Positions 1-64,000 of a stretch of DNA of 64,000 bases are shown here, in pieces. The translations under genes and the position numbers were made by a program. This DNA is from Actinomycetota bacterium (GTDB lineage Bacteria; Actinomycetota; Acidimicrobiia; Acidimicrobiales; RAAP-2). The notes beneath the pieces were generated by a model. It was given only the letters and a program-made list of their open reading frames with translations. It was not told where the DNA came from and made no database searches. The stretch covers positions 1 through 64,000 of the forward strand of contig JAJPJD010000057.1 in assembly GCA_021324355.1 (NCBI GenBank). Direction: 5' to 3'. Each line of letters opens with the position of its first letter. The stretch's first letter is position 1.

Positions 1-1
1 C

Positions 2-601
2 GACCCCGAGCTGGCATCCCGGCTGCGCACCCTGCGCCTCCACGGGATGAGCGCCGATGCCTGGCGCCGCTACGAGGTCGCCGGCAGCTGGCGCTACCGG
101 GTCGATGCGCTCGGCCTCAAGGCCAACTTCACCGACCTGCAGGCGGCGATCGGCCGGGCCCAGCTCCGCTCCCTCGGCGCTTGGCAGGCCCGGCGGGCCG
201 AGCTCGCGGCCCGCTACGACGCCGCCCTGGTCCGGATCCCAGGAGTCCAGGTGCCACCCCGGCCGTTCCGGGCCGTCCACGCCTGGCACCTCTACATCGT
301 CCGCATCCACGAGGAGTTCGGTCGCACCCGAGACGAGGTCATCGACGAGCTGGCCGCCCGGGGGATCGGGACCTCGGTCCACTTCATCCCGGTCCACCAC
401 CACTCGGTCTTCCGCCGGCTGCTCGGTGCCGAGGCGTGCTCGGACCTGCCGGTCGCCGACCGGCTGTTCCCGAGCCTGGTGTCCCTCCCGCTGTACCCGA
501 GCATGTCCGACGACGACGTCGACCGGGTCTGCCAGGCCCTCGACGACCTCCGAACCCGATCCCGCACCGTGAGCACAGGGAGCACCCGTGGAACTCCATG
601 A
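2..601 (+). CDS. DegT/DnrJ/EryC1/StrS-family sugar aminotransferase, C-terminal part
   Basis: This is the C-terminal half of a PLP-dependent nucleotide-sugar aminotransferase; the reading frame is open from base 2, so the true start lies before the window. The visible part begins with the family-typical stretch RLRTLRLHGMSADAWRRY, followed by the GLKANFTDLQAAIGRAQL segment that packs at the dimer interface, and later VHFIPVHHHSVF and LPLYPSMSDDDVDRV near the end, all standard for this family. The PLP-lysine region is outside the window. Such enzymes aminate keto-sugars for surface polysaccharides, which fits the downstream O-antigen ligase, flippase and sugar transferase. Its 3' end overlaps the next gene by 14 bases. 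The family is clear; the exact sugar is unknown. Confidence 0.9.
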   Translation, partial: DPELASRLRTLRLHGMSADAWRRYEVAGSWRYRVDALGLKANFTDLQAAIGRAQLRSLGAWQARRAELAARYDAALVRIPGVQVPPRPFRAVHAWHLYIVRIHEEFGRTRDEVIDELAARGIGTSVHFIPVHHHSVFRRLLGAEACSDLPVADRLFPSLVSLPLYPSMSDDDVDRVCQALDDLRTRSRTVSTGSTRGTP

Positions 602-2048
602 CCTCGACGTCACCGTCTTAGGCCGGGACCTCACCCGCCAGCACGCCGGCGCGGACTTCACCGTCTTCGACAGCGAGCACGCCCCGGCGGACGACCGGCT
701 CATCGAGACGCTCCGCACCGGGACCGAGGACATCGACCTGGCGGCGTCGCCGGTGGTCCTGCCGGACTTCTGCCACAAGGAGAAGTCCGAGATGCCCTCC
801 AGCATCGCGGTCGCCACCAAGGACGCCATCCGGCCCACCCTGACCGACGCCGCCCTCAACTGCGGGATGGCGCTCATCACCTTGGACGTGGAACGCCCGC
901 CCGAGCGCGCCGTCAGCGACTTCTACCGCAAGGTGGTGGAGCGGTTCCCCAACCCGCCCACCTGGCGGCGGGACCTGAAACGTCACGAGGTCCTCCGGGC
1001 GGCGGTGGAGGGAGCGGACTTCGCGGCCGAGCGCTACGACTTGGACCAGGCCGACCTGGACCGGATCGAGGAGCGGGGCCGGATCCCCATCGACGACCTG
1101 GGCGGCGCCCCCCAGGCGATGCGGGACCTGCCCTGGCTGGTGGTCCAGATGAGCCGGCTCCGCTTCGGCTCCATCGGCCCGAGCACCCACTTCCTCGAGA
1201 TGCAGCAGGTGGAAGAGGTCCTCGACCCGGTGGCGGCCGAGCGCCTGGGCATCCACCAGGGCCAGGTGACCATCCAGTTCCACAACGGCGGCGGGGTCCT
1301 CACCGGCCAGCTGGGGGCGCTCTACGCCCGCCGCAAGAGCGCGTCCCGGCTGCTGCGGGCCGAGATGTCGGTGCAGCGGCCGCTCAGCCACCTGGCCACC
1401 GCCCGCTCGATCGGCGACATCAAGCGCCGGCTGGCCATGTTCTTCGCCGAGGGGTGCCCGTCCATCCCCACCGACCATGAGGACGGCCGACGGGCCCTCT
1501 TGGCCACCCGCCTCGCCATGAACTACGGCTTCGCCTACCGGATGGCCACCTACGCCGCGCTCCGGGACATCGCCCGCCAAACCCTGGGGTCGGCCACCCG
1601 GCTGGTGGTCGACTCCCCCCACAACTCCATCTACCAAGAGGAGGTCGACGGCCAGGCCGCGTTCGTCCACCGCCACAACGCCTGCCGCGCGTGGCCGGCC
1701 GAGATGATGGCCGGCCACCCGGCGTTCGCCGAGACCGGCCAGCCCCTGCTCCTGCCGGGGACCAACCGGACGTCGTCCTACCTGTGCCTGCCGGCCGACG
1801 GCGCGCACCGCAGCCTCTACACCGCCTGCCACGGCTCGGGCAGCATCATCTCGGCGTTCGAGCGGACCGGCCGCTCCGGCCCCGACCCGCTGGCCCGGAC
1901 CACCGCCCGCTACCGCTACGACGGGGCGGCGCCCCGTCACGTCGCGCACCTCGACGACAACGGGGTGAACGAGGCGCTGCGGATCCTCACCACCTACGGC
2001 CTGGTCCGGCCGGTCGCCCGGATGCGGCCGTTCGCGGTGCTCACATGA
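588..2048 (+). CDS. Divergent RtcB-like (RNA 3'-phosphate ligase fold) protein
   Basis: A 486-residue protein that follows the order of RtcB motifs: LPDF near residue 58, a NCGM segment (normally D-x-x-C-G) near 92, GSIGPSTHFLE (normally G-x-x-G-x-G-N-H-F-x-E), FHNGGGVLTGQ (normally H-S-G-S-R-G), AMNYGFAYR, SPHNSIYQEE (the H-N-x(4)-E motif), HRHNACRAWP, PGTNRTSSYL (normally P-G-S-M-G-T-x-S-Y) and ACHGSGSI (normally H-G-A-G-R, whose His carries GMP). The metal-ligand Cys and His positions and the guanylation His appear kept, while the Asp before the Cys, the Asn before the His and the Arg after H-G-x-G are changed. In known RtcB these residues bind Mn and GMP for RNA ligation. The GTG start has GGGAG upstream. 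It lies inside a polysaccharide operon with overlaps on both sides, so its substrate may not be RNA; that is inference. Confidence 0.75.
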   Translation: MELHDLDVTVLGRDLTRQHAGADFTVFDSEHAPADDRLIETLRTGTEDIDLAASPVVLPDFCHKEKSEMPSSIAVATKDAIRPTLTDAALNCGMALITLDVERPPERAVSDFYRKVVERFPNPPTWRRDLKRHEVLRAAVEGADFAAERYDLDQADLDRIEERGRIPIDDLGGAPQAMRDLPWLVVQMSRLRFGSIGPSTHFLEMQQVEEVLDPVAAERLGIHQGQVTIQFHNGGGVLTGQLGALYARRKSASRLLRAEMSVQRPLSHLATARSIGDIKRRLAMFFAEGCPSIPTDHEDGRRALLATRLAMNYGFAYRMATYAALRDIARQTLGSATRLVVDSPHNSIYQEEVDGQAAFVHRHNACRAWPAEMMAGHPAFAETGQPLLLPGTNRTSSYLCLPADGAHRSLYTACHGSGSIISAFERTGRSGPDPLARTTARYRYDGAAPRHVAHLDDNGVNEALRILTTYGLVRPVARMRPFAVLT

Positions 2049-2443
2049 AGAGCCTCGCCGCCACCGCCGACACCTGGGCCATCCTGCTGCCCCCCGACAC
2101 CGCCTGGGTCGGGCGCGGCCAGGACGAGCCCGAACGGCCCGATCCCAAGCAGGCTCGACGGGCGGTGGTCGCCTCCCCCTGGGCGCTGCGCCGCCGGGCC
2201 GAGGGGGGTGCCCGGCGGACCTACATCGCCTTCCCGTCGCGCGACCAGCCGCTGTTGGTGACCAGCCACGACCCGGCGGTGCTGCGCTACCTGACCGACT
2301 CGGTCCTGTCCACCCCGCCCGGCGTCGGGGGCCTGTCGGGCCTGGTGATGACGGTGGGCCGGCGGTTCCTGCGGCGCAAGGGCACCTGGCTGCTGGCGGC
2401 GTTGTTCGGGAGCGCCGGCGTGGTGTCGGTGGAGACCCGATGA
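2045..2443 (+). CDS. Small unknown protein in the polysaccharide operon
   Basis: A 132-residue product that I do not recognise. The ATG overlaps the stop of the RtcB-like gene (ATGA), and its own stop overlaps the start of the kinase gene in the same way, which supports translation from 2045 rather than from a longer in-frame opening. The N-terminus (TWAILLPPDTAWVG) and a later YIAFPSRDQPLLVTSHDPAVLRYL stretch look like a compact alpha/beta domain; the C-terminal part is basic (GRRFLRRKGTW) followed by a short hydrophobic run (LLAALFGSAGVVSV) that could touch the membrane. Position between an RtcB-like protein and an APH-fold kinase suggests that the three act together, but no function can be assigned. 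Confidence 0.65.
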   Translation: MKSLAATADTWAILLPPDTAWVGRGQDEPERPDPKQARRAVVASPWALRRRAEGGARRTYIAFPSRDQPLLVTSHDPAVLRYLTDSVLSTPPGVGGLSGLVMTVGRRFLRRKGTWLLAALFGSAGVVSVETR

Positions 2444-3453
2444 CCATCTCGATGGTCACCGGGCGCCGTCCCCTCTACGACCTGGTCGACGACGTCCACG
2501 GCCGGGTGGCCTGCCTGGCGTTGTCCAAGGACCCCAACGCCAAGATCACCGTCTTGTTGTTCCCGCCGGGGTCCGACGCCCCCGGCTTCGTGGCCAAGGT
2601 CCCCACCACCGACACCGCCGCCGCCAGCGTGCGGCTCGAGGCGAGCGCGCTGGCGGCGCTCGATCGGGCACGCCTCGGCCCGCTGGAGGGAACCGTCCCT
2701 CGGGTCACCACCTTGGCCGAGCACCAGGGCCGGCCGGTCCTGGTCACCACCGCGCTGCCCGGCCAGGTGATGCTGGCCAGCTACCACCGCTGGCACCACA
2801 CCGCCCGCCCCGCGGCGGTCGAGGCCGACTTCGAAGCCGCCGGTCGGTGGCTGGCCGAGCTCCACGAACGCACCGCGCGGGGCCACGGCGACCTGTCGCT
2901 GGTGCTCGACGGGGTGGGGGACGCGCTGGTGCGCCGCTACCGCGACGACCCCACCACCGCCAAAGACCTCGAGCTGGTGGCGGCCCTCCAGGCCCGCCTG
3001 GCTGGCCACCAGGCCCCCCGGGGCTTGGTCCACGGCGACTACTGGGTCGGGAACCTGCTGGTAGCCAAGGGCCAGGTATGCGGGGTCATCGACTGGGAGC
3101 GCTGCCAGCCCGACGGCCTGCTCACTCGGGACCTGGCCCGCTTCGTGATCGGCTACTCCCTCTACCTGGACCGCCACACCCGGCCCGGGCGGCGGGTGGC
3201 CGGCCACCACGGCCTGCGGGCCGGCGAGTGGGGGGCCGGGGTGCAGTACGCGCTGGACGGGGAGGGGTGGTACCCCGAGCTCGCCCGGTCCTTCGTGGCC
3301 AAGGGGCTGGAACGCCTCGGTCTTTCGGCCAGCTGCCTGCGCGACGTGGTCCTGGCCGAGATCGCCCGGATCGCGGCCGAGGCCGACCAGGACGACTTCG
3401 CCCGGGGCCACCTGCGGCTGCTGCGCCGCCTGTGCACGCCGGAGGCCGGGTGA
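2440..3453 (+). CDS. APH-fold phosphotransferase
   Basis: A 337-residue small-molecule kinase of the aminoglycoside phosphotransferase/choline kinase superfamily. The catalytic Brenner loop is visible as LVHGDYWVGNLL around residues 192-203 (H-G-D-x(4)-N) and the metal-binding motif as GVIDWERCQPDG just after. The N-lobe holds a FVAKVPTTDTAAASVRLEASAL segment with the usual Lys and Glu. The ATG overlaps the preceding stop (ATGA) and the GTG of the O-antigen ligase overlaps this gene's stop. In a polysaccharide operon it may phosphorylate a sugar, an aminosugar or a lipid-linked intermediate; the substrate cannot be read from sequence. Confidence 0.85.
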   Translation: MTISMVTGRRPLYDLVDDVHGRVACLALSKDPNAKITVLLFPPGSDAPGFVAKVPTTDTAAASVRLEASALAALDRARLGPLEGTVPRVTTLAEHQGRPVLVTTALPGQVMLASYHRWHHTARPAAVEADFEAAGRWLAELHERTARGHGDLSLVLDGVGDALVRRYRDDPTTAKDLELVAALQARLAGHQAPRGLVHGDYWVGNLLVAKGQVCGVIDWERCQPDGLLTRDLARFVIGYSLYLDRHTRPGRRVAGHHGLRAGEWGAGVQYALDGEGWYPELARSFVAKGLERLGLSASCLRDVVLAEIARIAAEADQDDFARGHLRLLRRLCTPEAG

Positions 3454-4790
3454 GCCTGCGCACTCGCCTGGACACCCTGCCGCCGCTCCCCGCCCTCCCG
3501 GCAGGGACCCTCGAGCGGGGGCCGACCTCGGAGCGGGTCCGCAAGACCGAGCGCCGGGCCATGGTGGCGCTCACCGCGGCGTTCATCTTCCAGCCCATCC
3601 TGCACCCGACCGGGCCGGCCAACAGCTCGCCGGTCGACCTTTTGCTCATCGTCTCGGTGGTGCTGTTCGGCATCTGGGCCTGGCGCGAGCCGCGCCGGAT
3701 CCACGCCCCCTACCTGCTGCCGGTGGGCCTCATGGTGGCCGCCGGCGCCGCCTCCGGCATCACCAGCCAGTTCCCGAGCGCCGCCATCCAGGCCCTCCTG
3801 GTCGACGTCTTGTTGTTCGCGTGGTGCACCACCGTCACCAACGTCGTGTCGGAGCCCCGCACCTTTCGCTACGTGCTGTCGGCGTGGGCGCTGTCGGGGA
3901 TCGCGTGGGCCGCGCTCGTGGTGGTGGCCTGGCTCGGTCACATCACCGTGCTGGAGGGGTTGAACGCGGCCGACGGGAACCGGGTGCTGTTCACCTTCGG
4001 CGACCCCAACTACGCCTCCACCTACTGGCTGACCACCCTGTTCGTGATCTACGCGATGCAGCGGCCGGCGACCCGCTGGCTTCGTTTCGCCGGCTACGCG
4101 GTGGTCTTCTGGGCGCTCGTGCTGACCGAGTCCAACGGCGGGTTCCTCTCGCTCGCCATCGGCATCGCGTTCGTGGTGCTGGTCACGATCTACCGCCGCC
4201 GGGGCTGGGCCGGGCTGGTCGCGGCGGTGCTGGTGCTCGGGTTGGCGGTGGCGAGCTTCCTCACCGTCCTCCCGCTCAACACCCTGCGGGAGAAGGCCCT
4301 CTACAGCAACCAGCCGATCCTGGTGAACTCGATCGGCCGCAGCGCCCAGAGCTCCTCGGAGCGCTCCGAGCTCATCTCGGAGATGGGCCAGCTCTACGAC
4401 CAGACCAACGGCCTGCTCGGGATCGGGCCCGACGCCACCAAGCCCACCTTGACCGCCCAGCTGGCGGTGTACCCCAACGAGGCCCACGACGACTACCTGG
4501 CTGCCCTGGTCGAACGGGGCCCGCTGGGGCTGCTGGGCTTGCTGATCCTGGTCGGCTCGGCGGTGCTGTGGGCCGGGCCACTGGTCCGGGGCCGGGTCTC
4601 CCGCCGTTTCGCCGAGGTCATCCCGATCCCCCTCGGGCTGGCCGCCGGCCTGCTCGCGCTGGGCGTCAACTCCTTCTACGAGGAGATCCTCCACTTCCGC
4701 TTCTTGTGGTCGCTCCTCGCGATCGTGGCCGTCGTCGGCCGGGACTCCAAGCAGGCAGGCACCGATGCGCATCTTCGACAGCCAACGTGA
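3450..4790 (+). CDS. O-antigen ligase/polymerase-like membrane protein
   Basis: A 446-residue multi-spanning membrane protein started at the GTG that overlaps the kinase stop (GTGA). About ten to twelve hydrophobic segments are visible, with a long external-type loop around residues 280-350 ending in PNEAHDDYLAALVERGPLGLLG, which matches the Wzy_C/O-antigen ligase signature (H-x-x-Y-L followed by a G-x-x-G-L-L-G helix). Such proteins polymerise or transfer lipid-linked glycan repeats at the outer face of the membrane. The gene precedes the flippase-transferase fusion and overlaps it by 26 bases, so export, polymerisation and chain initiation are encoded side by side. The family is firm; polymerase versus ligase cannot be told. 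Confidence 0.85.
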   Translation: MSLRTRLDTLPPLPALPAGTLERGPTSERVRKTERRAMVALTAAFIFQPILHPTGPANSSPVDLLLIVSVVLFGIWAWREPRRIHAPYLLPVGLMVAAGAASGITSQFPSAAIQALLVDVLLFAWCTTVTNVVSEPRTFRYVLSAWALSGIAWAALVVVAWLGHITVLEGLNAADGNRVLFTFGDPNYASTYWLTTLFVIYAMQRPATRWLRFAGYAVVFWALVLTESNGGFLSLAIGIAFVVLVTIYRRRGWAGLVAAVLVLGLAVASFLTVLPLNTLREKALYSNQPILVNSIGRSAQSSSERSELISEMGQLYDQTNGLLGIGPDATKPTLTAQLAVYPNEAHDDYLAALVERGPLGLLGLLILVGSAVLWAGPLVRGRVSRRFAEVIPIPLGLAAGLLALGVNSFYEEILHFRFLWSLLAIVAVVGRDSKQAGTDAHLRQPT

Positions 4791-6744
4791 GCGACTGCGA
4801 GGGGCCGGCACCGGCATCGTCGCCCGCTCCTCGCTGACCAACCTGGGGGCCCAGGGCGGTGCCCTGGCCTCGGTCACGGTGGCCAGCCTGCTGGTCGCCC
4901 GGTTCGGGGGGCCGACCGTGGTCGGCGAGTACGCCCTGTTCCGGGTCCTGCCGTGGCTGTTCGGGGTGGTCTTCTCGGTCGGCCTCCCGACTGCCTCGGC
5001 CTTCTTCCTGGCTGGCGAGCACGCAGAGGACCGGGATCTGCGCCCCACCCTGATCCTCATGGCGGTCGTGGGCGCGAGCGTGGGGGCGGTGGTCTGGATG
5101 GGGTGCGCCGGGGCGTTCCACGCCCTGTTCTTCCGGCACGTGCCCATGCCGGTGATCATCATCATGGCCCTGTGCGTCATGACCCAGCTGCTCACGGTGA
5201 CCGCCAAGGGCTGCTGCCAGGGGTCCCACGACATCGCCGGGGCCAACCTGGTCATCGTGGCCGAGGAGCTGTGGTTCGTGGTCTGCTTCCCGGCGGTGGT
5301 GATCCTTGGCCACCTCCAGTCGATCGGGGCGGTGGCGGCCGGCCTGATCGGCTCGGGGATGCTGGCCACCGGGACCGGAGTGGTCCGGCTGGTCCGGATC
5401 GGCTTCTTCGACGACCTGGGCCGCCCGTCGGCCGCCCTGGCCCGCCGGATCGCTGCCTTCGGGGGCCGGGGCCAGTTCGGCAACCTGTTGTGGCTGACCA
5501 ACCTGCGCTTCGACTTCATCCTGCTCGGCGCGCTGGCCGGCCCGGCGGTGCTCGGGGTGTACTCGATCGCCTCGAAGTTCGCCGAGCTGATGCGGCTGGC
5601 CCCGACCGCCCTCAACTACGTCTTGTACCCCCGATTCGCCCAGCTGGGCCGGGAGCGGGCGGCCCGGTTCTCCCGGTCGCTGTTCCGAAAGGCCCTCCTG
5701 CTGACGGTGGCCCTCACCCCCCTGGTCGCCCTGGTGGCGCTGTTCGGCCCCCACCTCCTCTACGGCGCCGCCTTCGCCGGCGCGGTCACCCCGGCCGAGA
5801 TCATCATCCTCGGGCTGTCCGTCGAGGGCGCGGCCGCGGTGGCCTCGGCCTACCTCCTGGGCACCGGCCGGCCCGGTCTCAACTCGCTCGGGATGGGGGT
5901 GGGGGCGGTCCTGACCGTCGGCCTCGACGTCGCCCTCATCCCCCACTACGGCGCCCTGGGGGGCGCGATCACCTCGGCCGTGGTCTACGCCACCACCACC
6001 GTCACCCTCTCGCTCATCGCCTCCCGGCTGGCGGCCCGAGACCTGGGGGGGACCCACGCCCGCCTCGAGCGGGCGGTCGTCGGGGCCGACACCGCGCTGC
6101 GCCGGGTGATCGACGTGGTGGTGGCCACCGTCGGGTTGGTGCTGGCCGCCCCGGCCATGGCCGTCATCGCCCTGGCGGTGCGAGCGACCAGCCCCGGCCC
6201 CGCCCTCTACCGCCAGCTCCGGGTGGGCCGCGGCGGCCGGCCGTTCGTGCTGTTCAAGTTCCGCTCGATGGTGGTGGGGGCCGAGCGGCTGGGCGGCTAC
6301 CTCACCCAGCGCGACGACCCCCGGGTCACCACGGTGGGGAGGATCCTGCGGGCGACCAAGCTCGACGAGCTCCCCCAGCTCCTCAACATCGTGCGGGGGG
6401 ACATGACCCTGGTCGGCCCCCGTCCCGAGGTCCCCTACTTCGTCCGCTGGTACCGCCCCGAGGAGCTGGCGGTGCTCTCGGTGCGCCCGGGGCTCACCGG
6501 CTGGGGCCAGATCGTCTACCCCGGCGACCACGTGAACGGACGCGGCGACCGCCCCGAGGTGGAGTCCCACTACCTGGTCCACCAGCTCCACCAGAAGCTG
6601 CTGCTCGACCTCGCCTACCTGCGCCGGCGGGGACTCTGGGCCGACCTGGCCATCATGGCCAAGACCCTGGGCGTCGTCGTGCGCAACGCCCGCCAGGCAC
6701 TGCTCCGGACCCGCGGCGCGCCGCGCTCGGCCCCCGGGCTCTGA
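4765..6744 (+). CDS. Fusion: Wzx/MATE-type flippase plus undecaprenyl-phosphate sugar-1-phosphate transferase
   Basis: A 659-residue two-domain protein. Residues about 1-430 form a twelve-to-fourteen-segment polysaccharide flippase (starts with [20 protein letters not shown]; includes [15 protein letters not shown] and [12 protein letters not shown]). Residues about 448-650 form a complete bacterial sugar transferase (WbaP/WcaJ C-terminal type): one hydrophobic segment, then [62 protein letters not shown] and [10 protein letters not shown], all the usual catalytic blocks. One polypeptide would both prime the lipid carrier and flip the finished repeat unit; separate genes are the norm. No stop or frameshift separates the halves. 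It is the last gene of the operon, and its stop lies 3 bases from the end of the convergent regulator. Confidence 0.9.
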
Positions 6745-6747
6745 TCC

Positions 6748-9699
6748 CTAGGCGCTGCGCCCGGTGACCAGCCGGGTCGGATCCGCCCCTGGACGACCGG
6801 CTGGCGAGGTGAGGCGGCGGAGCTCGTCGCGGGACTGGACCCCGAGCTTCTGGTAGACGCGCGACAGGTGCCCTTCGACCGTCTTGGTGGTGACGAACAG
6901 CAGCTCGGCGATGCGGGCATTGGTCATGCCGGCGGCGGCCAGATCGGCCACCCGCCGCTCCGAGGGGGTGAGCGAGTCGGCCCCCGAGAACGCCAACCGT
7001 CGGGGCCGGGCGCCGCTGGCTCGCAGCTCTCGCAGCGACTGCTCGATCAGCCAGGGGGAACCGCAGCGGACCGCCAGGTCGGCCGCCTGGCGCAGGGCGG
7101 TGCGGGCAGCCACCGGGCGATCGGCCACCCGCAGGGTTCGGCCGAGCTCGAGGGTGGTCCGGGCCAGCTCGAGCGACGGCCCGGCCGGCTGCAGCACGGT
7201 CACCGCCTCGTCCAACAGGGCCAGCCGCTCCACCGGCTCCACCACCTCGGCCATCACCGCCAGCGCGGCGCCGACCACCGCCGGGGCCCCGAAGGCCCGG
7301 GCCAGGCTGAGGTTCTCGCTGGCCAGCTCGTGGGCGTCCCGGGCGCTGCCAAGGGCGGCGCTGGCCCGCGCCGCCCCGGCCCGCCAGCCGGTCACGGCCG
7401 GGTTGCGGACCCCCCACTCCTCGGCCAGCTGGCCGGCCAGGCGGAAGTCGCCCAACGCCGCCTCACCCTCGCCGACCACGGCGTGGACCTCGCCCCGCAG
7501 TTCGAGCGCCCACAGCTCGGCGAGCGACCCAGCGTGCCGGGCCGACCGGCTGGCTCGGTCGAGGAGCTCGGCCGCCTCGGCGGGCTGACCCAACTCCAGG
7601 GCGACACGGGCCGCCACCACCTCGGCCCGGCCGTCGTGGGGCGGCGCCGCCAGCACCGGGCCCAGCGTCGCCTCGGCCTCCCGCAGCTGGCCGGCGGCCA
7701 GCTGGCAGCGGGCGACCACGGTCCCAAACGCGGCCTCGGCGCCGGTCCGTCCCAGCCGTCGGGCGACCTCTTGGGCCGACCGGGCCAGGGGCTCGGCCTG
7801 CGCCCAGGCACCGGCCCGTGCCGCTGCCTCCAGCGCCCGGACGGCGGCGTCGACGGCGGCATCGTCGGCTCCCTCGAGCTCCTCGACCCGGACCGCCCCC
7901 AAGGCGATGGCGGCCAGCTGGGCGGCCGCCATCCGGTCCGGGACGAGCTCCCAGCACGAGCACAGCACGGCCAGGGCGGTGCGCTCCTCCGGGCTGCGCC
8001 CGGCCAGCCGGCCGCCCAGGACCTGCTCGAGCGCCGGCGCGACCTCGAGCACGCCGCGCACCGTCGGGTCGAGCTGGGCCAGGCGCGCCCCCAGCCGGAG
8101 CCGCAGCGCCGGGTCGTCCCCTTGGCCCAGACCGGCCGCCGCCGACCGCAGCACCGCCAGCGCCCCCTCCGGGGCCGCGCCAGCCAGCTGGTGCACGACG
8201 TCGAGCGCCGCCTGGGCGTAGTGCGCCGGCTCGACCGCGGCCTCGGCTGCGTCGCGCAGCCGCCCCAGCGCCTCGGTGGAGCCGGCCGCCGCCTGGTGAC
8301 GAGCCAGGGCGACCAGGATCGAGCCTCGCTGGTCGGCACTCGGTGGCTCGGCCAGCGCCCGCTCGAGTAGCGCCGCCGCCCGCTCGGGATTCCCGGCCGC
8401 GGCAGCCAGCTCGGCCCCCTGGACCAGGCGCTCGGCCCGCCAGGCCTCGCCCAGCGGCTCGCAACGGGTCAGGTGCTCGGCCACCACCGCAGCCGGTGCA
8501 CCGTGGTCGTCGAGCAGTCGGGCCGCCTCCGCATGCAGGGCGGCCCGACTGGCCGGCCCCAAGTCGCCGTAGGCGGCGGCCCGCTCGAGCGGGTACACGA
8601 ACCCCAACGTGCCGTCCCGGGTCACGATGCCGGCCTCGGCCAGGGCGTCGGCTGCCGCCCGGGCGACCTCCAGGTCCATGCCGGCCAGCTCGGCCGCCTC
8701 CCGGATCCCGGCCCGGCCCTCGAGCACCGCTGCCGCCTGCGCCAGGCGGTAGGCACCCTCTGGGAGGCCATAGGTGCGATGCAGCAGGGCCCGCACGACC
8801 TGGGGCGGCACCGCCTGGTCCACGACCGAGGCGGCCCGGGCGGCGTCGGCCGGCCCAGAGGCTCGCAACCAGCTCAGCAGCGCGAATAAGAGGAACGGGT
8901 TGCCGACGGTGGCCCGGTAGCAGGCGGCCGCCAGCTCGGCCACCCCCGGCTCGGCGAACTGCTCGGCCACCAGCTCCCCCACCGCGCCCGCGCTGAGGGG
9001 CTCGAGGACGAAGGTCCGGGTCGCCGGGTCGGCCACCACCCGGTCGACCGCCACGGTGGCCTCGGTGCCCGAGCGCCCGAGGGTGCTCCCGATGAGCCAT
9101 ACCCGGCGGTGCGCCAGGCGACGGGAGAGGTACTCGAACCACTGTGCCGAGGCTGGGTCACACCACTGCAGGTCGTCGATCGCGATGACCAACGGCTGGT
9201 GTTCGGCCAAGAACGCGACCGCCCGGGAGAACTCGTCGAAGACATGCGGCAGGTCGGCATCGCCGGCCGGGGCGGTGCCGGCCAGGACCCCCGAGCCGAG
9301 GGTCTCCAGGCACTCGCGGCGGCGGTCCGGCTCGAGCAGCGCGAGGAGGTGCTCGAAGAGCTGGCGCACCACCGAGAAGGGGTAGGCCGCTTCGAGCTGG
9401 CTGCCCCGGGCGCTGAGCACGGCCAGCCCCTCCTCCCTGGCCAGGTGGCACGCGGCGTTGACCAGCGCGGTCTTGCCCAGGCCGGGCCCACCCTCGATGA
9501 CGATGGGCCCCGGGCGGCTGAGCCCCCGGAAGGTGGCCACCAGCTCGCCGAAGACGCTCTCTCGCTCTCGAAGCCTCGGCCGGCCGGCGCCGTCGGGGCG
9601 GTCGGTGGCCCGGCCGGGCACCGCCGGCGGGGGACGGCGGTCGAACAGTACTGCCGCGCTGGGCTGAACGCCACGTCCCCGATCGCTCGGGCTGGTCAT
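6748..9699 (-). CDS. LAL-type LuxR regulator with ATPase domain
   Basis: A 983-residue regulator. The N-terminal third holds an NTPase with Walker A GGPGLGKTALV and Walker B VIAIDDLQWCDPAS; the middle is a long run of Ala/Leu/Arg-rich helical repeats (TPR-like); the C-terminal 65 residues are a LuxR helix-turn-helix beginning LTPSERRVADLAAAGMTNA and containing TKTVEGHLSRVYQKLGV. This is the MalT/LAL architecture in which a ligand and ATP trigger assembly on DNA. I chose the start at 9699 over the longer opening at 9744 because GGTAGGAG lies 6-8 bases before this ATG. It converges on the polysaccharide operon, with which it may or may not be functionally linked. Confidence 0.9.
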   Translation of the reverse strand: MTSPSDRGRGVQPSAAVLFDRRPPPAVPGRATDRPDGAGRPRLRERESVFGELVATFRGLSRPGPIVIEGGPGLGKTALVNAACHLAREEGLAVLSARGSQLEAAYPFSVVRQLFEHLLALLEPDRRRECLETLGSGVLAGTAPAGDADLPHVFDEFSRAVAFLAEHQPLVIAIDDLQWCDPASAQWFEYLSRRLAHRRVWLIGSTLGRSGTEATVAVDRVVADPATRTFVLEPLSAGAVGELVAEQFAEPGVAELAAACYRATVGNPFLLFALLSWLRASGPADAARAASVVDQAVPPQVVRALLHRTYGLPEGAYRLAQAAAVLEGRAGIREAAELAGMDLEVARAAADALAEAGIVTRDGTLGFVYPLERAAAYGDLGPASRAALHAEAARLLDDHGAPAAVVAEHLTRCEPLGEAWRAERLVQGAELAAAAGNPERAAALLERALAEPPSADQRGSILVALARHQAAAGSTEALGRLRDAAEAAVEPAHYAQAALDVVHQLAGAAPEGALAVLRSAAAGLGQGDDPALRLRLGARLAQLDPTVRGVLEVAPALEQVLGGRLAGRSPEERTALAVLCSCWELVPDRMAAAQLAAIALGAVRVEELEGADDAAVDAAVRALEAAARAGAWAQAEPLARSAQEVARRLGRTGAEAAFGTVVARCQLAAGQLREAEATLGPVLAAPPHDGRAEVVAARVALELGQPAEAAELLDRASRSARHAGSLAELWALELRGEVHAVVGEGEAALGDFRLAGQLAEEWGVRNPAVTGWRAGAARASAALGSARDAHELASENLSLARAFGAPAVVGAALAVMAEVVEPVERLALLDEAVTVLQPAGPSLELARTTLELGRTLRVADRPVAARTALRQAADLAVRCGSPWLIEQSLRELRASGARPRRLAFSGADSLTPSERRVADLAAAGMTNARIAELLFVTTKTVEGHLSRVYQKLGVQSRDELRRLTSPAGRPGADPTRLVTGRSA

Positions 9700-9926
9700 G
9701 CGTGCTCCTACCTTCCGACGAGGTAGCCGACAAGGCACCGCCACCCGTGTCGACCATTGTGCGACGCGACCTTTGCCCGCGCATCATCAAATTTGCGGAA
9801 ATCGGCGGTGGTGGCGGCCGAGATTGCGAGGGTCACCGAGGCAGACCGCCCGGGGCGCGGTGCTCGGGCCGAGGGTCGAGGCTGTGGTGTGACCGGGCGC
9901 TGCCCGAGACGGGCCGGGGCGTGGCG

Positions 9927-10739
9927 TCAGCCGGCGCCCCTCGACGGCCGACCGGCTGGGCTCGCCTCGGTCGGCCACCCGGCCTGGCGCGCCAAGGAGA
10001 CCGCCTGGAGCTGCGAGTTCACGTTGAGCTTCTGGAGGATGGCGCGGATCTGGGTGCGCACGGTGGAGACCGACACCGAGGACTCCAGCGCGATCACGCT
10101 GGCCGGCATCCCCTCGATCAGGCTCCGCAGGACCGCTTGCTCCCGGGGGGTCAGGCGGTCGAACCGGGCCCGTCGGGGCTCCGCGCTGCGGGGGGGCCGC
10201 CACTCGGGCCCCGCCGTCGACGGACGCCGTGGGCGGCGCCGCTCCTGCTCCACCAGGTGGCGGATGGTGGTCGCGATCTCCCGGACCGGCCGGCGCCGAC
10301 TGAGGACCGAGGTGGCCCCGAGGCGAGCCAGCTCGTCGCGCACCGGGCCGGTGAGCCGGCTCACCAGGACCACCACCGGGGCGGCGCCGCGGGCGACCGC
10401 CCGGACCAGCTCCCGGCCCGGCCCGTCCGGCTCGGCCCCGTCGACCAGGACGGCATGGGGCCGCCAACCGAGCACCGCTCGGAGCTGGCCGATCGCCGAC
10501 GGCCAGCTGGCCTTCACCTCGAACCCCTGGTCTCGCAGCGCCGAGGCGAGGTCGCTCCCTCCGGGTGCCGCGATGACCAGGACCTTGGCTGGGGCGGGGC
10601 CGACCGAACGGGTGACCGAGGTCGTGGGGTGGCTGCGGGCGACCACCCGGCCGGCCGCGCCGGCACCTCCACGGGGGCGGGCCCCCGGGGCCTGCGTCGG
10701 GCCGGTCCGACCGGCGTGGTCTGGGTCCAAGTGCACCAT
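9927..10739 (-). CDS. LuxR-type regulator with a receiver-like N-terminal domain
   Basis: A 270-residue protein. After a 45-residue Arg/Pro-rich lead, residues about 50-165 resemble a response-regulator receiver (KVLVIAAPGGSDLASALRD, then HAVLVDGAEPDGPG where the VD could be the phosphorylation site, and VVVLVSRLTGPVRDEL), but the usual paired acidic residues at the first strand are absent, so it may be a pseudo-receiver. The C-terminus is a LuxR HTH: RLTPREQAVLRSLIEGMPA through STVRTQIRAILQKLNVNSQ. No kinase gene is adjacent. It is the next gene upstream of the LAL regulator on the same strand, separated by 227 bases. Confidence 0.8.
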   Translation of the reverse strand: MVHLDPDHAGRTGPTQAPGARPRGGAGAAGRVVARSHPTTSVTRSVGPAPAKVLVIAAPGGSDLASALRDQGFEVKASWPSAIGQLRAVLGWRPHAVLVDGAEPDGPGRELVRAVARGAAPVVVLVSRLTGPVRDELARLGATSVLSRRRPVREIATTIRHLVEQERRRPRRPSTAGPEWRPPRSAEPRRARFDRLTPREQAVLRSLIEGMPASVIALESSVSVSTVRTQIRAILQKLNVNSQLQAVSLARQAGWPTEASPAGRPSRGAG

Positions 10740-10859
10740 CGATCTCTGCTTCCGTGGATTCCCGCAGGCTAGGGGGCCAGCGTCCCGCCGCCGTCTGCCG
10801 CCTGTCCCATTCCCTTCCTGGTGAGCGGCGATGTCCAGCCCGGGCGGGCGGGGGTGCCC

Positions 10860-11732
10860 TCAGCGAGCCGGGAGGCCGAAGTCGTCCCCTGGACCCGCAC
10901 CCCGGTTGTGCAGCGCGAACACCCCCTGGAGCCGGGGCACCGAGCCCAGGGCGGTGTCACCAGCCTGCGCACCCCAGCTGTAGGCGTAGTCGAAGACCGG
11001 GTCGGGGACCACCGAGGCCCAGGTCCGCACCAGCCGCTCGGCCTGGGCGGCAGTGGGCAGCGCGTACTGCCCCCCGGTGTCGTCGACGTAGGAGCCGCCC
11101 CCGAAGGCCTGGTAGACCGGGACGAGGTCGGGCTCTGGGACGCCGGCCGCCTCGGCCGCTCGGACCGCCGAAACGATGATGCCGAAGTCGCAGCCACCCA
11201 CGTCGGTGCGGCACGGGTAGGCGTCGAGGCCGTAGAGGTCGACGTGGGAGTTGGCCGGGGTGTAGCTGTGGCGGTAGCTCGGGCTGGTCGAGGTGCCCAG
11301 GTCCATCAGCACGATGAAGGTCTTGGCCCCCGGGTCGTGGGCGTGGACCCAGTCCGACTCGGCCTCGAGGTACGAGGGGGGACAGCGCGGCCCGTACTGG
11401 CCGGTCGGGTCCGGGTCGTCCATGAGGTAGAAGCCGAAGACCTGCGGCTGGCCGACGAACGGCTCGACCGTGTCGAGGAACTGGCGGTCGACCCCGCCGC
11501 ACTGGCCGACGAACACCAAGGCCTCGACGCCCGCCGGGAGCTCGCCCAGCTCGTCGGTCGACGAGACGTCGGCCAGGTCGAACCCGGCCGAGGCCGGCAG
11601 GTACTGGCCGTCGGCGAAGTTGCCGTTGGCCGCGTAGTGCAGGGTCCGAAGGGACCCGGGCGAGCCGATGAAGGCGGTCGGCACCGCCAGCACCGGGACC
11701 ATGACCGCGGCGCTCAGCGCCCGCCAGCGCAC
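10860..11732 (-). CDS. Secreted glycoside-hydrolase-like protein
   Basis: A 290-residue protein with a clear Sec signal peptide (MRWRALSAAVMVPVLAVPTA). The mature part reads like a small TIM-barrel: alternating strands such as VEALVFVGQCGG, VFGFYLMDDPDP, KTFIVLMDLGT, HVDLYGLDAYPCR and DLVPVYQAFGGGSY, with acidic residues at strand ends (MDDP, GLDAYP) where a retaining glycosidase would have its catalytic carboxylates. Cysteines in VGQCGG, PRCPPS, YPCR and GGCDF could form disulfides outside the cell. I cannot name the family. The next gene downstream on this strand is the LuxR-type regulator; the gene upstream is another secreted protein. Confidence 0.65.
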   Translation of the reverse strand: MRWRALSAAVMVPVLAVPTAFIGSPGSLRTLHYAANGNFADGQYLPASAGFDLADVSSTDELGELPAGVEALVFVGQCGGVDRQFLDTVEPFVGQPQVFGFYLMDDPDPTGQYGPRCPPSYLEAESDWVHAHDPGAKTFIVLMDLGTSTSPSYRHSYTPANSHVDLYGLDAYPCRTDVGGCDFGIIVSAVRAAEAAGVPEPDLVPVYQAFGGGSYVDDTGGQYALPTAAQAERLVRTWASVVPDPVFDYAYSWGAQAGDTALGSVPRLQGVFALHNRGAGPGDDFGLPAR

Positions 11733-11839
11733 CTCAGCCGCCCACCGGCGGCCTGCCGGGCTCCAGCCGCCAAGCCGCCGTGCTCACCAGTCGATCCTGC
11801 CACCGGGGGCCGGCCGGCGCCGGTCGGCCCCGCCCGAGC

Positions 11840-12784
11840 TCAGCCCGGCACCGACACCGGCATGGGCGGCCCGGGCGGGTCCGGCTGGTAGGTGAAGAAG
11901 GAGCACTCGCCGGTGGCATTCCCCCCCACCCGGTCGGGCGAGGCGTGGCTGTCCCCGTACTGGACCACCGGGCTGTTGCTGGCGCAGGCCAGGTCGCCCT
12001 GGACCACGTTGGAGAGGACCTCGTTGGCGTCGGGGTCGGCGAAGACGTTGCCGACGTTGGTGAAGTCACCGCCCACGTAGTTGCGCAACGCCCCGTTCCA
12101 GCAGGTCTGCAAGCCGGCCAGGGTCACGCTGCCCACGATCCAGTTGTCCTCGAGGTCACTGAACACCGGGCTGTGCATGGCCGCGAACGGCCCGCTGGCC
12201 GGCGGCTGGCAGGAGACCCCGCCCCCGCCACCGAGCTGGGTCACGTCGCCACCGATGATGCTGTCGTGGATGATCACCCCGAGCGCGTCGGAGGCGACCA
12301 CGCTCCCCCCCACCACGTCCATCGACGAGAGCGTGCCCCCGCTGGCAGCGGCCGGGTCGTCGGTGCACGGGGAGGCCTTGGGCTCACAGCCCAAGATGAG
12401 GGTCCCGTTGGCATACACGTTGATGTCGCCACTCACGTACAGCGCCGACTGGCCCACCCCGTGGGCCTGGTCGTTGAGGGCGAAACTGGCGTTCACGGTG
12501 GAGCCCGGCTCCACCGTGAGGTTGCCCTCAACCTGGGCGACGCCCCCGTTCACCCAGCAGGTGCCGAACACCACCACACCGTTCGGGTAGATCCCGGCCA
12601 GCTGGCCGGGGGCGGCATCGGTCCCGGTGCAGATGGCGGGCCCGGGAGTCCCCGGACCAAGCGGAGTGAAGGTCGCGGTGGTGCCGGGGATGGTGAGCGC
12701 GCCGACCGGCAGCGCCGCAGCGACACCGAAGCCCCCCAAGAGCCCGACACCCAGAACCACGCGAAGCCATGCGGATCGACGCAT
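11840..12784 (-). CDS. Secreted beta-helix-like repeat protein
   Basis: A 314-residue protein with an N-terminal signal (RRSAWLRVVLGVGLLGGFGVAAALPVGA). The body is a run of short hydrophobic/glycine turns such as GNLTVEPGSTVNASF, GDINVYANGTLILGC, GGSVVASDALGVIIH, GGDVTQLGGG and GSVTLAGLQTC, the look of a right-handed beta-helix (bactofilin- or adhesin-like). Cysteines recur about once per 30-40 residues. The start at 12784 is preferred because AAAGGTGG precedes it; the longer opening lacks this. Probably exported and wall- or surface-bound; no enzymatic motif is visible. Confidence 0.6.
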   Translation of the reverse strand: MRRSAWLRVVLGVGLLGGFGVAAALPVGALTIPGTTATFTPLGPGTPGPAICTGTDAAPGQLAGIYPNGVVVFGTCWVNGGVAQVEGNLTVEPGSTVNASFALNDQAHGVGQSALYVSGDINVYANGTLILGCEPKASPCTDDPAAASGGTLSSMDVVGGSVVASDALGVIIHDSIIGGDVTQLGGGGGVSCQPPASGPFAAMHSPVFSDLEDNWIVGSVTLAGLQTCWNGALRNYVGGDFTNVGNVFADPDANEVLSNVVQGDLACASNSPVVQYGDSHASPDRVGGNATGECSFFTYQPDPPGPPMPVSVPG

Positions 12785-12882
12785 CGGCCACCTTTCTGTT
12801 GTGCCAGTCGAGGGCGCCATTCTTCAACATGGCCCACCAGGTGGCAAGCGGCGTGGCGCGTGAGGCGGCCCGCCGTCGACGC

Positions 12883-13812
12883 TCAGCTGCCGTTGGCCGA
12901 GGGCGGGGTCGCCGGCAGGGTCGGCTCCTCTGCCACCAGGACCGAGCGCAGCCCCTGCAGCAGCGTGCTCAGCTCCATCGGGACCACGAACTTGGTCGAC
13001 GGAGAGGACCCGATCTGGCGCAGCGTGTCCAGGTACTGCAGCAGCAGCGTGTTGCCGTCCAAGGTCCGCGCCACCTCGAGGATCTTCTCCAGACCCCCGG
13101 AGAACCCCTGCGCCTTCAACACGGCCGCCTGTCGCTCGCCCTCGGCGGCCAGGACGGTCGCCTTCTGGTTGCCCTCGGCCAGGGTGATCGCCGCTTGCCG
13201 CTGCCCCTCGGCGGCCAGGATGGCCGCCGCTTTCTGGCCTTCGGCCTCGGTCACCTGGGCTCGACGGGTCCGCTCGGCCGACATCTGCCGGGTCATCGCC
13301 TCGAGCACCCCCGGGGGCGGGTTGATCTCCCGCACCTCCACGCTCGTGACCTTCACCCCCCAGCGCTCGGTCACCTCGTCCAGGCGGACCCGCAGGACCG
13401 CGTTCATGTCCTCGCGCTTGGACAGCACGTCGTCGAGCGCCATGTCCCCCACCACGCTGCGCAGGGTGGTCGCGGCGATGTTGAGCGCGGCGCCGGCAAA
13501 GTTCTGGACCGAGAGCACCGAGAGCTGGGGATCCATGACCTTGTAGAAGATGATGAAGTCGATCGAGATCGGGGCGTTGTCACTGGTGATTGCGGTCTGG
13601 GAGGGGATCTCCAAGAACCGCTCCCGCAGATCGACCCAGTTGGTTCGGTCCACCGCCGGGTTGATGAACACAAGGCCCGGACCCCGGGTCCCCACCGCCC
13701 GGCCCAGGCGGAACAGGACGATCCGCTGGTACTCCCGGACGATGCGGATCGACATCGCCCCGAACACCAAGGCGCAGAAGGCCACGGCCCCCACGATGGC
13801 TCCGATGATCAT
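12883..13812 (-). CDS. SPFH/stomatin-family membrane protein
   Basis: A 309-residue stomatin-like protein: an N-terminal membrane helix (IIGAIVGAVAFCALVFGAM), then the band-7 domain (REYQRIVLFRLGRAVGTRGPG, VDLRERFLEIPSQ, RSVVGDMALDDVLSKRE, WGVKVTSVEVREINPP) and a C-terminal coiled-coil with repeated AEGQRQAA-type units around residues 185-240. These proteins form large membrane rings that organise membrane domains and associate with proteases. The ATG overlaps the stop of the upstream NfeD gene (ATGA), the usual partner arrangement. GGGAG sits just before the start. Confidence 0.92.
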   Translation of the reverse strand: MIIGAIVGAVAFCALVFGAMSIRIVREYQRIVLFRLGRAVGTRGPGLVFINPAVDRTNWVDLRERFLEIPSQTAITSDNAPISIDFIIFYKVMDPQLSVLSVQNFAGAALNIAATTLRSVVGDMALDDVLSKREDMNAVLRVRLDEVTERWGVKVTSVEVREINPPPGVLEAMTRQMSAERTRRAQVTEAEGQKAAAILAAEGQRQAAITLAEGNQKATVLAAEGERQAAVLKAQGFSGGLEKILEVARTLDGNTLLLQYLDTLRQIGSSPSTKFVVPMELSTLLQGLRSVLVAEEPTLPATPPSANGS

Positions 13813-14321
13813 GAGGCTCCCTCGCTCTCGGCGTCTCGACCTGGTCCCCACCCGAGCTCACCGTCGGGGTGAAGGGGCTCGTCGTCCTCGCACCACACCC
13901 CGAGCCGCACACCCGAGGCCTCGATCACCTGGATCCGGTGACCGGCCGCCACCGGCCGGTTGAGGGCGGTCGCCGACCAGGTCTCCCCCCGGACTTTGAC
14001 GATCCCGTCAGGGTCGAGGTCGCTGAGCGCGACCCCGTGCTCGCCCACCAGGCTCACGTGGAGGGCCGGGGCCAGCTGCTGGTCGCGCAACCTGAGGCCC
14101 CGCCATGCCACCACCCCCAGGCCGCCCGAGATGGCCAGGTCGGCCCCGAGCAGCACCCACAGCAGCGGGGCGGCCTGACCGGTGGCCGCCATGACCAGGA
14201 GCAGGATGGCGGCGGCAACTCCCAGGCCGAAGGCTGCGAGGTGCCCGTGGGGGCCGATGTGGAACCCGAGGACCGAGGCCACCACCATCAACCCGAGCAC
14301 GACGCCGACGCCAGCCCACAT
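13809..14321 (-). CDS. NfeD-like membrane protein
   Basis: A 170-residue partner of the stomatin-like protein. Three to four hydrophobic helices occupy residues 1-90 (WAGVGVVLGLMVVASVLGF, LAAFGLGVAAAILLLVMAA, PLLWVLLGADLAISGGLGV), followed by a C-terminal OB-fold of NfeD type (VGEHGVALSDLDPDGIVKVRGETWSATAL). The OB domain's G-x-V-k-V-x-G-E-x-W-x-A motif is well kept. The start at 14321 has GAGGAG upstream and gives a product of short-NfeD length; the longer openings upstream are antisense to the Rpf-like gene. Translationally coupled to the SPFH gene. Confidence 0.88.
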   Translation of the reverse strand: MWAGVGVVLGLMVVASVLGFHIGPHGHLAAFGLGVAAAILLLVMAATGQAAPLLWVLLGADLAISGGLGVVAWRGLRLRDQQLAPALHVSLVGEHGVALSDLDPDGIVKVRGETWSATALNRPVAAGHRIQVIEASGVRLGVWCEDDEPLHPDGELGWGPGRDAESEGAS

Positions 14322-14453
14322 GGTGACTCCTCGCGGAAGATCCCAGGCCACCCTAGCCGCCGCGGCGGCGGTTGCGCCCTCGGGGTGCGCCCGGGCCAGC
14401 GGGGGGCCGAGCGCTTGCCCGGCGAGCATCCGACCAGCTAGACAGGCCGGACT

Positions 14454-15449
14454 GTGATCGGCGTCGAGGCGCCGCCGAGGGCGCACACGGCGCGCCCAGG
14501 GGGTCACCGCCGTCGTGGTGGCCGGCCTTGGCTGCTGGCTCCGCTCCTCCTGCTCGGTGGGTGGGCGGCCGGCGGGCCAGCTGCTGCTGCCGCCACCCAG
14601 GTAGCCAGCCTGCAAGCCGAGGCGGCCCAGCTCAGCCAGGAACTCCTCCACGAGCAGTTGCAGGCCGACGCCTTGGGGCACCAAGCGGAGCTGGACGCCA
14701 TCGTGGTCGCCCAGGACGACGCCGCCCTGGCCTCGCTCCACCGCCAGATCCTGGGCGACCAGGAGCGGGTGCGCGAGGACCGCCTTCGGCTCTCGGCCGA
14801 GGCAGTCTCGGCCTACGTCAACGCCGGGGTCAGCACCGCCAGCCCGGCGCTCGCGCTCTTTGGAACCGGGCGCCAGTCGGCCCTGAGCCGCAGCGAGTAC
14901 GAAGCGGTCGCGATCGGCAACACCGGGACGACCCTCGCCCTGCTCCACCTCGACCAGGCACGGCTGGTGGCGGCGCAGGGCACCCTGGAGCAGCGGGCGG
15001 CTCAGGACCGGGCGGCGGAGGCCGCCGAGGCGGCCGCCACCCAGGCCGCCCAACAGGTCGCGAACCAGTTGGCAGCCAAGGAGGCCCTGGTCACCGGGCA
15101 ACTGGCGGTGGCGGTGGCGGCCGACCGGATCGACCAGGCCGCCGCAGCGGTGGCTGCCCGGGCGGCGACTGGTGGGGCGGTGACCGACCCGCCGCTGCCC
15201 CCGTTCCTCCAGTGCGTCGTCCAGGTGGAGTCGGGCGGCGACTACCAGGCGGTCTCCCCCGACGGTCTGTACATGGGGGCGTTCCAGTTCAGCCAGTCGA
15301 CCTGGAACGAGGCCGCCCAGCTGGCCGGGCTGCCCCAGCTCATCGGGGTGCCGCCGAACCAGGCCTCCAAGGCCGACCAGGACACCTTGGCGGTCGCGCT
15401 GTGGCGGGCCGACGGCTCGCAGCCCTGGACCGGGGACTGCGGCTCCTGA
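14454..15449 (+). CDS. Secreted coiled-coil protein with Rpf/transglycosylase-like domain
   Basis: A 331-residue exported protein: a twin-Arg-rich N-terminus and hydrophobic core (RRRGGRPWLLAPLLLLGGWA), a long Ala/Gln coiled-coil (about 48-240), and a C-terminal domain of about 80 residues, FLQCVVQVESGGDYQAV through GAFQFSQSTWNEAA, which matches the resuscitation-promoting factor/lysozyme-like fold; the Glu in VQVESGG is the expected catalytic acid. The two C-terminal cysteines (LQC and GDC) match the disulfide of Rpf domains. It probably cuts peptidoglycan at the wall. GTG start; divergent from nfeD with a 132-base gap. Whether it acts in resuscitation is inference. Confidence 0.8.
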   Translation: MIGVEAPPRAHTARPGGHRRRGGRPWLLAPLLLLGGWAAGGPAAAAATQVASLQAEAAQLSQELLHEQLQADALGHQAELDAIVVAQDDAALASLHRQILGDQERVREDRLRLSAEAVSAYVNAGVSTASPALALFGTGRQSALSRSEYEAVAIGNTGTTLALLHLDQARLVAAQGTLEQRAAQDRAAEAAEAAATQAAQQVANQLAAKEALVTGQLAVAVAADRIDQAAAAVAARAATGGAVTDPPLPPFLQCVVQVESGGDYQAVSPDGLYMGAFQFSQSTWNEAAQLAGLPQLIGVPPNQASKADQDTLAVALWRADGSQPWTGDCGS

Positions 15450-15452
15450 GCC

Positions 15453-16469
15453 TCAGCGCCAGGCCAGCACGACCACCAGGCCCAGGTAGCCGACCACCAC
15501 CGCCGCCCCGGCCGGCCGGCCGAGCCCCCGGCCCCCGTAGGCGAGGAGGAGTGCGCCGACGGTCAAGGCCGCCGACCACGACGCCACCAGCACGCCCGAG
15601 GGGCCGTAGGAACCGAGCCCGACCACCACCGCCGGCACCAGCAGCCCGGCGAACAGGTTCAGGGCGTTGGAGTTGAGCGCCGTGCTGAGCACGGCCGAGC
15701 CGCGGCCGCGACGGGCCAGACGGAGCGCGCTCAGCGCGTTGGGCAGGCTGGTCGCGGCGGCCAGCACCACCCCGCCCACCAGGATCCCCGGCACCCGGTA
15801 GTGGGCCCCCAAACTGCTCGCTTGGTGCTCGAGGAGGCTCGACGCCCCGATCACCACCGCCAGCGCCAGCCCGGACACCACCGCGTCGGCCGGCCCCCCT
15901 GGGGCCAGGTCGAGCGCCGCCGCCAGCTCGGCCTCCTCGTCCGCCACTGCCCGGGCCAGGTTGGCCCGGAAACGCCGGGGCAGCGGGGCGCGCCCCAGGG
16001 TCGCCGGGTGGACCGAGGAGACCGCCAGGTACGCGGCGAACACCAAGGTGGCCAGGCCAAGCGCGACGCCCGGCGGGAGCGCCCCGGTGGCCGCGCCCAC
16101 CGCCACCACCGCCAGGACCGACCCGGCCGACCCGGTCAGCACCACCACGTCGCGGTGGAACCGGATGCGCCCAGCCCGCAGGGCAGCCAGACCGAGCAGG
16201 GCAGCCAGGTTGAACGCGTTGGACCCCACCACCACCCCCACGCCGATCGCATGGTCCCCTCGGAGCAGGCCGGTCAACGCGGCGGTGATCTCGGGGCCGT
16301 CGGCGGCCAGCGCGGCCAGCAGGCCCAAGGTGGCCTCCCGCAGGCCCAGCCGGGCCGCCACCCGCTCCAGACGGGCGACCAGCACCGCGCTCGCCCCCAG
16401 GCTGACCACGGTGGCCAGCACCGCGGTCGCCCACACCCCGAGGATGGAGGCCGTGCCCATCGTCACCAT
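15453..16469 (-). CDS. Sodium/calcium exchanger-family (CaCA) membrane protein
   Basis: A 338-residue membrane protein with about ten hydrophobic segments and the two inverted alpha-repeats of cation/Ca exchangers: first repeat LLAALAADGPEITAAL...GSNAFNLAALLG, second repeat LAAATSLPNALSAL...LNSNALNLFAGLL. In characterised members the repeats carry G-N-x-x-x-E and S-N-x-x-N residues that bind the ions. Here an acidic residue is present in the first repeat (DGPE) while the second has SLPN, so ion selectivity is uncertain. It is convergent with the Rpf-like gene (3 bases apart). Confidence 0.85.
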   Translation of the reverse strand: MVTMGTASILGVWATAVLATVVSLGASAVLVARLERVAARLGLREATLGLLAALAADGPEITAALTGLLRGDHAIGVGVVVGSNAFNLAALLGLAALRAGRIRFHRDVVVLTGSAGSVLAVVAVGAATGALPPGVALGLATLVFAAYLAVSSVHPATLGRAPLPRRFRANLARAVADEEAELAAALDLAPGGPADAVVSGLALAVVIGASSLLEHQASSLGAHYRVPGILVGGVVLAAATSLPNALSALRLARRGRGSAVLSTALNSNALNLFAGLLVPAVVVGLGSYGPSGVLVASWSAALTVGALLLAYGGRGLGRPAGAAVVVGYLGLVVVLAWR

Positions 16470-16559
16470 CGGTCGGCCCCCTCCCGCTCGTGTGCTGAGG
16501 ACTGCTGCCGACCAGGCTTCCCGGCGCTCCGAGGAGGATGGTAGACGGCGGCTGGCGGC

Positions 16560-17870
16560 TCAGAGCTTGCTGACCGCTGGCTCGGGCCCCGGCGCCAGTG
16601 CCCCCGCCGGGCCGGCGCGACGCCGGTCGATCCCGACCAGGCTGCGGTAGGCGAGCAGACCGGCGGCCAGGCTGGCCACCCCGCCCAGCACCAGCGACCA
16701 GCGGGCCCCGAACGCCTGGCCGGCCCATCCCACGATCGGGCCGCCGACCGGTGTCGAGCCGAGCCAGGCGACCGACCACAGCGCCATCACCCGGCCCCGC
16801 ATCGAAGGGGCGGCCGCCAGCTGGAGGGTGGTCTTGGCCCGGGAGTTGAAGCTCACGCTGCCGTACCCGACCAGCAGCAGGACCAGGTACTCGACCACCA
16901 GGTTGGGGGCCACCGCGGCGCCCAGGATCGCCAGCCCCCAGGCGATCGAGGACCGCCCCAGGCCGGTGGCCGTGGCGAGCTCGAAGCGGGCGGTGGCCAG
17001 GCCGCCCACCACTGCGCCAGCGCCCATGCAGGCGAGCATGGCGCCGTAGGTGGCCGCCGAGCCGTGAAAGGTGTCCTTGGCCACCAGCGGCAGCGAGACC
17101 TGGAACTCCCAGGCCAGGGTGCCCACCACGGTGATCATCACCAGCGGGACCAGCAGCTCGGGGCTCTGGCGCACGTAGCGCAGTCCCGCCCGGACCTGCC
17201 CGGGCTGGGGCGGCACCGGCTGGGCCCGGAACAGCTCGTCACTGCGCATCATGGCCAGGCTCACCACCACTGCCCCGAACGACGCCGCGTTGGCTCCGAA
17301 GCACGGCGCCAGGCCCACCGTGGCGATGAGGGCACCGGCCACCGCCGGCCCGAGGACCCGGGCCAGGTTGATGGTGACCGAGTTCAAGGTGATGGCGTTG
17401 GCGAGGTCGGCCTCGGGCACCAGCTCGGAGATGAAGCTCTGGCGGGTCGGGTTGTCGAAGACGTTCACGAAGCCGAGCGCCAGCGCGATCACCCCCACCA
17501 TCCACAGCGTGATCAGGTGGGCGGCGTCCAGAGCCGCCAGGGCGGCAGCCAGCAGCCCCGAGAGACTCTGGGTCAGATACAGGATTCGCCGCTTGTCCAG
17601 CCGGTCGGCTACCAGCCCGCCCCACGGCGCGAGCACCATCATGGGGAGGAACCGGGCCGCGGTGATGATCCCGAGGTCGGTTCCGCTGTGACTGAGCCGC
17701 AGCACCAGCCAGCCCTGGGCGACGGTCTGCATCCAGGTCCCCGAGGTGGAGACCACCTGGCCGATGAAGAACAGCCGGTAGTTGCGTCCTCGGAGGGACG
17801 CGAAGGTGCCACCAGTGCTCCGCCAACGAAGCGGCATCGCGGTCATTGTGGCACCGGGTGCCAGCGCCAC
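16560..17870 (-). CDS. MFS transporter (EntS-like, MFS_3 type)
   Basis: A 436-residue twelve-segment major-facilitator transporter. It opens with FASLRGRNYRLFFIGQVVSTSGTWMQTVAQGWLV, typical of the EntS/MFS_3 group, and keeps the loop 2-3 motif as GGLVADRLDKRRIL. A middle loop (RSDELFRAQPVPPQPGQVRAGL) separates the two six-helix halves. Members export siderophores or drugs using the proton gradient. The start is either the GTG at 17870 or the ATG at 17846; neither has a strong ribosome site. A CMD-like protein gene diverges from it after about 70 bases. Confidence 0.88.
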   Translation of the reverse strand: MALAPGATMTAMPLRWRSTGGTFASLRGRNYRLFFIGQVVSTSGTWMQTVAQGWLVLRLSHSGTDLGIITAARFLPMMVLAPWGGLVADRLDKRRILYLTQSLSGLLAAALAALDAAHLITLWMVGVIALALGFVNVFDNPTRQSFISELVPEADLANAITLNSVTINLARVLGPAVAGALIATVGLAPCFGANAASFGAVVVSLAMMRSDELFRAQPVPPQPGQVRAGLRYVRQSPELLVPLVMITVVGTLAWEFQVSLPLVAKDTFHGSAATYGAMLACMGAGAVVGGLATARFELATATGLGRSSIAWGLAILGAAVAPNLVVEYLVLLLVGYGSVSFNSRAKTTLQLAAAPSMRGRVMALWSVAWLGSTPVGGPIVGWAGQAFGARWSLVLGGVASLAAGLLAYRSLVGIDRRRAGPAGALAPGPEPAVSKL

Positions 17871-17939
17871 CCTCGCTCGACTGCCCGACCAGCCCGTGGC
17901 GCGGGCCTGATGGGCGTGCCCGGTCTAGGTTTTCGTGCC

Positions 17940-18491
17940 ATGCCTCGCCGAGAGATCCGCATCCCCCCGCTGGCACCTGAGGATCGCGACGAGCGGGCCC
18001 GAGAGCTTCTGGCCCCGCTCGAGACCGATGGCCGGGTGCTCAACATCTTCGCGACCCTGGTCCGCCACCCCCGCCTGTTCAACCGGTGGTCGCCCTTCGG
18101 CGGCGTCTTGCTCCGCCGGGGCGAGCTGGTCGCCCGCCACCGGGAGCTGCTGATCCTGCGGACCGCCTGGCACTGCCGGGCCGACTACGAGTGGGGCCAG
18201 CACGTCCGCATCGCCCGGGCGGCGGGCCTGAGCGACGCCGAGATCGGCCGGGTGATCGAGGGGCCGGGGGCCGGCTGGGGCGAGCTCGAGGCGGCGTTGC
18301 TGTCGGCCGCCGACGAGCTCCACCGCGACGCCTGCATCGCAGACGGCACCTGGCAGGTGCTTGCCAGCCACCTCGACGAGCGCCAGTTGATCGAGGTCCC
18401 GATGGTCGTCGGCCACTACCACCTGGTCGCCTTCACCCTGAACTCGCTCGGGGTCGAGCCGGAGCCCGACGCCGATCCGTTCCCAGCGTGA
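17940..18491 (+). CDS. Carboxymuconolactone decarboxylase (CMD/AhpD)-like protein
   Basis: A 183-residue all-helical protein of the CMD family. The core ARHRELLILRTAWHCRADYEW followed by GQHVRIARAAGLSDAEI has the Cys and His of the active centre, but only one cysteine (WHC) rather than the C-x-x-C of AhpD, so a disulfide-relay role is unlikely. The RHPRLFNRWSPFGGVLLR segment upstream is also family-typical. Its stop overlaps the GTG of the following SDR gene (GTGA), so the two are translated together; CMD/SDR pairs often belong to small-molecule catabolism. The ATG at 17940 is the only start that fits the domain. Confidence 0.88.
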   Translation: MPRREIRIPPLAPEDRDERARELLAPLETDGRVLNIFATLVRHPRLFNRWSPFGGVLLRRGELVARHRELLILRTAWHCRADYEWGQHVRIARAAGLSDAEIGRVIEGPGAGWGELEAALLSAADELHRDACIADGTWQVLASHLDERQLIEVPMVVGHYHLVAFTLNSLGVEPEPDADPFPA

Positions 18492-19261
18492 GCCGAAGCC
18501 TCGAAGGCCACCGCGTCCTGGTGGTCGGGGCTGGAACCCGACCGTCCGACGACCCCGACCCGCCGGCCGGGAACGGGCGGGCGGCCGCGGTCTTGGCCGC
18601 CCGGGCCGGGGCCACCCTCGCCCTCGCCGACCGGGACCCTGAGGCGGTGGCCGAGACGGCGCGGCTGGTCGCGGCCGAGGGGTCCGACCCGACGGTGGTG
18701 CTGGCCGATGTGGCCGAGCCCCAAGCGTGCGACACGGTGGTGGCGAGGGCCCTCGAGGCCATGGGCGGCCTGGACGGCCTGGTGCTCAACGTGGGCATCG
18801 GGCTGGGGTCCCGCCTCGCGGGCACCTCGGCCGCCCAGTGGGACCTCGTGTTCGCGGTCAACGTGCGGTCCCACTTCCTGCTGGCCCGGGCGGCGCTCCC
18901 GCACATGCGCGGCGGCTCGATCGTGTTCGTGTCCTCGGTCGCCGGGCTGAAGCCGGGGAGCTCCATCCCCGCCTACGATGCGTCAAAGGCCGCCCTGGCA
19001 GGCCTGTGCAGACACGTCGCCTTGGAGGGCGCCCGCGCCGGGGTCCGGGCGAACGTGGTCGCGCCGGGCCTTATCGACACGCCGCTCGGCCGGCTGGCCT
19101 CGGCCGGCCGACCCGGCCGGGACCGCACGCCGGTCCCCCTGGGCCGCCAGGGCACGGCGTGGGAGGTGGCCCAGGCAGTCCTGTTCTTCTTGTCTCAGGA
19201 CTCGAGCTACATCACCGGCCAGGTGCTGGCGGTCGACGGCGGGCTCTCGACCCTGCGCTGA
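18488..19261 (+). CDS. SDR-family oxidoreductase
   Basis: A 257-residue short-chain dehydrogenase. The nucleotide loop is unusual: instead of T-G-x3-G-x-G there is VVGAGTRPSDDPDPPAGNG, an insertion of about ten residues between the first Gly pair and GNG. The rest is normal: ADVAEP (Asp for the adenine), LNVGIG in place of NNAG, SIVFVSSVAG (Ser), AYDASK (Tyr and Lys), and a C-terminal SYITGQVLAVDGGLSTLR. The Asp in ALADRD after strand 2 favours NAD(H). Coupled to the CMD-like gene by a GTGA overlap. Substrate unknown. Confidence 0.87.
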   Translation: MSRSLEGHRVLVVGAGTRPSDDPDPPAGNGRAAAVLAARAGATLALADRDPEAVAETARLVAAEGSDPTVVLADVAEPQACDTVVARALEAMGGLDGLVLNVGIGLGSRLAGTSAAQWDLVFAVNVRSHFLLARAALPHMRGGSIVFVSSVAGLKPGSSIPAYDASKAALAGLCRHVALEGARAGVRANVVAPGLIDTPLGRLASAGRPGRDRTPVPLGRQGTAWEVAQAVLFFLSQDSSYITGQVLAVDGGLSTLR

Positions 19262-19513
19262 GGGGAGCCGCCCTTCGGGCGCGACCGGGAGTCGACACAC
19301 GTGCCCGGTGGCCCAGCGTGACGAAGTCGGCTGGTGGACGAGCCCCGGGCGGCGAGGTGGAGCACCCGAGGCACACCAGAAGACCGCCGCAACGGGCACG
19401 GGCTGCGGTCGGGAGGATGCGCCATGAGCCGGCCGCCGGACCGCCGTGCTCATCGGGTCGGTGGGCGGCGTCGCGCTCGCAAGGGCCCCCGTGCCGAGCG
19501 TCGCGGTGGTGGC

Positions 19514-20233
19514 TCAATGCCCTTGCTGGACATCGAGGCGAACGCCTCCGATGGCCAAGGTCCGAGGGGTTGCGCCAGGCAGGACGATCTCGACCGCGCA
19601 GATGCCCTCGCCGCGGCGGTCGGCGACCGGCACGAAGCGCAGCTCGCCACCCTCGAGGCTCACCCGGGCCTCGTCTGTGTGCTCGGTGGCCTCGAGCCCC
19701 AGGACCTCTGCCCAGCGCCGAGCCAGGGCCCCTGGCGTCGGGGTCTGGATGCTGAGCCCAACGATCCCGCCGCCCGGGTGCTGGGGCACCGTCTTGGTCC
19801 AGGCCGGTCCGGCCCACCGCCACGAGCCCGGCGGGTCGGCCCAGTCGATCGAGACCAGTGCGCCGGGGACGTCCTTGGGGTGCAGGTGGGTGCCGGCGAT
19901 GTCCTCGTGGTCCGAGCGCCACACCACCCGGATGCCGAGCGCCTCCACCCGAGCTCGGGCAGCGGCCAGGTCGTCGACCTGGAAGATGGCCATGTAGCCG
20001 CCGTCGCCACCGCGGCGGTCCAGGTAGCGGCCGGCTGCGGTCCCCGGGCGCACCGGGGCGACCACCTCCAAGAAGGTGTCCCCCACGGCCAGGACCGCGT
20101 TGTGCAGGCCGAAGACCCCCACCCCGGGGTCCGAGTACGGCTCGTCGACCACTCGGAGCTCGGCCACCAGCTCGGCCACCACCGGCTCGAGCTCCCGGGC
20201 CACCAGGGCGACCTGGCGCAGGCGGACGCCCAC
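19514..20233 (-). CDS. VOC-superfamily (glyoxalase-like) protein
   Basis: A 239-residue protein with two vicinal-oxygen-chelate modules: residues 1-130 (LRQVALVARELEPVVAEL, LAVGDTFLEVVAPVRPGTA, GYMAIFQVDDLAAARARVEALGIRVVW) and 140-235 (GGGIVGLSIQTPTPGALARRWAEVLG, LEGGELRFVPVADRR). The repeated beta-alpha-beta-beta-beta pattern is clear; metal-ligand His/Glu positions are only partly convincing, so it could bind rather than convert its ligand. It sits 4 bases downstream of the enoyl-CoA hydratase gene on the same strand and is probably cotranscribed with it. Confidence 0.78.
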   Translation of the reverse strand: MGVRLRQVALVARELEPVVAELVAELRVVDEPYSDPGVGVFGLHNAVLAVGDTFLEVVAPVRPGTAAGRYLDRRGGDGGYMAIFQVDDLAAARARVEALGIRVVWRSDHEDIAGTHLHPKDVPGALVSIDWADPPGSWRWAGPAWTKTVPQHPGGGIVGLSIQTPTPGALARRWAEVLGLEATEHTDEARVSLEGGELRFVPVADRRGEGICAVEIVLPGATPRTLAIGGVRLDVQQGH

Positions 20234-20237
20234 CGGG

Positions 20238-21059
20238 CTAGCGACCCCTGAAGACCGGCTCGCGCTTGTCGACGAAGGCCGCGGCTGCCTCCCGGTGGTC
20301 CTCGGTGAGGCCGGTGCGGATGTGATGCGCCGCCTCCATGTCCAGGCACTCCCCGAGCTCCCCCAGCACCGCCCGATTGAGGTTCTCCTTCATGTAGCGG
20401 TAGGCGACCCTCGGGCCGGCGGCCAGCCGGCGGGCCACCGCCAGGGTCTCGGCCTCCAGCTGGTCGTCGGGGACCACCGCGTTGAGCAGCCCGAGGCCGA
20501 GCGCCTCCGACGCGTCCAGCCGGGGAGAGAGGAAGTACAGCTCGCGCGCCTTGGCCGGCCCGACCAGCCGGGTGAGGAACCAGGTCCCGCCGTAGTCACC
20601 GGCCAGGGCAACCCGGGCGAAGGCGGTGGTGAGCACCGCCCGCTCGGCGCCGTAACGGAGGTCGCAGGCAAGGGCCAACGACAGGCCAGCCCCGGCCGCC
20701 GGGCCCGGCACCATCGCAATGGTCGGCTTGGGCATCTCGAACAACCGCCCCGAGGTGGCCCGCTGGTCGAGCCGCTGCCGGTGGATCCGCCCGTCGATGG
20801 TGGCCCGGCCCCCGCCGCCGCCCTCGTTGGCCCGGGCCATCTCCTTCACGTCGCCGCCGGCGCAGAAGGCGCCACCGGCCCCGGTGAGGACCACGCAGCC
20901 GACGTCGTCGTCGACCTCCACTCGGGCCAGGGTCGCCCCGAGCGCACGCAACATGGTGGGCGTCAGCGCGTTGCGACGCTCCGGGCGGTTCATGGTCAGC
21001 ACCGCCACACCGTCATCGACCGTTGCCAGCAGCTCCTCGGTCCCGGTGTCGAGCTCCAT
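20238..21059 (-). CDS. Enoyl-CoA hydratase/isomerase-family protein
   Basis: A 273-residue crotonase-fold protein. The first oxyanion-hole segment is GAGGAFCAGGDVKEM and the second is MVPGPAAGAGLSLALACDL, followed by TTAFARVALAGDYGGTWFLTRLVG. The two catalytic glutamates of true hydratases are not seen; an Asp (AGDYGG) occupies the region where PaaG/isomerase-like members have an acid, so an isomerase or other CoA-ester activity is as likely as hydration. First gene of an operon with the VOC protein. The upstream 213-base gap carries the DevR-like boxes described separately, nearer to the divergent gene. Confidence 0.88.
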   Translation of the reverse strand: MELDTGTEELLATVDDGVAVLTMNRPERRNALTPTMLRALGATLARVEVDDDVGCVVLTGAGGAFCAGGDVKEMARANEGGGGGRATIDGRIHRQRLDQRATSGRLFEMPKPTIAMVPGPAAGAGLSLALACDLRYGAERAVLTTAFARVALAGDYGGTWFLTRLVGPAKARELYFLSPRLDASEALGLGLLNAVVPDDQLEAETLAVARRLAAGPRVAYRYMKENLNRAVLGELGECLDMEAAHHIRTGLTEDHREAAAAFVDKREPVFRGR

Positions 21060-21153
21060 TGCCTGCTCCTCGTCCCTCGGTGCCTGTGCCAGCGCACGTT
21101 ACGCCGACCGCCGGCGCCTGTCAGTCCCACGCAGGCGGGCGACCGAGGGGTTC

Positions 21154-21189
21154 GGGACCAAGGTCCCACCACGAAGGGTCCCTCGACCC
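21154..21189. promoter_or_regulatory. Two tandem DosR/DevR-box-like palindromes
   Basis: GGGACCAAGGTCCC (21154-21167) is a perfect 5-bp-arm palindrome that fits the mycobacterial DosR core GGGAC-N4-GTCCC; with flanks it reads TTCGGGACCAAGGTCCCACC, matching about 15 of 20 positions of the known consensus. A second palindrome, GGGTCCCTCGACCC (21176-21189), follows with centres 22 bases apart, two helical turns. They lie 84-119 bases before the 21273 gene and between it and the divergent hydratase gene. A DevR-like regulator is encoded 3 kb away. Binding is inferred, not shown. Confidence 0.6.
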
Positions 21190-21272
21190 TGCCGCCGCGA
21201 CCCGGGGGCGGCCGATCCTGGAGGTGAGCCACCGGAAGCGGTGGCCAGGAGGATCGAGGAGAAGAGAGGCAG

Positions 21273-21890
21273 ATGCTACGCAAGACCTTCGACGTGCTGG
21301 TGTCGGGCGGCGGCCTGATCCTGGCGGTGGTGCTGGTCGTCGCCGGGGCGCTCGCCTTCTGGGGCTACAGCTTCACCAGCACCAACGTGCACAACCAGCT
21401 GGCCGAGCAGAAGATCTACTTCCCGCCCAAGTCCGCCTTCGCCCACGCCAAGCCGGGCACCGAGATCACCCCGTCGATGATCCCCTCGGTGTCGCAGTAC
21501 GCGGGCCAGGAGCTGACCACCGGGGCCCAGGCCGAGGTGTACGCCAACGACTTCATCGCCGTGCACCTGCAGGAGATCGGCGGCGGCAAGACCTACGCCC
21601 AGATGAGCACGCTGGCCCGGACCCTGCCGCCGGGCTCGCCGGCAGCCGCCAAGGCCGAGGCCGCGGCCCAGACCCTGTTCCAGGGGACCACGCTGCGGGG
21701 CCTGCTGCTCGAGGCCTACTCGTTCTCGGTGTTCGGCGAGATCGCCTTCGTCGCCGCGATCGTCTCCTGGTCGCTGGCCTTCGTCCTGGTCGTGCTGGCC
21801 ATCCTGGGCCTGATCCACGCCCGCCGCACCAGCGAGGCCGAGGAACTGGTCGGTGCCCGGATCGTCCACGAGGAGGTGGGCGCTCGCTGA
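21273..21890 (+). CDS. Two-helix membrane protein of unknown function
   Basis: A 205-residue protein with one membrane segment near the N-terminus (GGGLILAVVLVVAGALAFWGY) and a second near residues 152-182 (IAFVAAIVSWSLAFVLVVLAILGLI), leaving a 120-residue domain outside the cytoplasm that contains YFPPKSAFAHAKPGTEITP and a YAGQELTTGAQAEVYANDFI stretch. The tail is short and charged. It resembles a conserved actinobacterial membrane protein, but I cannot name a function. AGGAGGATCGAGGAGAAGAG just upstream gives a strong ribosome site. The tandem DevR-like boxes upstream suggest induction by hypoxia, nitric oxide or redox stress. Confidence 0.8.
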   Translation: MLRKTFDVLVSGGGLILAVVLVVAGALAFWGYSFTSTNVHNQLAEQKIYFPPKSAFAHAKPGTEITPSMIPSVSQYAGQELTTGAQAEVYANDFIAVHLQEIGGGKTYAQMSTLARTLPPGSPAAAKAEAAAQTLFQGTTLRGLLLEAYSFSVFGEIAFVAAIVSWSLAFVLVVLAILGLIHARRTSEAEELVGARIVHEEVGAR

Positions 21891-21950
21891 GTGACGTCGG
21901 GACCCTGGCGCTCGGCCCGGCTCCGGCCGGGCCGAGCGGCGCGTCAGGGC

Positions 21951-23006
21951 TCAGGCCGCCTCGGCCATCTCCTTCACCTGCTCGACCAGGTCGGTCACCC
22001 GCTGGCCGCCGGTGGGCACCGGGTTCACCTGGAGGTGGGTGACCCCAGCCTCCTTGAACGCCGCGACCCGCTCCGCCACGTAGCTCTGGGGCCCGCACAA
22101 GGTGAGCGCCTCGAGCAAGGCGTCGGGCACGGCCGCCGCCGCCCGGTCCTTAGCCCCCGAGAGGTACAGGTCCTGGATCTCCTCGGCCTCCCGTTCGTAC
22201 CCGTAGCGCCGTGCCAGGTCGTTGTAGAAGTTCTTGCCCTTGGCGCCCATGCCCCCGATGTACAGGGCGAGCGTGGGGCGGAGCACCTCCCGTCGAGCCA
22301 CCACCTCCTCCCCCTCGCCGATGGCGAGGGGGCCGCCGGCCGAGACCATGAGCGGCCCCAGGGCCGGGTCACGGCGGGCCCGGCCCCGCTCGAGCGCCGA
22401 CCCCCACACCGCCTGTGCCCGGGCCGGGTCGAAGAAGATCGGCAACCACCCGTCCGCGACCTCGGCAGTCATGGCCACGTTGGCCTCGCCCAGGGACGCG
22501 ACCCACACCGGGATCCGCTCGCGGAGTGGGTGGGCGATGATCTTGAGCGGCTTGCCCAGCCCGGTCCCCTCCCCTGGCCCGAGGGGCACCTGGACGGTGC
22601 GGCCCTGATAGGAGAGGGGCTCGGTGCGGGCCCAGACTCGGCGGCAGATCTCGATGGTCTCGCGGGTGCGCTGGACCGGGGCGTGGTAGGGAACCCCGTG
22701 CCAGCCCTCGATGACCTGGGGCCCCGAGGCTCCCAGCCCCAGGTGGAACCGGCCGTGGGAGAGCATGTCGACTCCGGCGGCGGTCATCGCGATGAGCGCC
22801 GGCGTCCGGGAGTACACCGGGAGGATTGCCGAGCCGATCTCCACCTGCTCGGTGCGGGCGGCGAGGTAGCCCATCAGGCTCGGTGAGTCGAACCCGTACG
22901 CTTCCGCCACCCAGACCAGGTCGAGGCCGGCCTTCTCCAGCTCGACCACCCGGTTCACCGACTCCTCGAAGCCGCCGGCATAGCTCAAGCTCATCGAGAT
23001 CTTCAC
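21951..23006 (-). CDS. LLM-class F420-dependent oxidoreductase
   Basis: A 351-residue luciferase-like TIM-barrel protein. Typical blocks: KISMSLSYAGG at the start, GLDLVWVAEAYGFDS, IEIGSAILPVYSRTP-like EIGSAILPVYSRTPALIA, DMLSHGRFHLGLGASGPQVIEGWHG, and IPVWVASLGEANVAMTAEVADGWLP. This is the pattern of F420-dependent reductases of actinobacteria. The GTG at 23006 is chosen because GGGAGAGGAG lies just upstream and the protein then opens directly on the first barrel strand. The substrate is unknown; the next gene on the strand (upstream) is ornithine carbamoyltransferase. Confidence 0.9.
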   Translation of the reverse strand: MKISMSLSYAGGFEESVNRVVELEKAGLDLVWVAEAYGFDSPSLMGYLAARTEQVEIGSAILPVYSRTPALIAMTAAGVDMLSHGRFHLGLGASGPQVIEGWHGVPYHAPVQRTRETIEICRRVWARTEPLSYQGRTVQVPLGPGEGTGLGKPLKIIAHPLRERIPVWVASLGEANVAMTAEVADGWLPIFFDPARAQAVWGSALERGRARRDPALGPLMVSAGGPLAIGEGEEVVARREVLRPTLALYIGGMGAKGKNFYNDLARRYGYEREAEEIQDLYLSGAKDRAAAAVPDALLEALTLCGPQSYVAERVAAFKEAGVTHLQVNPVPTGGQRVTDLVEQVKEMAEAA

Positions 23007-23100
23007 GGTTCTCCTCTCCCCTCCCCTCCCTCGGGCCCACACGCTAGGCCGGCCTGGCCGAGCCGGGCGATCCCGCCTCGCACCGGGGTCCCGGCGGGGC

Positions 23101-24096
23101 TCACCCGCCGAGCGTTGCCCGCAGCAGCGCCTTGATGGTGTGGAGTCGGTTCTCGGCTTGGTCGAAGACGACCGACGCCGGCGACTCGAAGACCTCCTCG
23201 TCGACCTCTAGGGCCTGCAGGCCCCGTCGTGCCAGGACCTCCCGGCCCACCTCGGTCTCGGCGTTGTGGAATGCCGGCAGGCAGTGCAGGAACCGGACCT
23301 CGGGGTTGCCGGTGGCCTCCAGCACGGCTCGATTGACCTGGTAGGGCAGCAGCAGGTCGAGCCGTCGGTCCCACTCGGCGGCTGGCTCGCCCATCGACAG
23401 CCAGACGTCGGTGTACACGAAATCGGCATCGCGCACCGCCTCGCCAACGTCCTCGGTCACGCTGAGTCTGGCCCCAGAGGAGGCCGCCAGGGACTGGGCC
23501 AGGTCCCGCACCGAGGCCTCGGGCCACAGCGGCTGCGGCGCGCCGATGCGCACGTCGAGCCCGAGCAGGGCCCCGGTCACCAGCAGCGAGTTTGCGGTGT
23601 TGTTGCGGCCGTCGCCCAGGTAGCACAGGCGGATTGCCTCGAGCGGCTTGGTCGCGTGGTCCCGCATGGTCAGCACGTCGGCCAGCATCTGGGTCGGGTG
23701 CCAGCGATCGGTGAGGCCGTTCCACACCGGCACCCCGGCGTGCGCCGCCAGCACCTCCACCGTTCGCTGGGAGGCCCCCCGGTATTCGATCCCGTCGAAG
23801 AGTCGCCCGAGCACCCGGGCCGCGTCGGCCACCGACTCCTTGCTCCCCAGGTGGGACTCGCCGGGCCCGAGGTAGGTGGTGTGGGCCCCTTGGTCGTGGG
23901 CCGCGACCTCGAACGCGGTCCGAGTCCTGGTCGAGGGCTTCTCGAAGATGAGGGCCACGTGGCGCCCCTGCAAGCCGGGCACCTCCCGCCCCTCCCGCTT
24001 GGCCGACCGCAGCGCCGCCGCCTCCTCCACCAGGAACAGCAGCTCGTCCTTGGTCAGGTCTGCCACCGTGACCAGGCTGCGGCCTCGCAGGTCCAT
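23101..24096 (-). CDS. argF: Ornithine carbamoyltransferase
   Basis: A 331-residue enzyme joining carbamoyl phosphate and ornithine to citrulline, or running in reverse. Visible motifs: carbamoyl-phosphate loop [17 protein letters not shown], and ornithine loop HCLPAFHN. The stretches [37 protein letters not shown] and [14 protein letters not shown] look more like catabolic (ArcB-type) enzymes than anabolic ArgF. No arcA, arcC or other arginine gene is nearby. The symbol is given for the family; the direction in vivo is uncertain. It diverges from the DevR-like regulator. Confidence 0.93.
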
Positions 24097-24255
24097 CGAT
24101 GCGCCTCCTCTCCGAGCACTCCGGCGCTCGTGTCAGCGACCTCGCCGGGCGGGCGGGCACGAGGCCAGCATGGTAGGCCAGCCTGGCCGGGGTCGGTCCT
24201 CGAGCGCCGGCGGCGATCGCCGGCCGAGCAGGACACCTGACGGTGGCAGACTCCA

Positions 24256-24933
24256 GTGGTGCCGATTCGAGTCTTTCTGGTCGACGACCACGACGTCGTG
24301 CGGGCCGGCCTGCGGGCCCTCCTCGAGCCCGAGGACGACCTCGAGGTGGTGGGGGACGCCGGCACTGCCGCCGATGCCCTGGTCAGGATCCCCCTGGCCA
24401 AACCGGACGTGGTGGTCCTCGACGTCCGCCTCCCAGACGGCAGCGGGATCGAGGTCTGCCGACAGGTGCGCTCGGACCGGCCGGAGACGGCGTGCCTCAT
24501 CCTCACCTCCTACGCCGACGATGAAGCGCTCCTGGCCGCGGTCATGGCGGGGGCGGCCGGGTACCTCCTCAAGCAGATCGCCGGCAACGACCTGGTCGCC
24601 AACATTCGCACGGTGGCCACCGGAGCCTCCCTGCTCGACCCCAGACTCACCCAGCGGGTCCTCGAGCGAGTGCGCCGGGGGCCTCAAGAGGACGAGCGGC
24701 TGGCGACGCTCACGCCCCAGGAGCGCCGGATCCTGGACCAGATCGCCCTGGGCCGAACCAACCGCCAGATCGGCGAAGCGCTGTTCTTGGCCGAGAAGAC
24801 GGTCAAGAACTACGTGTCGAACCTCCTCGCCAAGCTGGGCATGACCCGGCGGACCGAAGCGGCGGTCTTCGCCACCCGGCTGGCCGCCCAACGGGAGGCG
24901 CCCGGTCAGCACCCCCCCTCCGAGGGGACCTGA
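24256..24933 (+). CDS. DevR/DosR-like response regulator
   Basis: A 225-residue NarL/FixJ-type regulator. Receiver: FLVDDHDVVRAGL (Asp pair), phospho-site VVVLDVRLPDGSG, ILTSYADDEALL (Thr/Ser) and GYLLKQIAG (Lys). DNA-binding domain: LTPQERRILDQIALGRTNRQIGEALFLAEKTVKNYVSNLLAKLGM. The wording of both domains (AVMAGAAGYLLKQI, LFLAEKTVKNYVS) is very close to mycobacterial DevR/DosR, which responds to hypoxia, NO and CO. Start is one of two adjacent GTG codons (24256 or 24259). No kinase is adjacent; the DevS-like kinase at 33.1 kb is the likely partner. DosR-box-like sites lie at 21.15 kb and possibly 27.6 kb. Confidence 0.9.
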   Translation: MVPIRVFLVDDHDVVRAGLRALLEPEDDLEVVGDAGTAADALVRIPLAKPDVVVLDVRLPDGSGIEVCRQVRSDRPETACLILTSYADDEALLAAVMAGAAGYLLKQIAGNDLVANIRTVATGASLLDPRLTQRVLERVRRGPQEDERLATLTPQERRILDQIALGRTNRQIGEALFLAEKTVKNYVSNLLAKLGMTRRTEAAVFATRLAAQREAPGQHPPSEGT

Positions 24934-25005
24934 CCCCGCCGCCGCCTGCGACGCCCGGTGGGGCCGCAGGGGCGCCCGGCGGCCTCAAGTGCAAGCATTC
25001 GGTCC

Positions 25006-26991
25006 ATGACCAAGCAGGCCAAGACCCCGCCGACCGTGGACAAGGGCGCGCCGATCGCCCCGCCGCCCCCGCCGGCCTGGCGGCACTACCTGTGGCTCAT
25101 CGCGCTGGGCGTGTTCCTCCTTCTCTTCTTCACCCTGCCAACCGTTCGCCCGAGCACCGTCACCCTCAACTACACCCAGTTCCTCCACGACGTGGCCGGC
25201 CACAAGGTCAAGACCGTCACCATCGCGACCGACGGGAGCGCGTCGGGCACGCTGGCCGACGGCAGCTCGTACACCACCGCCATTCCCCCGCAAGCGGGCC
25301 AGAGCCTGCTCAACGACTTGCAGTCGCACGGGGTGCAGGTCAGCGCGACCGCGTCGAGCACCTCCTTCGGCGCCGAAGTGCTGTCCTGGCTGATCCTCCT
25401 CCTGCCGTTCCTGGTCCTCGGGTACTTCTGGTGGCGTCTGTCGCGGGGAGCAGCCGGCCGGCTGCAGGGCGTGCTCGGAGTGGGTCGCTCGCGGGCCAAG
25501 GTCTTCGATGAGGAACGGCCCACGACCAAGTTCTCCGACGTCGCCGGGTACGAGGGCGCCAAGTTCGAGATCAAAGAGGTCGTCGACTTCCTGCGCAACC
25601 CGGAGCGCTACGCCCGGGCCGGGGCCATCGCTCCCCGCGGGGTGCTCATGATCGGTCCGCCAGGGACCGGCAAGACGCTGTTGGCCCGGGCGGTGGCCGG
25701 CGAGGCCGACGTGCCCTTCTTCTCGGTCACCGGGTCGAGCTTCGTGGAGATGTTCGTCGGTGTCGGGGCAGCACGGGTGCGGGACCTGTTCCAGGAGGCT
25801 CGCAAGCGCGCCCCGGCGATCATCTTCGTCGACGAGGTCGATGCCATCGGCCAGCGCCGGTCGGGCAACCGGGCCCTGGTGGCCAACGACGAGCGAGAGC
25901 AGACCCTCAACCAGCTCCTGGCCGAGATGGACGGGTTCGACCCGGCAACCGGGATCATCGTGCTGGCGGCGACCAACCGCCCCGAAGTCCTGGACCCGGC
26001 GCTGCTCCGCCCGGGAAGGTTCGACCGCCAGATCGTCATCCCACTCCCGACCCTGTCCGAGCGAGCGGCGATCCTGGCGGTCCACTGCCGGGGCAAGCGG
26101 CTCGACCCGAGCGTCGACCTCGACGTGGTGGCGCGAGGGACCCCCGGGTTCTCGGGCGCCGATCTCGCCCACCTGGTCAACGAAGCTGCCATCGTGGCGG
26201 TCCGGGACAACCGGGACTTCCTCATCGCCTCGGACTTCGACGAGGCGCGCGACCGGGTCATCCTGGGCCGGCGCGAAGGCTCCAACGTGCTGCTGGACGA
26301 GGAGAAGCGCTCGGTCGCGGTCCACGAGGCCGGCCATGCCCTGGTCGCCGCCTACTCCGACCGGGCTGACCCCGTCTCCAAGGTGACCATCCTCCCGGCC
26401 GGCCAGTCCCTGGGGGTGACCGAGCAGCTGCCCCTGGTCGAGCGACACCTGTTCGGGGAGGACTACCTGGCCGACACCCTGGCCGTCCTGCTGGGCGGCC
26501 GAGCGAGCGAGCTGGTGGTGCTGGGGCGAGGGTCCACCGGCGCCAGCAACGACCTTGCCAAGGCCACCGAGCTCGCCACCAAGATGGTGCGCGAGTTCGG
26601 GCTGTCCGAGGCGATCGGACCGGTCGGCTACCCGACCGGCGGGTCCGTCTACCTCGACGGGGGCGGGAGCGAGTTCTCGACCCGGCCGTTCGCCGAGGCG
26701 ACCCAGGCGGCCATCGACCGGGAGGTGGCGCGGCTGTTACGGGAAGCCGAGCAGCGAGCCGTCGTGGTGCTGCGCTCCCACCGTGACGTCCTGGACCGCC
26801 TGGTGGAGCTGCTCCTCGCCCGAGAGACCATCGACGGTGCCGAGGTGTACGCGCTGGCCGGACGGCCGGTGCCCGAAGGGGGGGCCCGCATCAGCTGGGC
26901 TCCGGCCCGCTCCGGGGCGGCCCCAGAGCAACCAGACGACCTGGTCGGGCCGCTCCGGGCGCCGCTCGACGGCGGCCAGGCCGGGCGCTGA
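25006..26991 (+). CDS. ftsH: FtsH-type membrane AAA+ zinc protease
   Basis: A 661-residue ATP-dependent membrane protease. Two membrane helices ([36 protein letters not shown]) flank an external FtsH_ext domain, then the AAA module: Walker A GPPGTGKT, Walker [12 protein letters not shown], second region of homology [20 protein letters not shown], and the zinc site HEAGH with a distal Asp region ([10 protein letters not shown]). The C-terminus is shorter and less acidic than in the housekeeping enzyme and the family word [12 protein letters not shown] is kept, so this may be an accessory stress FtsH. The ATG at 25006 has weak upstream Shine-Dalgarno. It lies 72 bases after the DevR-like gene. 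Confidence 0.92.
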
Positions 26992-27104
26992 GGCTCGGTC
27001 GGGGTTCGAGGATTCCTGCGGCGGCGTCCTCGCCGGCTGGGTCGACCGTCGAGGTCGGCCGAGCCCGAAGCGCGCGCCGATCGGCGACCGGACCCGCCCG
27101 AGCG

Positions 27105-27122
27105 CGGGCGCGGCTGCGCCCG
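27105..27122. terminator. GC-rich hairpin between convergent genes
   Basis: CGGGCGC, loop GGCT, GCGCCCG form a perfect 7-bp stem between the end of ftsH (+) and the DUF1801 gene (-). There is no U-run on either side, which is common in actinobacteria. It could stop transcription from both directions. The rest of the 185-base gap shows nothing else. Confidence 0.45.
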
Positions 27123-27176
27123 GGCGATCCGACCGGCCGGCGGGGTGTCACTCGAGAGCGGTGAGGGGCGGCGCCC

Positions 27177-27578
27177 TCACCGCCAGCCCGGCGTGCGGCT
27201 CGCCTCCTCGATCCAGCGGTGCAGCACCGGATCCTGTGCCTCCTCGACCGTGGTCACTTTCACGTAACGGGTGCGATCGGCGATCCCGAGTGGTGGCGGG
27301 CACTCGAAGTCGGCGCCACCCAGGAACATCACGTTCACCGAGACGGCATACGCCGCCAACTCGATGAGCCAGCCGAGCTCGGGGAGCCCGTAGAACGGCC
27401 GCTTCCACTTGAGCGCGTAGTGGAGCCTCGGGATGGTCGCTCGGATCGACTCGTCCAGCAACCGCAGGATGGGCTGCAGATGCGGCACCTGACGCTCCAT
27501 CCACGACTCGATCTGGGCGTGGTCACAGGACGGCTCTGGCGGGGTTCGCCCGGCGTTCCCCTTGATCGTCTTCGTCAT
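27177..27578 (-). CDS. DUF1801-family protein
   Basis: A 133-residue protein of the DUF1801 (YdhG/YdeI-like) fold. The motif LLDESIRATIPRLHYALKWKRPFYGLPE with a following GWLIELAAYAVSVNVMFLGGADF is typical, as is the end RYVKVTTVEEAQDPVLHRWIEEA. The family adopts a small alpha/beta fold of unknown biochemical role; some members are linked to stress or iron binding. It diverges from the HTH-flavin-barrel gene at 27736 and shares a 157-base region holding two palindromes. Confidence 0.85.
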   Translation of the reverse strand: MTKTIKGNAGRTPPEPSCDHAQIESWMERQVPHLQPILRLLDESIRATIPRLHYALKWKRPFYGLPELGWLIELAAYAVSVNVMFLGGADFECPPPLGIADRTRYVKVTTVEEAQDPVLHRWIEEASRTPGWR

Positions 27579-27625
27579 CGTGCCTCGTTCGGTGGGCCCG
27601 CAGCCACCGGTGGTGCCTGCAGCGA

Positions 27626-27685
27626 GGGACTCGAGTCAGCCGTCACCGTCGCGAGCCTTCCCTGCGTCGTCGGGTCCAACGACCC
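27626..27685. promoter_or_regulatory. Two possible DevR-type palindromes between divergent genes
   Basis: GGGACTCGAGTCAG (27626-27639) fits 12 of 14 positions of the symmetric GGGACT-N2-AGTCCC core. GGGTCCAACGACCC (27672-27685) has the same GGGTC-N4-GACCC layout as the second box at 21176. Their centres are 46 bases apart. They lie before the HTH-flavin-barrel gene and behind the start of the DUF1801 gene. Weaker than the 21.15-kb pair. Confidence 0.4.
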
Positions 27686-27735
27686 TGGCACCCAGGACTG
27701 CCACGCGTCACCGTAGAGGAGGAAGGGAGGACGCG

Positions 27736-28380
27736 ATGAGCAGGGTTGGAGACTTGGGGCGCCGGGTCGCCCGGCGCCGAGAGGAGCTGGGAATCAGCCG
27801 GGATGAAGTGGCGACACGGGCATCGATGCACCCGAGCTTCGTCGAGCTGATCGAGGAGAGCCCGGCACCCCGGCTCACCACGGGTGCGCTCCGGCGGCTG
27901 GCCAGCGCCCTCGACACCACCGTCGATGCCCTGAGCGGCGGTGGCATGCTCGCGCCCCCCGGCCGCTCGGTCCCTCCGGCCGGAGCCCGAACGGTCCAGC
28001 TCGACCCCGAGACCTGCCGCCAACGCATCGAGCCGGGCGGCGTGGGTCGGGTCGTGTTCGGCAGCCCGCGTGGGTCGGTCGCGGTCCCGGTCAACTTCAA
28101 AGTGCTCAATGGCGACATCGTCTTTCGCACCGATGCTGCAGCCGAGGTCGTCGAAGCTGTCCGCCGGGGCCCGGTCTCCTTCGAGGTCGACCACCTCGAC
28201 GATGCCCTGCGCGAGGGCTGGAGCGTGCTCGTGTCCGGAACCGGCCGCGTCGTCGACGGGGATGCCGAACTCGAGTCAGTAAGGACCCTGGGGATCACCC
28301 CGTGGGCGGGCGGCACCAAAGACCGCTACGTTCGAATCACCCCGTCGGTGATCACGGGACGAGAGATCCGGCACCCCTGA
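27736..28380 (+). CDS. XRE-type HTH plus flavin split-barrel (PNPOx-like) protein
   Basis: A 214-residue two-domain protein. Residues 5-65 are an XRE/Cro helix-turn-helix (GRRVARRREELGISRDEVATRASMHPSFVE); residues 90-205 are a pyridoxamine-5'-phosphate-oxidase-like split barrel (GGVGRVVFGSPRGSVAVPVNFKVLNGDIVFRTD, VSFEVDHLDDALREGWSVLVSGTGRVV). Such fusions are common in actinobacteria and may sense flavin, F420 or redox state to control DNA binding. A strong ribosome site (GAGGAGGAAGGGAGG) precedes the ATG. The acetyltransferase gene follows after 10 bases, so it probably leads an operon through the deacetylase gene. Confidence 0.88.
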   Translation: MSRVGDLGRRVARRREELGISRDEVATRASMHPSFVELIEESPAPRLTTGALRRLASALDTTVDALSGGGMLAPPGRSVPPAGARTVQLDPETCRQRIEPGGVGRVVFGSPRGSVAVPVNFKVLNGDIVFRTDAAAEVVEAVRRGPVSFEVDHLDDALREGWSVLVSGTGRVVDGDAELESVRTLGITPWAGGTKDRYVRITPSVITGREIRHP

Positions 28381-28390
28381 GGTGGGGCCC

Positions 28391-28978
28391 GTGACCACCA
28401 GCTCCGAGCCCCGAAACGACGCGACGCCTGCCGTTGGCCGCTACCCCGATGAGCTCGAGGGAGATGTGGTCACCGGGCTCAACACCGTGGTCCACGTCCG
28501 GCCGATCCGACCCGACGACGCCGAGCGGCTCGCAGCATTCCACCAGCGGCTCAGCCCACGATCGATCTACTTTCGCTTCTTCTCCCCCCACCCCCGGCTG
28601 TCGCCGGCCGAGGTCGAGCGGTTCACCACCGTCGACTACGTGGACCGGTTGGCCCTGGTCGCCGAAGTCGAAGACGAGTTGGTGGGTATCGGCCGCTACG
28701 ATCGCATCGGCACGAGCGAGGCCGAGATCGCGTTCGTGGTGGCCGACGCCTGGCAGCACCACGGGATCGCGACCATGCTGCTCGAGCTGCTCGCCGAGGC
28801 AGCCCGGGCTCGTGGCATCGACACCTTCGTCGCCTCCACCCTTCCGGACAACCACGAGATGATCCACCTCCTCACACACTCGGGCTTCGAGGCCACGCTG
28901 CGATTCGCCGACGGCGTGGTGACGGCTCGGCTCCCGATCGGTCACTCTCGCCACTGCCGCCACGCCGGGCCGCAGTGA
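28391..28978 (+). CDS. GNAT-family N-acetyltransferase
   Basis: A 195-residue acetyltransferase of the protein-Pat-like type. Motif order: VVHVRPIRPDDAERLAAFHQRLSPRSIYFRFF, VDRLALVAEVEDELVGIGRYDR, the acetyl-CoA loop VADAWQHHGIATMLLELLAEAARARG (Q-x-x-G-I/x-A), and NHEMIHLLTHSGF. The SPRSIYFRFF block is typical of acetyltransferases that modify lysines of enzymes such as acyl-CoA synthetases. The GTG at 28391 follows GAGGTGGGG closely; an in-frame GTG at 28382 is possible. The deacetylase starts 4 bases downstream. Confidence 0.88.
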   Translation: MTTSSEPRNDATPAVGRYPDELEGDVVTGLNTVVHVRPIRPDDAERLAAFHQRLSPRSIYFRFFSPHPRLSPAEVERFTTVDYVDRLALVAEVEDELVGIGRYDRIGTSEAEIAFVVADAWQHHGIATMLLELLAEAARARGIDTFVASTLPDNHEMIHLLTHSGFEATLRFADGVVTARLPIGHSRHCRHAGPQ

Positions 28979-28982
28979 GCGC

Positions 28983-30017
28983 ATGCTGATCGTCGGCGGG
29001 CCGCTGGCCGCCCTCGAACATCGCCGAGCCGGTCACCCCGAGCGGCCAGAGCGGATCGACGCCGTCATGGCCGGCCTCGGCGACCTACACCTGGGAGAAG
29101 ATCTGGAGCTGGTTCGTGGCGAGCCCGCCGACCTGGACCGGCTCGCCCTCGTGCACCAACCGGCGTACCTGCAGGCGCTCCGTGCCTTCTGCGAGGCCGG
29201 AGGGGGCGATCTCGATCCCGACACCTACGCCACCGCCACGTCCTTCGACGCCGCCCGGGCTGCGGTCGGTGCCGGCCTGGCTGTCGTCGAGCAGCTCAAG
29301 CGGCGCAGCGACGGGGTCGGCTTCGTGGCCGCCCGTCCCCCCGGGCACCATGCCCTGCCTGGCCGGGCCATGGGCTTCTGCCTGCTCAACGCGGTCGCGG
29401 TGGCCGCGGCCAGTCTGGCTGCCGACGGCGAGCGGGTCCTCGTCGTCGACTGGGACGTCCACCACGGCAACGGGACCCAGGAGATCTTCTGGGACCACCC
29501 CTTAGTGCTGTACGTCTCGACCCACCAGTCGCCTCTCTATCCGGGGACCGGGGCGGCCGGGGAGGTCGGCGGGCCCGGGGCTGCCGGATTGACCGTCAAC
29601 ATCCCGCTTCCCCCGGGCACGACCGGCAGCGTGCTCCGGCGCGCCCTGGCCGAGGTGGCAGGACCAGTGATCGACGCCTTCGGTCCCACCTGGGTCCTGG
29701 TCTCCTCGGGGTTCGACGCCCACCGGGACGACCCGTTGGCCAACCTCGTGCTCTCGAGCGGCGACTTCGCGCTGTTGGCCCGGTGGGTCGCCGGTTGGAC
29801 GCCCGGCCCCGGCCGCCTGGCGCTGTTCTTGGAGGGCGGGTACGACCTGGCAGCCGTCCGAGCCTCGGTGGCCGCGACCGTGGGCGAGCTGCTCGGTGCT
29901 CCCGGCCGACACGACGCCCCCGCCGACGGGCCCGAGGGCTCGGCGCTGGTCGACCGGCTCGCCTCCGAACGGGCGGCGGCCCTCCGCCGAGCAGGGGCAC
30001 CGGATCCCCGCCGCTGA
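28983..30017 (+). CDS. Class II histone-deacetylase-like (AcuC/HdaH) enzyme
   Basis: A 344-residue zinc-dependent deacetylase. Key motifs: HRRAGHPERPERIDAVM at the N-terminus, RPPGHHALPGRAMGFCLLNAVAVAA (His-His charge relay), LVVDWDVHHGNGTQEIF (Asp and His zinc ligands), STHQSPLYPGTG, VSSGFDAHRDDPL (Asp ligand) and LEGGYDLAAV. All catalytic residues are present. In bacteria such enzymes remove acetyl groups from proteins (AcuC) or polyamines. The adjacent upstream GNAT gene suggests a writer-eraser pair for protein acetylation. Confidence 0.92.
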   Translation: MLIVGGPLAALEHRRAGHPERPERIDAVMAGLGDLHLGEDLELVRGEPADLDRLALVHQPAYLQALRAFCEAGGGDLDPDTYATATSFDAARAAVGAGLAVVEQLKRRSDGVGFVAARPPGHHALPGRAMGFCLLNAVAVAAASLAADGERVLVVDWDVHHGNGTQEIFWDHPLVLYVSTHQSPLYPGTGAAGEVGGPGAAGLTVNIPLPPGTTGSVLRRALAEVAGPVIDAFGPTWVLVSSGFDAHRDDPLANLVLSSGDFALLARWVAGWTPGPGRLALFLEGGYDLAAVRASVAATVGELLGAPGRHDAPADGPEGSALVDRLASERAAALRRAGAPDPRR

Positions 30018-30051
30018 GCCCGGCCGTGGGCCTCGGGGCCGGCACCGGCGG

Positions 30052-30069
30052 AATACCCGGGGGAGTATT
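30052..30069. promoter_or_regulatory. CsoR/RcnR-family operator-like palindrome with G-tract
   Basis: AATACCCGGGGGAGTATT has perfect 5-bp arms (AATAC/GTATT) around a run of five G, the layout of operators bound by CsoR/RcnR/CstR-family repressors (A-T-A-C arms with a G/C tract). It lies 52 bases before the thioredoxin gene that heads the operon encoding a CsoR-type repressor, so autoregulation is likely. A second small palindrome, TGGGGTTGTCCCCA (30069-30082), follows directly. Confidence 0.6.
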
Positions 30070-30120
30070 GGGGTTGTCCCCAGTAGGTGCCGAGGTGGTG
30101 CCAGCAGACGAGGAGGCCAC

Positions 30121-30495
30121 ATGACCACCGTTGCCGTGGGAGCAGATCGATTCGACGAGACCGTCGAGGCCAACGACATCGTCCTGGTGGACTTCTGGGC
30201 TTCCTGGTGCGGCCCGTGCCGGATGTTCGCGCCGGTGTTCGAGCAGGCCTCTGATGCTCACCCTGAGATCACCTTCGCCAAGGTGGACACCGAGGCCGAG
30301 CCAGAGCTGGCAGCCCGCTTCCGGATCATGTCCATCCCCACCCTCATGGCCTTCCGGGACCAGATCCTCCTCTACGCCCAACCGGGAGCCCTTCCGGCGG
30401 CTGCATTGGAGGAGCTGATCACCAAGATCAAAGAGCTCGACATGGACGAGGTCCGGCGCACGCTGGCACAGGGGCGCTCCGGGGACGGACAGTGA
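30121..30495 (+). CDS. Thioredoxin-fold protein
   Basis: A 124-residue thioredoxin. The active site is FWASWCGPCRMF (W-C-G-P-C), and the cis-proline is in MSIPTLMAF. Length and order match classic thioredoxin, with a C-terminal extension of about 15 residues (DEVRRTLAQGRSGDGQ). It would reduce disulfides or persulfides in the cytoplasm; no signal peptide. First gene of a run with the CsoR-type repressor (55-base gap), DUF302 and PIG-L genes. The operator upstream suggests that the repressor controls it. Confidence 0.93.
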   Translation: MTTVAVGADRFDETVEANDIVLVDFWASWCGPCRMFAPVFEQASDAHPEITFAKVDTEAEPELAARFRIMSIPTLMAFRDQILLYAQPGALPAAALEELITKIKELDMDEVRRTLAQGRSGDGQ

Positions 30496-30550
30496 GCGTG
30501 CCGGTCCGAGAGCCAACCTTGCGCGCAAGCCAACCGAGGAGAGGGGGCCA

Positions 30551-30820
30551 GTGCCGCTACCTGAGGACGTAACCGACGACGTGCGCCGTCGCCTGCGGCG
30601 GGTGGCCGGCCAGGTCCAGGGCATCGAGCGGATGCTGGCCGACGGGCGGGACTGCCGGGAGGTGATCCAACAGCTGTCAGCAGCGATCAGGGCTCTGGAA
30701 CGAGCTGGATTCCGTTTGGTGTCGGCCGGGCTCGCCTACTGCTTAGAGAGCCCAGATGAGGCTGCTGTCGATGGGTACGCCATGGACAGCCTGCAGCGGT
30801 TGTTCATGACGCTCGCTTGA
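30551..30820 (+). CDS. CsoR/FrmR/CstR-family repressor lacking the copper His
   Basis: An 89-residue all-helical repressor (DUF156). Family words: RRRLRRVAGQVQGIERMLADGRDC and AIRALERAGFRLVSAGLAYC. Cys35 and Cys64 correspond to the two conserved cysteines, but the position four before Cys64, His in copper-sensing CsoR, is Gly60. A C-x-C pair without the His is what the persulfide sensor CstR has, so sulfur or thiol stress is a better guess than copper. The GTG start follows GAGGAGAGGGGG. Flanked by thioredoxin and DUF302 genes, which fits a thiol/sulfur theme. Confidence 0.9.
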   Translation: MPLPEDVTDDVRRRLRRVAGQVQGIERMLADGRDCREVIQQLSAAIRALERAGFRLVSAGLAYCLESPDEAAVDGYAMDSLQRLFMTLA

Positions 30821-30835
30821 GCCCAAGGAGGTGCC

Positions 30836-31222
30836 ATGCAAGGGATCGAGAGGACACTGAACGCACCGCTAGCCGATGCCGAAGCCCACGTTCGCGAGGC
30901 GCTCGCCGAGGAGGGCTTCGGGGTCCTGACCGAGATCGACGTCGCCGAGACCCTGAAGGCCAAACTCGGCATCGAGCGTTCCCCGCTCAAGATCCTGGGT
31001 GCGTGCAACCCCACGCTGGCGCAGCGAGCGCTCGATCTGGACCCGTCGGTGGCGCTCGTGCTGCCATGCAACGTCGTGCTCGACGAGGCCATGCCGGGCC
31101 AGACCCGGGTCACCCTCGCCGACCCGCGCCAGCTCCTGGCGGGAGACCACCTGGGCGAGCTGGCCGAGGAGGCAGCCCAACGCCTCAGCCGGGTCAGCGA
31201 ACGGCTGGCCGCTGCTCGGTGA
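30836..31222 (+). CDS. DUF302-domain protein
   Basis: A 128-residue DUF302 protein: MQGIERTLNAPLADAEAHVREALAEEGFGVLTEIDVAETLKAKLG, then ILGACNPTLAQRALDLDPSVALVLPCNVVL and an end rich in Arg. The fold is a small alpha/beta domain; two cysteines (GAC, LPC) are conserved in the family and may bind a ligand or metal. DUF302 genes are often next to CsoR-type and thioredoxin genes, as here. It starts 15 bases after the repressor with AAGGAGG before the ATG. Biochemical role unknown. Confidence 0.92.
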   Translation: MQGIERTLNAPLADAEAHVREALAEEGFGVLTEIDVAETLKAKLGIERSPLKILGACNPTLAQRALDLDPSVALVLPCNVVLDEAMPGQTRVTLADPRQLLAGDHLGELAEEAAQRLSRVSERLAAAR

Positions 31223-31228
31223 CCCACC

Positions 31229-32002
31229 GTGGCCCCGGTCGGGACCGAGCCCGGCGGGTCCGACCACCGGGGCTCCGGTGATCGGCTCCCCCGGGTCCGT
31301 GCGGCGCTCGCGGTCTGCGCCCATCCCGACGACGAGAGCTTCGGGCTCGGCGCGGTGCTGGCCGGATTCGCCCAGGGCGGGGCAGCCTTGTCCCTGGTCT
31401 GTTTCACCAGGGGCGAGGCGTCGACCCTCGGTGGCCGCGATGTAGACCTGACGCAGCAGCGGACCGACGAGCTGTCCCGAGCCTCAGGTGTCCTGGGCGT
31501 GAGCCAGGTGTCGCTCCTCGACCACGCCGACGGGCATCTGACCGAGGTCCCCTTGGCGACCTTGGTCGACGAGGTCGGCACCGCGCTCGCCGCATGCCGG
31601 CCGGAGCTGGTGCTCGTCTTCGACGAGGGCGGCGTCACCGGGCATCCCGACCATCGCCGGGCCACCGAGGCCGCGATGGCAGCCACCGCGGCGACCGGTC
31701 TGCCGGTCCTCGCCTGGAGCGTGGCCGCTGAGGTGGCCGCGACGCTGAACCGAGAGCTCGGGACCGAGTTCATCGGGCGCCCGTTCGATGCGATCGACCT
31801 GGCGGTCCAGCTCGACCGAGCCCGCCAGCTCCAGGCGATCCGCTGCCATGCCAGCCAGTCAGCCGACAACCCGGTGCTCACCCGCCGCCTCGAACTGCAA
31901 GGCGACCGAGAGGTCCTCCGCTGGCTGCGACCTCCGGTCGGCAACGCCGGCCGCTCAGCCACCGGAGCCAGTTGCCCCGGTGCGCCAGGGACCCCGTGCT
32001 GA
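31229..32002 (+). CDS. PIG-L/LmbE-family deacetylase
   Basis: A 257-residue zinc deacetylase of the LmbE/PIG-L family. The metal motif AHPDDESFGLG (H-x-D-D) starts near residue 32, and the third ligand is in GGVTGHPDHRRATEAA. Members remove N-acetyl from sugars such as GlcNAc-inositol in mycothiol synthesis (MshB) or from cofactor conjugates (Mca-like). The thiol-linked neighbourhood makes a mycothiol-type role conceivable, but that is inference. The GTG start lies 6 bases after DUF302, suggesting cotranscription; the C-terminal 20 residues look disordered. Confidence 0.88.
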   Translation: MAPVGTEPGGSDHRGSGDRLPRVRAALAVCAHPDDESFGLGAVLAGFAQGGAALSLVCFTRGEASTLGGRDVDLTQQRTDELSRASGVLGVSQVSLLDHADGHLTEVPLATLVDEVGTALAACRPELVLVFDEGGVTGHPDHRRATEAAMAATAATGLPVLAWSVAAEVAATLNRELGTEFIGRPFDAIDLAVQLDRARQLQAIRCHASQSADNPVLTRRLELQGDREVLRWLRPPVGNAGRSATGASCPGAPGTPC

Positions 32003-32076
32003 CCGCTCGACCGGATCGTCGGGACCGGGCCGCGCTCGGCGCGGGCCCGGGCATTGGCGGTGCCCGGGCGTCCCGC

Positions 32077-32580
32077 TCAGCGGGGTCGACCCGTGCCCTG
32101 CGCCCAGCCCGCCCGATCATGGGCCGGGTCCAGCCCCCGGCAGATGTCGGTCAGAAAGGCGCGCACCGTCGCCTCGGCTAGGCGATGGAGCAGCATCTGG
32201 TCGATGCTGCGCCCGAGCGCGCCGCCCGGAGGGTCGTACCGGGCCCGCAGGCAGAGCTGGGTCTGTCCGGCACCGAATGGTGCTGCTTCCAAGTCGGCGT
32301 CGAGGCGCGGGAACAGCGACACCCCGTCGGTCGCCTCCCAGCTGAGCGGGACCAGCACCGAGTCGCCGTGCTCGCGCGCGGGGCCCGCCCGGATCCGGAC
32401 CTGCTTGGAAAAGACCGCCGGCCAGCTCGCCGGGCCGACTCTGGCCCGGATGGCCTCGCCTTGGACCCGGGCACCCTTGAGCGCGGCCCGCAGGAGGGCC
32501 TCGGTGCGCTCGCCGGCCTCCAGGTGCGGACGGACCCAGTGGTAGGGGCGGTCGATCACCTCGAAGTCCTGCACGAACAC
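32077..32580 (-). CDS. Unknown protein, SRPBCC-like
   Basis: A 167-residue protein started at the GTG at 32580, which has GGAGGG upstream and lies 2 bases after the stop of the universal-stress-protein gene. It begins VFVQDFEVIDRPYHWVRPHLEAGERTEALL and later alternates strands (SVLVPLSWEATDG, LDADLEAAPFGAGQTQLCLRARYDP) before a C-terminal helix (IDQMLLHRLAEATVRAFLTDIC), the outline of a START/SRPBCC ligand-binding fold. The family assignment is by shape only. Cotranscription with the stress protein is likely. Confidence 0.7.
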   Translation of the reverse strand: MFVQDFEVIDRPYHWVRPHLEAGERTEALLRAALKGARVQGEAIRARVGPASWPAVFSKQVRIRAGPAREHGDSVLVPLSWEATDGVSLFPRLDADLEAAPFGAGQTQLCLRARYDPPGGALGRSIDQMLLHRLAEATVRAFLTDICRGLDPAHDRAGWAQGTGRPR

Positions 32581-32582
32581 GG

Positions 32583-33056
32583 TCAACCCTCCGGTCGAAC
32601 GATGGTGACCGGACACGGCGCGTGGTGGGCGACCTGGGCGCTCACCGAGCCGAGCAGCAGCCCGGCGAACCCGCCCCTGCCCCTCGAACCGACCACCACC
32701 AGCTGGGCGTCTCGCGCCGCCTCGAGGATCACTGCCGCTGCCGGGCCTTCGGTCACCTCCGAGACGATCTCGACCTGCGGATCGGGCCCGAGGACGGTGG
32801 CCAGCTGCTCCTCCAGGCCCGCGGTGGCCTCCTCGCCCCAGCTCTCGACCGTGCCAGGGGGCAGGGCGACCGTGTCGCCGTAGCCGACCGCCGGGAACTG
32901 CCAGGCCCGCACGACCTTGAGCTTGGTGCCCCGCAGGCGGGCCTCCTCGGCCGCCCACCGCAAGGCAGCGGACGAGGCCGGTGAGCCATCTACCCCCACG
33001 ACTACCGGGCCGGCGTGACCTCCGGGCCCTGCGATCCCATCCGACGTGCGCTCCAT
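32583..33056 (-). CDS. Universal stress protein (UspA family)
   Basis: A 157-residue single-domain Usp. The N-terminal strand-loop VVVGVDGSPASSAALRWAAEEARLRG and the ATP-binding motif VVGSRGRGGFAGLLLGSVSAQV (G-x2-G-x9-G-S) are complete, so it should bind ATP. Usp proteins are core members of the mycobacterial DosR regulon. The ATG at 33056 follows GGAGGTGG. It diverges from the DevS-like kinase; the 93-base gap holds GGGACC half-sites but no full DevR box that I could find. Confidence 0.93.
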   Translation of the reverse strand: MERTSDGIAGPGGHAGPVVVGVDGSPASSAALRWAAEEARLRGTKLKVVRAWQFPAVGYGDTVALPPGTVESWGEEATAGLEEQLATVLGPDPQVEIVSEVTEGPAAAVILEAARDAQLVVVGSRGRGGFAGLLLGSVSAQVAHHAPCPVTIVRPEG

Positions 33057-33149
33057 CGAAGACCACCTCCAATCCCACCCTGACGGATCGGGACCGGGCG
33101 CGCTAGGGCCATTCGGCCGGGGCAGGCCACCGGTCGTAGGCTCCGTCCC

Positions 33150-34625
33150 GTGCCCACGGCGCGCCCCGAGCTCGAGATCGCCCTGGTCCAGGCGTCCCCC
33201 GACGCGGTGATCGTGGTCGACGCCGCCGGGCGCATCGAGATGGCCAACCCGGCAGTCGAATCGCTGTTCGGATGGGCACCCGAAGAGCTCATCGGACAGC
33301 CGGTCGAACTGCTCCTCCCCGAGGAGCTGCGGGACCTCCACCGGCGCCACCGCGCTGGCTATGCCGCCCGCCCGGTCGCCCGGGCGATGGGCTCGGGGCT
33401 GGATTTGCACGGCCGGCGCCGGGATGGAACGAGCTTCCCGGTGGACGTGGGCCTGGCCCCGCTGACCGCTGGCGGCGCGATCCGGGTCGGCGCCTTCGTC
33501 CGAGACGCGACCGACCGGCGGCGAGGCGAGGATCTGTTGCGTTACGTGAACGAGATCAGCCGCGAGCTGTTGGCCGGTGAGGACACCGCCGACACCCTCC
33601 GCCTCACTGCGAACCGGGCTCGCGTGCTGGTGGAGGCCGAGGCGGCGTGGATCGTCGTCCCGCGGGGCTCCTCGCTCACGGTTGCCGCGGCCGATGGCAC
33701 AGGCGCGGAGGTCCTGGTCGGTGCCAACGTGCCCGCAGGAACCAGCCTGTCCGCCAAGGTGATGCGCAGCGGTCGGCCGCTGGCAATCGGCGAGATGGCG
33801 GCCGATCCGGCGGTGATCGCCGAGGCCCGGCCGCTGGGCCTCGGACCGGGGCTGTACCTGCCGATGGCAGCCGAGAGCCGCTCGCTCGGCACACTGGTGG
33901 TCGCCCGGGCCGCCAGCCGCCCGCCCTTCGGGCCCAGCGAGGCCGAGGCCCTGGCGGTCTTCGCGTCGGCGGCCGCGATCGTCTTGTCCCTGGGCCAAGC
34001 CCGGGAGGAGCTGGAAGCCCTGCGCCTGGTATCCGAGCACGAGCGGATCGCCCGGGACCTCCACGACACCGTGATCCAGCGCTTGTTCGCGCTCGGCATG
34101 TCCCTCCAGGGGCTGCAGCGACTCGCCGACGGCGTCGTCGCCGAGCGGATCGCGGCCGCGGTCGGGGCGATCGACGACGTGATCCGTGAGATCCGCGAAA
34201 CCATCTTCGACCTGTCCCAACCGGCCGCCGGCGGTCCCGAGATCCGTCGGAAGCTACGCGACGTTGTGAGGGAGGCCGGCCAACAACTCGGCTTCGCGCC
34301 CCGAGTGGGCTTCCGGGGCCCGGTCGAGGCGGCAATCGACGACCGGTTGGTCCCGGACCTCTTGTCGGTAGTCCGCGAAGCGCTCTCGAACGTCGCCCGT
34401 CACGCCCACGCCACGGCGGTCGAGGTCGTCCTCGAGGCCCAGGACAGCTCCGTCCTCCTCACCGTGGCCGACAACGGCGTTGGGATTCCAGACGGGCCCT
34501 CCGCCGGCCATGGGATCGCCAACCTGCAAGCACGGGCATCGAAGCTCGGAGGTGAGCTCCGCCTCGACCGGCGGCACCCCTCGGGCACCCTCCTGCAGTG
34601 GCGTGTCCCGAGCCGTAGCGACTGA
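33150..34625 (+). CDS. DevS-like sensor histidine kinase (PAS-GAF-HisKA_3)
   Basis: A 491-residue kinase without membrane segments. Residues about 1-120 form a PAS domain (DAVIVVDAAGRIEMANPAVESLFGW), about 125-285 a GAF domain (LRLTANRARVLVEAEAAWIVV), about 295-370 the HisKA_3 dimerisation domain with the phospho-His in HERIARDLHDTVIQRLFALGM, and the C-terminus an HATPase (LSNVARHAHATAVEV; DNGVGI; GHGIANLQARA). The His block matches mycobacterial DevS/DosT closely. DevS uses two GAF domains with heme; here PAS replaces the first, so the signal may differ. The DevR-like regulator at 24.3 kb is the best partner candidate. Confidence 0.9.
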   Translation: MPTARPELEIALVQASPDAVIVVDAAGRIEMANPAVESLFGWAPEELIGQPVELLLPEELRDLHRRHRAGYAARPVARAMGSGLDLHGRRRDGTSFPVDVGLAPLTAGGAIRVGAFVRDATDRRRGEDLLRYVNEISRELLAGEDTADTLRLTANRARVLVEAEAAWIVVPRGSSLTVAAADGTGAEVLVGANVPAGTSLSAKVMRSGRPLAIGEMAADPAVIAEARPLGLGPGLYLPMAAESRSLGTLVVARAASRPPFGPSEAEALAVFASAAAIVLSLGQAREELEALRLVSEHERIARDLHDTVIQRLFALGMSLQGLQRLADGVVAERIAAAVGAIDDVIREIRETIFDLSQPAAGGPEIRRKLRDVVREAGQQLGFAPRVGFRGPVEAAIDDRLVPDLLSVVREALSNVARHAHATAVEVVLEAQDSSVLLTVADNGVGIPDGPSAGHGIANLQARASKLGGELRLDRRHPSGTLLQWRVPSRSD

Positions 34626-34670
34626 GCTCAGAGTTTGACCGACGGCGAGGCGAATCGCGCGTGGCTGGTC

Positions 34671-35381
34671 TTAGCGGTTGACGGTCGAGCTTGCGATGCG
34701 CCCCCGCTCGATCCGTTCGGTGCGGTCGGCCATGGAGGCGAGAACCTCGTCGTGGGTGACCATGATCACTGTCACTCCGGTGTCCCGAACTCGGCCGAAC
34801 AGCTCCATGATTCGCTGCGCCGACTCGGCGTCCAGGTTCCCGGTGGGTTCGTCGGCCAAAAGGATCTTTGGCTCGTTGGCCAACGCCCGTGCGATCGCGA
34901 CCCGCTGGCGCTCACCTCCGGACAACTGCGTCGGCAGGCGGTTGGCACGACCCTCCAAGTCGACCTCGGCGAGGAGCTCCATGGCCCGTTGATGTCGCTC
35001 CCGACTGCTCAGGCGGGTGCCGTACATCACGATCTCCACGTTGGCCAGGACCGAGATCCTGGGAAGAAGGTTGTGCAGCTGGAACACCAGCCCGACTTCG
35101 TGCCGACGGTAATAGCTCAGGTCGCGCACCGTCGACAGGTCCCGGCCGTTGACCCACACCGTTCCCGACGTCGGGTGGTCCAGCGCCGCGATCAAGTGGA
35201 GGAGCGTCGACTTGCCACACCCCGATGGCCCGGAGATGGCAACGAATTCCTTCTGCGCGACGGAAAGGCTGAGCCGATCGAGCGCGAGGACACCTCCGGG
35301 ATAGCGCTTCACGACGTCATCGAGCTTGACCGCAGGCTCCTCACCGGCCACCGACGCCCGGAGACCGAAGCTCTCACTCAT
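34671..35381 (-). CDS. ABC transporter ATPase (MacB/LolD type)
   Basis: A 236-residue ATPase. Walker A SGPSGCGKSTLLHLIA, Q-loop LVFQLHNLLP, signature LSGGERQRVAIARAL, Walker B ILLADEPTGNLD, and H-loop VTHDEVLA are intact. The word DEPTGNLD marks the LolD/MacB/FtsE subfamily that works with FtsX-type permeases by mechanotransmission. Its ATG overlaps the permease stop by 8 bases. It likely drives removal or export of a lipid, lipoprotein or peptide at the membrane; no periplasmic adaptor is encoded nearby. Confidence 0.93.
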   Translation of the reverse strand: MSESFGLRASVAGEEPAVKLDDVVKRYPGGVLALDRLSLSVAQKEFVAISGPSGCGKSTLLHLIAALDHPTSGTVWVNGRDLSTVRDLSYYRRHEVGLVFQLHNLLPRISVLANVEIVMYGTRLSSRERHQRAMELLAEVDLEGRANRLPTQLSGGERQRVAIARALANEPKILLADEPTGNLDAESAQRIMELFGRVRDTGVTVIMVTHDEVLASMADRTERIERGRIASSTVNR

Positions 35382-36492
35382 AGCTCAGCGCCCTGAGTGG
35401 CGCGAGGAAGGCAGCTCGCGCGGCCGGGTAGAGACATCCGATGAAGGTCATGCCGAGCGCGGTGTACAGCGCCCGCCAGAACGCCGTCGGGGTGTAGTTG
35501 GCGTGCAGGATTCCCTGCAACGCCGGGACGTGCTCCAAAGCAACCGAGATCCCAAACGACAGCCCGACGCCGACCGCCGCGCCGATCAAGGCCAAGGCAG
35601 CGGCCTCGATCAGGATCATCCCGACGATGCGGCGTCTCGTCCAGCCCACAGCCCGCAACAAGCCGAGCTCCCTGGTTCGTTCGAACACGCTCAGCAACAT
35701 CGTGTTGCCCACGATGACCGCGCCGATGATGATGGCCAGGATCGTGCTCCCGGTCACCGCGGCCTTGAGGTAGACGAGATTTCGATCAGCTCGGCCGAAC
35801 TGCGTTGCGGTCCGGATAGTCGTGAGCTCAGGCATGTGGTACTGGATCGAGTGCTCCACCCGACTGATGGGAGTGCCCGGCCTCACTTTCACGAACACCA
35901 GTGTCACGATCCCCGGGACCCGGTTGTAGCCCTGGATGGCCGGGAGTGGGAACATGGCCGCGTCGTCGCCGAAGCTGTTGCCGGTCGAGTAGATGCCGGT
36001 CACCGTGTTGACCGTCCCGTCCGCTCGGAACAGCGACCCGACATGGAGACCGAGGTTCGCCGCCGCCCGCCACCCGACCATGCACTCGTTCCTGGCTGTT
36101 GGTGCGTACGGGTGCCCCTCCAAGACGGTGACGCCGAACCGCTTCAGCTGGGACGGGTCGATCCCGATCTCTATGAAGACAGGGTTCTGCGGGTTGATCT
36201 TCTCGGTCTCCACCAGCACCCCGACGGCACTCTGGACTCCGGGCGTGGCCCGGATCCGAGCCAGCTGGTTCGCATCGATCGAGCTCGAGAGCAGATCGGT
36301 GACCCCCTTCTGGGCGACCGTGAAGTCGGCCTTGCCGATGGAGATGATTGCGGCCGCCGACTGCTCGAGCCCGCTACTGGTCACTGCTAGGGTCACCACG
36401 GTCATGACGGCGAACGCCACGGCCGCGGCGAGCCCGATCGACCGGCCCTTCTTGGCCCCGAGGTTCCTGAGCGCGAATGACAGGTACGGCAT
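35374..36492 (-). CDS. FtsX/MacB-like ABC permease
   Basis: A 372-residue permease: one N-terminal membrane helix (GLAAAVAFAVMTVVTLAV), an external domain of about 220 residues, then three helices (TGSTILAIIIGAVIVGNTMLLSVFER; RRRIVGMILIEAAALALIGAAVGV; ALYTALGMTFIGCLYPAARA), the FtsX arrangement. The RTRELGLLRAVGWTRRRI motif at the cytoplasmic coupling helix is typical. It pairs with the ATPase gene downstream. The 189-base upstream gap to the hydrolase gene shows only a short GTCCT/AGGAC inverted repeat. Confidence 0.9.
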   Translation of the reverse strand: MPYLSFALRNLGAKKGRSIGLAAAVAFAVMTVVTLAVTSSGLEQSAAAIISIGKADFTVAQKGVTDLLSSSIDANQLARIRATPGVQSAVGVLVETEKINPQNPVFIEIGIDPSQLKRFGVTVLEGHPYAPTARNECMVGWRAAANLGLHVGSLFRADGTVNTVTGIYSTGNSFGDDAAMFPLPAIQGYNRVPGIVTLVFVKVRPGTPISRVEHSIQYHMPELTTIRTATQFGRADRNLVYLKAAVTGSTILAIIIGAVIVGNTMLLSVFERTRELGLLRAVGWTRRRIVGMILIEAAALALIGAAVGVGLSFGISVALEHVPALQGILHANYTPTAFWRALYTALGMTFIGCLYPAARAAFLAPLRALSYE

Positions 36493-36681
36493 GTCCTCAT
36501 CCCGCAGGACGGTTGACCCTGTCCCGAGGGTAGCGCCGCTTCTGGGTAGCGATGCCCCCCGGACACGTCGGCCCAGCTCCGCCGGCCGCGCCTCCTGGGG
36601 ATCGCCAGGCGCTGCCCCGAGCCCTCCGGCCTTGCCCGCCTTCCCGACCAGGGCAACCGGCCGGTAGGTGGCGCTTCGGCC

Positions 36682-37431
36682 TCAGACAGTCCCCTGCCGC
36701 AGAAGGAAGTCCAAGAAGACCTCGACGCACAGCTGCGGACGAGCGAGCGCCGATCCGTGGCCCACTGCCTCGAGAACGACGAGCTCGGCTCCGGGGATCA
36801 TCCGTTGCAAGCGCTCGCTGGCCGGCAGGTTCGGGTCGTGGTCACCGGTCGCGATGAGCACCGGGACCCGCAGCCCGTCGGCATAGCGGCGATGGTCCGG
36901 GTCTCGATACGCCGCGGCCAGGGCCTTCCGCAGCGTCTCGGGGTTCTCGTGCTCGAACCAGCTCGGATCCCGCTCGACCTCGGGGATGCCGAGAGCCGCC
37001 CTTTGCTGCCTGGCCAGCTCAGCACCGCGCCGTTGGGCCTCGGTGTCGGGGGCCTCGACCGAAGCGTCGAAAAGGGCGAGCGCACGCACTCGGGCTGGGT
37101 ACCTCGAGGCAAAGGCCATGGCCACCCGGGCTCCAAATGCCAATCCCCACGCGATGGTGGTCTCGACGTCCAGATGGTCGAGGATCGCAGCGGCATCCTC
37201 GGCGTACTGGTCGAGTCCGTACGTCGCATCCTCGGCGGCGCGACTGCGTCCGGTGCCTCGAATGTCGTGCCGGATGACCCGGAGCCGTGGTGTAAGCATC
37301 CGGATCACCGGGTCCCACGATCGAGTCGTGCAGCGAGCACCCGAGAACAGCAGCACCGACGCTCCCGCGGCGGGCCCATCAACTTCGACGTGGAGCTCTG
37401 CCCCCTCCACCGGTACGACGATCGCGTTCAT
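36682..37431 (-). CDS. Alpha/beta-hydrolase-fold protein with Ser-to-Ala nucleophile
   Basis: A 249-residue alpha/beta-hydrolase fold: LLFSGARCTTRSWDPVIRML, RHDIRGTGRSR, the nucleophile elbow IAWGLAFGARVAMAF, acid loop LIATGDHDPNLPAS and His loop LEAVGHGSALARP. The elbow reads G-L-A-F-G, so the usual Ser (G-x-S-x-G) is Ala, encoded GCA. Acid and His are present. It may be inactive as an esterase, or use a different chemistry. The ATG overlaps the upstream SDR stop (ATGA); no good ribosome site, so coupling is likely. Confidence 0.85.
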   Translation of the reverse strand: MNAIVVPVEGAELHVEVDGPAAGASVLLFSGARCTTRSWDPVIRMLTPRLRVIRHDIRGTGRSRAAEDATYGLDQYAEDAAAILDHLDVETTIAWGLAFGARVAMAFASRYPARVRALALFDASVEAPDTEAQRRGAELARQQRAALGIPEVERDPSWFEHENPETLRKALAAAYRDPDHRRYADGLRVPVLIATGDHDPNLPASERLQRMIPGAELVVLEAVGHGSALARPQLCVEVFLDFLLRQGTV

Positions 37432-38201
37432 AAGGGGAACGAATCCTTGGTCGATGAAGAACGCTCCCCCCCGGCTGATCCAAGGGTCCGCTCGAAGAGC
37501 CGATACTCCTTCAGGTTCCAGAACACGCGTCCGCTCGGTCCGTGTTCGGGGAGCGTGGCCAGAGCAAGGGCGGTCGGGTAGACGGCCTCGGGCGGCTGAA
37601 GCTCCGGGCGAGGACGGCCCCAGATCGCCGTGTTCGTCATGCCTGGAATCAACCCGTTGACCAAGATGCCGCAGTCCGCGAGCTCGGCCGCTGCCGTCCG
37701 GGTAAGTGCCCAAAGGGCTGCCTTGGCGCTCGAGTACGCGACGTTGCCTGGAAGGCACAGCTCAGCCGCACGGGACAGGAGATTGATGATCCTTCCGTAG
37801 CGCTGTGAGCGCATGACCGGGGCCACCGCTTTTATGCCCGACAACGCGGCGAACACGTGGACCGCCATGGTCGCGGAGAAGGCGGCCGGATCCAGTTCGT
37901 CGATCCGGCCCGGGCAAGCGATCCCAGCGTTGTTGACGAGGACGTCCACCCGTCCGAAATGATCGGTTGTGAGCTTGGTGACATCATTGAAGGTGCTGGG
38001 CTCGGTAACGTCGCCGATCACGGTGAGGACACCGGCGTGGGCCAGCGATCCAAGGCTGCGTTCGTCACGGTCGATCCCGACTACTAGCGCGCCGTCTCTG
38101 GCAAATCCCAGCGCCAGTGCCTTGCCAATGCCATTGGCGGCGCCACTAACGACGATCACCCTGCCCGAGATCGCTGAGCCTCTCGATGGCTGGAGCTGCA
38201 C
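37428..38201 (-). CDS. SDR-family oxidoreductase
   Basis: A 257-residue short-chain dehydrogenase with a full motif set: VVSGAANGIGKAL (T-G-x3-G-x-G type), GIDRDER, NNAGIACPGR, IINLLSRAAEL (Ser), AYSSAK (Tyr-Lys) and VNGLIPGMTNT. The Asp in GIDRD indicates NAD(H). The C-terminus (PSGRVFWNLKEYRLFERTLG) is longer and less regular than usual. GTG start with GAGGAGGTTGA upstream. It is coupled to the alpha/beta-hydrolase gene and preceded by an enoyl-CoA hydratase gene on the same strand (56-base gap). Confidence 0.9.
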   Translation of the reverse strand: MQLQPSRGSAISGRVIVVSGAANGIGKALALGFARDGALVVGIDRDERSLGSLAHAGVLTVIGDVTEPSTFNDVTKLTTDHFGRVDVLVNNAGIACPGRIDELDPAAFSATMAVHVFAALSGIKAVAPVMRSQRYGRIINLLSRAAELCLPGNVAYSSAKAALWALTRTAAAELADCGILVNGLIPGMTNTAIWGRPRPELQPPEAVYPTALALATLPEHGPSGRVFWNLKEYRLFERTLGSAGGERSSSTKDSFPL

Positions 38202-38257
38202 TCAACCTCCTCGCGCCTGCAGTACCCCTCGCCGCAGGGCCATCACGGGAGCGGGGC

Positions 38258-39001
38258 TCACGGCCCCACCGTGGAGCTCGATTGGATTTCTTCGAGAACC
38301 TGGCTAAAGCGGCGTCCGTTGGCGGCTTGGATCATCCGTTTGGTTGTCGTTAGGGTCTTCCGGTCGTAACTAGCGAAGCGCTGTGCGAGGTTTCGAGCAG
38401 TGTCGAGGACTTGGTGCTCCTCGACAACACTCTGTGCAATCCCAAGGCGGAATAGGTCGGCTCCATCGTGCGGTTCGGCTGCCACGGCGAGCTCGAATGC
38501 CCTTGCCGCACCGAACTTGGCGACGAGCCAGGCGACGTTCATGGGTGGGGTCATCGCCCGACCAACCTCGCTCACATGAAGCATCGCTGTTCGTCCCGCG
38601 ATGAGAAAGTCGCAAGCGAGCGCCAGGGCCGATCCGGCGGCGATGGCCGCCCCCTCGAGGGCTGCGATCGTCGGAATCGGACAAGCGGCCAGCTCACGAT
38701 GGAGGCCGGCCCACTCCGGTCCGAACGCTGCCCGCCGGCCCGGGTCGGGCTGGCCGGCAAGCTCGCGGAGGTCAAGTCCCGAACAGAAGCACCCTCCCTG
38801 GCCCCGCACCACGACGGCGTGAAGACCCTCGTTGGCCACCAGCTGAGCCAGGCCGGCCCGCAGCTCAGTTACGAGCTCGGTGGTGAGCGCATTGCGCCTC
38901 GCCGGCCGATCGAGGACGAGTTCACCCCATCCCGACGCCAGCTCCGCCCTCGCCAGCCGGAGTTCGTCGGCCACGCGTCCGTGGGGCCGATCTACCGGCA
39001 A
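38258..39001 (-). CDS. Enoyl-CoA hydratase/isomerase-family protein
   Basis: A 247-residue crotonase-fold protein. First oxyanion segment RGQGGCFCSGLDLREL, second AALEGAAIAAGSALALACDF; a single acidic residue appears at the second catalytic region (HVSEVGRAMTPPMNVAWLVAKFG), while the first catalytic Glu is missing. The start is a TTG at 39001, or a GTG at 38974; neither has a clear ribosome site. It diverges from the LacI regulator across 163 bases. It may act on CoA esters made by the CoA transferase at 50.5 kb; that link is inference. Confidence 0.85.
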   Translation of the reverse strand: MPVDRPHGRVADELRLARAELASGWGELVLDRPARRNALTTELVTELRAGLAQLVANEGLHAVVVRGQGGCFCSGLDLRELAGQPDPGRRAAFGPEWAGLHRELAACPIPTIAALEGAAIAAGSALALACDFLIAGRTAMLHVSEVGRAMTPPMNVAWLVAKFGAARAFELAVAAEPHDGADLFRLGIAQSVVEEHQVLDTARNLAQRFASYDRKTLTTTKRMIQAANGRRFSQVLEEIQSSSTVGP

Positions 39002-39164
39002 ACGGGTCGAGGACCAAGCACGTCAGGATAGTAGCGTATTGCGAGATCGTGTCCCAGACCGGCGCGGCCACGATTGTCCCTCCGCGACCCACGGGGAGTC
39101 ACCGTGGTGGCGGTGGTCGATACACTCACATGCAGCCACCCGCACGAAAGTGGTGAGTCAAACC

Positions 39165-40367
39165 ATGCCTCCCCGGGAACCGCCGAAGCCTTCCAAGCCC
39201 AGCCAGTCGGCGGGTCCCGTCGCCGCGAAGCGTGGAACCGACGGGAGGGTCCTAAGACCGAAACGCCCGAGTGCGTTCGTTACCATCAAGGATGTCGCGG
39301 CACACGCCGGTGTCAGCGTCGCAACAGTGTCTCGGGCGATCAACGACAACGGCTACGTAGCAGCCGATGCCAAGGCGCGGGTCCTTGCAGCCATGAAGCA
39401 GCTCGGGTTTCGACCCAGCCAGCGGGCGCGAAGCATGCGCAGCTCGCGGACCATGACCATCGGAGCTGTCGTCTCGGAACTCGTGAACCTGGTTCACCTG
39501 GAATTCTTGCGAGGCGTCGACGAGGCGGCCAGCCAAGCTGGCTATGTCGTGCTGGTTGCCACGAGCCAAGGTTCCCCCGAGAAGGAACGCGAGATATTCC
39601 AACGGATGGTCGCCGAGCGTACCGATGGCGTCGTCGTCGGCACGCTGGTCGGAGGACAGCGAAGTCTCGACATCTTGGCAGAGCACAATATCCCCGTCGT
39701 TCCACCGCCGGGCCCGCTTGCGAAACAGCTCAACGCCTCTTGGATCGACAAAGAGGCAGCCGCAACGCGGGAAATGGCCGAGCGCCTAATCGCCCTCGGA
39801 CATCGACGCGTGGCCTTTGTCACCGCCCGCGGGGTCTCCGGGATCCGCACGCCGAGCTTCTATCGCAAAGCTCGGTTCGAGGTGCTCGTTGATTGTTTCT
39901 CCAGGAATGGCGTTGAACTGAACGTCGTCACCATCCCCCGCGGAGTGACAACCTCCGAGATGGCGTCCGAAGTCGTCAAGGCTGCCCATGGGTCCAGTGT
40001 CCCGACCGCGTGGATCGCGGCAACACACCTCGTCCTGCCATCGTTGCTCACCGGCCTGCGTATGGCTGGCCTCGATATTCCCGAGGACGTGTCCGTGATC
40101 GGTTACGGCGATTCGCCCTGGGCAAGCGCCTACCGTCCACCGATCTCGGTAGTCGGCCACGACGTTTCCAGTGAGGCGAAGGCCTTGACGTCCATGCTGC
40201 TCGGCTGGATCGAAGGCGAATCACCCAACGTGGCAAAGGTCGAGTACCGCACGCGCTTCATCGAACGCGATTCGATCGGACCAGCTCCGCTGGCCAAGTC
40301 AAAGCTCAGTCGGTCCGGCGCCCTGTCTCGAACACGCCCGGTCCCGGCTTCTTCCGCCCGCCCTTGA
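39165..40367 (+). CDS. LacI-family transcriptional regulator
   Basis: A 400-residue regulator. After a 38-residue basic, Pro-rich lead comes the LacI headpiece (VTIKDVAAHAGVSVATVSRAINDNGYVAADAKARVLAAMKQLGF) and a periplasmic-binding-protein-like core (IGAVVSELVNLVHLEFLRGVDEA; RTDGVVVGTLVGG; ALGHRRVAFVT; DVSVIGYGD). The ATG at 39165 has AAGTGGTGAG upstream. Its 3' end runs 62 bases into the convergent sulfatase gene. Three LacI-type operators of the form nGGAAACGwTwyC occur near the sulfatase, binding-protein and permease starts and are its likely targets. Confidence 0.92.
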   Translation: MPPREPPKPSKPSQSAGPVAAKRGTDGRVLRPKRPSAFVTIKDVAAHAGVSVATVSRAINDNGYVAADAKARVLAAMKQLGFRPSQRARSMRSSRTMTIGAVVSELVNLVHLEFLRGVDEAASQAGYVVLVATSQGSPEKEREIFQRMVAERTDGVVVGTLVGGQRSLDILAEHNIPVVPPPGPLAKQLNASWIDKEAAATREMAERLIALGHRRVAFVTARGVSGIRTPSFYRKARFEVLVDCFSRNGVELNVVTIPRGVTTSEMASEVVKAAHGSSVPTAWIAATHLVLPSLLTGLRMAGLDIPEDVSVIGYGDSPWASAYRPPISVVGHDVSSEAKALTSMLLGWIEGESPNVAKVEYRTRFIERDSIGPAPLAKSKLSRSGALSRTRPVPASSARP

Positions 40368-41778
40368 GGAATGGGCGGACCCGTGTCTCCAGCAGCTCTT
40401 CGAGAACACCTCGGGCCGAACCATCGTGCACGAGGTTGACGTCTTCGGTCGGGTCGTCGTCCAGCGAGAACAGCTGTGCTGGCTCAAGGGTGTCTTCGTG
40501 GAACACGAGCTTGTGTGAAGCGGTCCTGACCATCGCGAATCCGTAATTCTCGCTGAACACAACCGGGCGGATTACTGGAGCCTCGCTTCCCAGCAGGTTC
40601 TGCCCCTCGAAGGTCTCATGGCCATCGGCTCCGGCGACACCCCTGATCGTCGCGGGAACGTCAAGGTGTTCAATCAGGCCAGGAATGGTCTTTGCACTCT
40701 CGCCCTGAGGAGGCCGGATGATGAGCGGGACCCGCGTCGCCTGATCGTAGAAGACCATCTTCATAAGCATCCGGTGCTCACCCATCATTTCGCCATGGTC
40801 AGAGGTGTAGATGATCCATGTGTTATCAAGCATTCCGTTGCGCTCGAGCGCTTGGCGGATCTTTCCGACCGCTTCATCGATCACAGTGATGTCGGCGTAG
40901 TAGTAGCGGCGAATGTCTTCGATCCGGTCGTCGGTGAGCGTCGCCGAACTACTGTGAGTCCAAAGAAAGAATTGCAGAAAATCCCGGAACGGACCGAACT
41001 CGGGCACCTGGGGCCGCTGAAGCGATTTCGGCATCGGCATCGACACATGACGGTAGAGGTTGACGTACTCGATTGGTGCGTCCCACGGGTCGTGTGGTCC
41101 GGGAAATCCCACCCAGAGAAACCACGGTTGGTCTCCCTCACGCTCATCGATCCAACGAACCACCCGGTCCCCATGCCAGGCGTCGATGTAGTCCTCGGGA
41201 GGCAGTGGGATCGACCCCGTTGCGGAGTTCGGCAGCCGCTCCTCCCCCCCCTGCGCTGTGTAGTTCCGCCGGCGGACGAACTCCCGGTAGGTCTCGAGCA
41301 AGCCCTTGGCCGCCAAGTGGTCCGAATACTCCGTGTTGATGTTCACCGAGGCAAGCTTCCCGACTGTCTCGATCGGTTCGTCGAAGCCGTAGGCGACCAT
41401 CTGCTCCGATCGGTGACGTGCATCCCGAGTCCGCTGGCCCCCTGGAGCGCGACCGCCGTGCACCCACAAGTGCATCTTCCCGATACAGGCCGTGTGGTAG
41501 CCGGCGGCGCGCAGCGAGTGTAGGAACGTGGGCATGTCCGTGGGCGTGTCCCAGGCGTTCTCGTAGACTCCGTGGTCCCTCACGTACCGTTCGGTGAGGA
41601 AGGAAGCCCTCGCCGGCATGCACAGCGGACCCTGGCAGTGGACATCCTCGAATCGCAGACCCTCGGCAGCCAGTCGATCAATGTTGGGCGTTCTCACGAC
41701 CGGGTCCCCGGCACACCCGAGGATGTCGGCTCTGTGTTGGTCGGCCATCAGCAGCAGGATGTTCGGCTGGCTTCGCAC
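40306..41778 (-). CDS. Type I (formylglycine) sulfatase
   Basis: A 490-residue sulfatase. PNILLLMADQHRADIL provides the first metal Asp; QGPLCMPARASFLTERY contains the C-x-P-x-R motif whose Cys becomes formylglycine; GKMHLWVHGG and IYTSDHGEMMGEHRM supply further metal and sulfate residues. It is a cytoplasmic form: no signal peptide. Maturation would need a formylglycine-generating enzyme, not seen in this window. The GTG at 41778 follows AAGGGGAAC. It is divergent from the binding-protein gene with a LacI-type operator in between. Confidence 0.93.
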   Translation of the reverse strand: MRSQPNILLLMADQHRADILGCAGDPVVRTPNIDRLAAEGLRFEDVHCQGPLCMPARASFLTERYVRDHGVYENAWDTPTDMPTFLHSLRAAGYHTACIGKMHLWVHGGRAPGGQRTRDARHRSEQMVAYGFDEPIETVGKLASVNINTEYSDHLAAKGLLETYREFVRRRNYTAQGGEERLPNSATGSIPLPPEDYIDAWHGDRVVRWIDEREGDQPWFLWVGFPGPHDPWDAPIEYVNLYRHVSMPMPKSLQRPQVPEFGPFRDFLQFFLWTHSSSATLTDDRIEDIRRYYYADITVIDEAVGKIRQALERNGMLDNTWIIYTSDHGEMMGEHRMLMKMVFYDQATRVPLIIRPPQGESAKTIPGLIEHLDVPATIRGVAGADGHETFEGQNLLGSEAPVIRPVVFSENYGFAMVRTASHKLVFHEDTLEPAQLFSLDDDPTEDVNLVHDGSARGVLEELLETRVRPFLKGGRKKPGPGVFETGRRTD

Positions 41779-41800
41779 CGTTCCCCTTTCGTCCAGGTTA

Positions 41801-41814
41801 TGATAACGTTTCCA
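41801..41814. promoter_or_regulatory. LacI-type operator 1
   Basis: TGATAACGTTTCCA (reverse TGGAAACGTTATCA), centred on CG, lies 23 bases before the sulfatase GTG and 107 before the binding-protein start. It fits the LacI/GalR operator form and matches the other two sites at most positions. Confidence 0.6.
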
Positions 41815-41880
41815 GCCTTGTCCGGCCACCAGGTGCGCCACGTGCTGGTTGACGTGCGGTGCGCAAGGCCCCACAATGCC

Positions 41881-41894
41881 GGGAAACGATTCCA
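41881..41894. promoter_or_regulatory. LacI-type operator 2
   Basis: GGGAAACGATTCCA lies 27 bases before the binding-protein GTG. Its central CG is 80 bases from that of operator 1, a spacing that would allow looping between the two sites. Confidence 0.55.
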
Positions 41895-41920
41895 GATCAT
41901 TACCCATGAGGAGGGGACCT

Positions 41921-43486
41921 GTGCCAGGACTTCGAAGCGGCATGAAGCGGCTGGCGTGGGTCGGCCTCACGACGGCCGCCGTGGTGTCCGCCTTGTTGGT
42001 CACAGCCGAGTCAGCGTCGCCGGCCGGGGCCACCAACTCGAAGCTGCTCAGAGCGAACGAGCACGCCACCCTCACCTACGGGGCGACCGCGCCGCTGGTC
42101 ACTTTTGACCCGGCCGCGTCGTCAGCCGGGGCCGAGGAAGCACAATACCTTGGGCTTGTCTACGACACCCTGGTCAAGTTCAACGCCAAGGCCCAGCCCG
42201 AGCCCGATCTCGCGACCTCTTGGAAGTTCCAGAGCGACACCGAGGTCACTTTCACGCTGCGGACCGGCGTCACCTACCAGGACGGATCGGTGTTCGATGC
42301 CACCACCGCGATGGAATCACTAGACCGGTCGATCGCTGCTGCCGGCCCACGCTCCTCGTCTTTGGGGCCGATCGCTCGAGTCGAGGCGCTCGATCCGACC
42401 ACCCTGAGGATCCTCCTCAAGGCGCCGGACCCTGACCTCTTGTTCACCCTGGCCAGCGCACCCTGCGACATGTTGAGCCCCGAAGCGTTCAGCCGTCCGA
42501 ACCTCAACCTCGACCCCGATGGGACCGGCGCTTACTTCTACGACGCAGCCCAGTCCACTCCGGGTGACCACTACACCTTCGTGGCCAACCCGAGGTGGTG
42601 GGACAAGTCGGTGATCCGTCCACACACGATCGTATTCAAGGTCATCACCGACCCCACCGCTCGCCTCGACGCGGTGCAGACCGGCCAGGTCGACCTCACC
42701 TTGATAAACGCCGCCAACGCCTCTCAGGCAAAGGCGGACGGACTGCGAATCACGGCGGCACCAGTAGCCTGGACTGGCCTATTGATCCTGGATCGAACCG
42801 GCAAGATCGTCCCTGCCTTCGCTAGCCTGAAGGTCCGTGAGGCCATCGCAATGGCGATCGATCGGCCGGCGATCGTCCGAGCCGCTCTCTACGGCTACGG
42901 TTCGGTCTCTGACCAACCGATCTTAAAGGGGATTCAAGGCTATGACCCCGCGATCGCCAACAGATACACGTACGACCTGAAGAAAGCTCGTCAGCTGATA
43001 GCCGAGTCGGGTTACAAGAACATCAGCTTCACGGCACCGATCGACGCGAGCACGGACCACACGGGCGCCGAGATTCTAAAGGCCGAGCTGGGCGCGATCG
43101 GCATAAACATGACGATCCAGCTCCTCCCGACCAACTCGCTCGGTCCGGCCGGGAGGACCACTCAGTACCCGGTCATTACTTTCGGGTTCCCGAACTACGA
43201 CCCTTATGGCCGTTACCTCGCGCAGCTGGCTCCGACTGCCGGCTTTAACCCGTTCCACGATGACGACCCGACACTGGATTCCTTAGCAGCGCAGTACGCT
43301 GCGGCGGAGTTCACTAAGCCCAAGCTGGCCAACAAGCTGGCCGCGGAGATGTCGGCCGAGGAGGTGGACCAGGGCTACATCATCGTTGCCGCCCAAGCCG
43401 ATGACATCGTGGCCTCGAATCCGAAGGTGACCGGGATTGGCATCGTCTATGGAGCGCCCAACTTCGCAGACATTCACTTCTCCTGA
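41921..43486 (+). CDS. ABC transporter substrate-binding protein, family 5 (peptide/nickel type)
   Basis: A 521-residue extracellular binding protein. A signal peptide (KRLAWVGLTTAAVVSALLVTAESASPAGA) has no lipobox Cys, so it may be released or held by other means. The SBP_bac_5 core is clear: LVTFDPAASSAGAEEAQYLGLVYDTLVKF, ATSWKFQSDTEVTFTLRTGVTYQDGSVFDA, LKVREAIAMAIDRPAIV. The GTG at 41921 is chosen because GAGGAGGGG lies 5 bases before it. The genes for permeases and ATPases are on the opposite strand directly downstream, converging stop-to-stop with no gap. The solute is unknown. Confidence 0.92.
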   Translation: MPGLRSGMKRLAWVGLTTAAVVSALLVTAESASPAGATNSKLLRANEHATLTYGATAPLVTFDPAASSAGAEEAQYLGLVYDTLVKFNAKAQPEPDLATSWKFQSDTEVTFTLRTGVTYQDGSVFDATTAMESLDRSIAAAGPRSSSLGPIARVEALDPTTLRILLKAPDPDLLFTLASAPCDMLSPEAFSRPNLNLDPDGTGAYFYDAAQSTPGDHYTFVANPRWWDKSVIRPHTIVFKVITDPTARLDAVQTGQVDLTLINAANASQAKADGLRITAAPVAWTGLLILDRTGKIVPAFASLKVREAIAMAIDRPAIVRAALYGYGSVSDQPILKGIQGYDPAIANRYTYDLKKARQLIAESGYKNISFTAPIDASTDHTGAEILKAELGAIGINMTIQLLPTNSLGPAGRTTQYPVITFGFPNYDPYGRYLAQLAPTAGFNPFHDDDPTLDSLAAQYAAAEFTKPKLANKLAAEMSAEEVDQGYIIVAAQADDIVASNPKVTGIGIVYGAPNFADIHFS

Positions 43487-44515
43487 TCAGCTGTCAGCCG
43501 TCGACCCCTGGCCAGCTGGAGCCGGTTCGGCCGACTGGCCAGCGAGCACCGCGCGCTCGGCGTGGTGGCAGGCAACGAGGTGGTCCTCGCCCACCGGCCG
43601 AAGTTGGGGTTCGACCCGCTGGCACACCTCGTCGGTCCACGGGCAGCGGAGTCGGTAGGGGCACCCACCGGTGGCCGGAAGAGCGTCGTCGACCGCGGCG
43701 CCGGCGAGAGCCCGCCGCCTGGACCTTCGCTCCCGCTGACGGGCCGGGTCGGGCACCGGGACGGCGGCGAGAAGTGCCTGGGTGTAGGGGTGCGACGGTG
43801 ACGTCGAGACCGAGGAGGCGTCACCGACCTCAACCAAGCGTCCGGCGTACATGACACCGATTCGGTGCGAGACGTGTCGGACGACCGAAATGTCGTGGGA
43901 GATGAAGAGGTAGGCGACTCGGGTCTGGCGCTGGAGGTCGACCAACAGGTTTATGACCTGAGCTTGCGTTGAGACATCCAAGGCCGTAACCGGCTCGTCG
44001 CACACGACCAGACGTGGCGTAGGGGCCAGTGCCCGGGCGATAGCGGCTCGCTGGTTCTGTCCTCCCGAGAGCTGGTAGGGAAGGCGGCGAAGCATTCCGG
44101 GCGCCAAGCTCACCTTCTCGCCAAGGGCCTCCGCCGCCCTGGTGCTCGCGTCCCGCTTAAGACGTTCGTGAATCCGCAGGGGTTCGCGGAGCGTATCTAG
44201 GACCAGCCGGGCCGGATTGAGCGATCCCGTTGGATCCTGGAAGACCACCTGAGCCTTCTTGCCCTGTTCGATCGCTGCTCGGAGGGCCAGGTGCTGGACA
44301 GGCCCTCCATCGACCAAAATCCGGCCGGACGCTGGCCTGACCAGCCCTAGCACTGCCCGGCCAACCGTCGTCTTCCCGGACCCGGACTCGCCAACCAGTC
44401 CGAACGTCGTTCCTTCCTCGATCTGCAAGCTCAGCCGGTCGACGGCGACCACTCGACCACGGCGCCGACGGCCATAGACCACTGTCAGGTCTTCGACCAC
44501 CAAGACGCTGCTCAT
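43487..44515 (-). CDS. Oligopeptide-type ABC ATPase (OppF/DppF)
   Basis: A 342-residue ATPase: Walker A VGESGSGKTTVGR, Q-loop VFQDPTGSLNP, signature LSGGQNQRAAIARAL, Walker B LVVCDEPVTALD, H-loop ISHDISVV, then the oligo_HPY tail with clustered cysteines (GGCPYRLRCPWTDEVC and later ACHHAE) that carry a 4Fe-4S cluster in some homologues. The ATG overlaps the stop of the upstream fused gene (ATGA). The last gene of the importer operon. Confidence 0.93.
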   Translation of the reverse strand: MSSVLVVEDLTVVYGRRRRGRVVAVDRLSLQIEEGTTFGLVGESGSGKTTVGRAVLGLVRPASGRILVDGGPVQHLALRAAIEQGKKAQVVFQDPTGSLNPARLVLDTLREPLRIHERLKRDASTRAAEALGEKVSLAPGMLRRLPYQLSGGQNQRAAIARALAPTPRLVVCDEPVTALDVSTQAQVINLLVDLQRQTRVAYLFISHDISVVRHVSHRIGVMYAGRLVEVGDASSVSTSPSHPYTQALLAAVPVPDPARQRERRSRRRALAGAAVDDALPATGGCPYRLRCPWTDEVCQRVEPQLRPVGEDHLVACHHAERAVLAGQSAEPAPAGQGSTADS

Positions 44516-46473
44516 CGCACGGCCTCGACCGTCCGGAACTCCTCGGCTCGGATGCACCTGGTGAGCGACCCCTCCACCGGACGCAACGAGGGCATCTCCC
44601 CGACGCAGATTGGCCCGGCATGTTCGCAGCGGTCAGCGAAGCGGCACCGGTCTTTAGGCCACGACTCGGCGGGCGGAACCTGGCCTGGGATCCGGGCCAA
44701 GGACGCACCGGGCATCACCGATCCGGGCAGCGTCTCAAGCAAGCGCTGGGTGTAGGGATGACGAGGGGTCGAAAACAGCTCGTCAACCGCGGCCGATTCC
44801 ACCACCTGACCTGCGTACATAACCAGCACCTTGTCGCAGATGTCGGCGACCACTCCCAAGTCGTGGCTCACGAAGATCATGGCCATCCCGAGCTCGCTAC
44901 GAAGCTCCGCCAGCAGGTCCAGGATCTTGCCCTGCACGGTCACGTCGAGGGCCGTGGTCGGCTCGTCGGCGATCAAAAGATCGGGTGAACAGGCGAGCGC
45001 GGCTGCAATCATGACCCGCTGGAGCTGGCCGCCCGAGAGCTGGTGTGGATAGTCGTGCGCTCGCTCGGATGCTCGCGGCAGCTTGACCTGGTCCAAGAGC
45101 TCGACGGCCCGCGACCAGGCCTCGCGCCGGGACAATCCAAGATGGAGTCTGAGGGGTTCGCTCACCTGGTTCCCAATGCTGAACGCGGGATCCAGGGATC
45201 CCTTGGGGTCCTGGAAGATCATTCCGACTTCCTTGCCTCGCACACTGTCCATCTGGCGGTCCGTCAGCGCCAGCAGATCCCGACCATTGAGGATGACCTG
45301 GCCGCTGGCGATCCGGGCGCCCGTCGGGAGGAGCCGGATGATCCCGAGCGCGGTCATGGACTTTCCACAGCCGGACTCGCCGACGACACCAATCGTCTCG
45401 CCCCTCCCCAACTCGAACGTCACATCGTCGACGACCGTGACCCCAGGGTCTGTACCCACAGACACCCTCAGCCCTTCCACCACCAAGACTCGGTCCGGCC
45501 GGGGCTGGGAGTCGAGAGAGCGGGGGGCCACTCGGGCCGCTCTGGTCCGCCACCTCGAGGCTCGGGCCGCCCGGCCTCGACTCTCCCGACCCCTGACCAG
45601 GGCACTGCGTAGGGCGTCGCCAATCAGCTGTGCCGAAAGCACGGTCAGCAGGATGGCCATCCCGGGTGGCACAGCCAGGAATGCATCGTTGCCGATTTGG
45701 GATCGGGCATCGGTCAGCATAGAGCCCCAGCTCGCCTGGGGAGGCTGCACGCCGAGTCCGATGAAGCTCAACGCCGCCTCAAACAACAGCATGTGAGCAA
45801 AGGCCAGCGTCGCCTGGACCACGATGGGCCCGAGGGCGTTGGGCAGGATCTCCCGGAACAAGATGTGGGGAGTCGACTCGCCAACGACCCTCGCGCCATC
45901 GATATAGGGCTGCTCACGTACCGCCAGAACGACACCACGGGTGAGGCGGGCGAACCCGGCGGAGGCCAAGAACCCTAGCGTGATCATTGCGTGGTCCAGG
46001 CTGGGGCCAAGGGCTCCCACTACCGCGATGGCCAGGACTAGACCGGGCAAGGCGAGCACCGCATCCACCACGCGCATGGCGACTCGGTCCCACAATCCGC
46101 CCACGTATCCGACTGCGAGGCCAACGGGAACCCCAATCCCGACGGCGACCCCCACGCCGATCGCCGCCGCCGGTAAGGCCACCCGGCCAGCAAAGATCAG
46201 CCGGCTCAGGGTGTCACGGCCGAGGTTGTCAGTCCCTAGTAGATGGTGCCAGGACGGTCCTGCGAAGACGTGGAGGAGGTTCTGGGCGTTCGGGTCGTCT
46301 GGGGCAACCCATGGTGCGAAGATTGCCGTCACCACCACCAAGGCCATCCAAAGGGCGCCAGCCATGGCAAGCGGCTGGCTCCTGAAGGTCCGGACGACGC
46401 GACGCAAGGCGTGATCGGTAACGATGCTCGACTGGGAACCAGCGTCGACTTCTGGTGCCGGGACCAGGCTCAC
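44512..46473 (-). CDS. Fused DppC-type permease and DppD-type ATPase
   Basis: A 653-residue fusion. Residues about 30-300 are a DppC-type permease with six membrane helices ([52 protein letters not shown], the EAA loop). After a 30-residue Arg-rich linker, residues about 325-645 are an ABC ATPase: [60 protein letters not shown], and a cysteine-bearing oligo_HPY tail ([16 protein letters not shown]). GTG start overlapping the DppB stop. The fusion fixes the ratio of one permease and one ATPase half; it is known in some actinobacteria. Confidence 0.93.
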
Positions 46474-47414
46474 GACACCCTAACCCGAGGATCCAACAGC
46501 CCGTAGCAGACGTCAACCAGGAGATTTACGATGATCACAATCACCGCTGCGATCACGGTCAGTCCTTGGACTACCGGGATGTCATGATCCTGGACCGAAG
46601 CGATCATCAACTGACCGATCCCGTTTAGACCGAACACCTGCTCGACCACGAGAGCCCCGCCGAACAGTGCCGCGAAGTGGTAACTCATGATGGTCACCAC
46701 CGGAATTGACGAGTTCTTAAGCCCGTGCTTGAGCAACGCTCGGCGTTCAGAGAGCCCTCGCGATCGGGCCGCTCGAACGAAATCCTGCGACATGGTGGTG
46801 GTCAAGGCACCACGGGTATGTCGAGCAATGGCCGCAGCCGGCGCGATCGACAGGGCAATGGAACCAAGGGCGATCCCATGCAGCCACTGGATCGGGTTCT
46901 GAGTGATCGGGGTGTAGCCCGTGGCAGGGAACAGCCTTGTCCAGAGAGCGAACGGAATGACCAGCAGCATCGCCAGCCAGAACCCGGGGATCGCCAGGCC
47001 GAACGAGGTGACGACCTGCAACGCGTGATCGAGCTTGCCGCCCGGCCTGAGAGCGGCCGCGATCCCCATCGCGAGCCCCTCGATCGCGGCCAGGAGCATG
47101 CCGGTGAGAGCGAGCGACAGCGTGACCGGGAGGTGCTCGCCGATCATCGAGATCACCGACTGACCGTTGAGCAGCGATGAGCCGAACTGGCCCCGGACGG
47201 CGTGGGACAACCAGGTCACGTACTGGACCAAAAGCGGGTGATTGAGACCGAGCTTCTGATTGAGCTGGACGATCTGGGCGTTCGTCGCGTCCGGACCCAG
47301 GATGACCGACGCTGGTGATCCTGGCATGAGGTGGAGCAGGGAAAACGTCACCAACGACACCACCAGCAGCGTGGGCACGAGCGCAAGCACTCGGCTCAGA
47401 AGAACCCTTCGCAT
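46470..47414 (-). CDS. DppB-type ABC permease
   Basis: A 314-residue permease with six membrane helices. The N-terminal VLLSRVLALVPTLLVVSLVTFSLLHLMPG and the EAA-like loop FVRAARSRGLSERRALLKHGLKNSSIPVV are typical of DppB/OppB. The ATG at 47414 has GGAGGAG upstream and is preferred to an opening 42 bases earlier. A LacI-type operator lies 24 bases before the ATG. First gene of the dppB-dppCD-oppF-like operon. Confidence 0.93.
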   Translation of the reverse strand: MRRVLLSRVLALVPTLLVVSLVTFSLLHLMPGSPASVILGPDATNAQIVQLNQKLGLNHPLLVQYVTWLSHAVRGQFGSSLLNGQSVISMIGEHLPVTLSLALTGMLLAAIEGLAMGIAAALRPGGKLDHALQVVTSFGLAIPGFWLAMLLVIPFALWTRLFPATGYTPITQNPIQWLHGIALGSIALSIAPAAAIARHTRGALTTTMSQDFVRAARSRGLSERRALLKHGLKNSSIPVVTIMSYHFAALFGGALVVEQVFGLNGIGQLMIASVQDHDIPVVQGLTVIAAVIVIIVNLLVDVCYGLLDPRVRVS

Positions 47415-47437
47415 TACTCCTCCTGGCAGCCTGGTTC

Positions 47438-47451
47438 TGGAAACGATATCC
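47438..47451. promoter_or_regulatory. LacI-type operator 3
   Basis: TGGAAACGATATCC agrees at about 12 of 14 positions with operator 1 in reverse orientation. It lies just before dppB, in the 84-base gap after the serine hydrolase gene, and implies that the permease operon has its own regulated promoter. Confidence 0.6.
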
Positions 47452-47498
47452 GACACTGGCCGGTTCGGTCTCGCCGTTGCAAGCGGCAGGATCCCCGG

Positions 47499-48512
47499 TC
47501 AGTACCCCTCGGGCGCGGCCGCCCGAAGCCGCCGCCAGAGCTCCTCGTCCAGCTGGACCCGCCCATCGACTGGCCCACCCAACCTGACCAGCACCACCCC
47601 CAGGTGCGCACTGATGCAAAGCCGTTGGCCGCCGACACCGTGCGCCGCCTTCGCGTCGGTAGGGGCCGATGGGGCAATCGGGTGGTTGAGCCGGCGTCCC
47701 CCGAAGCTCTTGCGTGGGTCAGAAGGCCTCGAGGGGTCCGGACCGGGCACGACAGCCCATGGGCGTGCCGGGAGCCACCACAAGTACCCATAGGAAGGAT
47801 TGAGGTCGGTGGAACTCTGCAATGCGTCGTTTAAGTATCCACCGGGTGAGATCACCGTGCAGTCCCCGAACAGCCCGCCGGCCTGGATCATGATGCCGAA
47901 ACGGACCAGGTCCCGAGCAGTGGTCCGCAACCCAAGGAGGGTCATGCCATGCGGATCGACCATGCCCGGGCGTTCGGCCCACGACGAATTGGTCATCCCG
48001 AGAGGCTCGAAGAGAATCTCCCGACTCACGTGATCCGTGCTGCGACCCGTCACCCGTTCGATGATTCTTCGCAGCTGGTGATAGGCGTTGTTGTTGTAGT
48101 ACCAAACCCTCCCTGGCAAGTCTTCCACGGAGAAGTCGTCGTACAGCCCGGAGCACATCGACAACAGATGCCGAATGGTGATTGTCCGCTCATGCGATGG
48201 ATCCGACTTCGTCCATCCCTGCCCGAGATAGGAGGAGACTGGTGCTTCGATCGCCAGCTGGCCCCGTTCGGCAAGTACTCCGACGAGGACGGAAACAACG
48301 GACTTCTGCACCGATCCGACATCTCTGACCGGGACCTTGGCATCAGTGAACAGCCGTTCGATGAGAATCCGTCCCTGAAATGCGATGATCAGCTCGCTAG
48401 TCGCGTGCTGTTCACAGAACCCGGCGAGTTCTTCGAGCCGGGCTCGATCCCAGCCCATATCGGCCGAGTCGACATGCTCCCAAGCTGCATCGCTCACCGG
48501 CGGGGCATACAC
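47499..48512 (-). CDS. Class C beta-lactamase-fold serine hydrolase
   Basis: A 337-residue cytoplasmic or soluble serine hydrolase. The nucleophile motif S-x-x-K is GSVQKSVVSVLVGVL, the second motif Y-x-N is in VWYYNNNAYHQLRRI, and a third H-x-G motif is AAHGVGGQRL. No signal peptide is visible. Such proteins act as esterases, amidases or D-aminopeptidases. It lies 4 bases after the SDR gene at 48517, within a run from the CoA transferase to here, and could hydrolyse an imported ester or amide. Confidence 0.9.
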   Translation of the reverse strand: MYAPPVSDAAWEHVDSADMGWDRARLEELAGFCEQHATSELIIAFQGRILIERLFTDAKVPVRDVGSVQKSVVSVLVGVLAERGQLAIEAPVSSYLGQGWTKSDPSHERTITIRHLLSMCSGLYDDFSVEDLPGRVWYYNNNAYHQLRRIIERVTGRSTDHVSREILFEPLGMTNSSWAERPGMVDPHGMTLLGLRTTARDLVRFGIMIQAGGLFGDCTVISPGGYLNDALQSSTDLNPSYGYLWWLPARPWAVVPGPDPSRPSDPRKSFGGRRLNHPIAPSAPTDAKAAHGVGGQRLCISAHLGVVLVRLGGPVDGRVQLDEELWRRLRAAAPEGY

Positions 48513-48516
48513 AGCA

Positions 48517-49311
48517 CTAAATCGCGGTCAAACCGCCGTCCACCATCACCGCTGCTCCCGTGACGAAGGATGCGTCGTCAGAAGCCAGGAAGGCGACGAC
48601 CGAAGCGATTTCGGAGGGATCGCTGGCGCGCTTCATCGGAGCCTCGATGGTGATCCGGGTCGGCGGTGACGGGTTGATGGTGGTCCAGGTGGGCATCATC
48701 TCCTGTACATGTCGGCCGAGATTTGTTCGCACTGCGCCCGGGCAGACGCAGTTGGCGCGAATGCCGACATCGGCATAGTCCACAGCCACCTGCCTGGTGA
48801 GCTGCAGTACGCCGCCCTTGGCAGCCTTGTAGCTGGCTGCGGACCCTCCAGCACCAACGATAACCGACGAAACCGAGCCAATCGTCACGATGGAGCCTCC
48901 CCCTGACTCAAGCAGGAGTGGGATGGTGTGCTTGCACGTGAGAAAAACTCCGGTCAGGTTAACGCGCAGCACCAGGTCCCAGTCGTGAAGAGTGAGCTCG
49001 TGGACGAGTCCCCTTGTCGATGTTCCAGCACTGGCTACCACGATCTCCAATGAGCCGAATCGTTCCCTCGCCCGATTAACCGCATCAGCGATCGACTGCT
49101 CCTCACCGACGTCACAGTGGATCGCCTCGGCAACTCCTCCACTATCAACGATGATGCTCGCTGTTTCGTCGGCCAGCTGCGGACGAACGTCGGCGCACGC
49201 TACCTTGGCGCCCTCAGCAGCGAGACGCAAGGCCGAAGCCCTGCCGATCCCGCTCCCGGCACCGGTCACGAACGCCCGCCGCTCCTCGAGCCTGCGCAGA
49301 CCTTCCACCAC
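48517..49311 (-). CDS. SDR-family oxidoreductase
   Basis: A 264-residue SDR: AFVTGAGSGIGRASALRLAAEGAKVACADVR, CDVGEEQS, VASAGTSTRG in place of NNAG, SIVTIGSVSSV (Ser), ASYKAAKGGVLQLTRQVAVDY (Tyr-Lys) and FVTGAAVMVDGGLTAI. Asp in ACADVR favours NAD(H). The start is one of two GTG codons at 49311/49308 after GAGGAA. Spacing of 17 bases to the upstream M28-like gene and 4 to the downstream hydrolase suggests one transcript. Confidence 0.92.
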   Translation of the reverse strand: MVEGLRRLEERRAFVTGAGSGIGRASALRLAAEGAKVACADVRPQLADETASIIVDSGGVAEAIHCDVGEEQSIADAVNRARERFGSLEIVVASAGTSTRGLVHELTLHDWDLVLRVNLTGVFLTCKHTIPLLLESGGGSIVTIGSVSSVIVGAGGSAASYKAAKGGVLQLTRQVAVDYADVGIRANCVCPGAVRTNLGRHVQEMMPTWTTINPSPPTRITIEAPMKRASDPSEIASVVAFLASDDASFVTGAAVMVDGGLTAI

Positions 49312-49328
49312 TTCCTCACTCTGTCGTC

Positions 49329-50468
49329 TCAGGTCGTGACTGCAAGACTGCGGACCAAAAGGATGACGCTTTCAACAAGCCCTACCAAACGATCTGTATC
49401 CACGTTGTCGGGAAAGCGGTCACTCCGAAGATGAAACCGACGATTCGTTGCGACGAGTGACACGAAGGGCAGCCCAGCTCTAGCGAGTTCGATGGCTTCA
49501 CCGGCCGGTCGCTCCAGGGATCGGAACTCTGATGTGGTGAACCCACCTTTCTCCTTGAGAATGCTGGTTGCCCGCTCTGCGAGCGACCGATCAGATGCAA
49601 TGACGCCGAGGCGGCCACCAGCCGCCCCCAGGTTCGCTCCGAGATGCACCCACACTGTCCCCATACTCGGGTTCTCGCCGAGGTAGGTGCGCAGACCAGC
49701 GCAGGCAAGCTCATGGCCGCTCGTGGCCAGGAACCGGACCGGGGGCAGCGTCGGGTTATCAGCGAGATCGTTCAGGACTCCAAGCCAACACGCGATCCCA
49801 CCACCACGCTCGGCCGCACAGTGCCACCAGCCACTGCGGGGAGTAAGGAGCACCACCGCTGGGGCTTCGGCATCCTGTTCCCTATCGAGGTGCGCAATGA
49901 CATTTGCCGCCTTAGCCTCTACCCACCGCGCATCGGTCTCCAGCCTGGCAGGTTGGCGAGCTTCCACTGCCGCAAGTAGAGCAGACGCGTGCTGGCTGCC
50001 AACCTGGAGGACTGGATTGCCCCAAGGGTGGAGACAGTGAGCATTGCGCAACGCCAACCCGTCGGACGCTCCGCGCATGATTGCGATGACCGCTTGAGTC
50101 TCTGGATCGCGACGCGCGCGGTCAAGTGGGTCGTCGGGCATGATCCCTGGCGTGGCTTCAACGACGATGATCTCTGCGCCAGACCCAATCGGACCGAGGC
50201 GTCCCGCGATCCCACGCGCCGGCGGCAGGGGGGCATCATGCAGCGGAACCCCTGGAACCAATCGGTCCCCGACGCGAAGCACAGAACGACGATGAACGAG
50301 GCGAGTAACTTCGAAGGTCGATATTTCCACCTCCGCACCACAGTTGGCCGCCAGATCGGCCAGCCAACGCGCTGATACCCAGTCGGTGCGCGAGCCAGTC
50401 CGGTGCCAGCCCTGAGCGTCGTACTGGGCGACCACTCTTGCTGGTGTTATGGAGGCTAGGTTCGTCAT
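49329..50468 (-). CDS. M28 peptidase-like protein with degenerate zinc site
   Basis: A 379-residue protein with the layout of M28 aminopeptidases: an N-terminal lead (HRTGSRTDWVSARWLADLAANCG), an inserted PA-like domain, then VVLLTPRSGWWHCAAERGGGIACWLGVLNDLA where zinc enzymes have H-x-D and D-N, and LATSGHELACAGLRTYLG where they have an E-E. The expected His/Asp ligands are replaced, so peptidase activity is doubtful; a binding or altered hydrolase role is possible. The ATG overlaps the CoA transferase stop (ATGA). Confidence 0.75.
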   Translation of the reverse strand: MTNLASITPARVVAQYDAQGWHRTGSRTDWVSARWLADLAANCGAEVEISTFEVTRLVHRRSVLRVGDRLVPGVPLHDAPLPPARGIAGRLGPIGSGAEIIVVEATPGIMPDDPLDRARRDPETQAVIAIMRGASDGLALRNAHCLHPWGNPVLQVGSQHASALLAAVEARQPARLETDARWVEAKAANVIAHLDREQDAEAPAVVLLTPRSGWWHCAAERGGGIACWLGVLNDLADNPTLPPVRFLATSGHELACAGLRTYLGENPSMGTVWVHLGANLGAAGGRLGVIASDRSLAERATSILKEKGGFTTSEFRSLERPAGEAIELARAGLPFVSLVATNRRFHLRSDRFPDNVDTDRLVGLVESVILLVRSLAVTT

Positions 50469-51709
50469 TGGCGCCCACCGATGCGGACCGCTCCAATCTG
50501 CTCCAAGCGCGCAATCTCCTGCACTGAAATTCCCAACTCCTTGAGCACATCCCGGGTATCCGATCCGAGGTCTGGTGGTAGGGATCCTGGGATGAGAGGA
50601 GTTTCGTTCATTGATAGTGGTGGGCCCAGGACCTCGACCTGGCCGAGTCGCGGATGGTCGATTGTCGTGAGGAAGCCGTTCGCTGCCACTTGCGGATCGT
50701 CGAAAATCTCCTCTGGGAATCGCAACGGTGCTGCGGGAATCCCGGCCGCCTCGAAGTCCTCCAGCCACTCCTCGGTCGATCGACCACGCAGGGCCTCGGA
50801 TCCGTGGATCACCGATTCTGGATCTGGGGATCGAGATTCGACGATCTCTCGAATCTTTGCCCGCGCCGCTTCGCCAAACCCGCCAACCGCAAGATAGCCG
50901 TCGGCCGTCCTGAGAAGGCCGTAGTAGGGTTGCGCGCTACCAAAACCTCGCCTCTCGAGCACCTCCTTCCAGGTCAGCCCTTCAGCAAAGGCGTTGCCAA
51001 GCCATGCCGAAAGCTCGCTCCTCCAAACTCGATCCGACTCCACTCTGACAAGGTGGTTGTTCTGCAGCAGTAGCGATGCCTGAAGGAGGGCGGTGTCCAA
51101 ACGCTGACCCTTACCGGTCCGGGCGCGGTGATAGAGCGCGGCGGCCACCCCGAAGGACATGAGCATCGCCGCCGCATAATCGATCACCGGGTCGCGCAAC
51201 GGAACTGGTCCCCCGGCCGATGCCTGCCAAAGCCCCGAGTACGCCTGCAGCACGATATCCACCCCGATGTCGCTGGCGCGTGGCCCCTCCGAGCCAAACG
51301 CCGAATTCGACGCGTAGATAATGGCCGGATTGGTGCTCGAGACCGTCGGGTAGTCCAGGCCCAAGCGTTCTGCCACCCCCGGGCGAAAGTTGGCAAGCAG
51401 CACATCGGCCGTGTCCACTAACCGGCGGATCACCGGCGCGACCTCGCGGTTCGACAAGTCGACACTGATCGATCGCTTGCCCCGGTTCTTATTGAGGAAC
51501 TGTCGGCTGTCGCCACTTGGCAGAACACCGTTACCGCGGGCAGGGTCGCCGGTCAGCGGCTCGACCTTGACCACCTCGGCCCCACAATCGGCCAGGAGCT
51601 GGCCACAGTATGGAACGGCGATCAGCCGGCCGAACTCGACCACCCGGAGCCCGACAAACGGGCCCGCTCCGGCCGGGATCACCAGCGAGTTCCTCGGTCC
51701 CGTCGCCAC
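50465..51709 (-). CDS. CaiB/BaiF-family (class III) CoA transferase
   Basis: A 414-residue family III CoA transferase: LRVVEFGRLIAVPYCGQLLADCGAEVVKVEPLTGDPARG, NKNRGKRSISVDLSN, LLANFRPGVAERLGLDY, the catalytic Asp region DPVIDYAAAMLMSFGVAAALYHRARTGKGQRLD and the C-terminal EIFDDPQVAANGFL. These move CoA between carboxylic acids. It heads the run CoA transferase, M28-like, SDR, serine hydrolase. GTG start with no strong ribosome site. Possibly activates an imported organic acid. Confidence 0.93.
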   Translation of the reverse strand: MATGPRNSLVIPAGAGPFVGLRVVEFGRLIAVPYCGQLLADCGAEVVKVEPLTGDPARGNGVLPSGDSRQFLNKNRGKRSISVDLSNREVAPVIRRLVDTADVLLANFRPGVAERLGLDYPTVSSTNPAIIYASNSAFGSEGPRASDIGVDIVLQAYSGLWQASAGGPVPLRDPVIDYAAAMLMSFGVAAALYHRARTGKGQRLDTALLQASLLLQNNHLVRVESDRVWRSELSAWLGNAFAEGLTWKEVLERRGFGSAQPYYGLLRTADGYLAVGGFGEAARAKIREIVESRSPDPESVIHGSEALRGRSTEEWLEDFEAAGIPAAPLRFPEEIFDDPQVAANGFLTTIDHPRLGQVEVLGPPLSMNETPLIPGSLPPDLGSDTRDVLKELGISVQEIARLEQIGAVRIGGRQ

Positions 51710-51858
51710 GGCGGCTCCGCCGGCGGGCCAGCCGCGGGACCCTCGCCGCCGATAGCGTCGTCCGGCGCCTTCGGCTCACCTCGCCACAGCCTGAGCATCC
51801 TTGTCGACATAGTGCCAGTTAGCTCCACTGGACGGCACGGGTAAGCCGCCATCCGGGC

Positions 51859-53727
51859 TCAACTTACCTCGACGGCCGCGCCACTGAACTGCGCGTTGTA
51901 CAACCGTGCGTATGCCCCGCCCCGCTGCAACAGGTCTGCGTGGTGGCCCACCTCGACGATGCGACCCTCCTCCATCACCAAGATCACATCGGCATTGCGC
52001 ACCGTGGACAGGCGATGCGCAATCACGAAGCTGGTACGTTCGGCCCGTAGCGCCTCCATAGCATTCTGGATGAGAATCTCGGTTCTGGTGTCGACCGAGC
52101 TGGTTGCCTCATCGAGGATGAGGATGCTCGGGTTGGCAACGAAGGCTCGCGCAATCGTGAGCAACTGCTTCTCGCCGGCACTGAGCGCCGTGCCCTCGTC
52201 GTCGACCACCGTGTCGTAGCCGTGAGGCAGTACGTGCACGAAGCGGTCGACGTACGCCGCCTTGGCGGCTGCCAAGATCTCAGCTTCCGTCGCATCTGGC
52301 CTCCCGTAGGCGATGTTGTCCCGGATTGTGCCTGCGAACAACCACGTGTCTTGCAGGACCATGCCGACATTCGAACGCAAGACCGACCTCGGCATGGTCG
52401 AGATGTCCTGGCCATCGAGCGTGATCCGGCCAGAGTCCAGTTCGTAGAACCGCATGATCAAGTTGACCAGTGTCGTCTTCCCCGCCCCAGTTGGGCCGAC
52501 GATGGCCACGGTCTGTCCGGGCTCGGCAACGAACGAAAGGTTCGTGATGAGGGGCCGGTCACGGCTGTAGGAGAACGAGACGTTCTCGAACGCAACCCTG
52601 CCCTTGAAGCGAACCGGTTCCGGGGAGACTGGCGGGTCGGGGCTCATCTCCTCTGCATCGAGGAACTCGAAGACCCGCTCTGCCGATGCAAGCCCCGACT
52701 GAAACAGGTTGGCCATCGAAGCGAGCATGGACAACGGCTGCGAGAACTGGCGAGAGTACTGGATAAACGCCTGTACGCCACCAATGCTCATTGCCCGAGA
52801 CGCCACTCGAAGGCCTCCGATGACTGCGATGGCCACGAAGTTCAGGTTTCCCACCAGCACCATCGAGGGCTGGATGCTGCTCGAAATGGACTGCGCCTTG
52901 TAGCTTGCCTCGAACAGCTCGTCGTTTGTCCTCTGGAACTCAGCTTCCACTTCTCGCTCGCGCCCGAAGGTCTTGACGATGGCATGGCCGCTCAGTGTCT
53001 CTTCGACCAATGCGTTGAGGCGTCCGGTGTTGCTCCACTGTGCCGTGAACCGGACTCGAGCGCGGCTCGCAATGAACTGGATGATCACCGTCGACAGCGG
53101 GATGCTCACGACGGCCACGACCGCCAGGATCGGCGAGATGACGAACATCATCACGATCGTCCCGACCAGCATGAAGATGTTCGTGAGCATCTGGCTCAGG
53201 GTCTGCTGCAAGCTCTGGGCCAGGTTGTCGATGTCATTGGTGACCCGACTCAGCAAGTCCCCGCGACCCGATCGATCGACGTAGCCAAGCGGGACCCGGT
53301 GGAGCTTGGCCTCCACGTCCGAGCGAAGGCGCTGCATGGTGCGTTGTACGACCCCGGCGAGGATGTATGCCTGGATGTACTGAGCCGACGCTGACCCGAT
53401 GTACAGGCCCACGACCAGCAGGAGGATCTGGTGCAGTTTCGAGAAATCGATTGCGCCAGGCCCCCCGTGAACGAGGCCATCGACGATGACGTTGGTCCCG
53501 TCTCCGAGCAACCTCGGACCGAGAACTGACAACGCCACCGCGACCAGGGACAAGACGATCACTGCCACCAGCCGATACCACTGGGGCCGCAGGCGGTTGG
53601 CCAGCCGTCGAAGCGTCCCGCCGAAGTCCCGCGACCGCTCAAGGGGCATCCCGAACGACCCAGGCCCGCGGGCCATCGCGCTACCGCCAGGCGGCTGGCT
53701 CACCGGAGCACGAGAGGTGATCGTCAT
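51859..53727 (-). CDS. ABC exporter half-transporter (B subunit)
   Basis: A 622-residue exporter with six membrane helices (residues about 50-360) fused to an ATPase: Walker A VGPTGAGKTTLVN, Q-loop VLQDTWLFAGTI, signature LSAGEKQLLTIARAF (LSAGE rather than LSGGQ), Walker B ILILDEATSSVD with its catalytic Glu, H-loop IAHRLSTV. The start overlaps the partner stop (ATGA). With the partner it should form a heterodimeric drug or lipid exporter of the TM287/288 or Rv1272c/Rv1273c type. Confidence 0.93.
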   Translation of the reverse strand: MTITSRAPVSQPPGGSAMARGPGSFGMPLERSRDFGGTLRRLANRLRPQWYRLVAVIVLSLVAVALSVLGPRLLGDGTNVIVDGLVHGGPGAIDFSKLHQILLLVVGLYIGSASAQYIQAYILAGVVQRTMQRLRSDVEAKLHRVPLGYVDRSGRGDLLSRVTNDIDNLAQSLQQTLSQMLTNIFMLVGTIVMMFVISPILAVVAVVSIPLSTVIIQFIASRARVRFTAQWSNTGRLNALVEETLSGHAIVKTFGREREVEAEFQRTNDELFEASYKAQSISSSIQPSMVLVGNLNFVAIAVIGGLRVASRAMSIGGVQAFIQYSRQFSQPLSMLASMANLFQSGLASAERVFEFLDAEEMSPDPPVSPEPVRFKGRVAFENVSFSYSRDRPLITNLSFVAEPGQTVAIVGPTGAGKTTLVNLIMRFYELDSGRITLDGQDISTMPRSVLRSNVGMVLQDTWLFAGTIRDNIAYGRPDATEAEILAAAKAAYVDRFVHVLPHGYDTVVDDEGTALSAGEKQLLTIARAFVANPSILILDEATSSVDTRTEILIQNAMEALRAERTSFVIAHRLSTVRNADVILVMEEGRIVEVGHHADLLQRGGAYARLYNAQFSGAAVEVS

Positions 53728-55454
53728 GCCGCGTCGGCCGATGCCATCTGCGAAGCGACGATCTCGGCATACGTCGGACAGGTCTGGCGCAGGCTCTCGT
53801 GCGTGCCGAGACCGACCTGCCGGCCACCTTCGAGCACCAGGATCTGGTCGGCGTTCACGATCGTCGATACCCGCTGGGCGACGACGAGCGTCGTTGCATC
53901 TGCGGTGTAGGGAGCGAGCGCGGCACGGAGTCGGGCGTCGGTCTGCAGGTCGAGGGCGGAGAAGGAGTCATCGAAGATGTAGATGTCCGGCCGGCGAACC
54001 AGCGCTCGGGCAATGGACAGACGCTGACGCTGGCCACCTGACACGTTGGTCCCGCCCTGGGTGATCGGAGCGTCTAACCCGCCCATCGCGAGGACGAAGT
54101 CAGCCGCCTGGGCGATCTCGAGCGCGATCCACAGGTCGTCATCGGGGGCATCCGGACGGCCGTAGCGGAGATTGCTGGCCACGGTGCCCGAGAACAGGTG
54201 AGGGCGCTGTGGCACCAAGCCGATTCGATGCCACAGAAGGTCCGGGTCGAGTTCGCGGACGTCGACCCCACCGAGGAGGACGGCACCGGACGTCACATCG
54301 AACAGCCGCGCGACCAGGTTGACCAGGCTGGTCTTGCCAGATCCGGTGCTCCCCACCACCGCCGTGGTCTGACCCGGTCCGGCGGCGACGGAGATCCCCT
54401 CGAGCACCAAGGCGTCGGCCCCCGGGTAGCCGAAGGAGACCTCTCGCAGCTCGAGCGTGCCCGGCGTGCGGAACTGGCGGATGGGATTCGAGGGAGGGGT
54501 GACCGAGGTCTCGGTATCGAGGACCTCTTTGATGCGCTCCGAGCTCACCACCGCCCGTGGTGCCATCACCACGACGAAGGTCGACATCATGATCGCCATG
54601 AGGATGAGGGTGAAGTAGGTCAGGAAGGCGATCAGCGAGCCAACGGTCATACTTCGGTGTGCGATCAGGTCGGCACCGAACCAAACCACCGCCGAGTTGG
54701 AACCGTTGATGATCAGCATGACCAGGGGGAACATCCCGGCCATCAGCCGACCGGCAACGAGCGAGGTGTGGGTCAAGTTGTCGTTGACCCGGCCGAAGCG
54801 CCTCGTCTCGTGCGGTTCGCGGACGAAGGCCCGCACCACCCGGATGCCCGAGATCTGCTCACGAAGCACCTGGTTCACCCCGTCGAGGCGCTCCTGCATC
54901 ATGCGGAATTGCGGGATCAGTCGACTGATGAGCAAGCCCAGGCAGATGGCGAGGATGGGCGCGCTGGCGCCAAGCAACCAGGACATCCGTGCGTTTTGCC
55001 GGAGTGCCATGATCACGCCGCCGACGATGGTCACCGGGGCCGCGAGCACCATGGTGCAGCACATCACCACCAAGAGCTGCACCTGCTGCACGTCGTTGGT
55101 GAGCCTGGTGATGAGCGATGGTGCGGTGAGTTGGTTGACCTCCCGGGCCGAGAACCGGATGGACCGGGCGAACAGTGCCTTGCGGACATCACGTCCGAAC
55201 CCCATCGCTACCCGGGCACCGAGGAAGACGGCTGCGACGGCGAACCCGGCCTGGACCAATGCGATTGCCAGCATCTGTCCGCCGAGTCCCCAGATCAGGT
55301 GGGTGTTGCCTTTGAGGACACCGTCATCGATCACCCGGGCGTTGAGGTTCGGCAGATACAGGTTCAGGATCGCTTGGACGGCCTGCAAGACGATGAGGAC
55401 AACCAGCAAGCGGCGGTAGGGACGCAGGTACTGGCGGAGGAGGACGATCAGCAT
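53724..55454 (-). CDS. ABC exporter half-transporter with degenerate Walker B (A subunit)
   Basis: A 576-residue partner: six helices, Walker A VGSTGSGKTSLVN, signature VSGGQRQRLSIARAL, Walker B IYIFDDSFSALD where Asp replaces the catalytic Glu, and VAQRVSTI in place of the H-loop His (Gln instead). This pairing of one proper and one degenerate ATP site defines heterodimeric exporters. Starts 7 bases inside the tetR 3' end, so the three genes form an operon. Confidence 0.93.
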   Translation of the reverse strand: MLIVLLRQYLRPYRRLLVVLIVLQAVQAILNLYLPNLNARVIDDGVLKGNTHLIWGLGGQMLAIALVQAGFAVAAVFLGARVAMGFGRDVRKALFARSIRFSAREVNQLTAPSLITRLTNDVQQVQLLVVMCCTMVLAAPVTIVGGVIMALRQNARMSWLLGASAPILAICLGLLISRLIPQFRMMQERLDGVNQVLREQISGIRVVRAFVREPHETRRFGRVNDNLTHTSLVAGRLMAGMFPLVMLIINGSNSAVVWFGADLIAHRSMTVGSLIAFLTYFTLILMAIMMSTFVVVMAPRAVVSSERIKEVLDTETSVTPPSNPIRQFRTPGTLELREVSFGYPGADALVLEGISVAAGPGQTTAVVGSTGSGKTSLVNLVARLFDVTSGAVLLGGVDVRELDPDLLWHRIGLVPQRPHLFSGTVASNLRYGRPDAPDDDLWIALEIAQAADFVLAMGGLDAPITQGGTNVSGGQRQRLSIARALVRRPDIYIFDDSFSALDLQTDARLRAALAPYTADATTLVVAQRVSTIVNADQILVLEGGRQVGLGTHESLRQTCPTYAEIVASQMASADAA

Positions 55455-56068
55455 CGCTCACCTTTACAGGCCACTCCGTCCAGGAACATGGCCACCACTT
55501 CTCGAGCAGGCACCGGTCGCTGACCGACCAGGGCCGGATGACTCATCGCCAGGATTAGCGCGCAGAACCGCCTGGCCGCCTCGGCCGGCTCGACTCGGAT
55601 CGACTCGCGGCTCGCGCTGAACAGGGCAGTCAAGGAGCGGAGCTCGGGTATGACCCGTGGCCTGCCGCCGAACACCGTGGGTGCGCCCACGCTCATGACC
55701 AACCGACCGATGTCGGCCATGTGCCGCCGGAGCACTCCCACCGCGGCAATCAGCCGTTCCCGGAACGGCAGGTCCGGGTCCAACGCGCACAGGGCCCGGT
55801 CGACCGGTTGGGGATCGAAGGCCAGATCGACCGCCGCTCGGACGATGGCCTCTTTGTCCTCGAACACCCGGAAGATGGTCCCTTCGGCGACGCCAGCAGC
55901 CTGGGCGATCTGCCGGCTGGTCACGTCCCAGCCATGGGTCAGGAGCAATGGGAGGGTCGCGGCCGCGATCGCCGCTCGCCGCTGGTCTCGAGGTAGCGCC
56001 ACCGCCCGCTGGCAGGCGCCCGGCCCATCCCGGCGCAGGTCTTCCCCTACTCCCCCCCGTCGACTCAC
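55448..56068 (-). CDS. TetR-family regulator of the ABC exporter
   Basis: A 206-residue regulator. HTH: AAIAAATLPLLLTHGWDVTSRQIAQAAGVAEGTIFRVFEDKEAIVRAAVDLAF. The C-terminal ligand domain is Leu/Ala/Arg-rich with DPDLPFRERLIAAVGVLRRHM. It leads the exporter operon, and a 16-bp palindrome lies 18 bases before its start, the classic autorepression layout in which the exported compound releases the repressor. Confidence 0.92.
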   Translation of the reverse strand: MSRRGGVGEDLRRDGPGACQRAVALPRDQRRAAIAAATLPLLLTHGWDVTSRQIAQAAGVAEGTIFRVFEDKEAIVRAAVDLAFDPQPVDRALCALDPDLPFRERLIAAVGVLRRHMADIGRLVMSVGAPTVFGGRPRVIPELRSLTALFSASRESIRVEPAEAARRFCALILAMSHPALVGQRPVPAREVVAMFLDGVACKGERC

Positions 56069-56085
56069 GGGCGACGAGAGTACCT

Positions 56086-56101
56086 GAGTGAGTGCTCACT
56101 C
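56086..56101. promoter_or_regulatory. TetR-type operator
   Basis: GAGTGAG-TG-CTCACTC: perfect 7-bp arms about a 2-base centre, 18-33 bases upstream of the tetR start. TGAGTGAG-N-CTCACTCA-like sites are common targets of TetR regulators of exporters. It could also affect the divergent nicotinate phosphoribosyltransferase gene, 110 bases away. Confidence 0.65.
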
Positions 56102-56210
56102 CGCATCATGGTCGGCATCATGGTCGGCCGAGCTCCACAAGCTTCGCCGCCACGACCAACCGCACTCAACGCCGGCCTCTGGCCCGTCGGCCGGTGGCTA
56201 CCGTGACGCC

Positions 56211-57578
56211 GTGACACTGGGCACGGCAGGCAGACCGAGCGAGACGACGTTGACGGCCGGAGCGCTGACCACTGACCTCTACGAGCTGAACATGGCAGCC
56301 AGCTACCTACGCCGCGGCCTCGCCGAGCCGGCCACGTTCAGCTTGTTCGTTCGGGCCCTGCCCCGGGACCGAGGGTTTCTGGTCGCCGCCGGACTCGAGG
56401 ACTGCCTGTCATACCTCGAGTCGTTCGCCTTCAACGACGACGACCTGAGATGGCTCGAGGCCGCCGGCTTCGACCATGACACAATCGCCAAGTTCGCCGC
56501 GCTTCGCTTCACCGGCGACGTCTTCGCCATCGCCGAAGGCCGTGTCATCTTCGCCAACGAGCCGATCCTGGAGGTGACTGCTCCGCTTCCAGAGGCCCAG
56601 CTCGTTGAGACGTTCCTGCTCAACCAGATCGGCTACCAGAGCACGCTGGCGACCAAGGCAGCCCGGTGTCGGATTGCAGCCGGCGGCATAGAGCTGGTGG
56701 ACTTCGCTCTGAGACGCACCCAGGGAACCGAGGCCGCAATGGCCTTTGCCCGGGTCTCGGCCATCGCCGGATTCTCGGCCACAAGCAACGTTGCCGCCGC
56801 TCGACGCTTCGGGCTCCGAGCGGCGGGGACGATGGCTCACTCCTACGTACAGTCCTTCTCTTCCGAACGCGACGCCTTCAGCGCCTTCGTGGAAGACATC
56901 CCTGGCGCAGTGACGTTCCTGGTCGACACTTACGACACGCCGAACGGCATCGACGCGGCAATCGGAGCGATCAAGGACTTGAAGCTCACCGAAGGCGCAG
57001 CCATTCGGCTCGACAGCGGCGACCTGGTGGCGACATCTCAACTGGCCCGCCGGAAACTGGACGAGGCCGGGCTGTCGTGGGTTCGCATCTTCGTGAGCGG
57101 GGGCCTCGACGAATACGACCTCGAGCACTTCCGCCGATCCCAAGCCCCCATCGACGCGGCGGGACTGGGCGGTCGGATCGGGGTCGCGCAGGACGCGCCC
57201 ACGCTCGACACCGCCTACAAGCTGGTCCAGCTGGGCGGCCGGCCGGTCATGAAGCTGTCACCAGGCAAGGACTCCCTCCCCGGCCCCAAGCAGGTATGGC
57301 GGCAGAACCCGATCGACCGGGACCTCCTGGCGACACGAGACGAACCGGGTCCTGCTGGCGCCGAGCCGCTGCTCCAACCGGTCATGCGTGGGGGCCGTCG
57401 GGTGGGCGCGGCGTCGTCGATCGACGCGGCCCGCCAACGCCTGGCCAGTGATCTGGACCGGCTCCCCGAGACTGCCCGAAGGCTGCGCGAGCCGATTCCA
57501 CCCCCGGTCGAGGTGTCCCCGAGGCTGGCGTCACTGCGCGACGCGACCCGCCGGACCCTCGAGGGCACGGCCCCCTGA
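56211..57578 (+). CDS. pncB: Nicotinate phosphoribosyltransferase
   Basis: A 455-residue enzyme that makes nicotinate mononucleotide from nicotinate and PRPP in NAD salvage. Family words: LTTDLYELNMAASYLRRG, ATFSLFVRALPRDRGFLVAAGLED, VDFALRRTQGTEAAMAFARVSAIAGFSATSNVAAARRFGL, GTMAHSYVQSF (the phosphorylated His), IRLDSGDLVATS, IFVSGGLDEYDL and KLSPGKDSLPGPKQVWR. The GTG at 56211 is chosen as the nearest start before the domain; it has no visible ribosome site and could be leaderless. The tetR operator lies 110 bases upstream. Confidence 0.92.
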   Translation: MTLGTAGRPSETTLTAGALTTDLYELNMAASYLRRGLAEPATFSLFVRALPRDRGFLVAAGLEDCLSYLESFAFNDDDLRWLEAAGFDHDTIAKFAALRFTGDVFAIAEGRVIFANEPILEVTAPLPEAQLVETFLLNQIGYQSTLATKAARCRIAAGGIELVDFALRRTQGTEAAMAFARVSAIAGFSATSNVAAARRFGLRAAGTMAHSYVQSFSSERDAFSAFVEDIPGAVTFLVDTYDTPNGIDAAIGAIKDLKLTEGAAIRLDSGDLVATSQLARRKLDEAGLSWVRIFVSGGLDEYDLEHFRRSQAPIDAAGLGGRIGVAQDAPTLDTAYKLVQLGGRPVMKLSPGKDSLPGPKQVWRQNPIDRDLLATRDEPGPAGAEPLLQPVMRGGRRVGAASSIDAARQRLASDLDRLPETARRLREPIPPPVEVSPRLASLRDATRRTLEGTAP

Positions 57579-57676
57579 GCAGCCGGCCCCCGCGCTGTCG
57601 CCACACACAGTGTTCGATCCGCCACTTTCTGTGACACCCCGGCTACGGTGACCGACCGTCGAGGGAGGTGCACGAG

Positions 57677-58216
57677 ATGGCACGGCAGGTTCGGATGATC
57701 GGGCTCGGCCTCGCACTGTGCGGGCTCCTGGCGGCAGCACCGGCGACGTCCGCAGCCCCCGCCCCGACCCCCAGCCCAGCCGGAGGCATGTTCAGCATCG
57801 GGGACGCGAGCACAGCCGCCGGCCAGACGGTGCTGTTTTGGGGTGCCCAGTGGGCACGGGACAACACCTTGAGCGGCGGCGCGCCCGACGCATTCAAGGG
57901 GTTCGCCGACGTGGTCCACCCGACCTCGGCCGGCTCGTGCACCGGGACGTTTGTGGCCCGGCCAGGTGACAGCGCCGCACCCCCGGCGCAGGTCTCGGGG
58001 GACATCACCGTGTTGGTCGTGACCGGGGTTACCCAGTCGGGCAACACCATCTCGGGGACCTACAGCGACATGGTCACCGTGGAGGTCGAGCCCGGATACG
58101 GCCCGAACCCCGGCCACCCCGGGATCGGGACCGTCATCGGTCCAGCTTGCGCCGGCGGGAGCGGTGGCGGTGGTGGTGGTGGTGGTGGCGGTGGCGGTGG
58201 CGGCCAGCCGACCTGA
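57677..58216 (+). CDS. Secreted protein with poly-glycine tail
   Basis: A 179-residue exported protein with a signal peptide (RMIGLGLALCGLLAAAPATSAAP). The mature domain of about 110 residues (GQTVLFWGAQWARDNTLSGGAPDAFKGFADVV ... SGDITVLVVTGVTQSGNTISGTYSDMVTVEVEPGYGPNPGHPG) resembles small beta-sandwich proteins of actinobacteria, with two cysteines that could pair (GSC, PAC). The end is a 14-residue glycine run followed by QPT. GAGGGAGGTG precedes the ATG. Function unknown; probably structural or surface-bound. Confidence 0.8.
   Translation: MARQVRMIGLGLALCGLLAAAPATSAAPAPTPSPAGGMFSIGDASTAAGQTVLFWGAQWARDNTLSGGAPDAFKGFADVVHPTSAGSCTGTFVARPGDSAAPPAQVSGDITVLVVTGVTQSGNTISGTYSDMVTVEVEPGYGPNPGHPGIGTVIGPACAGGSGGGGGGGGGGGGGGQPT
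58163..58204 (+). repeat. GGT/GGC triplet repeat encoding 14 glycines
   Basis: Fourteen in-frame glycine codons (GGT and GGC), including six GGT in a row, at the end of the secreted protein. Such tracts can change length by slippage without shifting the frame. Confidence 0.9.
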
Positions 58217-58294
58217 GCTGCCGCCAACGAGCAAGTTCGCCGGCGAGTTCAAGGGAAACCCGGCTCCGGGCCCGGCTTGGACCACCGCCACAAC

Positions 58295-61034
<2,740 letters not shown>

Positions 61035-61045
61035 ACGACAGCCTT

Positions 61046-61075
61046 AGTTTAGATCATGTCCTTTATTGGAGTCAA
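61046..61075 (-). promoter_or_regulatory. furA promoter, near-leaderless
   Basis: On the minus strand TTGACT (-35) and TAAACT (-10) are 18 bases apart and the -10 ends 11 bases before the furA ATG, so transcription would begin within a few bases of the start codon. The AT-rich ATGATCTAAACTAAGG around the -10 is the likely FurA site, as in mycobacteria. Confidence 0.6.
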
Positions 61076-61199
61076 TCCATTCTACGGGGCCCGGGCCAGC
61101 CGACCTCGACTCCGCGAGTTCGGGGTGCCCACAGCACTGTGACGGGTACGCGCCCGCCCTGAGCAGCGTTCGGGCCTCGAGATCCTCTAGCGTGGCCGT

Positions 61200-61218
61200 G
61201 GCAAGCAAGGCGCTTGCC
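61200..61218. repeat. Inverted repeat before the 61244 gene
   Basis: GGCAAGC, loop AAGGC, GCTTGCC: perfect 7-bp arms 26 bases before the ATG. It could be an operator or a leader hairpin. Confidence 0.45.
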
Positions 61219-61243
61219 GGACACGACGCCACGAGGAGGCACG

Positions 61244-61636
61244 ATGGCCATCGGCGACAAGACGCTCCACTTCCAGGGCAAGGGAACTGACCTGGGTGCG
61301 CTTCAACAAAAGATCGAGGAGTATCTGAAGTCGGATGGCTTCACCGTGCAGTCCTCCGCCCCGAGCGACAAGGGAACCGTCCTCCAGGCGAAGAAGGGAG
61401 GGTTTCTCCGTGACGTCGTTGATGCCGACCGGGCCTTGACCATCATGATCTCGGGTGATCCGAACGACTTCACGGTTCGTGTTGGCATCGGCAAGTGGCT
61501 TGAGCACCTGGGGCGCGCGGCCGTCGAGACCCTTCTCATCTCTGACTTGTTCCTCGTCATCGACGTGGCCGAGACAGCATGGAACTTCGAAGTCGAGGAC
61601 AAGCTGATCAAGCAGATCGAATCTGCCGTGGGCTGA
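61244..61636 (+). CDS. Conserved-looking protein of unknown function
   Basis: A 130-residue protein. It alternates helices and strands: GTDLGALQQKIEEYLKSDGFTVQSS, GTVLQAKKGGFLRDVVDADRALTIMISGDPNDFTVRVGIGKWLEHLGRAAVETLL, LFLVIDVAETAWNFEVEDKLIKQIESAVG. The central strand-rich part with charged repeats and an amphipathic C-terminal helix suggest a small ligand- or membrane-binding domain, but I recognise no family. The ATG has ACGAGGAGG upstream, and it is preferred over a TTG at 61214. It diverges from furA across a 209-base gap. Confidence 0.75.
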   Translation: MAIGDKTLHFQGKGTDLGALQQKIEEYLKSDGFTVQSSAPSDKGTVLQAKKGGFLRDVVDADRALTIMISGDPNDFTVRVGIGKWLEHLGRAAVETLLISDLFLVIDVAETAWNFEVEDKLIKQIESAVG

Positions 61637-61792
61637 GAAGATCCGGCACCAGTCCTTCTCAAGCCTCCGGTCACCCCGACCGCGGGACTGGGTGGAGCGT
61701 CGGTAGCGAACAGGGGTAGGTCGATCGCCAGCGGAAGAACCGGAGCGTCCTTGCGACTCCGGCCGTTCGAACCTGCCCTCGTGACCCTGCTA

Positions 61793-61905
61793 TGAGCAGG
61801 GTTGGCGACAGCAGCTCCCTGGCGCGGTGTTGCTCGCCGTGTCGGGATGGCAGACAGGGCGAGCTCGTTCATCCAGACCGCAACTGCCTCATTTGGTCCG
61901 TCCAC
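61793..61905 (+). pseudogene. Possible decayed copy of the HTH-flavin-barrel gene start
   Basis: ATGAGCAGGGTTGGCGAC (61793-61810) matches the first 18 bases of the 27736 gene at 17 positions. After it the similarity continues weakly with a frame change: in another frame VARRVGMADRASSF follows, like VARRREELG...RASMHPSF. The rest of the 375-base gap 61637-62011 has no credible gene. This may be the wreck of a paralogue, or chance. Confidence 0.3.
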
Positions 61906-62011
61906 CCACCCGCCGAGCCGTCGACCGCGTACACCTCGAGGGGCGGCTCGGGGATGCCTCTTCTTGCTCCAGCCAGGGAGGCACGTCTTGCTTTTCGCGT
62001 CCGCAGTGCGG

Positions 62012-62344
62012 CTATGGGGTGGTGAGGTACTGCCGGAGGGCTTTGAGCCGGTTGTCCCAGTCGTGGGCGAGGGCGGCGAGGAACTGCTGGGCGAGTTGCA
62101 CGGGAGCAGACTGCAGCCGGTAGCGCACCCGCCGGCGCTCGCCGGGCTCGGGCGTGACCAGGCCAGCGTCGGTCATTAGGGCCAGATGCTTGGCGATGGC
62201 CTGGCGGGTGATCGGCAGTCGAGCGGCAAGATCGGTGACGGTGGACGGGCCGTCGGTAGCGAGGGCGGCCAGGATCGCGCGGCGTGTCGGGTCAGCGAGG
62301 GCGACAAAGACCTGCTCGGCAATGGCCTCGAGATCAGGCTCCAT
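62012..62344 (-). CDS. ArsR-family regulator
   Basis: A 110-residue winged-helix regulator: IAEQVFVALADPTRRAILAALATDGPSTVTDLAARLPITRQAIAKHLALMTDAGLVTPEPGERRRVRYRL. No metal-binding cysteines are seen; it belongs to the group paired with AHSA1-type proteins. The ATG lies 11 bases inside the end of the upstream AHSA1 gene. The same operon's promoter carries five GGTTGC half-sites that this protein probably binds. Confidence 0.92.
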   Translation of the reverse strand: MEPDLEAIAEQVFVALADPTRRAILAALATDGPSTVTDLAARLPITRQAIAKHLALMTDAGLVTPEPGERRRVRYRLQSAPVQLAQQFLAALAHDWDNRLKALRQYLTTP

Positions 62345-62765
62345 CGACGTACGCCACCAGCTCGGCCAGTTCTCGCGTCCAGCCCTCGCTGTGGGAGTCA
62401 TAGGTCTCGCGCCGGGTGACGACGGGCAGCTGGGCGAAGCCAGTCTCGACGACGCGCAACAGCGTGCCGTGGCCATGGTCCTGCAGCGTGAATTCGACGT
62501 AGGTGCGCCGGGGGTCGTCCTCGGGAAGGTCGGGCAAACGCCACGTGTATGCGAACACGGTGGGTTCCTCCACTCGCTCGATCCGCATGTCGACGGTCAT
62601 GCCACCCGCGAAGGTCAGCGTCGCCGCGCCGCCCGGTCGCAGGTCGATGCTCGCCCGCTCGCCGAACCACGCGCTCAGACCCTCGGCCGTTGTGAGCGCC
62701 TGCCACACCTCACGTGGCGAGCGGGTCAGGGTCACCGTCCGCTCAATACGGTCGGGGAACGCCAT
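62334..62765 (-). CDS. AHSA1/SRPBCC-domain protein
   Basis: A 143-residue START-like protein: IERTVTLTRSPREVWQALTTAEGLSAWFGERASIDLRPGG, then RIERVEEPTVFAYTWRLPDLPEDDPRRTYVEFTLQDHGHGTLLRVVETGF and a C-terminal helix SHSEGWTRELAELVAYVDG. This is the classic AHSA1-like form, whose cavity binds hydrophobic ligands. GGGAGGAAG precedes the ATG. The middle gene of the AHSA1-AHSA1-ArsR operon. Confidence 0.92.
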   Translation of the reverse strand: MAFPDRIERTVTLTRSPREVWQALTTAEGLSAWFGERASIDLRPGGAATLTFAGGMTVDMRIERVEEPTVFAYTWRLPDLPEDDPRRTYVEFTLQDHGHGTLLRVVETGFAQLPVVTRRETYDSHSEGWTRELAELVAYVDGA

Positions 62766-62863
62766 GACTTCCTCCCTTCGCGAAGGACCTCTGAGTGCTG
62801 ACGAACGACCGTCCGCTCGGGGACTGCTCGGTCATGCCGGGCTGTCCCCTGGGCGCCCCGCGA

Positions 62864-63346
62864 TCAGCCGTTCTCCTCGGCAGCACGGCGAGCGAGGTCC
62901 CGCGGGCTGCGGTTGGGGGCGCCGGGCCCACCTTCAGCCAGCTCGCGAAGGCTGGTGCCGACGAAGTGATCCCAGCTGCGGCTGCACATGTCCTTGCACT
63001 CGAGCTCGTCGTTGAGACCCCGGTGCTCGAAGGTGAGCTCGCACGAGCCGTCGTCGATCGGCGTGATGGTGAAGGTCGGCTGAGTCCCGACCCAGTCCTC
63101 CATGAACGTGCACTCGACCACGGTCCAGCGGACGGCCGTCGGGCGGGTCGCCTCGTCCACGCGGACGAGGAGGGGCGGCTGCTCCGCCACCATCGGGAAC
63201 CGCAGCTCGCCACCGGCCAGGCCAGAACCGGTCACCGGGTTCCACCAGGCACTGAGCGCCTCGGTCGTGGTGACGGCATCGAACACGACGTCGGCCGGGG
63301 CATTCACTCGGACGGTCGTGCGGTAGTCGGTATTGGTGCTGGACAT
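62864..63346 (-). CDS. AHSA1/SRPBCC-domain protein
   Basis: A 160-residue START-like protein: YRTTVRVNAPADVVFDAVTTTEALSAWWNPVTGSGLAGGELRF, VRWTVVECTFMEDWVGTQPTFTITPIDDGSCELTFEHRGL, and a C-terminal CSRSWDHFVGTSLRELAE helix. Cysteines in ELECKDMC may be a ligand or redox pair. Strong ribosome site (GGGAGAGAG). First gene of the operon, 98 bases before the second AHSA1 gene, and directly behind the promoter at 63.39 kb. Confidence 0.9.
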   Translation of the reverse strand: MSSTNTDYRTTVRVNAPADVVFDAVTTTEALSAWWNPVTGSGLAGGELRFPMVAEQPPLLVRVDEATRPTAVRWTVVECTFMEDWVGTQPTFTITPIDDGSCELTFEHRGLNDELECKDMCSRSWDHFVGTSLRELAEGGPGAPNRSPRDLARRAAEENG

Positions 63347-63364
63347 TGCTCTCTCCCTTGGATT

Positions 63365-63419
63365 GGTTGCTATCGCAACCTGCTGGTTGCATCATATGGC
63401 AACCAAAGGGTTGCGTCAA
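63365..63419 (-). promoter_or_regulatory. Promoter overlapped by five GGTTGC half-sites (ArsR operator)
   Basis: On the minus strand TTGACG (-35, 63414-63419) and TATGAT (-10, 63391-63396) are 17 bases apart. Half-sites GGTTGC/GCAACC lie at 63365-63370, 63375-63380, 63385-63390, 63399-63404 and 63409-63414, forming GGTTGC-N4-GCAACC and GGTTGC-N8-GCAACC inverted repeats across the promoter. A bound ArsR dimer would block RNA polymerase. Confidence 0.75.
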
Positions 63420-64000
63420 GTCCCTCTGCGACCGTCTTCCATGCCCAGGTCGCACGACACCGCGAACGTCGCCGCCGCGCTGATCGCGCCATGCGTCCTG
63501 CCTGATGGCTGCGGGCCTCGTTGAGGATCCTCGGCACTCGGGCGGGTGCAGCCATCAGTAGCCGCCTTCAACCCTGCGTGCCTTGCACCTCTCGTGCACG
63601 ACCGGGCACCGGTCGGAGCCGACCTGATCGAGGGAGACTCTCCTCGCCAGGGCGATCGAGCTCACGAGATGGCGCCTCCGCACGCCTGAGGACCGGGAGG
63701 TCATGGGCTTGCTGGAGCGCGTGCTCCTCACCGACGTCCGCCGGACTGGTCGGTTCGACGAGGAAGATCAGTTGGTCCTCCTCGAGGACCAACGACCGTT
63801 CACGATGGGACCGCCGAGCGATCGACGAAACTGACGCGAGGCCGTCACCCATGGCTCTCCGGGTCGATTCGCAGTCATGGCAGCCATGGCTGTGCACGTG
63901 GCGACCTGGGAGGCCACCCACCGGGAGGAGTTCGTTGCCCTCCTTTGGTCTTGATGGAGGCGTGGCCATCCCCTTGCGAGCGGCCCCCAACCGGCTGCGG
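63420..64000. other. Terminal segment without an assigned gene
   Basis: No gene can be called with confidence. Two open frames in the same codon register compete: a 140-codon minus-strand opening (63568-63990) and a 43-codon plus-strand opening (63703-63834) containing GLLERVLLTDVRRTGRFDEE and LVLLEDQRPF. Codon-base pattern favours this register but not a strand. No repeat or RNA is evident. Confidence 0.4.

Follow-up and report, generated by a model that had tools for sequence, protein, structure and literature searches.

An RtcB-fold protein clade of Actinomycetota that belongs to a surface-glycan operon: an RNA-repair fold probably repurposed for glycan making

RtcB is an RNA ligase from bacteria to humans. 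It transfers GMP onto a histidine and then onto a terminal phosphate, and a hydroxyl displaces the GMP to leave a phosphodiester. At the start of the 64,000-nucleotide stretch of actinobacterial DNA analyzed here (the window), a gene for an RtcB-like protein is embedded among genes for a surface polysaccharide, and the question raised by this locus is what a protein of the RNA ligase fold does in such a place.

The gene encodes 486 residues from a GTG start that agrees with the starts in the close relatives L018 and L019. It shares 14 nt (588-601) with the DegT gene upstream, an overlap found identically in both of these relatives, and its stop overlaps the next open reading frame by 4 nt (2045-2048), so that the overlaps on both sides reported in a preliminary description of the locus are now measured. 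The genes concerned, the last of them on a second contig of the same genome, are:

2-601, + strand: DegT/DnrJ/EryC1 aminotransferase, C-terminal 199 aa (Pfam PF01041, E 2.5e-41), cut by the contig end
588-2048, + strand: RtcB-fold protein of a glycan-cluster-specific subfamily, 486 aa (Pfam PF01139, structure model, Foldseek, tree and synteny)
2045-2443, + strand: small accessory ORF, 132 aa (profile matches; no Pfam match)
2440-3453, + strand: APH-fold small-molecule kinase (Pfam APH, E 3.9e-20), with the HGDxxxxN and DWE motifs intact
3450-4790, + strand: Wzy/O-antigen-ligase family membrane protein (Pfam Wzy_C, E 1e-13, and synteny), its start at 3450 placed by the stop-start overlap with the APH gene
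4765-6744, + strand: fusion of a Wzx-type flippase (Polysacc_synt, E 8.9e-9) and an initiating phosphoglycosyltransferase (Bac_transf, E 2e-57)
1730-2722 of contig C56 (locus L108), - strand: HprK/PEPCK-fold protein with a Walker A motif and SDN

The window starts at the end of contig C54, and the missing upstream piece is C56 (3095 bases), which carries the end of a WbpM-like dehydratase gene, the HprK-like gene, a GT4 glycosyltransferase gene and the N-terminal part of the DegT gene in the order seen in relatives. The Wzx and phosphoglycosyltransferase parts that are fused in the window are separate genes in several relatives (e.g. L025, L028 and L060). Directly downstream on the opposite strand are a large AAA_16/LuxR regulator (6748-9744, - strand) and a smaller LuxR-family regulator (9927-10739, - strand); L018 and L019 have similar regulators in this position, so a role in regulating the cluster is possible.

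The protein has the RtcB fold and belongs to a separate clade found in actinobacteria. The Pfam RtcB profile covers residues 56-484 and scores 143 bits, where the cut-off is 27 (E 1.8e-41), and the best PDB sequence match is P. horikoshii RtcB (E 1e-31). An AlphaFold2 model based on a 29-sequence alignment (mean pLDDT 84, pTM 0.87) yields 16 Foldseek matches in the PDB with E < 0.001, each of them an RtcB or RTCB, the best being 4dwq (E 3.5e-29, TM about 0.70). Profile search and structure comparison thus agree with the RtcB fold first proposed from the letters of the sequence, and the structure model lacking this fold that had been named as contrary evidence did not materialize. Chance resemblance is excluded because of these E-values and because the family of 17 members has most of its changed residues conserved. 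The fold is shared over the whole length with the RtcB RNA ligases (E. coli RtcB, P. horikoshii PH1602 and human RTCB), from which the RtcB-like protein differs in its glycan-operon context and in being only 18-28% identical to the aligned canonical sequences. Another RtcB paralogue family, RtcB2 or PrfH-associated RtcB, gives weak and partial matches that fall far short of the curated scores (NF007153, 68.5 bits against 407; TIGR03073, 43.9 against 271.8), and, unlike that family, the RtcB-like loci have no release-factor-like neighbor among their annotated genes and lie in a glycan context.

Relatives at 66-81% identity are found in eleven species contigs, all of Actinomycetota, with Streptomyces, Amycolatopsis, Pseudonocardia and Streptacidiphilus as cultured hosts together with uncultured members of the phylum. 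The genome-wide scan for relatives employed exact peptide patterns, by which deep relatives could be missed; whole-genome searches added three deeper members (L058, L059 and L060) at 50-58% identity and two further members from Streptomycetaceae. A tree of 64 proteins has a branch with 100/100 support that parts the 17 RtcB-like members from the 47 canonical RtcBs, with mixing in none of 200 bootstrap trees. The branch separate from true RtcB that was foreseen in the preliminary description is thereby established, although the stem, at more than 4 substitutions per site, is too long for the clade's attachment point to be placed with certainty. The distribution is patchy and sharply bounded: the gene occurs in 4 of 298 Streptomycetaceae genomes and in 4 of the 396 genomes of a phylum sample, where the four score at least 619 bits and all others at most 82. 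A scan of viral contigs with the RtcB-like protein gave no relative, and a plasmid search gave matches of canonical level only, at 23-29% identity. Within the clade 45.9% of the columns of the window protein are identical in at least 15 of 17 members. When other loci are compared with L018, the RtcB-like protein outranks the other operon proteins in conservation in five of six cases; in the sixth, L058, WbpM and DegT rank slightly above it.

Genes of the RtcB-like clade belong to the core of one particular type of Wzx/Wzy operon for surface glycan. All 17 loci are polysaccharide clusters of this type in which an APH gene and flippase and/or polymerase genes accompany the RtcB-like gene, mostly in one order: chain-length protein, WbpM-like dehydratase, HprK-like protein, GT4 glycosyltransferase, (DegT), RtcB-like protein, accessory protein/APH kinase, Wzy, Wzx, (formyltransferase, PIG-L deacetylase) and phosphoglycosyltransferase. 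The window itself holds the phosphoglycosyltransferase, Wzx and Wzy, and a chain-length-type protein is present in the siblings L018 and L019, this last assignment drawing on weak NCBIfam support from L025 only. The neighbor survey bears out the earlier view of a surface-glycan operon, and an ordinary RtcB in scattered contexts, the finding that had been said to count against it, is ruled out by the tree, the residues and the synteny. A dehydratase, an aminotransferase and, in several loci, a formyltransferase are encoded, and by their family names they point to a probable 4-amino- or 4-formamido-4,6-dideoxy sugar.

Two kinase-like proteins are members of the operon. The APH motifs HGDxxxxN and DWE are intact in all 16 readable loci; the APH gene of L060 (5407-6435, - strand) holds a run of N, and its catalytic motif is unreadable. 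The small ORF at 2045-2443 is related by profile matches to unnamed proteins of 230-245 aa that adjoin deep members, and its homologues have no Pfam match at E up to 5. This small family accompanies the APH kinase, as a separate protein of 230-245 aa in L060 (6432-7169, - strand) and L058 (7190-7888, - strand) and as an ORF of 132-137 aa in the clade of the window; elsewhere the APH protein is extended at its N-terminus, perhaps by a member of this family, and by eye, as an impression only, the family resembles a degenerate methyltransferase-like domain. The second kinase-like member, the HprK-like protein, has the PEPCK/HprK fold according to Foldseek with a moderate model. Seven of eight members match the families of HprK-related kinases A and B and ScmC (TIGR04352, TIGR04355 and TIGR04249) weakly (best E 2e-5, below all curated cut-offs), and we know of no description of the three families together with an RtcB-like gene. 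The RtcB-like and HprK-like genes occur in the same 4 of 298 Streptomycetaceae genomes, and both HprK-like carriers of the 396-genome sample also carry the RtcB-like gene; in the sampled genomes the HprK-like protein is confined to RtcB-like clusters. The HprK-like gene was not detected in the deep members G111 and G123, whose genomes are 82% and 62% complete.

What chemistry might be retained can be judged from the active site. In human RTCB metal A is held by H259, H353 and C122 and metal B by D119, C122 and H227, with GMP contacted by N226, E230, S409, K504 and H428 (PMC8668186); D119 is described as a metal-B ligand in both structural and mutational work (PMC8668186, PMC10944509). Each of five single metal-ligand mutants of the human enzyme, D119A included, loses ligation, and the guanylylation that remains in D119A, H227A and H259A is only weak (PMC10944509). 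The corresponding positions of the window are:

765-767, + strand: D60, E. coli D48, kept in 17/17
852-854, + strand: A89 in place of the metal-B Asp (E. coli D75, human D119), Ala or Ser in 17/17
861-863, + strand: C92, E. coli C78 and human C122, bridging both metals, kept in 17/17
1185-1190, + strand: T200-H201, where Thr replaces the Asn in contact with the GMP phosphate (E. coli N167, human N226) and the next residue, the metal-B His (E. coli H168, human H227), is kept
1281-1295, + strand: H232-G236, in which H232 is kept and corresponds to E. coli H185 and human H259, a His of metal A; HSGSRG has lost its Arg (E. coli R189), which is Gly in 17/17
1620-1622, + strand: H345, E. coli H281 and human H353, metal A, kept in 17/17
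1830-1844, + strand: H415-S419, in which H415 is kept and corresponds to E. coli H337 and human H428, the His that is guanylylated; in this HGSGS motif E. coli R341 is Ser/Thr
2043-2045, + strand: T486, which ends the protein where RtcB has the Lys in contact with guanine (E. coli K407, human K504); no final Gly follows it

In E. coli numbers, C78, H168, H185, H281, H337, E171, S320, D48 and R298 are kept in all 17 members and N282 in 15, and E287 is also shared with RtcB; D75, R189, K299, R341, Y380 and K407, present in all 47 canonical enzymes, are lost in all 17. Of what characterizes an RtcB RNA ligase, the guanylylated His and the metal-A ligands (Cys and two His) are thus found throughout; the metal-B set retains Cys78 and His168 and has Asp75 replaced, and R189, K299, R341 and K407 are gone, as is N167 in 14 of 17. 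The clade is therefore RtcB by fold and ancestry and not by the tested defining features of an RNA ligase. The metal- and GMP-binding His and Cys positions noted as kept in the preliminary description are kept in the full alignment, and the replacements ALNC for DxxC (A89-C92) and HGSGS for HGAGR are present there; THFLE (T200-E204) in place of NHF.E holds for the window protein and is not universal, the Asn equivalent to human N226 being Thr in 14 of 17 and retained in the three deepest members. Losses that were not on the earlier list are the C-terminal K-G (Thr, Ser or Asn at the K504 equivalent across the 17 members, with the terminal Gly replaced or absent) and R189, K299 and Y380. Y380 and K407 are presumed residues of the guanine pocket, and the roles of R189, K299, R341 and Y380 are putative assignments from conservation rather than from mutants. 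Canonical RtcB has 62 invariant columns; in the clade 31 of them keep their residue and 31 change, and 16 of the changed ones are conserved for the new residue in at least 15 of 17; R192, R394, D456-D457 and others are new invariant and charged residues of the clade. Since most of the replacing residues are themselves conserved, the pattern looks like that of a re-specialized enzyme with a new function rather than that of decay.

Several explanations have to be weighed against these features. Because the active site is changed, ordinary RNA ligation by the clade is very unlikely. The view that this is an RNA ligase or an enzyme of RNA repair, present in the operon as a bystander, has in its favor the fold itself, a PF01139 model that is named for tRNA-splicing ligase, and a genome that, like four related ones (G447, G448, G450 and G452), has no canonical RtcB according to genome searches. 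This is nevertheless a highly improbable reading, since residues invariant in canonical enzymes are lost, a single metal-B mutation suffices to abolish ligation by human RTCB (PMC10944509), every member is in a glycan cluster, and 9 of the 14 other carrier genomes have a true full-length RtcB (at least 365 bits) besides, with canonical fragments in G123. Searches for Archease found none in the window's own genome and found it in 3 of 14 carrier genomes, each time on the contig of the canonical RtcB; Archease is the activator of RtcB. Chance neighborhood or a decaying paralogue without function would agree with the patchy spread, but is more improbable still in view of the same kind of operon at every locus, the same flanking overlaps in the closest relatives, and a conservation that is the highest of the operon. 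We therefore regard it as very probable that the RtcB-like protein is dedicated to glycan synthesis and is not an RNA ligase, and its being an active metal/histidine enzyme, to judge from the retained residues, as probable.

The reading that we tentatively favor, at somewhat less than even odds, is of a phospho- or nucleotidyl-transferase that depends on metal and His and takes a phosphorylated glycan intermediate as its substrate. The APH-fold kinase, and likewise the HprK/PEPCK-fold kinase present in most clusters, would phosphorylate a hydroxyl, either of a glycan precursor or of a small substituent; the conserved His of the RtcB-like protein would then serve to activate the phosphomonoester so formed, in a nucleotidyl transfer like the one that RtcB performs on an RNA 3'-phosphate, and the activated group would pass to a hydroxyl acceptor to give a phosphodiester or a nucleotide-activated donor. 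Some mechanism of the RtcB type fits because the His and metal-A ligands are kept and one or two kinases adjoin. The specific chain from kinase to RtcB-like activation and transfer is a possibility that we hold with some reserve, its order being suggested by gene adjacency only, and a His-nucleotide intermediate by which the phosphomonoester is joined to a hydroxyl in a phosphodiester-bearing surface polysaccharide is equally conjectural; we know of no phosphodiester-linked glycan from the carrier organisms. With the guanine contact and the metal-B Asp lost, the nucleotide and the exact steps must differ from those of RtcB or be fewer; the nucleotide used may be other than GTP, and guanylylation could, on the loss of the metal-B Asp, the guanine-contacting Lys and Y380, be gone altogether. 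Hence two rivals are serious, each of them unlikely yet far from negligible. The protein might be a hydrolase, a cyclic phosphodiesterase or phosphatase that relies on metal A and the conserved His, has a phosphorylated glycan or a nucleotide-sugar intermediate as its substrate, and retains only the first activity of RtcB, the opening of a 2',3'-cyclic phosphate. The survival of C92, H232, H345 and H415 alongside the loss of the metal-B Asp and of the basic residues R189, K299 and R341, and the two kinases nearby, would suit such an enzyme; the GMP-accepting His, E171 and S320, kept in every member, argue for more than hydrolysis. It might alternatively be a non-catalytic regulator or scaffold that has nucleotide or metal as its ligand and exerts control over the kinases or the polymerization machinery, for which speak the absence of the RtcB-invariant D75, R189, K299, R341 and K407 and the fact that HprK-fold proteins elsewhere include regulatory kinases. 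The invariance of the remaining metal ligands and of His415, in a protein that is the best conserved of its operon in most comparisons, weighs against it, and because the metal ligands and catalytic His are conserved, a pure sensor role also appears less likely.

The proposed transferase has a parallel in the addition of phosphocholine, where the APH-fold kinase LicA is followed by LicC and LicD. In both schemes a kinase of the APH fold comes first and the phosphorylated group is then activated and moved to a glycan; in the one proposed here the RtcB-like protein would fill both the LicC and the LicD step. No cytidylyltransferase or LicD family match was found among the annotated genes. As to RtcB itself, the preliminary description knew of no role in glycan assembly, and our search of the open literature, with most subscription journals outside its coverage, likewise found none.

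It thus appears that an RNA-repair fold has probably been repurposed for glycan making, and annotation based on Pfam, which would call the members of this clade RNA ligases, is probably wrong. This can be tested in a well-defined system, since the cluster is conserved, Streptomyces hosts are available in culture, and the residues that differ from RtcB are precisely listed. If the proposal is true, this would be the first RtcB-family enzyme known to us that acts on a substrate other than nucleic acid, and the covalent-catalysis center kept in a polysaccharide operon would mean that the chemistry of RtcB has moved to a new class of substrate.

Follow-up and report, generated by a model that had tools for sequence, protein, structure and literature searches.

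The window, by which we mean the whole stretch of 64,000 nucleotides that was analysed, forms the start of contig C54 in a genome of 2.45 Mb (96% complete). Near its beginning, in the row of genes listed in Table 1, lies a single uninterrupted frame of 659 amino acids that runs from ATG to TGA. Residues 39-294 of its product matched the Pfam family PF01943 (Polysacc_synt; 35.6 bits against a cut-off of 28.2), and residues 446-639 matched PF02397 (Bac_transf; 194 bits against a cut-off of 27). The preliminary description of this DNA had claimed that one frame encodes a complete flippase of the Wzx type together with a complete initiating-transferase domain, and the Pfam matches, the WzxE profile described below and the lack of any interruption bear this out.

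The same fusion was found at full length, with no stop codon or frameshift and with 69% identity, in two further species known from metagenome-assembled genomes (MAGs), DAHUZT010000118.1 (an Acidimicrobiaceae MAG; hereafter L032) and JAJYVS010000023.1 (an Actinomycetes MAG; hereafter L033). Absence of the fusion from relatives, which the preliminary description had considered as an objection, was therefore not what we observed. The genome of the window has a single fused gene. In all three species the fused gene starts 26 nucleotides before the end of wzy, and the genes on both sides of it are syntenic in L032 and L033. Divergence in the flanking genes is similar to that in the fusion, which fits inheritance in place and not a recent artefact.

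Table 1. Features of the fused gene and its surroundings in the window.
Feature	Position	Strand	Evidence
DegT/PseC-type aminotransferase gene, 3' end, cut by contig start	2..601	+	PF01041; complete in L033 and L137
RtcB-like gene	588..2048	+	PF01139, 143 bits; 79-81% identical in relatives' clusters
Small cluster gene, 132 aa, no family	2045..2443	+	homologue in relatives
APH-fold kinase-like gene	2440..3453	+	PF01636
Wzy polymerase/ligase-type gene	3432..4790	+	PF04932 (Wzy_C); end overlaps fused gene by 26 nt
Fused gene, Wzx-type flippase and small monotopic phosphoglycosyl transferase	4765..6744	+	one open frame; PF01943 and PF02397; orthologous fusions in L032 and L033
Flippase half, residues 1-420 (domain to about 425), 12 predicted helices	4765..6024	+	WzxE profile and fold match
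Linker, residues 421-443, Arg-rich	6025..6093	+	alignment of three fusions; dN/dS up to 0.58
Transferase half, residues 444-640: re-entrant helix with P463, FKFRSM, DE dyad, RPGLTG	6094..6684	+	PF02397; WbaP/PglC alignments; model
Codons of catalytic dyad D534-E535	6364..6369	+	aligned with LDELPQL motif of WbaP; invariant in 31 sequences
LuxR/AAA regulator gene, convergent, conserved neighbour	6748..9621	-	PF00196 and PF13191 in L033 homologue; synteny

In the two relatives, the upstream part of the cluster comprises a Wzz-like gene (assigned by eye, with no Pfam match), a CapD/FlaA1-type dehydratase gene, an HprK-like gene (a weak match) and a GT4 gene. It then continues through the DegT/PseC-type aminotransferase, RtcB-like, small-protein, APH-fold kinase and Wzy genes to the fusion and the convergent LuxR/AAA gene. 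Neither a separate flippase gene nor a separate transferase gene turned up in this cluster of the relatives, and the fusion therefore probably supplies both functions there. The small gene of 132 residues gave no Pfam or NCBIfam match. The RtcB-like gene, a relative of RNA ligases amid glycan genes, was also observed at L137:9492-10952, L147:3967-5403 and L148:9263-10699. The APH-fold kinase, together with the HprK-like protein (L137:6104-7099; weak NCBIfam match), might phosphorylate a sugar or a carrier.

The only other match to the query in the genome of the window was a separate transferase on contig C58, a large phosphoglycosyl transferase (PGT) with the CoA_binding_3 domain. Since this contig also encodes a separate PF01943 flippase, the same cell has an unfused pair at another locus. 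The plasmid search returned no record covering 80% of the query.

The two halves of the fused protein

By sequence and predicted fold, the N-terminal half is a complete 12-helix flippase of the Wzx/MOP type. A profile of the three fusions and their relatives could be aligned over almost the full length of WzxE (profile 12-402 on chain 3-403; E 2.5e-13 for 9g95), and TacF was also matched. Two structure models were used, neither of which shows both halves well: the transferase half was read from the first and the flippase half from the second. The flippase half of the first model was disregarded because flippase-only rows were misaligned in its alignment, and the transferase half of the second model was poor. 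In the second model, pLDDT was about 70-90 for most of residues 16-425; the best Foldseek matches of this model were WzxE structures (TMt 0.77-0.79). The 12-helix MOP fold, the architecture stated for Wzx in PMC13385700, is present in the predicted structure, while hydropathy alone gives 11 clear peaks.

The likeness to WzxE (PST family of the MOP superfamily; PDB 9g95/9g9n) comprises the 12-helix fold and the full-length profile alignment, and it extends to a key arginine, an Arg-rich C-terminal tail and an adjacent wzy gene. The fusion differs from WzxE in bearing a C-terminal transferase domain, and the identity in structural alignment is about 20%. In an approximate residue mapping, E274 aligns with D262 of WzxE and R60 with R44, which has been reported to be essential (PMC11706664); the other charged residues of the WzxE cavity have no partner in this mapping. 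The Arg-rich C-terminal tail of WzxE adjoins the cytoplasmic entrance and is likewise essential (PMC11706664).

The C-terminal half, judged from its sequence and its model, is a full-length small PglC-like monotopic PGT with the catalytic motifs. It covers positions 1-178 of the 179 positions of PF02397, that is, the full length of the family. The FKFRSM motif (F497-M502) is invariant, as is D534-E535, and GPRPE and RPGLTG were also found. In the first model the pLDDT of this half was mostly 77-98, with dips; Foldseek matched it to PglC (TMt 0.74-0.77) and also to WbaP (8t53). As in PglC (a small monotopic PGT; PDB 8e37/8g1n), there is only a catalytic core with the re-entrant helix, the FKFRSM motif and the DE dyad, but PglC stands alone whereas the fused domain is attached to a flippase.

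The preliminary description had labelled this half "WbaP/WcaJ-type", a label that fits the catalytic domain only. The catalytic domain is indeed homologous to that of the large monotopic PGTs WbaP and WcaJ (PDB 8t53, 9s7s). In contrast to these enzymes, however, the fusion has no N-terminal 4-helix bundle and no CoA_binding_3 domain by Pfam, the flippase standing in their place, and its scores with the NCBIfam WcaJ and WbaP models were far below the cut-offs. The closest relatives of the transferase half are mostly free-standing small PGTs in frames of 200-258 residues. In a tree of 119 rows, the three fused domains formed one group within the small-PGT clade (support 99/90), on another branch than WbaP and WcaJ and apart from the large PGT encoded on contig C58.

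The twelve helices of Wzx put both of its termini in the cytoplasm. The even number of helices predicted for the flippase half leaves the transferase on the cytoplasmic side, which agrees with the orientation considered in the preliminary description.

Purifying selection acts on both halves, the dN/dS values being 0.12-0.23 (flippase) and 0.19-0.38 (transferase), with dS near saturation in the pairs that include the window. The linker of about 20 residues is the only loose stretch, and its length and sequence vary among the three fusions.

Distribution and origin of the fusion

L033 is the genus relative G003, and L032 corresponds to G807, of the same family and with a different genus code. 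Within this family the fusion has a rare and patchy occurrence, being present in 3 of the 172 genomes; it is therefore dispensable for this type of pathway. With the flippase query, no further fusion was found among the matches listed in 397 genomes of the order. The same held among the matches listed in 396 genomes of the phylum and among the 77 PGT loci listed from all phyla. About 300 transferase matches listed from Bacteroidota and Bacillota likewise included no flippase fusion. Since fusions of a polytopic PGT with a large PGT were recovered in that survey, it was able to see fusions. The rarity is to be read as a lower-bound statement that applies among the matches listed, high-GC frames being unreliable.

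Several candidates were rejected. Four frames of at least 600 residues in Bacteroidota and Bacillota (L161-L164) have no flippase. Two of them, in Bacteroidota (L161:2519-5011 and L162:2523-5006, about 830 residues), combine a polytopic PGT (PF00953) with a large monotopic PGT, and L163 is a large PGT whose N-terminal extension is spurious. The fourth, in Bacillota (L164:1104-2930), shows partial ATP-grasp matches before the PGT domain, and a separate flippase gene adjoins it. In L055 and L100, which seemed to be partial fusion matches, the flippase is a separate gene, and an open frame of 621 residues in G485 overlaps a DegT gene in another frame.

L032 and L033 are 85-95% alike over the region and are closer to each other than either is to the window, yet only L033 and the window have a genus code in common. 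This observation may reflect the genus codes or a local transfer.

Among the matches listed in the 396 genomes of the phylum, the nearest flippases are those of three members of other families, G456, G479 and G491 (41-43% identity, about 42%). These genomes carry the flippase, a PIG-L deacetylase gene and a small PGT in a row; they resemble the fusion in having the small transferase near the flippase but differ in that the genes are separate, with the PIG-L gene between them (L147:2007-2987, L146:8856-9722). In common with the fusion cluster, the clusters of G479 and G491 also have GT4, RtcB-like and APH-like genes, and that of G456 has GT4, Wzy and DegT genes. The RtcB-like proteins of G479 and G491 are about 49% identical to those of the fused lineage. 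No close PIG-L copy was found near the fusion.

The fusion probably arose within a cluster of this flippase/PIG-L/small-PGT kind. A clade of the fused PGTs and the neighbouring PGTs of these unfused cousins was not rejected by the AU test (p 0.49, lnL difference 0.02), and the tree itself shows no such clade. The simplest history is that the PIG-L gene was lost and its neighbours were joined. It is also conceivable that the small PGT of the fusion was swapped in from another source.

Possible roles of the fusion

Monotopic PGTs fused with other domains of the pathway form an accepted class, the Bi-PGTs, which is named in PMC10942596 with reference to O'Toole 2021. In this class a pathway protein is fused to the transferase core, and here too a functional domain is carried on the PGT core; the partner differs, being a flippase in the present case. 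The partners in the survey of O'Toole 2021 reportedly comprise enzymes that modify sugars, glycosyltransferases, regulatory domains and polytopic PGTs. No report of a fusion between a flippase and a PGT was found in the open-access literature, a scope outside which that main survey lies. A flippase thus appears to be a new partner for a monotopic PGT.

We consider it likely that the fused gene encodes a bifunctional membrane protein of a Wzx/Wzy-type cluster, in which priming and export are held at one place. The transferase half would prime undecaprenyl phosphate with a sugar phosphate, the sugar possibly being a 4-amino-4,6-dideoxy sugar produced by the dehydratase and the aminotransferase of the cluster. 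The GT4 of the cluster would then extend the primed lipid, and the flippase half would export the lipid-linked unit to the Wzy polymerase. The transferase is attached to the C-terminal tail of the flippase half, and in WzxE this tail is situated at the cytoplasmic mouth of the transport path; priming would therefore take place beside the export entrance and in a 1:1 ratio. This might keep the priming of carrier lipid from outrunning its export. It is suggested in PMC11706664 that a block in flipping does harm by trapping undecaprenyl phosphate.

The preliminary description had proposed that the fusion couples priming to export at one site. In this sense the protein might be a single-chain unit that keeps the transferase tethered beside the cytoplasmic mouth of the flippase. 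One complex would then carry out both the first and the last cytoplasmic step of a Wzx/Wzy pathway, and carrier lipid would be committed only at places from which export is possible. We put this forward tentatively from comparison with WzxE. Priming and flipping are not consecutive, since at least one glycosyltransferase step is expected between them (the GT4 of the relatives' cluster), and this intervening sugar addition speaks against such coupling. The variable linker argues against a rigid interface, and the rare and patchy occurrence within the family also weighs against this interpretation.

It is worth noting that a neutral origin has about the same standing, so that neither explanation can be put higher than a possibility. 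The loss of a gene between joined neighbours would have left two domains that work as before, with equal dosage as the only gain at most. The row of flippase, PIG-L and transferase genes in the unfused cousins is consistent with this explanation, as are the variability of the linker and the rarity of the fusion. However, three species have kept the fusion, with a difference of about 30% between their versions of this protein and with both halves constrained.

It seems improbable that one half has lost its activity and does no more than anchor or scaffold the other. WzxE residues R239, R282, R315 and K326 have no direct counterpart in the flippase half, the alignment being approximate, but R60 and E274 are kept and the catalytic motifs of the transferase are complete. 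The low dN/dS in both halves and the absence of any other flippase or transferase from the relatives' cluster also argue against an inactive half.

The hidden internal start that the preliminary description had considered could yield the halves as separate proteins, as could proteolysis in the linker, whose variability would allow for it. We regard this as very improbable. An in-frame ATG or GTG is present at residue 448 in all three fused genes, but neither this codon nor any other in-frame start codon at the junction is preceded by a convincing ribosome-binding site in any of the three species, and a start at residue 448 would remove the basic residues before the re-entrant helix.

An error of sequencing or assembly, suspected in the preliminary description and conceivable for a gene near the start of a MAG contig, is refuted for practical purposes by the orthologues L032 and L033, two independently assembled MAG species with the same fusion, and by the lack of a frame change at the junction.

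The bifunctional protein is the preferred reading. Since separate proteins make only weak contacts, it is difficult to test whether a Wzx/Wzy pathway forms a physical assembly all the way from priming to export. An initiator and a flippase joined in nature provide direct evidence of the Rosetta-stone type that both steps can sit together. The fusion would indicate that a single chain at the cytoplasmic side can carry both activities in working, or at any rate tolerated, form. It also offers a stable single protein for structural work and for testing whether export limits priming.

Two further observations concern other parts of the window. At 44512-46473 (- strand), an OppC-type permease and an OppD-type ABC ATPase are encoded in one frame (PF00528, PF00005 and PF08352). 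Over positions 34000-64000, from about 34 kb onward, the GC content drops from about 0.73 to about 0.65 and the codon usage shifts.

What the first reader, a model, noticed from the sequence alone, without database searches (positions are those of the whole stretch)
21154..21189. Tandem DosR-box-like palindromes two helical turns apart
Seen: GGGACCAAGGTCCC and GGGTCCCTCGACCC with centres 22 bases apart. The first fits the DosR consensus at about 15 of 20 positions. A DevR-like regulator is encoded nearby. Predicts that the unknown membrane protein at 21273 belongs to a hypoxia/NO regulon outside mycobacteria.
Basis: partly seen in the sequence, partly recalled or inferred. Interest (0 to 1): 0.7.

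Follow-up and report, generated by a model that had tools for sequence, protein, structure and literature searches.

The report
Tandem DosR boxes before membrane-protein gene
In front of a gene for an uncharacterised membrane protein, this uncultured acidimicrobial bacterium carries a pair of landing sites for a close relative of the tuberculosis dormancy switch DosR, and the pair is conserved in many related bacteria, which points to a low-oxygen or nitric-oxide response outside mycobacteria.

Summary
GGGACCAAGGTCCC (21154-21167) and GGGTCCCTCGACCC (21176-21189) are there, centres 22 bp apart; the first fits the DosR consensus at 15 of 20 positions. As single palindromes they are close to chance (two exact GGGACCNNGGTCCC in 2.4 Mb, the other inside an mreB-like gene). 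As a pair they are not: a pair model built only from relatives finds one strong site in the whole genome, this one (E 7e-6; next 0.15). Upstream of 57 homologues of the membrane protein, box pairs peak sharply at 22-23 bp (27 and 24 regions against 0.9 expected), repeated in 58 further loci, absent from control regions. A -10-like element lies at a fixed distance, placing the inner box at -42.5. The regulator at 24259 is DosR-like: best PDB match DevR (E 5e-70), identical recognition helix. Its gene co-occurs with, and often lies near, the membrane gene; homologues in three genomes without DosR lack the boxes. The same pair precedes a DosS/DosT-type kinase and redox genes in relatives. So this is most likely a DosR-type activation site in Acidimicrobiales. 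Binding and signal are untested; the genome's only HisKA_3 kinase (33150) is not recognisably DosS.

The parts
21154..21167 (.). Distal DosR-type box GGGACCAAGGTCCC
   Evidence: (top leave-one-out matrix score in the window, 17.8)
21176..21189 (.). Proximal (inner) DosR-type box GGGTCCCTCGACCC, weaker here, centre about -42.5 relative to the predicted start of transcription
21214..21219 (+). Predicted -10 element GATCCT (A and T positions conserved in relatives)
   Evidence: A in 21/29 at +31.5 and T in 20/29 at +35.5 from the inner box centre; in this genome shifted by 1 bp
21273..21890 (+). Target gene: 205-aa membrane protein of an unnamed family, two long helices
24259..24933 (+). DosR/DevR-type response regulator (alternative GTG start at 24256)
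33150..34625 (+). PAS-GAF-HisKA_3-HATPase sensor kinase, the only HisKA_3 kinase found in the genome; candidate partner
27672..27685 (.). Single DosR-type box GGGTCCAACGACCC upstream of the XRE/pyridoxamine-oxidase gene
   Evidence: conserved at -63 to -79 upstream of several orthologues
27736..28380 (+). XRE-HTH + pyridoxamine 5'-phosphate oxidase-like protein, second likely regulon member
33106..33119 (.). Weak candidate box GGGCCATTCGGCCG between the USP gene (-) and the kinase gene (+)
   Evidence: score 8.9; conservation not shown
32583..33056 (-). Universal stress protein, the strongest of 3 Usp in the genome

Best explanation
The two palindromes are a pair of adjacent binding sites for the DosR/DevR-type response regulator encoded at 24259-24933. 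When phosphorylated by a sensor kinase (most likely 33150-34625), the regulator binds both boxes cooperatively on the same face of the DNA (22 bp, two turns); the inner box lies where the -35 element would be, and the bound regulator recruits RNA polymerase to a weak -10 (GATCCT, 21214-21219), switching on the membrane-protein gene at 21273. Shown by sequence: the boxes, their conserved pairing and spacing, the -10 offset, the regulator's family and recognition helix, co-occurrence and gene linkage. Inferred: binding, cooperativity, direction (activation), and that the signal is low oxygen or NO.
For: Spacing statistic in 57 upstream regions: 27 at 22 bp and 24 at 23 bp against 0.9 expected; 0-1 in coding, downstream and far-upstream controls; at a stricter threshold 17 against 0.02, and in 58 independent loci 11 against 0.05. 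Pair model built without this site finds it as the only strong genome hit. -10-like columns at fixed offset put the inner box at -42.5, agreeing with M. tuberculosis promoters, where closely packed sites bind DevR cooperatively and the inner one overlaps -35 (PMC3029386). Regulator: DevR 3c3w E 5e-70, recognition helix AEKTVKNYVS identical. Co-occurrence of regulator and membrane gene 50/20/5/24, p 1e-6; one genome per family 12/9/1/17, p 7e-4; 21 of 25 same-contig pairs within 14 kb. Homologues in G051, G058 and G092, which lack a DosR, have no boxes. Pairs also precede a DosS/DosT-type kinase, DoxX, POR, cupredoxin and AhpD-like genes in relatives. The derived inner-box consensus GGGACCTTCGGCCC equals the OsdR site of SCO5978/5979, whose region OsdR bound in gel shifts (PMC5069765).
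Against: Single boxes are near chance frequency in this genome. The inner box here is weak (8.1 on the matrix). About half of the homologues show no clear pair, including distant lineages. Relatives are not independent, so p-values are optimistic. No box upstream of the regulator itself was among the top window hits, and the local kinase is not a recognisable DosS. No binding or expression data.
Confidence: 0.86

Rival explanations
1. The palindromes are chance products of G+C-rich DNA with no function.
For: Single-box counts are near expectation; a similar-looking pair at 59525/59547 lies inside katG coding sequence and is probably chance.
Against: Spacing-specific conservation in two sets of upstream regions with clean controls, -10 offset, unique genome-wide pair hit.
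Confidence: 0.03
2. The sites are bound by another NarL/LuxR-type regulator with a similar recognition helix, not by the 24259 product.
For: NarL-type regulators are many in some relatives, with up to 12 hits at E<=1e-30, and binding has not been tested.
Against: Only 2 regulators of this class at E<=1e-30 in this genome; co-occurrence and close linkage with the DosR orthologue; the motif resembles known DevR/OsdR sites.
Confidence: 0.07
3. The boxes serve the divergent enoyl-CoA hydratase gene (20238-21059, -) rather than, or as well as, the membrane gene.
For: The outer box centre is about 100 bp from that gene's start; an OsdR target region in S. coelicolor lies between a hypothetical gene and an enoyl-CoA hydratase gene.
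Against: The hydratase is found in only 2 of 80 related loci, whereas the boxes follow the membrane gene; the -10 lies on the membrane-gene side.
Confidence: 0.08
4. The palindromes are RNA hairpins (terminator or attenuator).
For: They are inverted repeats.
Against: They lie between divergent genes, have 2-4 nt centres, no T-run follows, and what is conserved is consensus bases and 22-bp spacing.
Confidence: 0.02

Closest known systems
DosR/DevR regulon promoters of Mycobacterium tuberculosis
   Same: GGGAC-type palindromes, two closely packed sites, inner site overlapping -35, DosR-type regulator
   Different: Core is GGGACCTTCGGCCC-like; the lineage is Acidimicrobiales; the main conserved target is an unnamed membrane protein; this genome's kinase is PAS-GAF
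OsdR regulon of Streptomyces coelicolor (PMC5069765)
   Same: A DevR orthologue outside mycobacteria; sites such as CGGGACCTTCGGCCCT; targets include USP, PNPOx, nitrate reductase and an enoyl-CoA hydratase/hypothetical pair
   Different: OsdR consensus AGGGCCGATCGGCCCT is more G+C-rich in the centre; whether any OsdR target is a homologue of this membrane protein was not tested here; in this genome only one strong pair was found
FixL-type PAS oxygen sensors
   Same: PAS of the 33150 kinase is closest to FixL (E 5e-20) and keeps a His at the aligned F-helix position
   Different: The residue aligned with FixL's distal Arg is Leu (residue roles from memory); the kinase core is HisKA_3 (DevS/DosT-like); heme binding is untested

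Membership tests
DosR/DevR response regulator | Receiver plus GerE (LuxR-type) DNA-binding domain | tested here: met
   PF00072 1.8e-25, PF00196 1.1e-17
DosR/DevR response regulator | Closest characterised protein is DevR, recognition helix and phospho-Asp region conserved | tested here: met
   3c3w E 5e-70 against 2e-41 for the next; AEKTVKNYVS identical, VLDVRLPDG conserved
DosR/DevR response regulator | Partner DosS/DosT kinase with heme GAF domain | tested here: inconclusive
   only HisKA_3 kinase is PAS-GAF, ATPase domain DevS-like; same-genus G003 has a single-GAF DosS-like kinase next to DosR; genome 96% complete
DosR box promoter | Match to the 20-bp DosR consensus | tested here: met
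   15/20; best core match (12/14) in the window
DosR box promoter | Two or more closely packed sites, inner site overlapping -35 | tested here: met
   (start of transcription predicted, not mapped); feature described in PMC3029386
DosR box promoter | Bound by phosphorylated DosR; induced in hypoxia or NO | not testable with these tools
   needs gel shift, footprint and expression
DosR regulon | Several target genes of stress/redox type share the box | tested here: met
   PNPOx in this genome and relatives; relatives; in this genome only one strong pair

The most novel reading that the evidence does not exclude
In Acidimicrobiales the DosR system is tied above all to one unnamed two-helix membrane protein, which is its most widely conserved target and travels with the regulator; it would be an undescribed part of the bacterial response to low oxygen or NO, possibly driven in this species by a kinase with a FixL-like PAS in place of the DosS heme GAF.
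Probability: 0.4. Interest if true: 0.65.

Novelty: new member of a known kind. Interest (0 to 1): 0.52.

Why it matters
DosR has been worked out mainly in mycobacteria and one Streptomyces. This extends a recognisable DosR promoter architecture to Acidimicrobiales, a deep and mostly uncultured actinobacterial order, and gives a membrane protein without any family name a testable regulatory context. The named strain Aciditerrimonas ferrireducens MV1 holds both genes within about 2.5 kb, so the link can be tested.

Tried and rejected
Single-palindrome counting over the genome could not decide: numbers are near chance. Pfam and NCBIfam gave no name for the membrane protein, nor did PDB profile search; its predicted model (mean pLDDT 91) had no convincing structural neighbour (helical-bundle matches of the kind expected by chance). 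The 59525/59547 pair was set aside because it lies inside katG. The other exact GGGACCNNGGTCCC is inside an mreB-like gene. Upstream of the kinase's relatives no consistent box was found, though several of those matches were partial so the scanned stretch was not always the true upstream region. A profile of the whole family was too variable for the genome-contig scan, so a narrower alignment was used. No paper in the library joins Acidimicrobi-, DosR and hypoxia; most subscription journals are not held.

Full report
Observation. Both palindromes are at the stated coordinates. The first is a 6-2-6 palindrome matching the 20-bp DosR consensus at 15 positions; the second has 5-bp arms around four bases. 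Centres are 22 bp apart. Exact GGGACCNNGGTCCC occurs at two places in the 2.45-Mb genome, the other inside an mreB-like gene; GGGACNNNNGTCCC occurs at eight places against four for the reversed control. Single boxes alone would therefore prove little.

Conservation. Homologues of the 21273 protein were found in 57 of 100 related genomes. The upstream regions of 57 homologues (the window's own included) were scored with the mycobacterial core consensus only (consensus from memory), so the motif was not fitted to these data. Best single matches of 10/14 or more occur in 46 of 57 regions against 19% in shuffles, and pairs peak at 22 bp (27 regions) and 23 bp (24 regions) against 0.9 expected. Coding, downstream and far-upstream stretches of the same loci gave 0 or 1. 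A second set of 58 loci not used before, from a scan of GTDB species, again peaked at 22 bp; at a stricter cut the numbers are 17 against 0.02 and 11 against 0.05. The boxes cluster about 80-130 bp before the start codon.

Whole-genome uniqueness. A sequence-only model of the pair built from 15 relatives, this site excluded, was searched in the whole genome. The window site scored 27.9 bits (E 7e-6); the next place scored 14.4 bits (E 0.15). In the window, a matrix built without this site ranks it first and the box at 27672 second.

Promoter. Aligning 29 loci on the inner box shows conserved A at +31.5 and T at +35.5, the second and sixth bases of a -10 hexamer, with little conserved between. 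This puts the inner box centre at -42.5, overlapping -35. Closely packed sites, an inner site overlapping -35 and cooperative binding are described for M. tuberculosis DevR targets (PMC3029386). In this genome the -10 is GATCCT (21214-21219), shifted by one base.

Regulator. The 24259 product has a receiver and a GerE domain. Its best solved relative is DevR (3c3w, E 5e-70, next 2e-41) and the recognition helix AEKTVKNYVS is identical. DosR-like genes and the membrane gene co-occur in relatives (50 both, 20 regulator only, 5 membrane gene only, 24 neither; p 1e-6; with one genome per family 12/9/1/17, p 7e-4); of 25 same-contig pairs 21 lie within 14 kb. Three genomes with the membrane gene but without DosR (G051, G058, G092) show no boxes; the other two exceptions are a 64%-complete and a fragmented genome. 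Genomes are related, so p-values are only indicative.

Other targets. In relatives the pair model also hits upstream of a GAF kinase whose domain matches DosT/DevS (E 2e-45), DoxX-like genes, a pyruvate:ferredoxin oxidoreductase subunit, a cupredoxin protein, an AhpD-like gene and P-type ATPases. In this genome the box at 27672 precedes an XRE/pyridoxamine-oxidase gene and is conserved at -63 to -79 before several orthologues; a pyridoxamine-oxidase gene is also a predicted OsdR target. The inner-box consensus derived here, GGGACCTTCGGCCC, is the OsdR site of the SCO5978/5979 region, which OsdR bound in gel shifts (PMC5069765).

Kinase. The only HisKA_3 kinase found in the genome is 33150-34625, PAS-GAF-HisKA_3-HATPase. 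Its PAS is closest to FixL (E 5e-20) and its ATPase domain to DevS/DosT. In the alignment shown there a His is aligned with FixL's F-helix His; the role of that residue as heme ligand is from memory. It is not a recognisable DosS heme-GAF kinase, whereas the same-genus G003 has a DosS-like GAF kinase next to its DosR. So the signal in this species is uncertain.

Membrane protein. No Pfam or NCBIfam family. The model (pLDDT 91) has a long N-terminal helix 3-45, short helices, and a long helix 123-185, consistent with two membrane passes and a helical outer part. No structural neighbour stands out. Neighbouring genes across species include DosR, sensor kinase, USP, PNPOx, histone-deacetylase-like and GNAT genes.

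Verdict. It is a new instance of a known regulatory architecture in a lineage where I found no report of it, with an unnamed membrane protein as its most widely conserved target. Binding, direction and signal remain to be tested.

Noticed in passing
33150-34625: The only HisKA_3 kinase found in the genome has a FixL-like PAS (E 5e-20) and a DevS/DosT-like ATPase domain; heme binding unknown.
   Followed up: partly
27672-27685 and 27736-28380: Conserved single DosR-type box before an XRE/pyridoxamine-oxidase gene; one relative (L214) has a 22-bp pair there.
   Followed up: partly
24259-34625: Stress-type gene cluster: DosR, FtsH, PNPOx, GNAT, histone-deacetylase-like, thioredoxin, DUF302, PIG-L, USP, kinase.
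   Followed up: partly
33106-33119: Weak box GGGCCATTCGGCCG between the USP and kinase genes; conservation not shown.
   Followed up: partly
58295-61034: Catalase-peroxidase next to a Fur-like regulator gene (reading of the translations); a chance-looking box pair at 59525/59547 lies inside the catalase gene.
   Followed up: no
L103 (G063:C30:38417-38458): Pair of boxes between an AhpD-like gene and a divergent DosS/DosT-type GAF kinase in a relative.
   Followed up: partly
L131, L139, L156, L159, L164, L174: Homologues of the membrane protein in other MAGs, including Dormiibacterota and Solirubrobacterales, lack the boxes.
   Followed up: no
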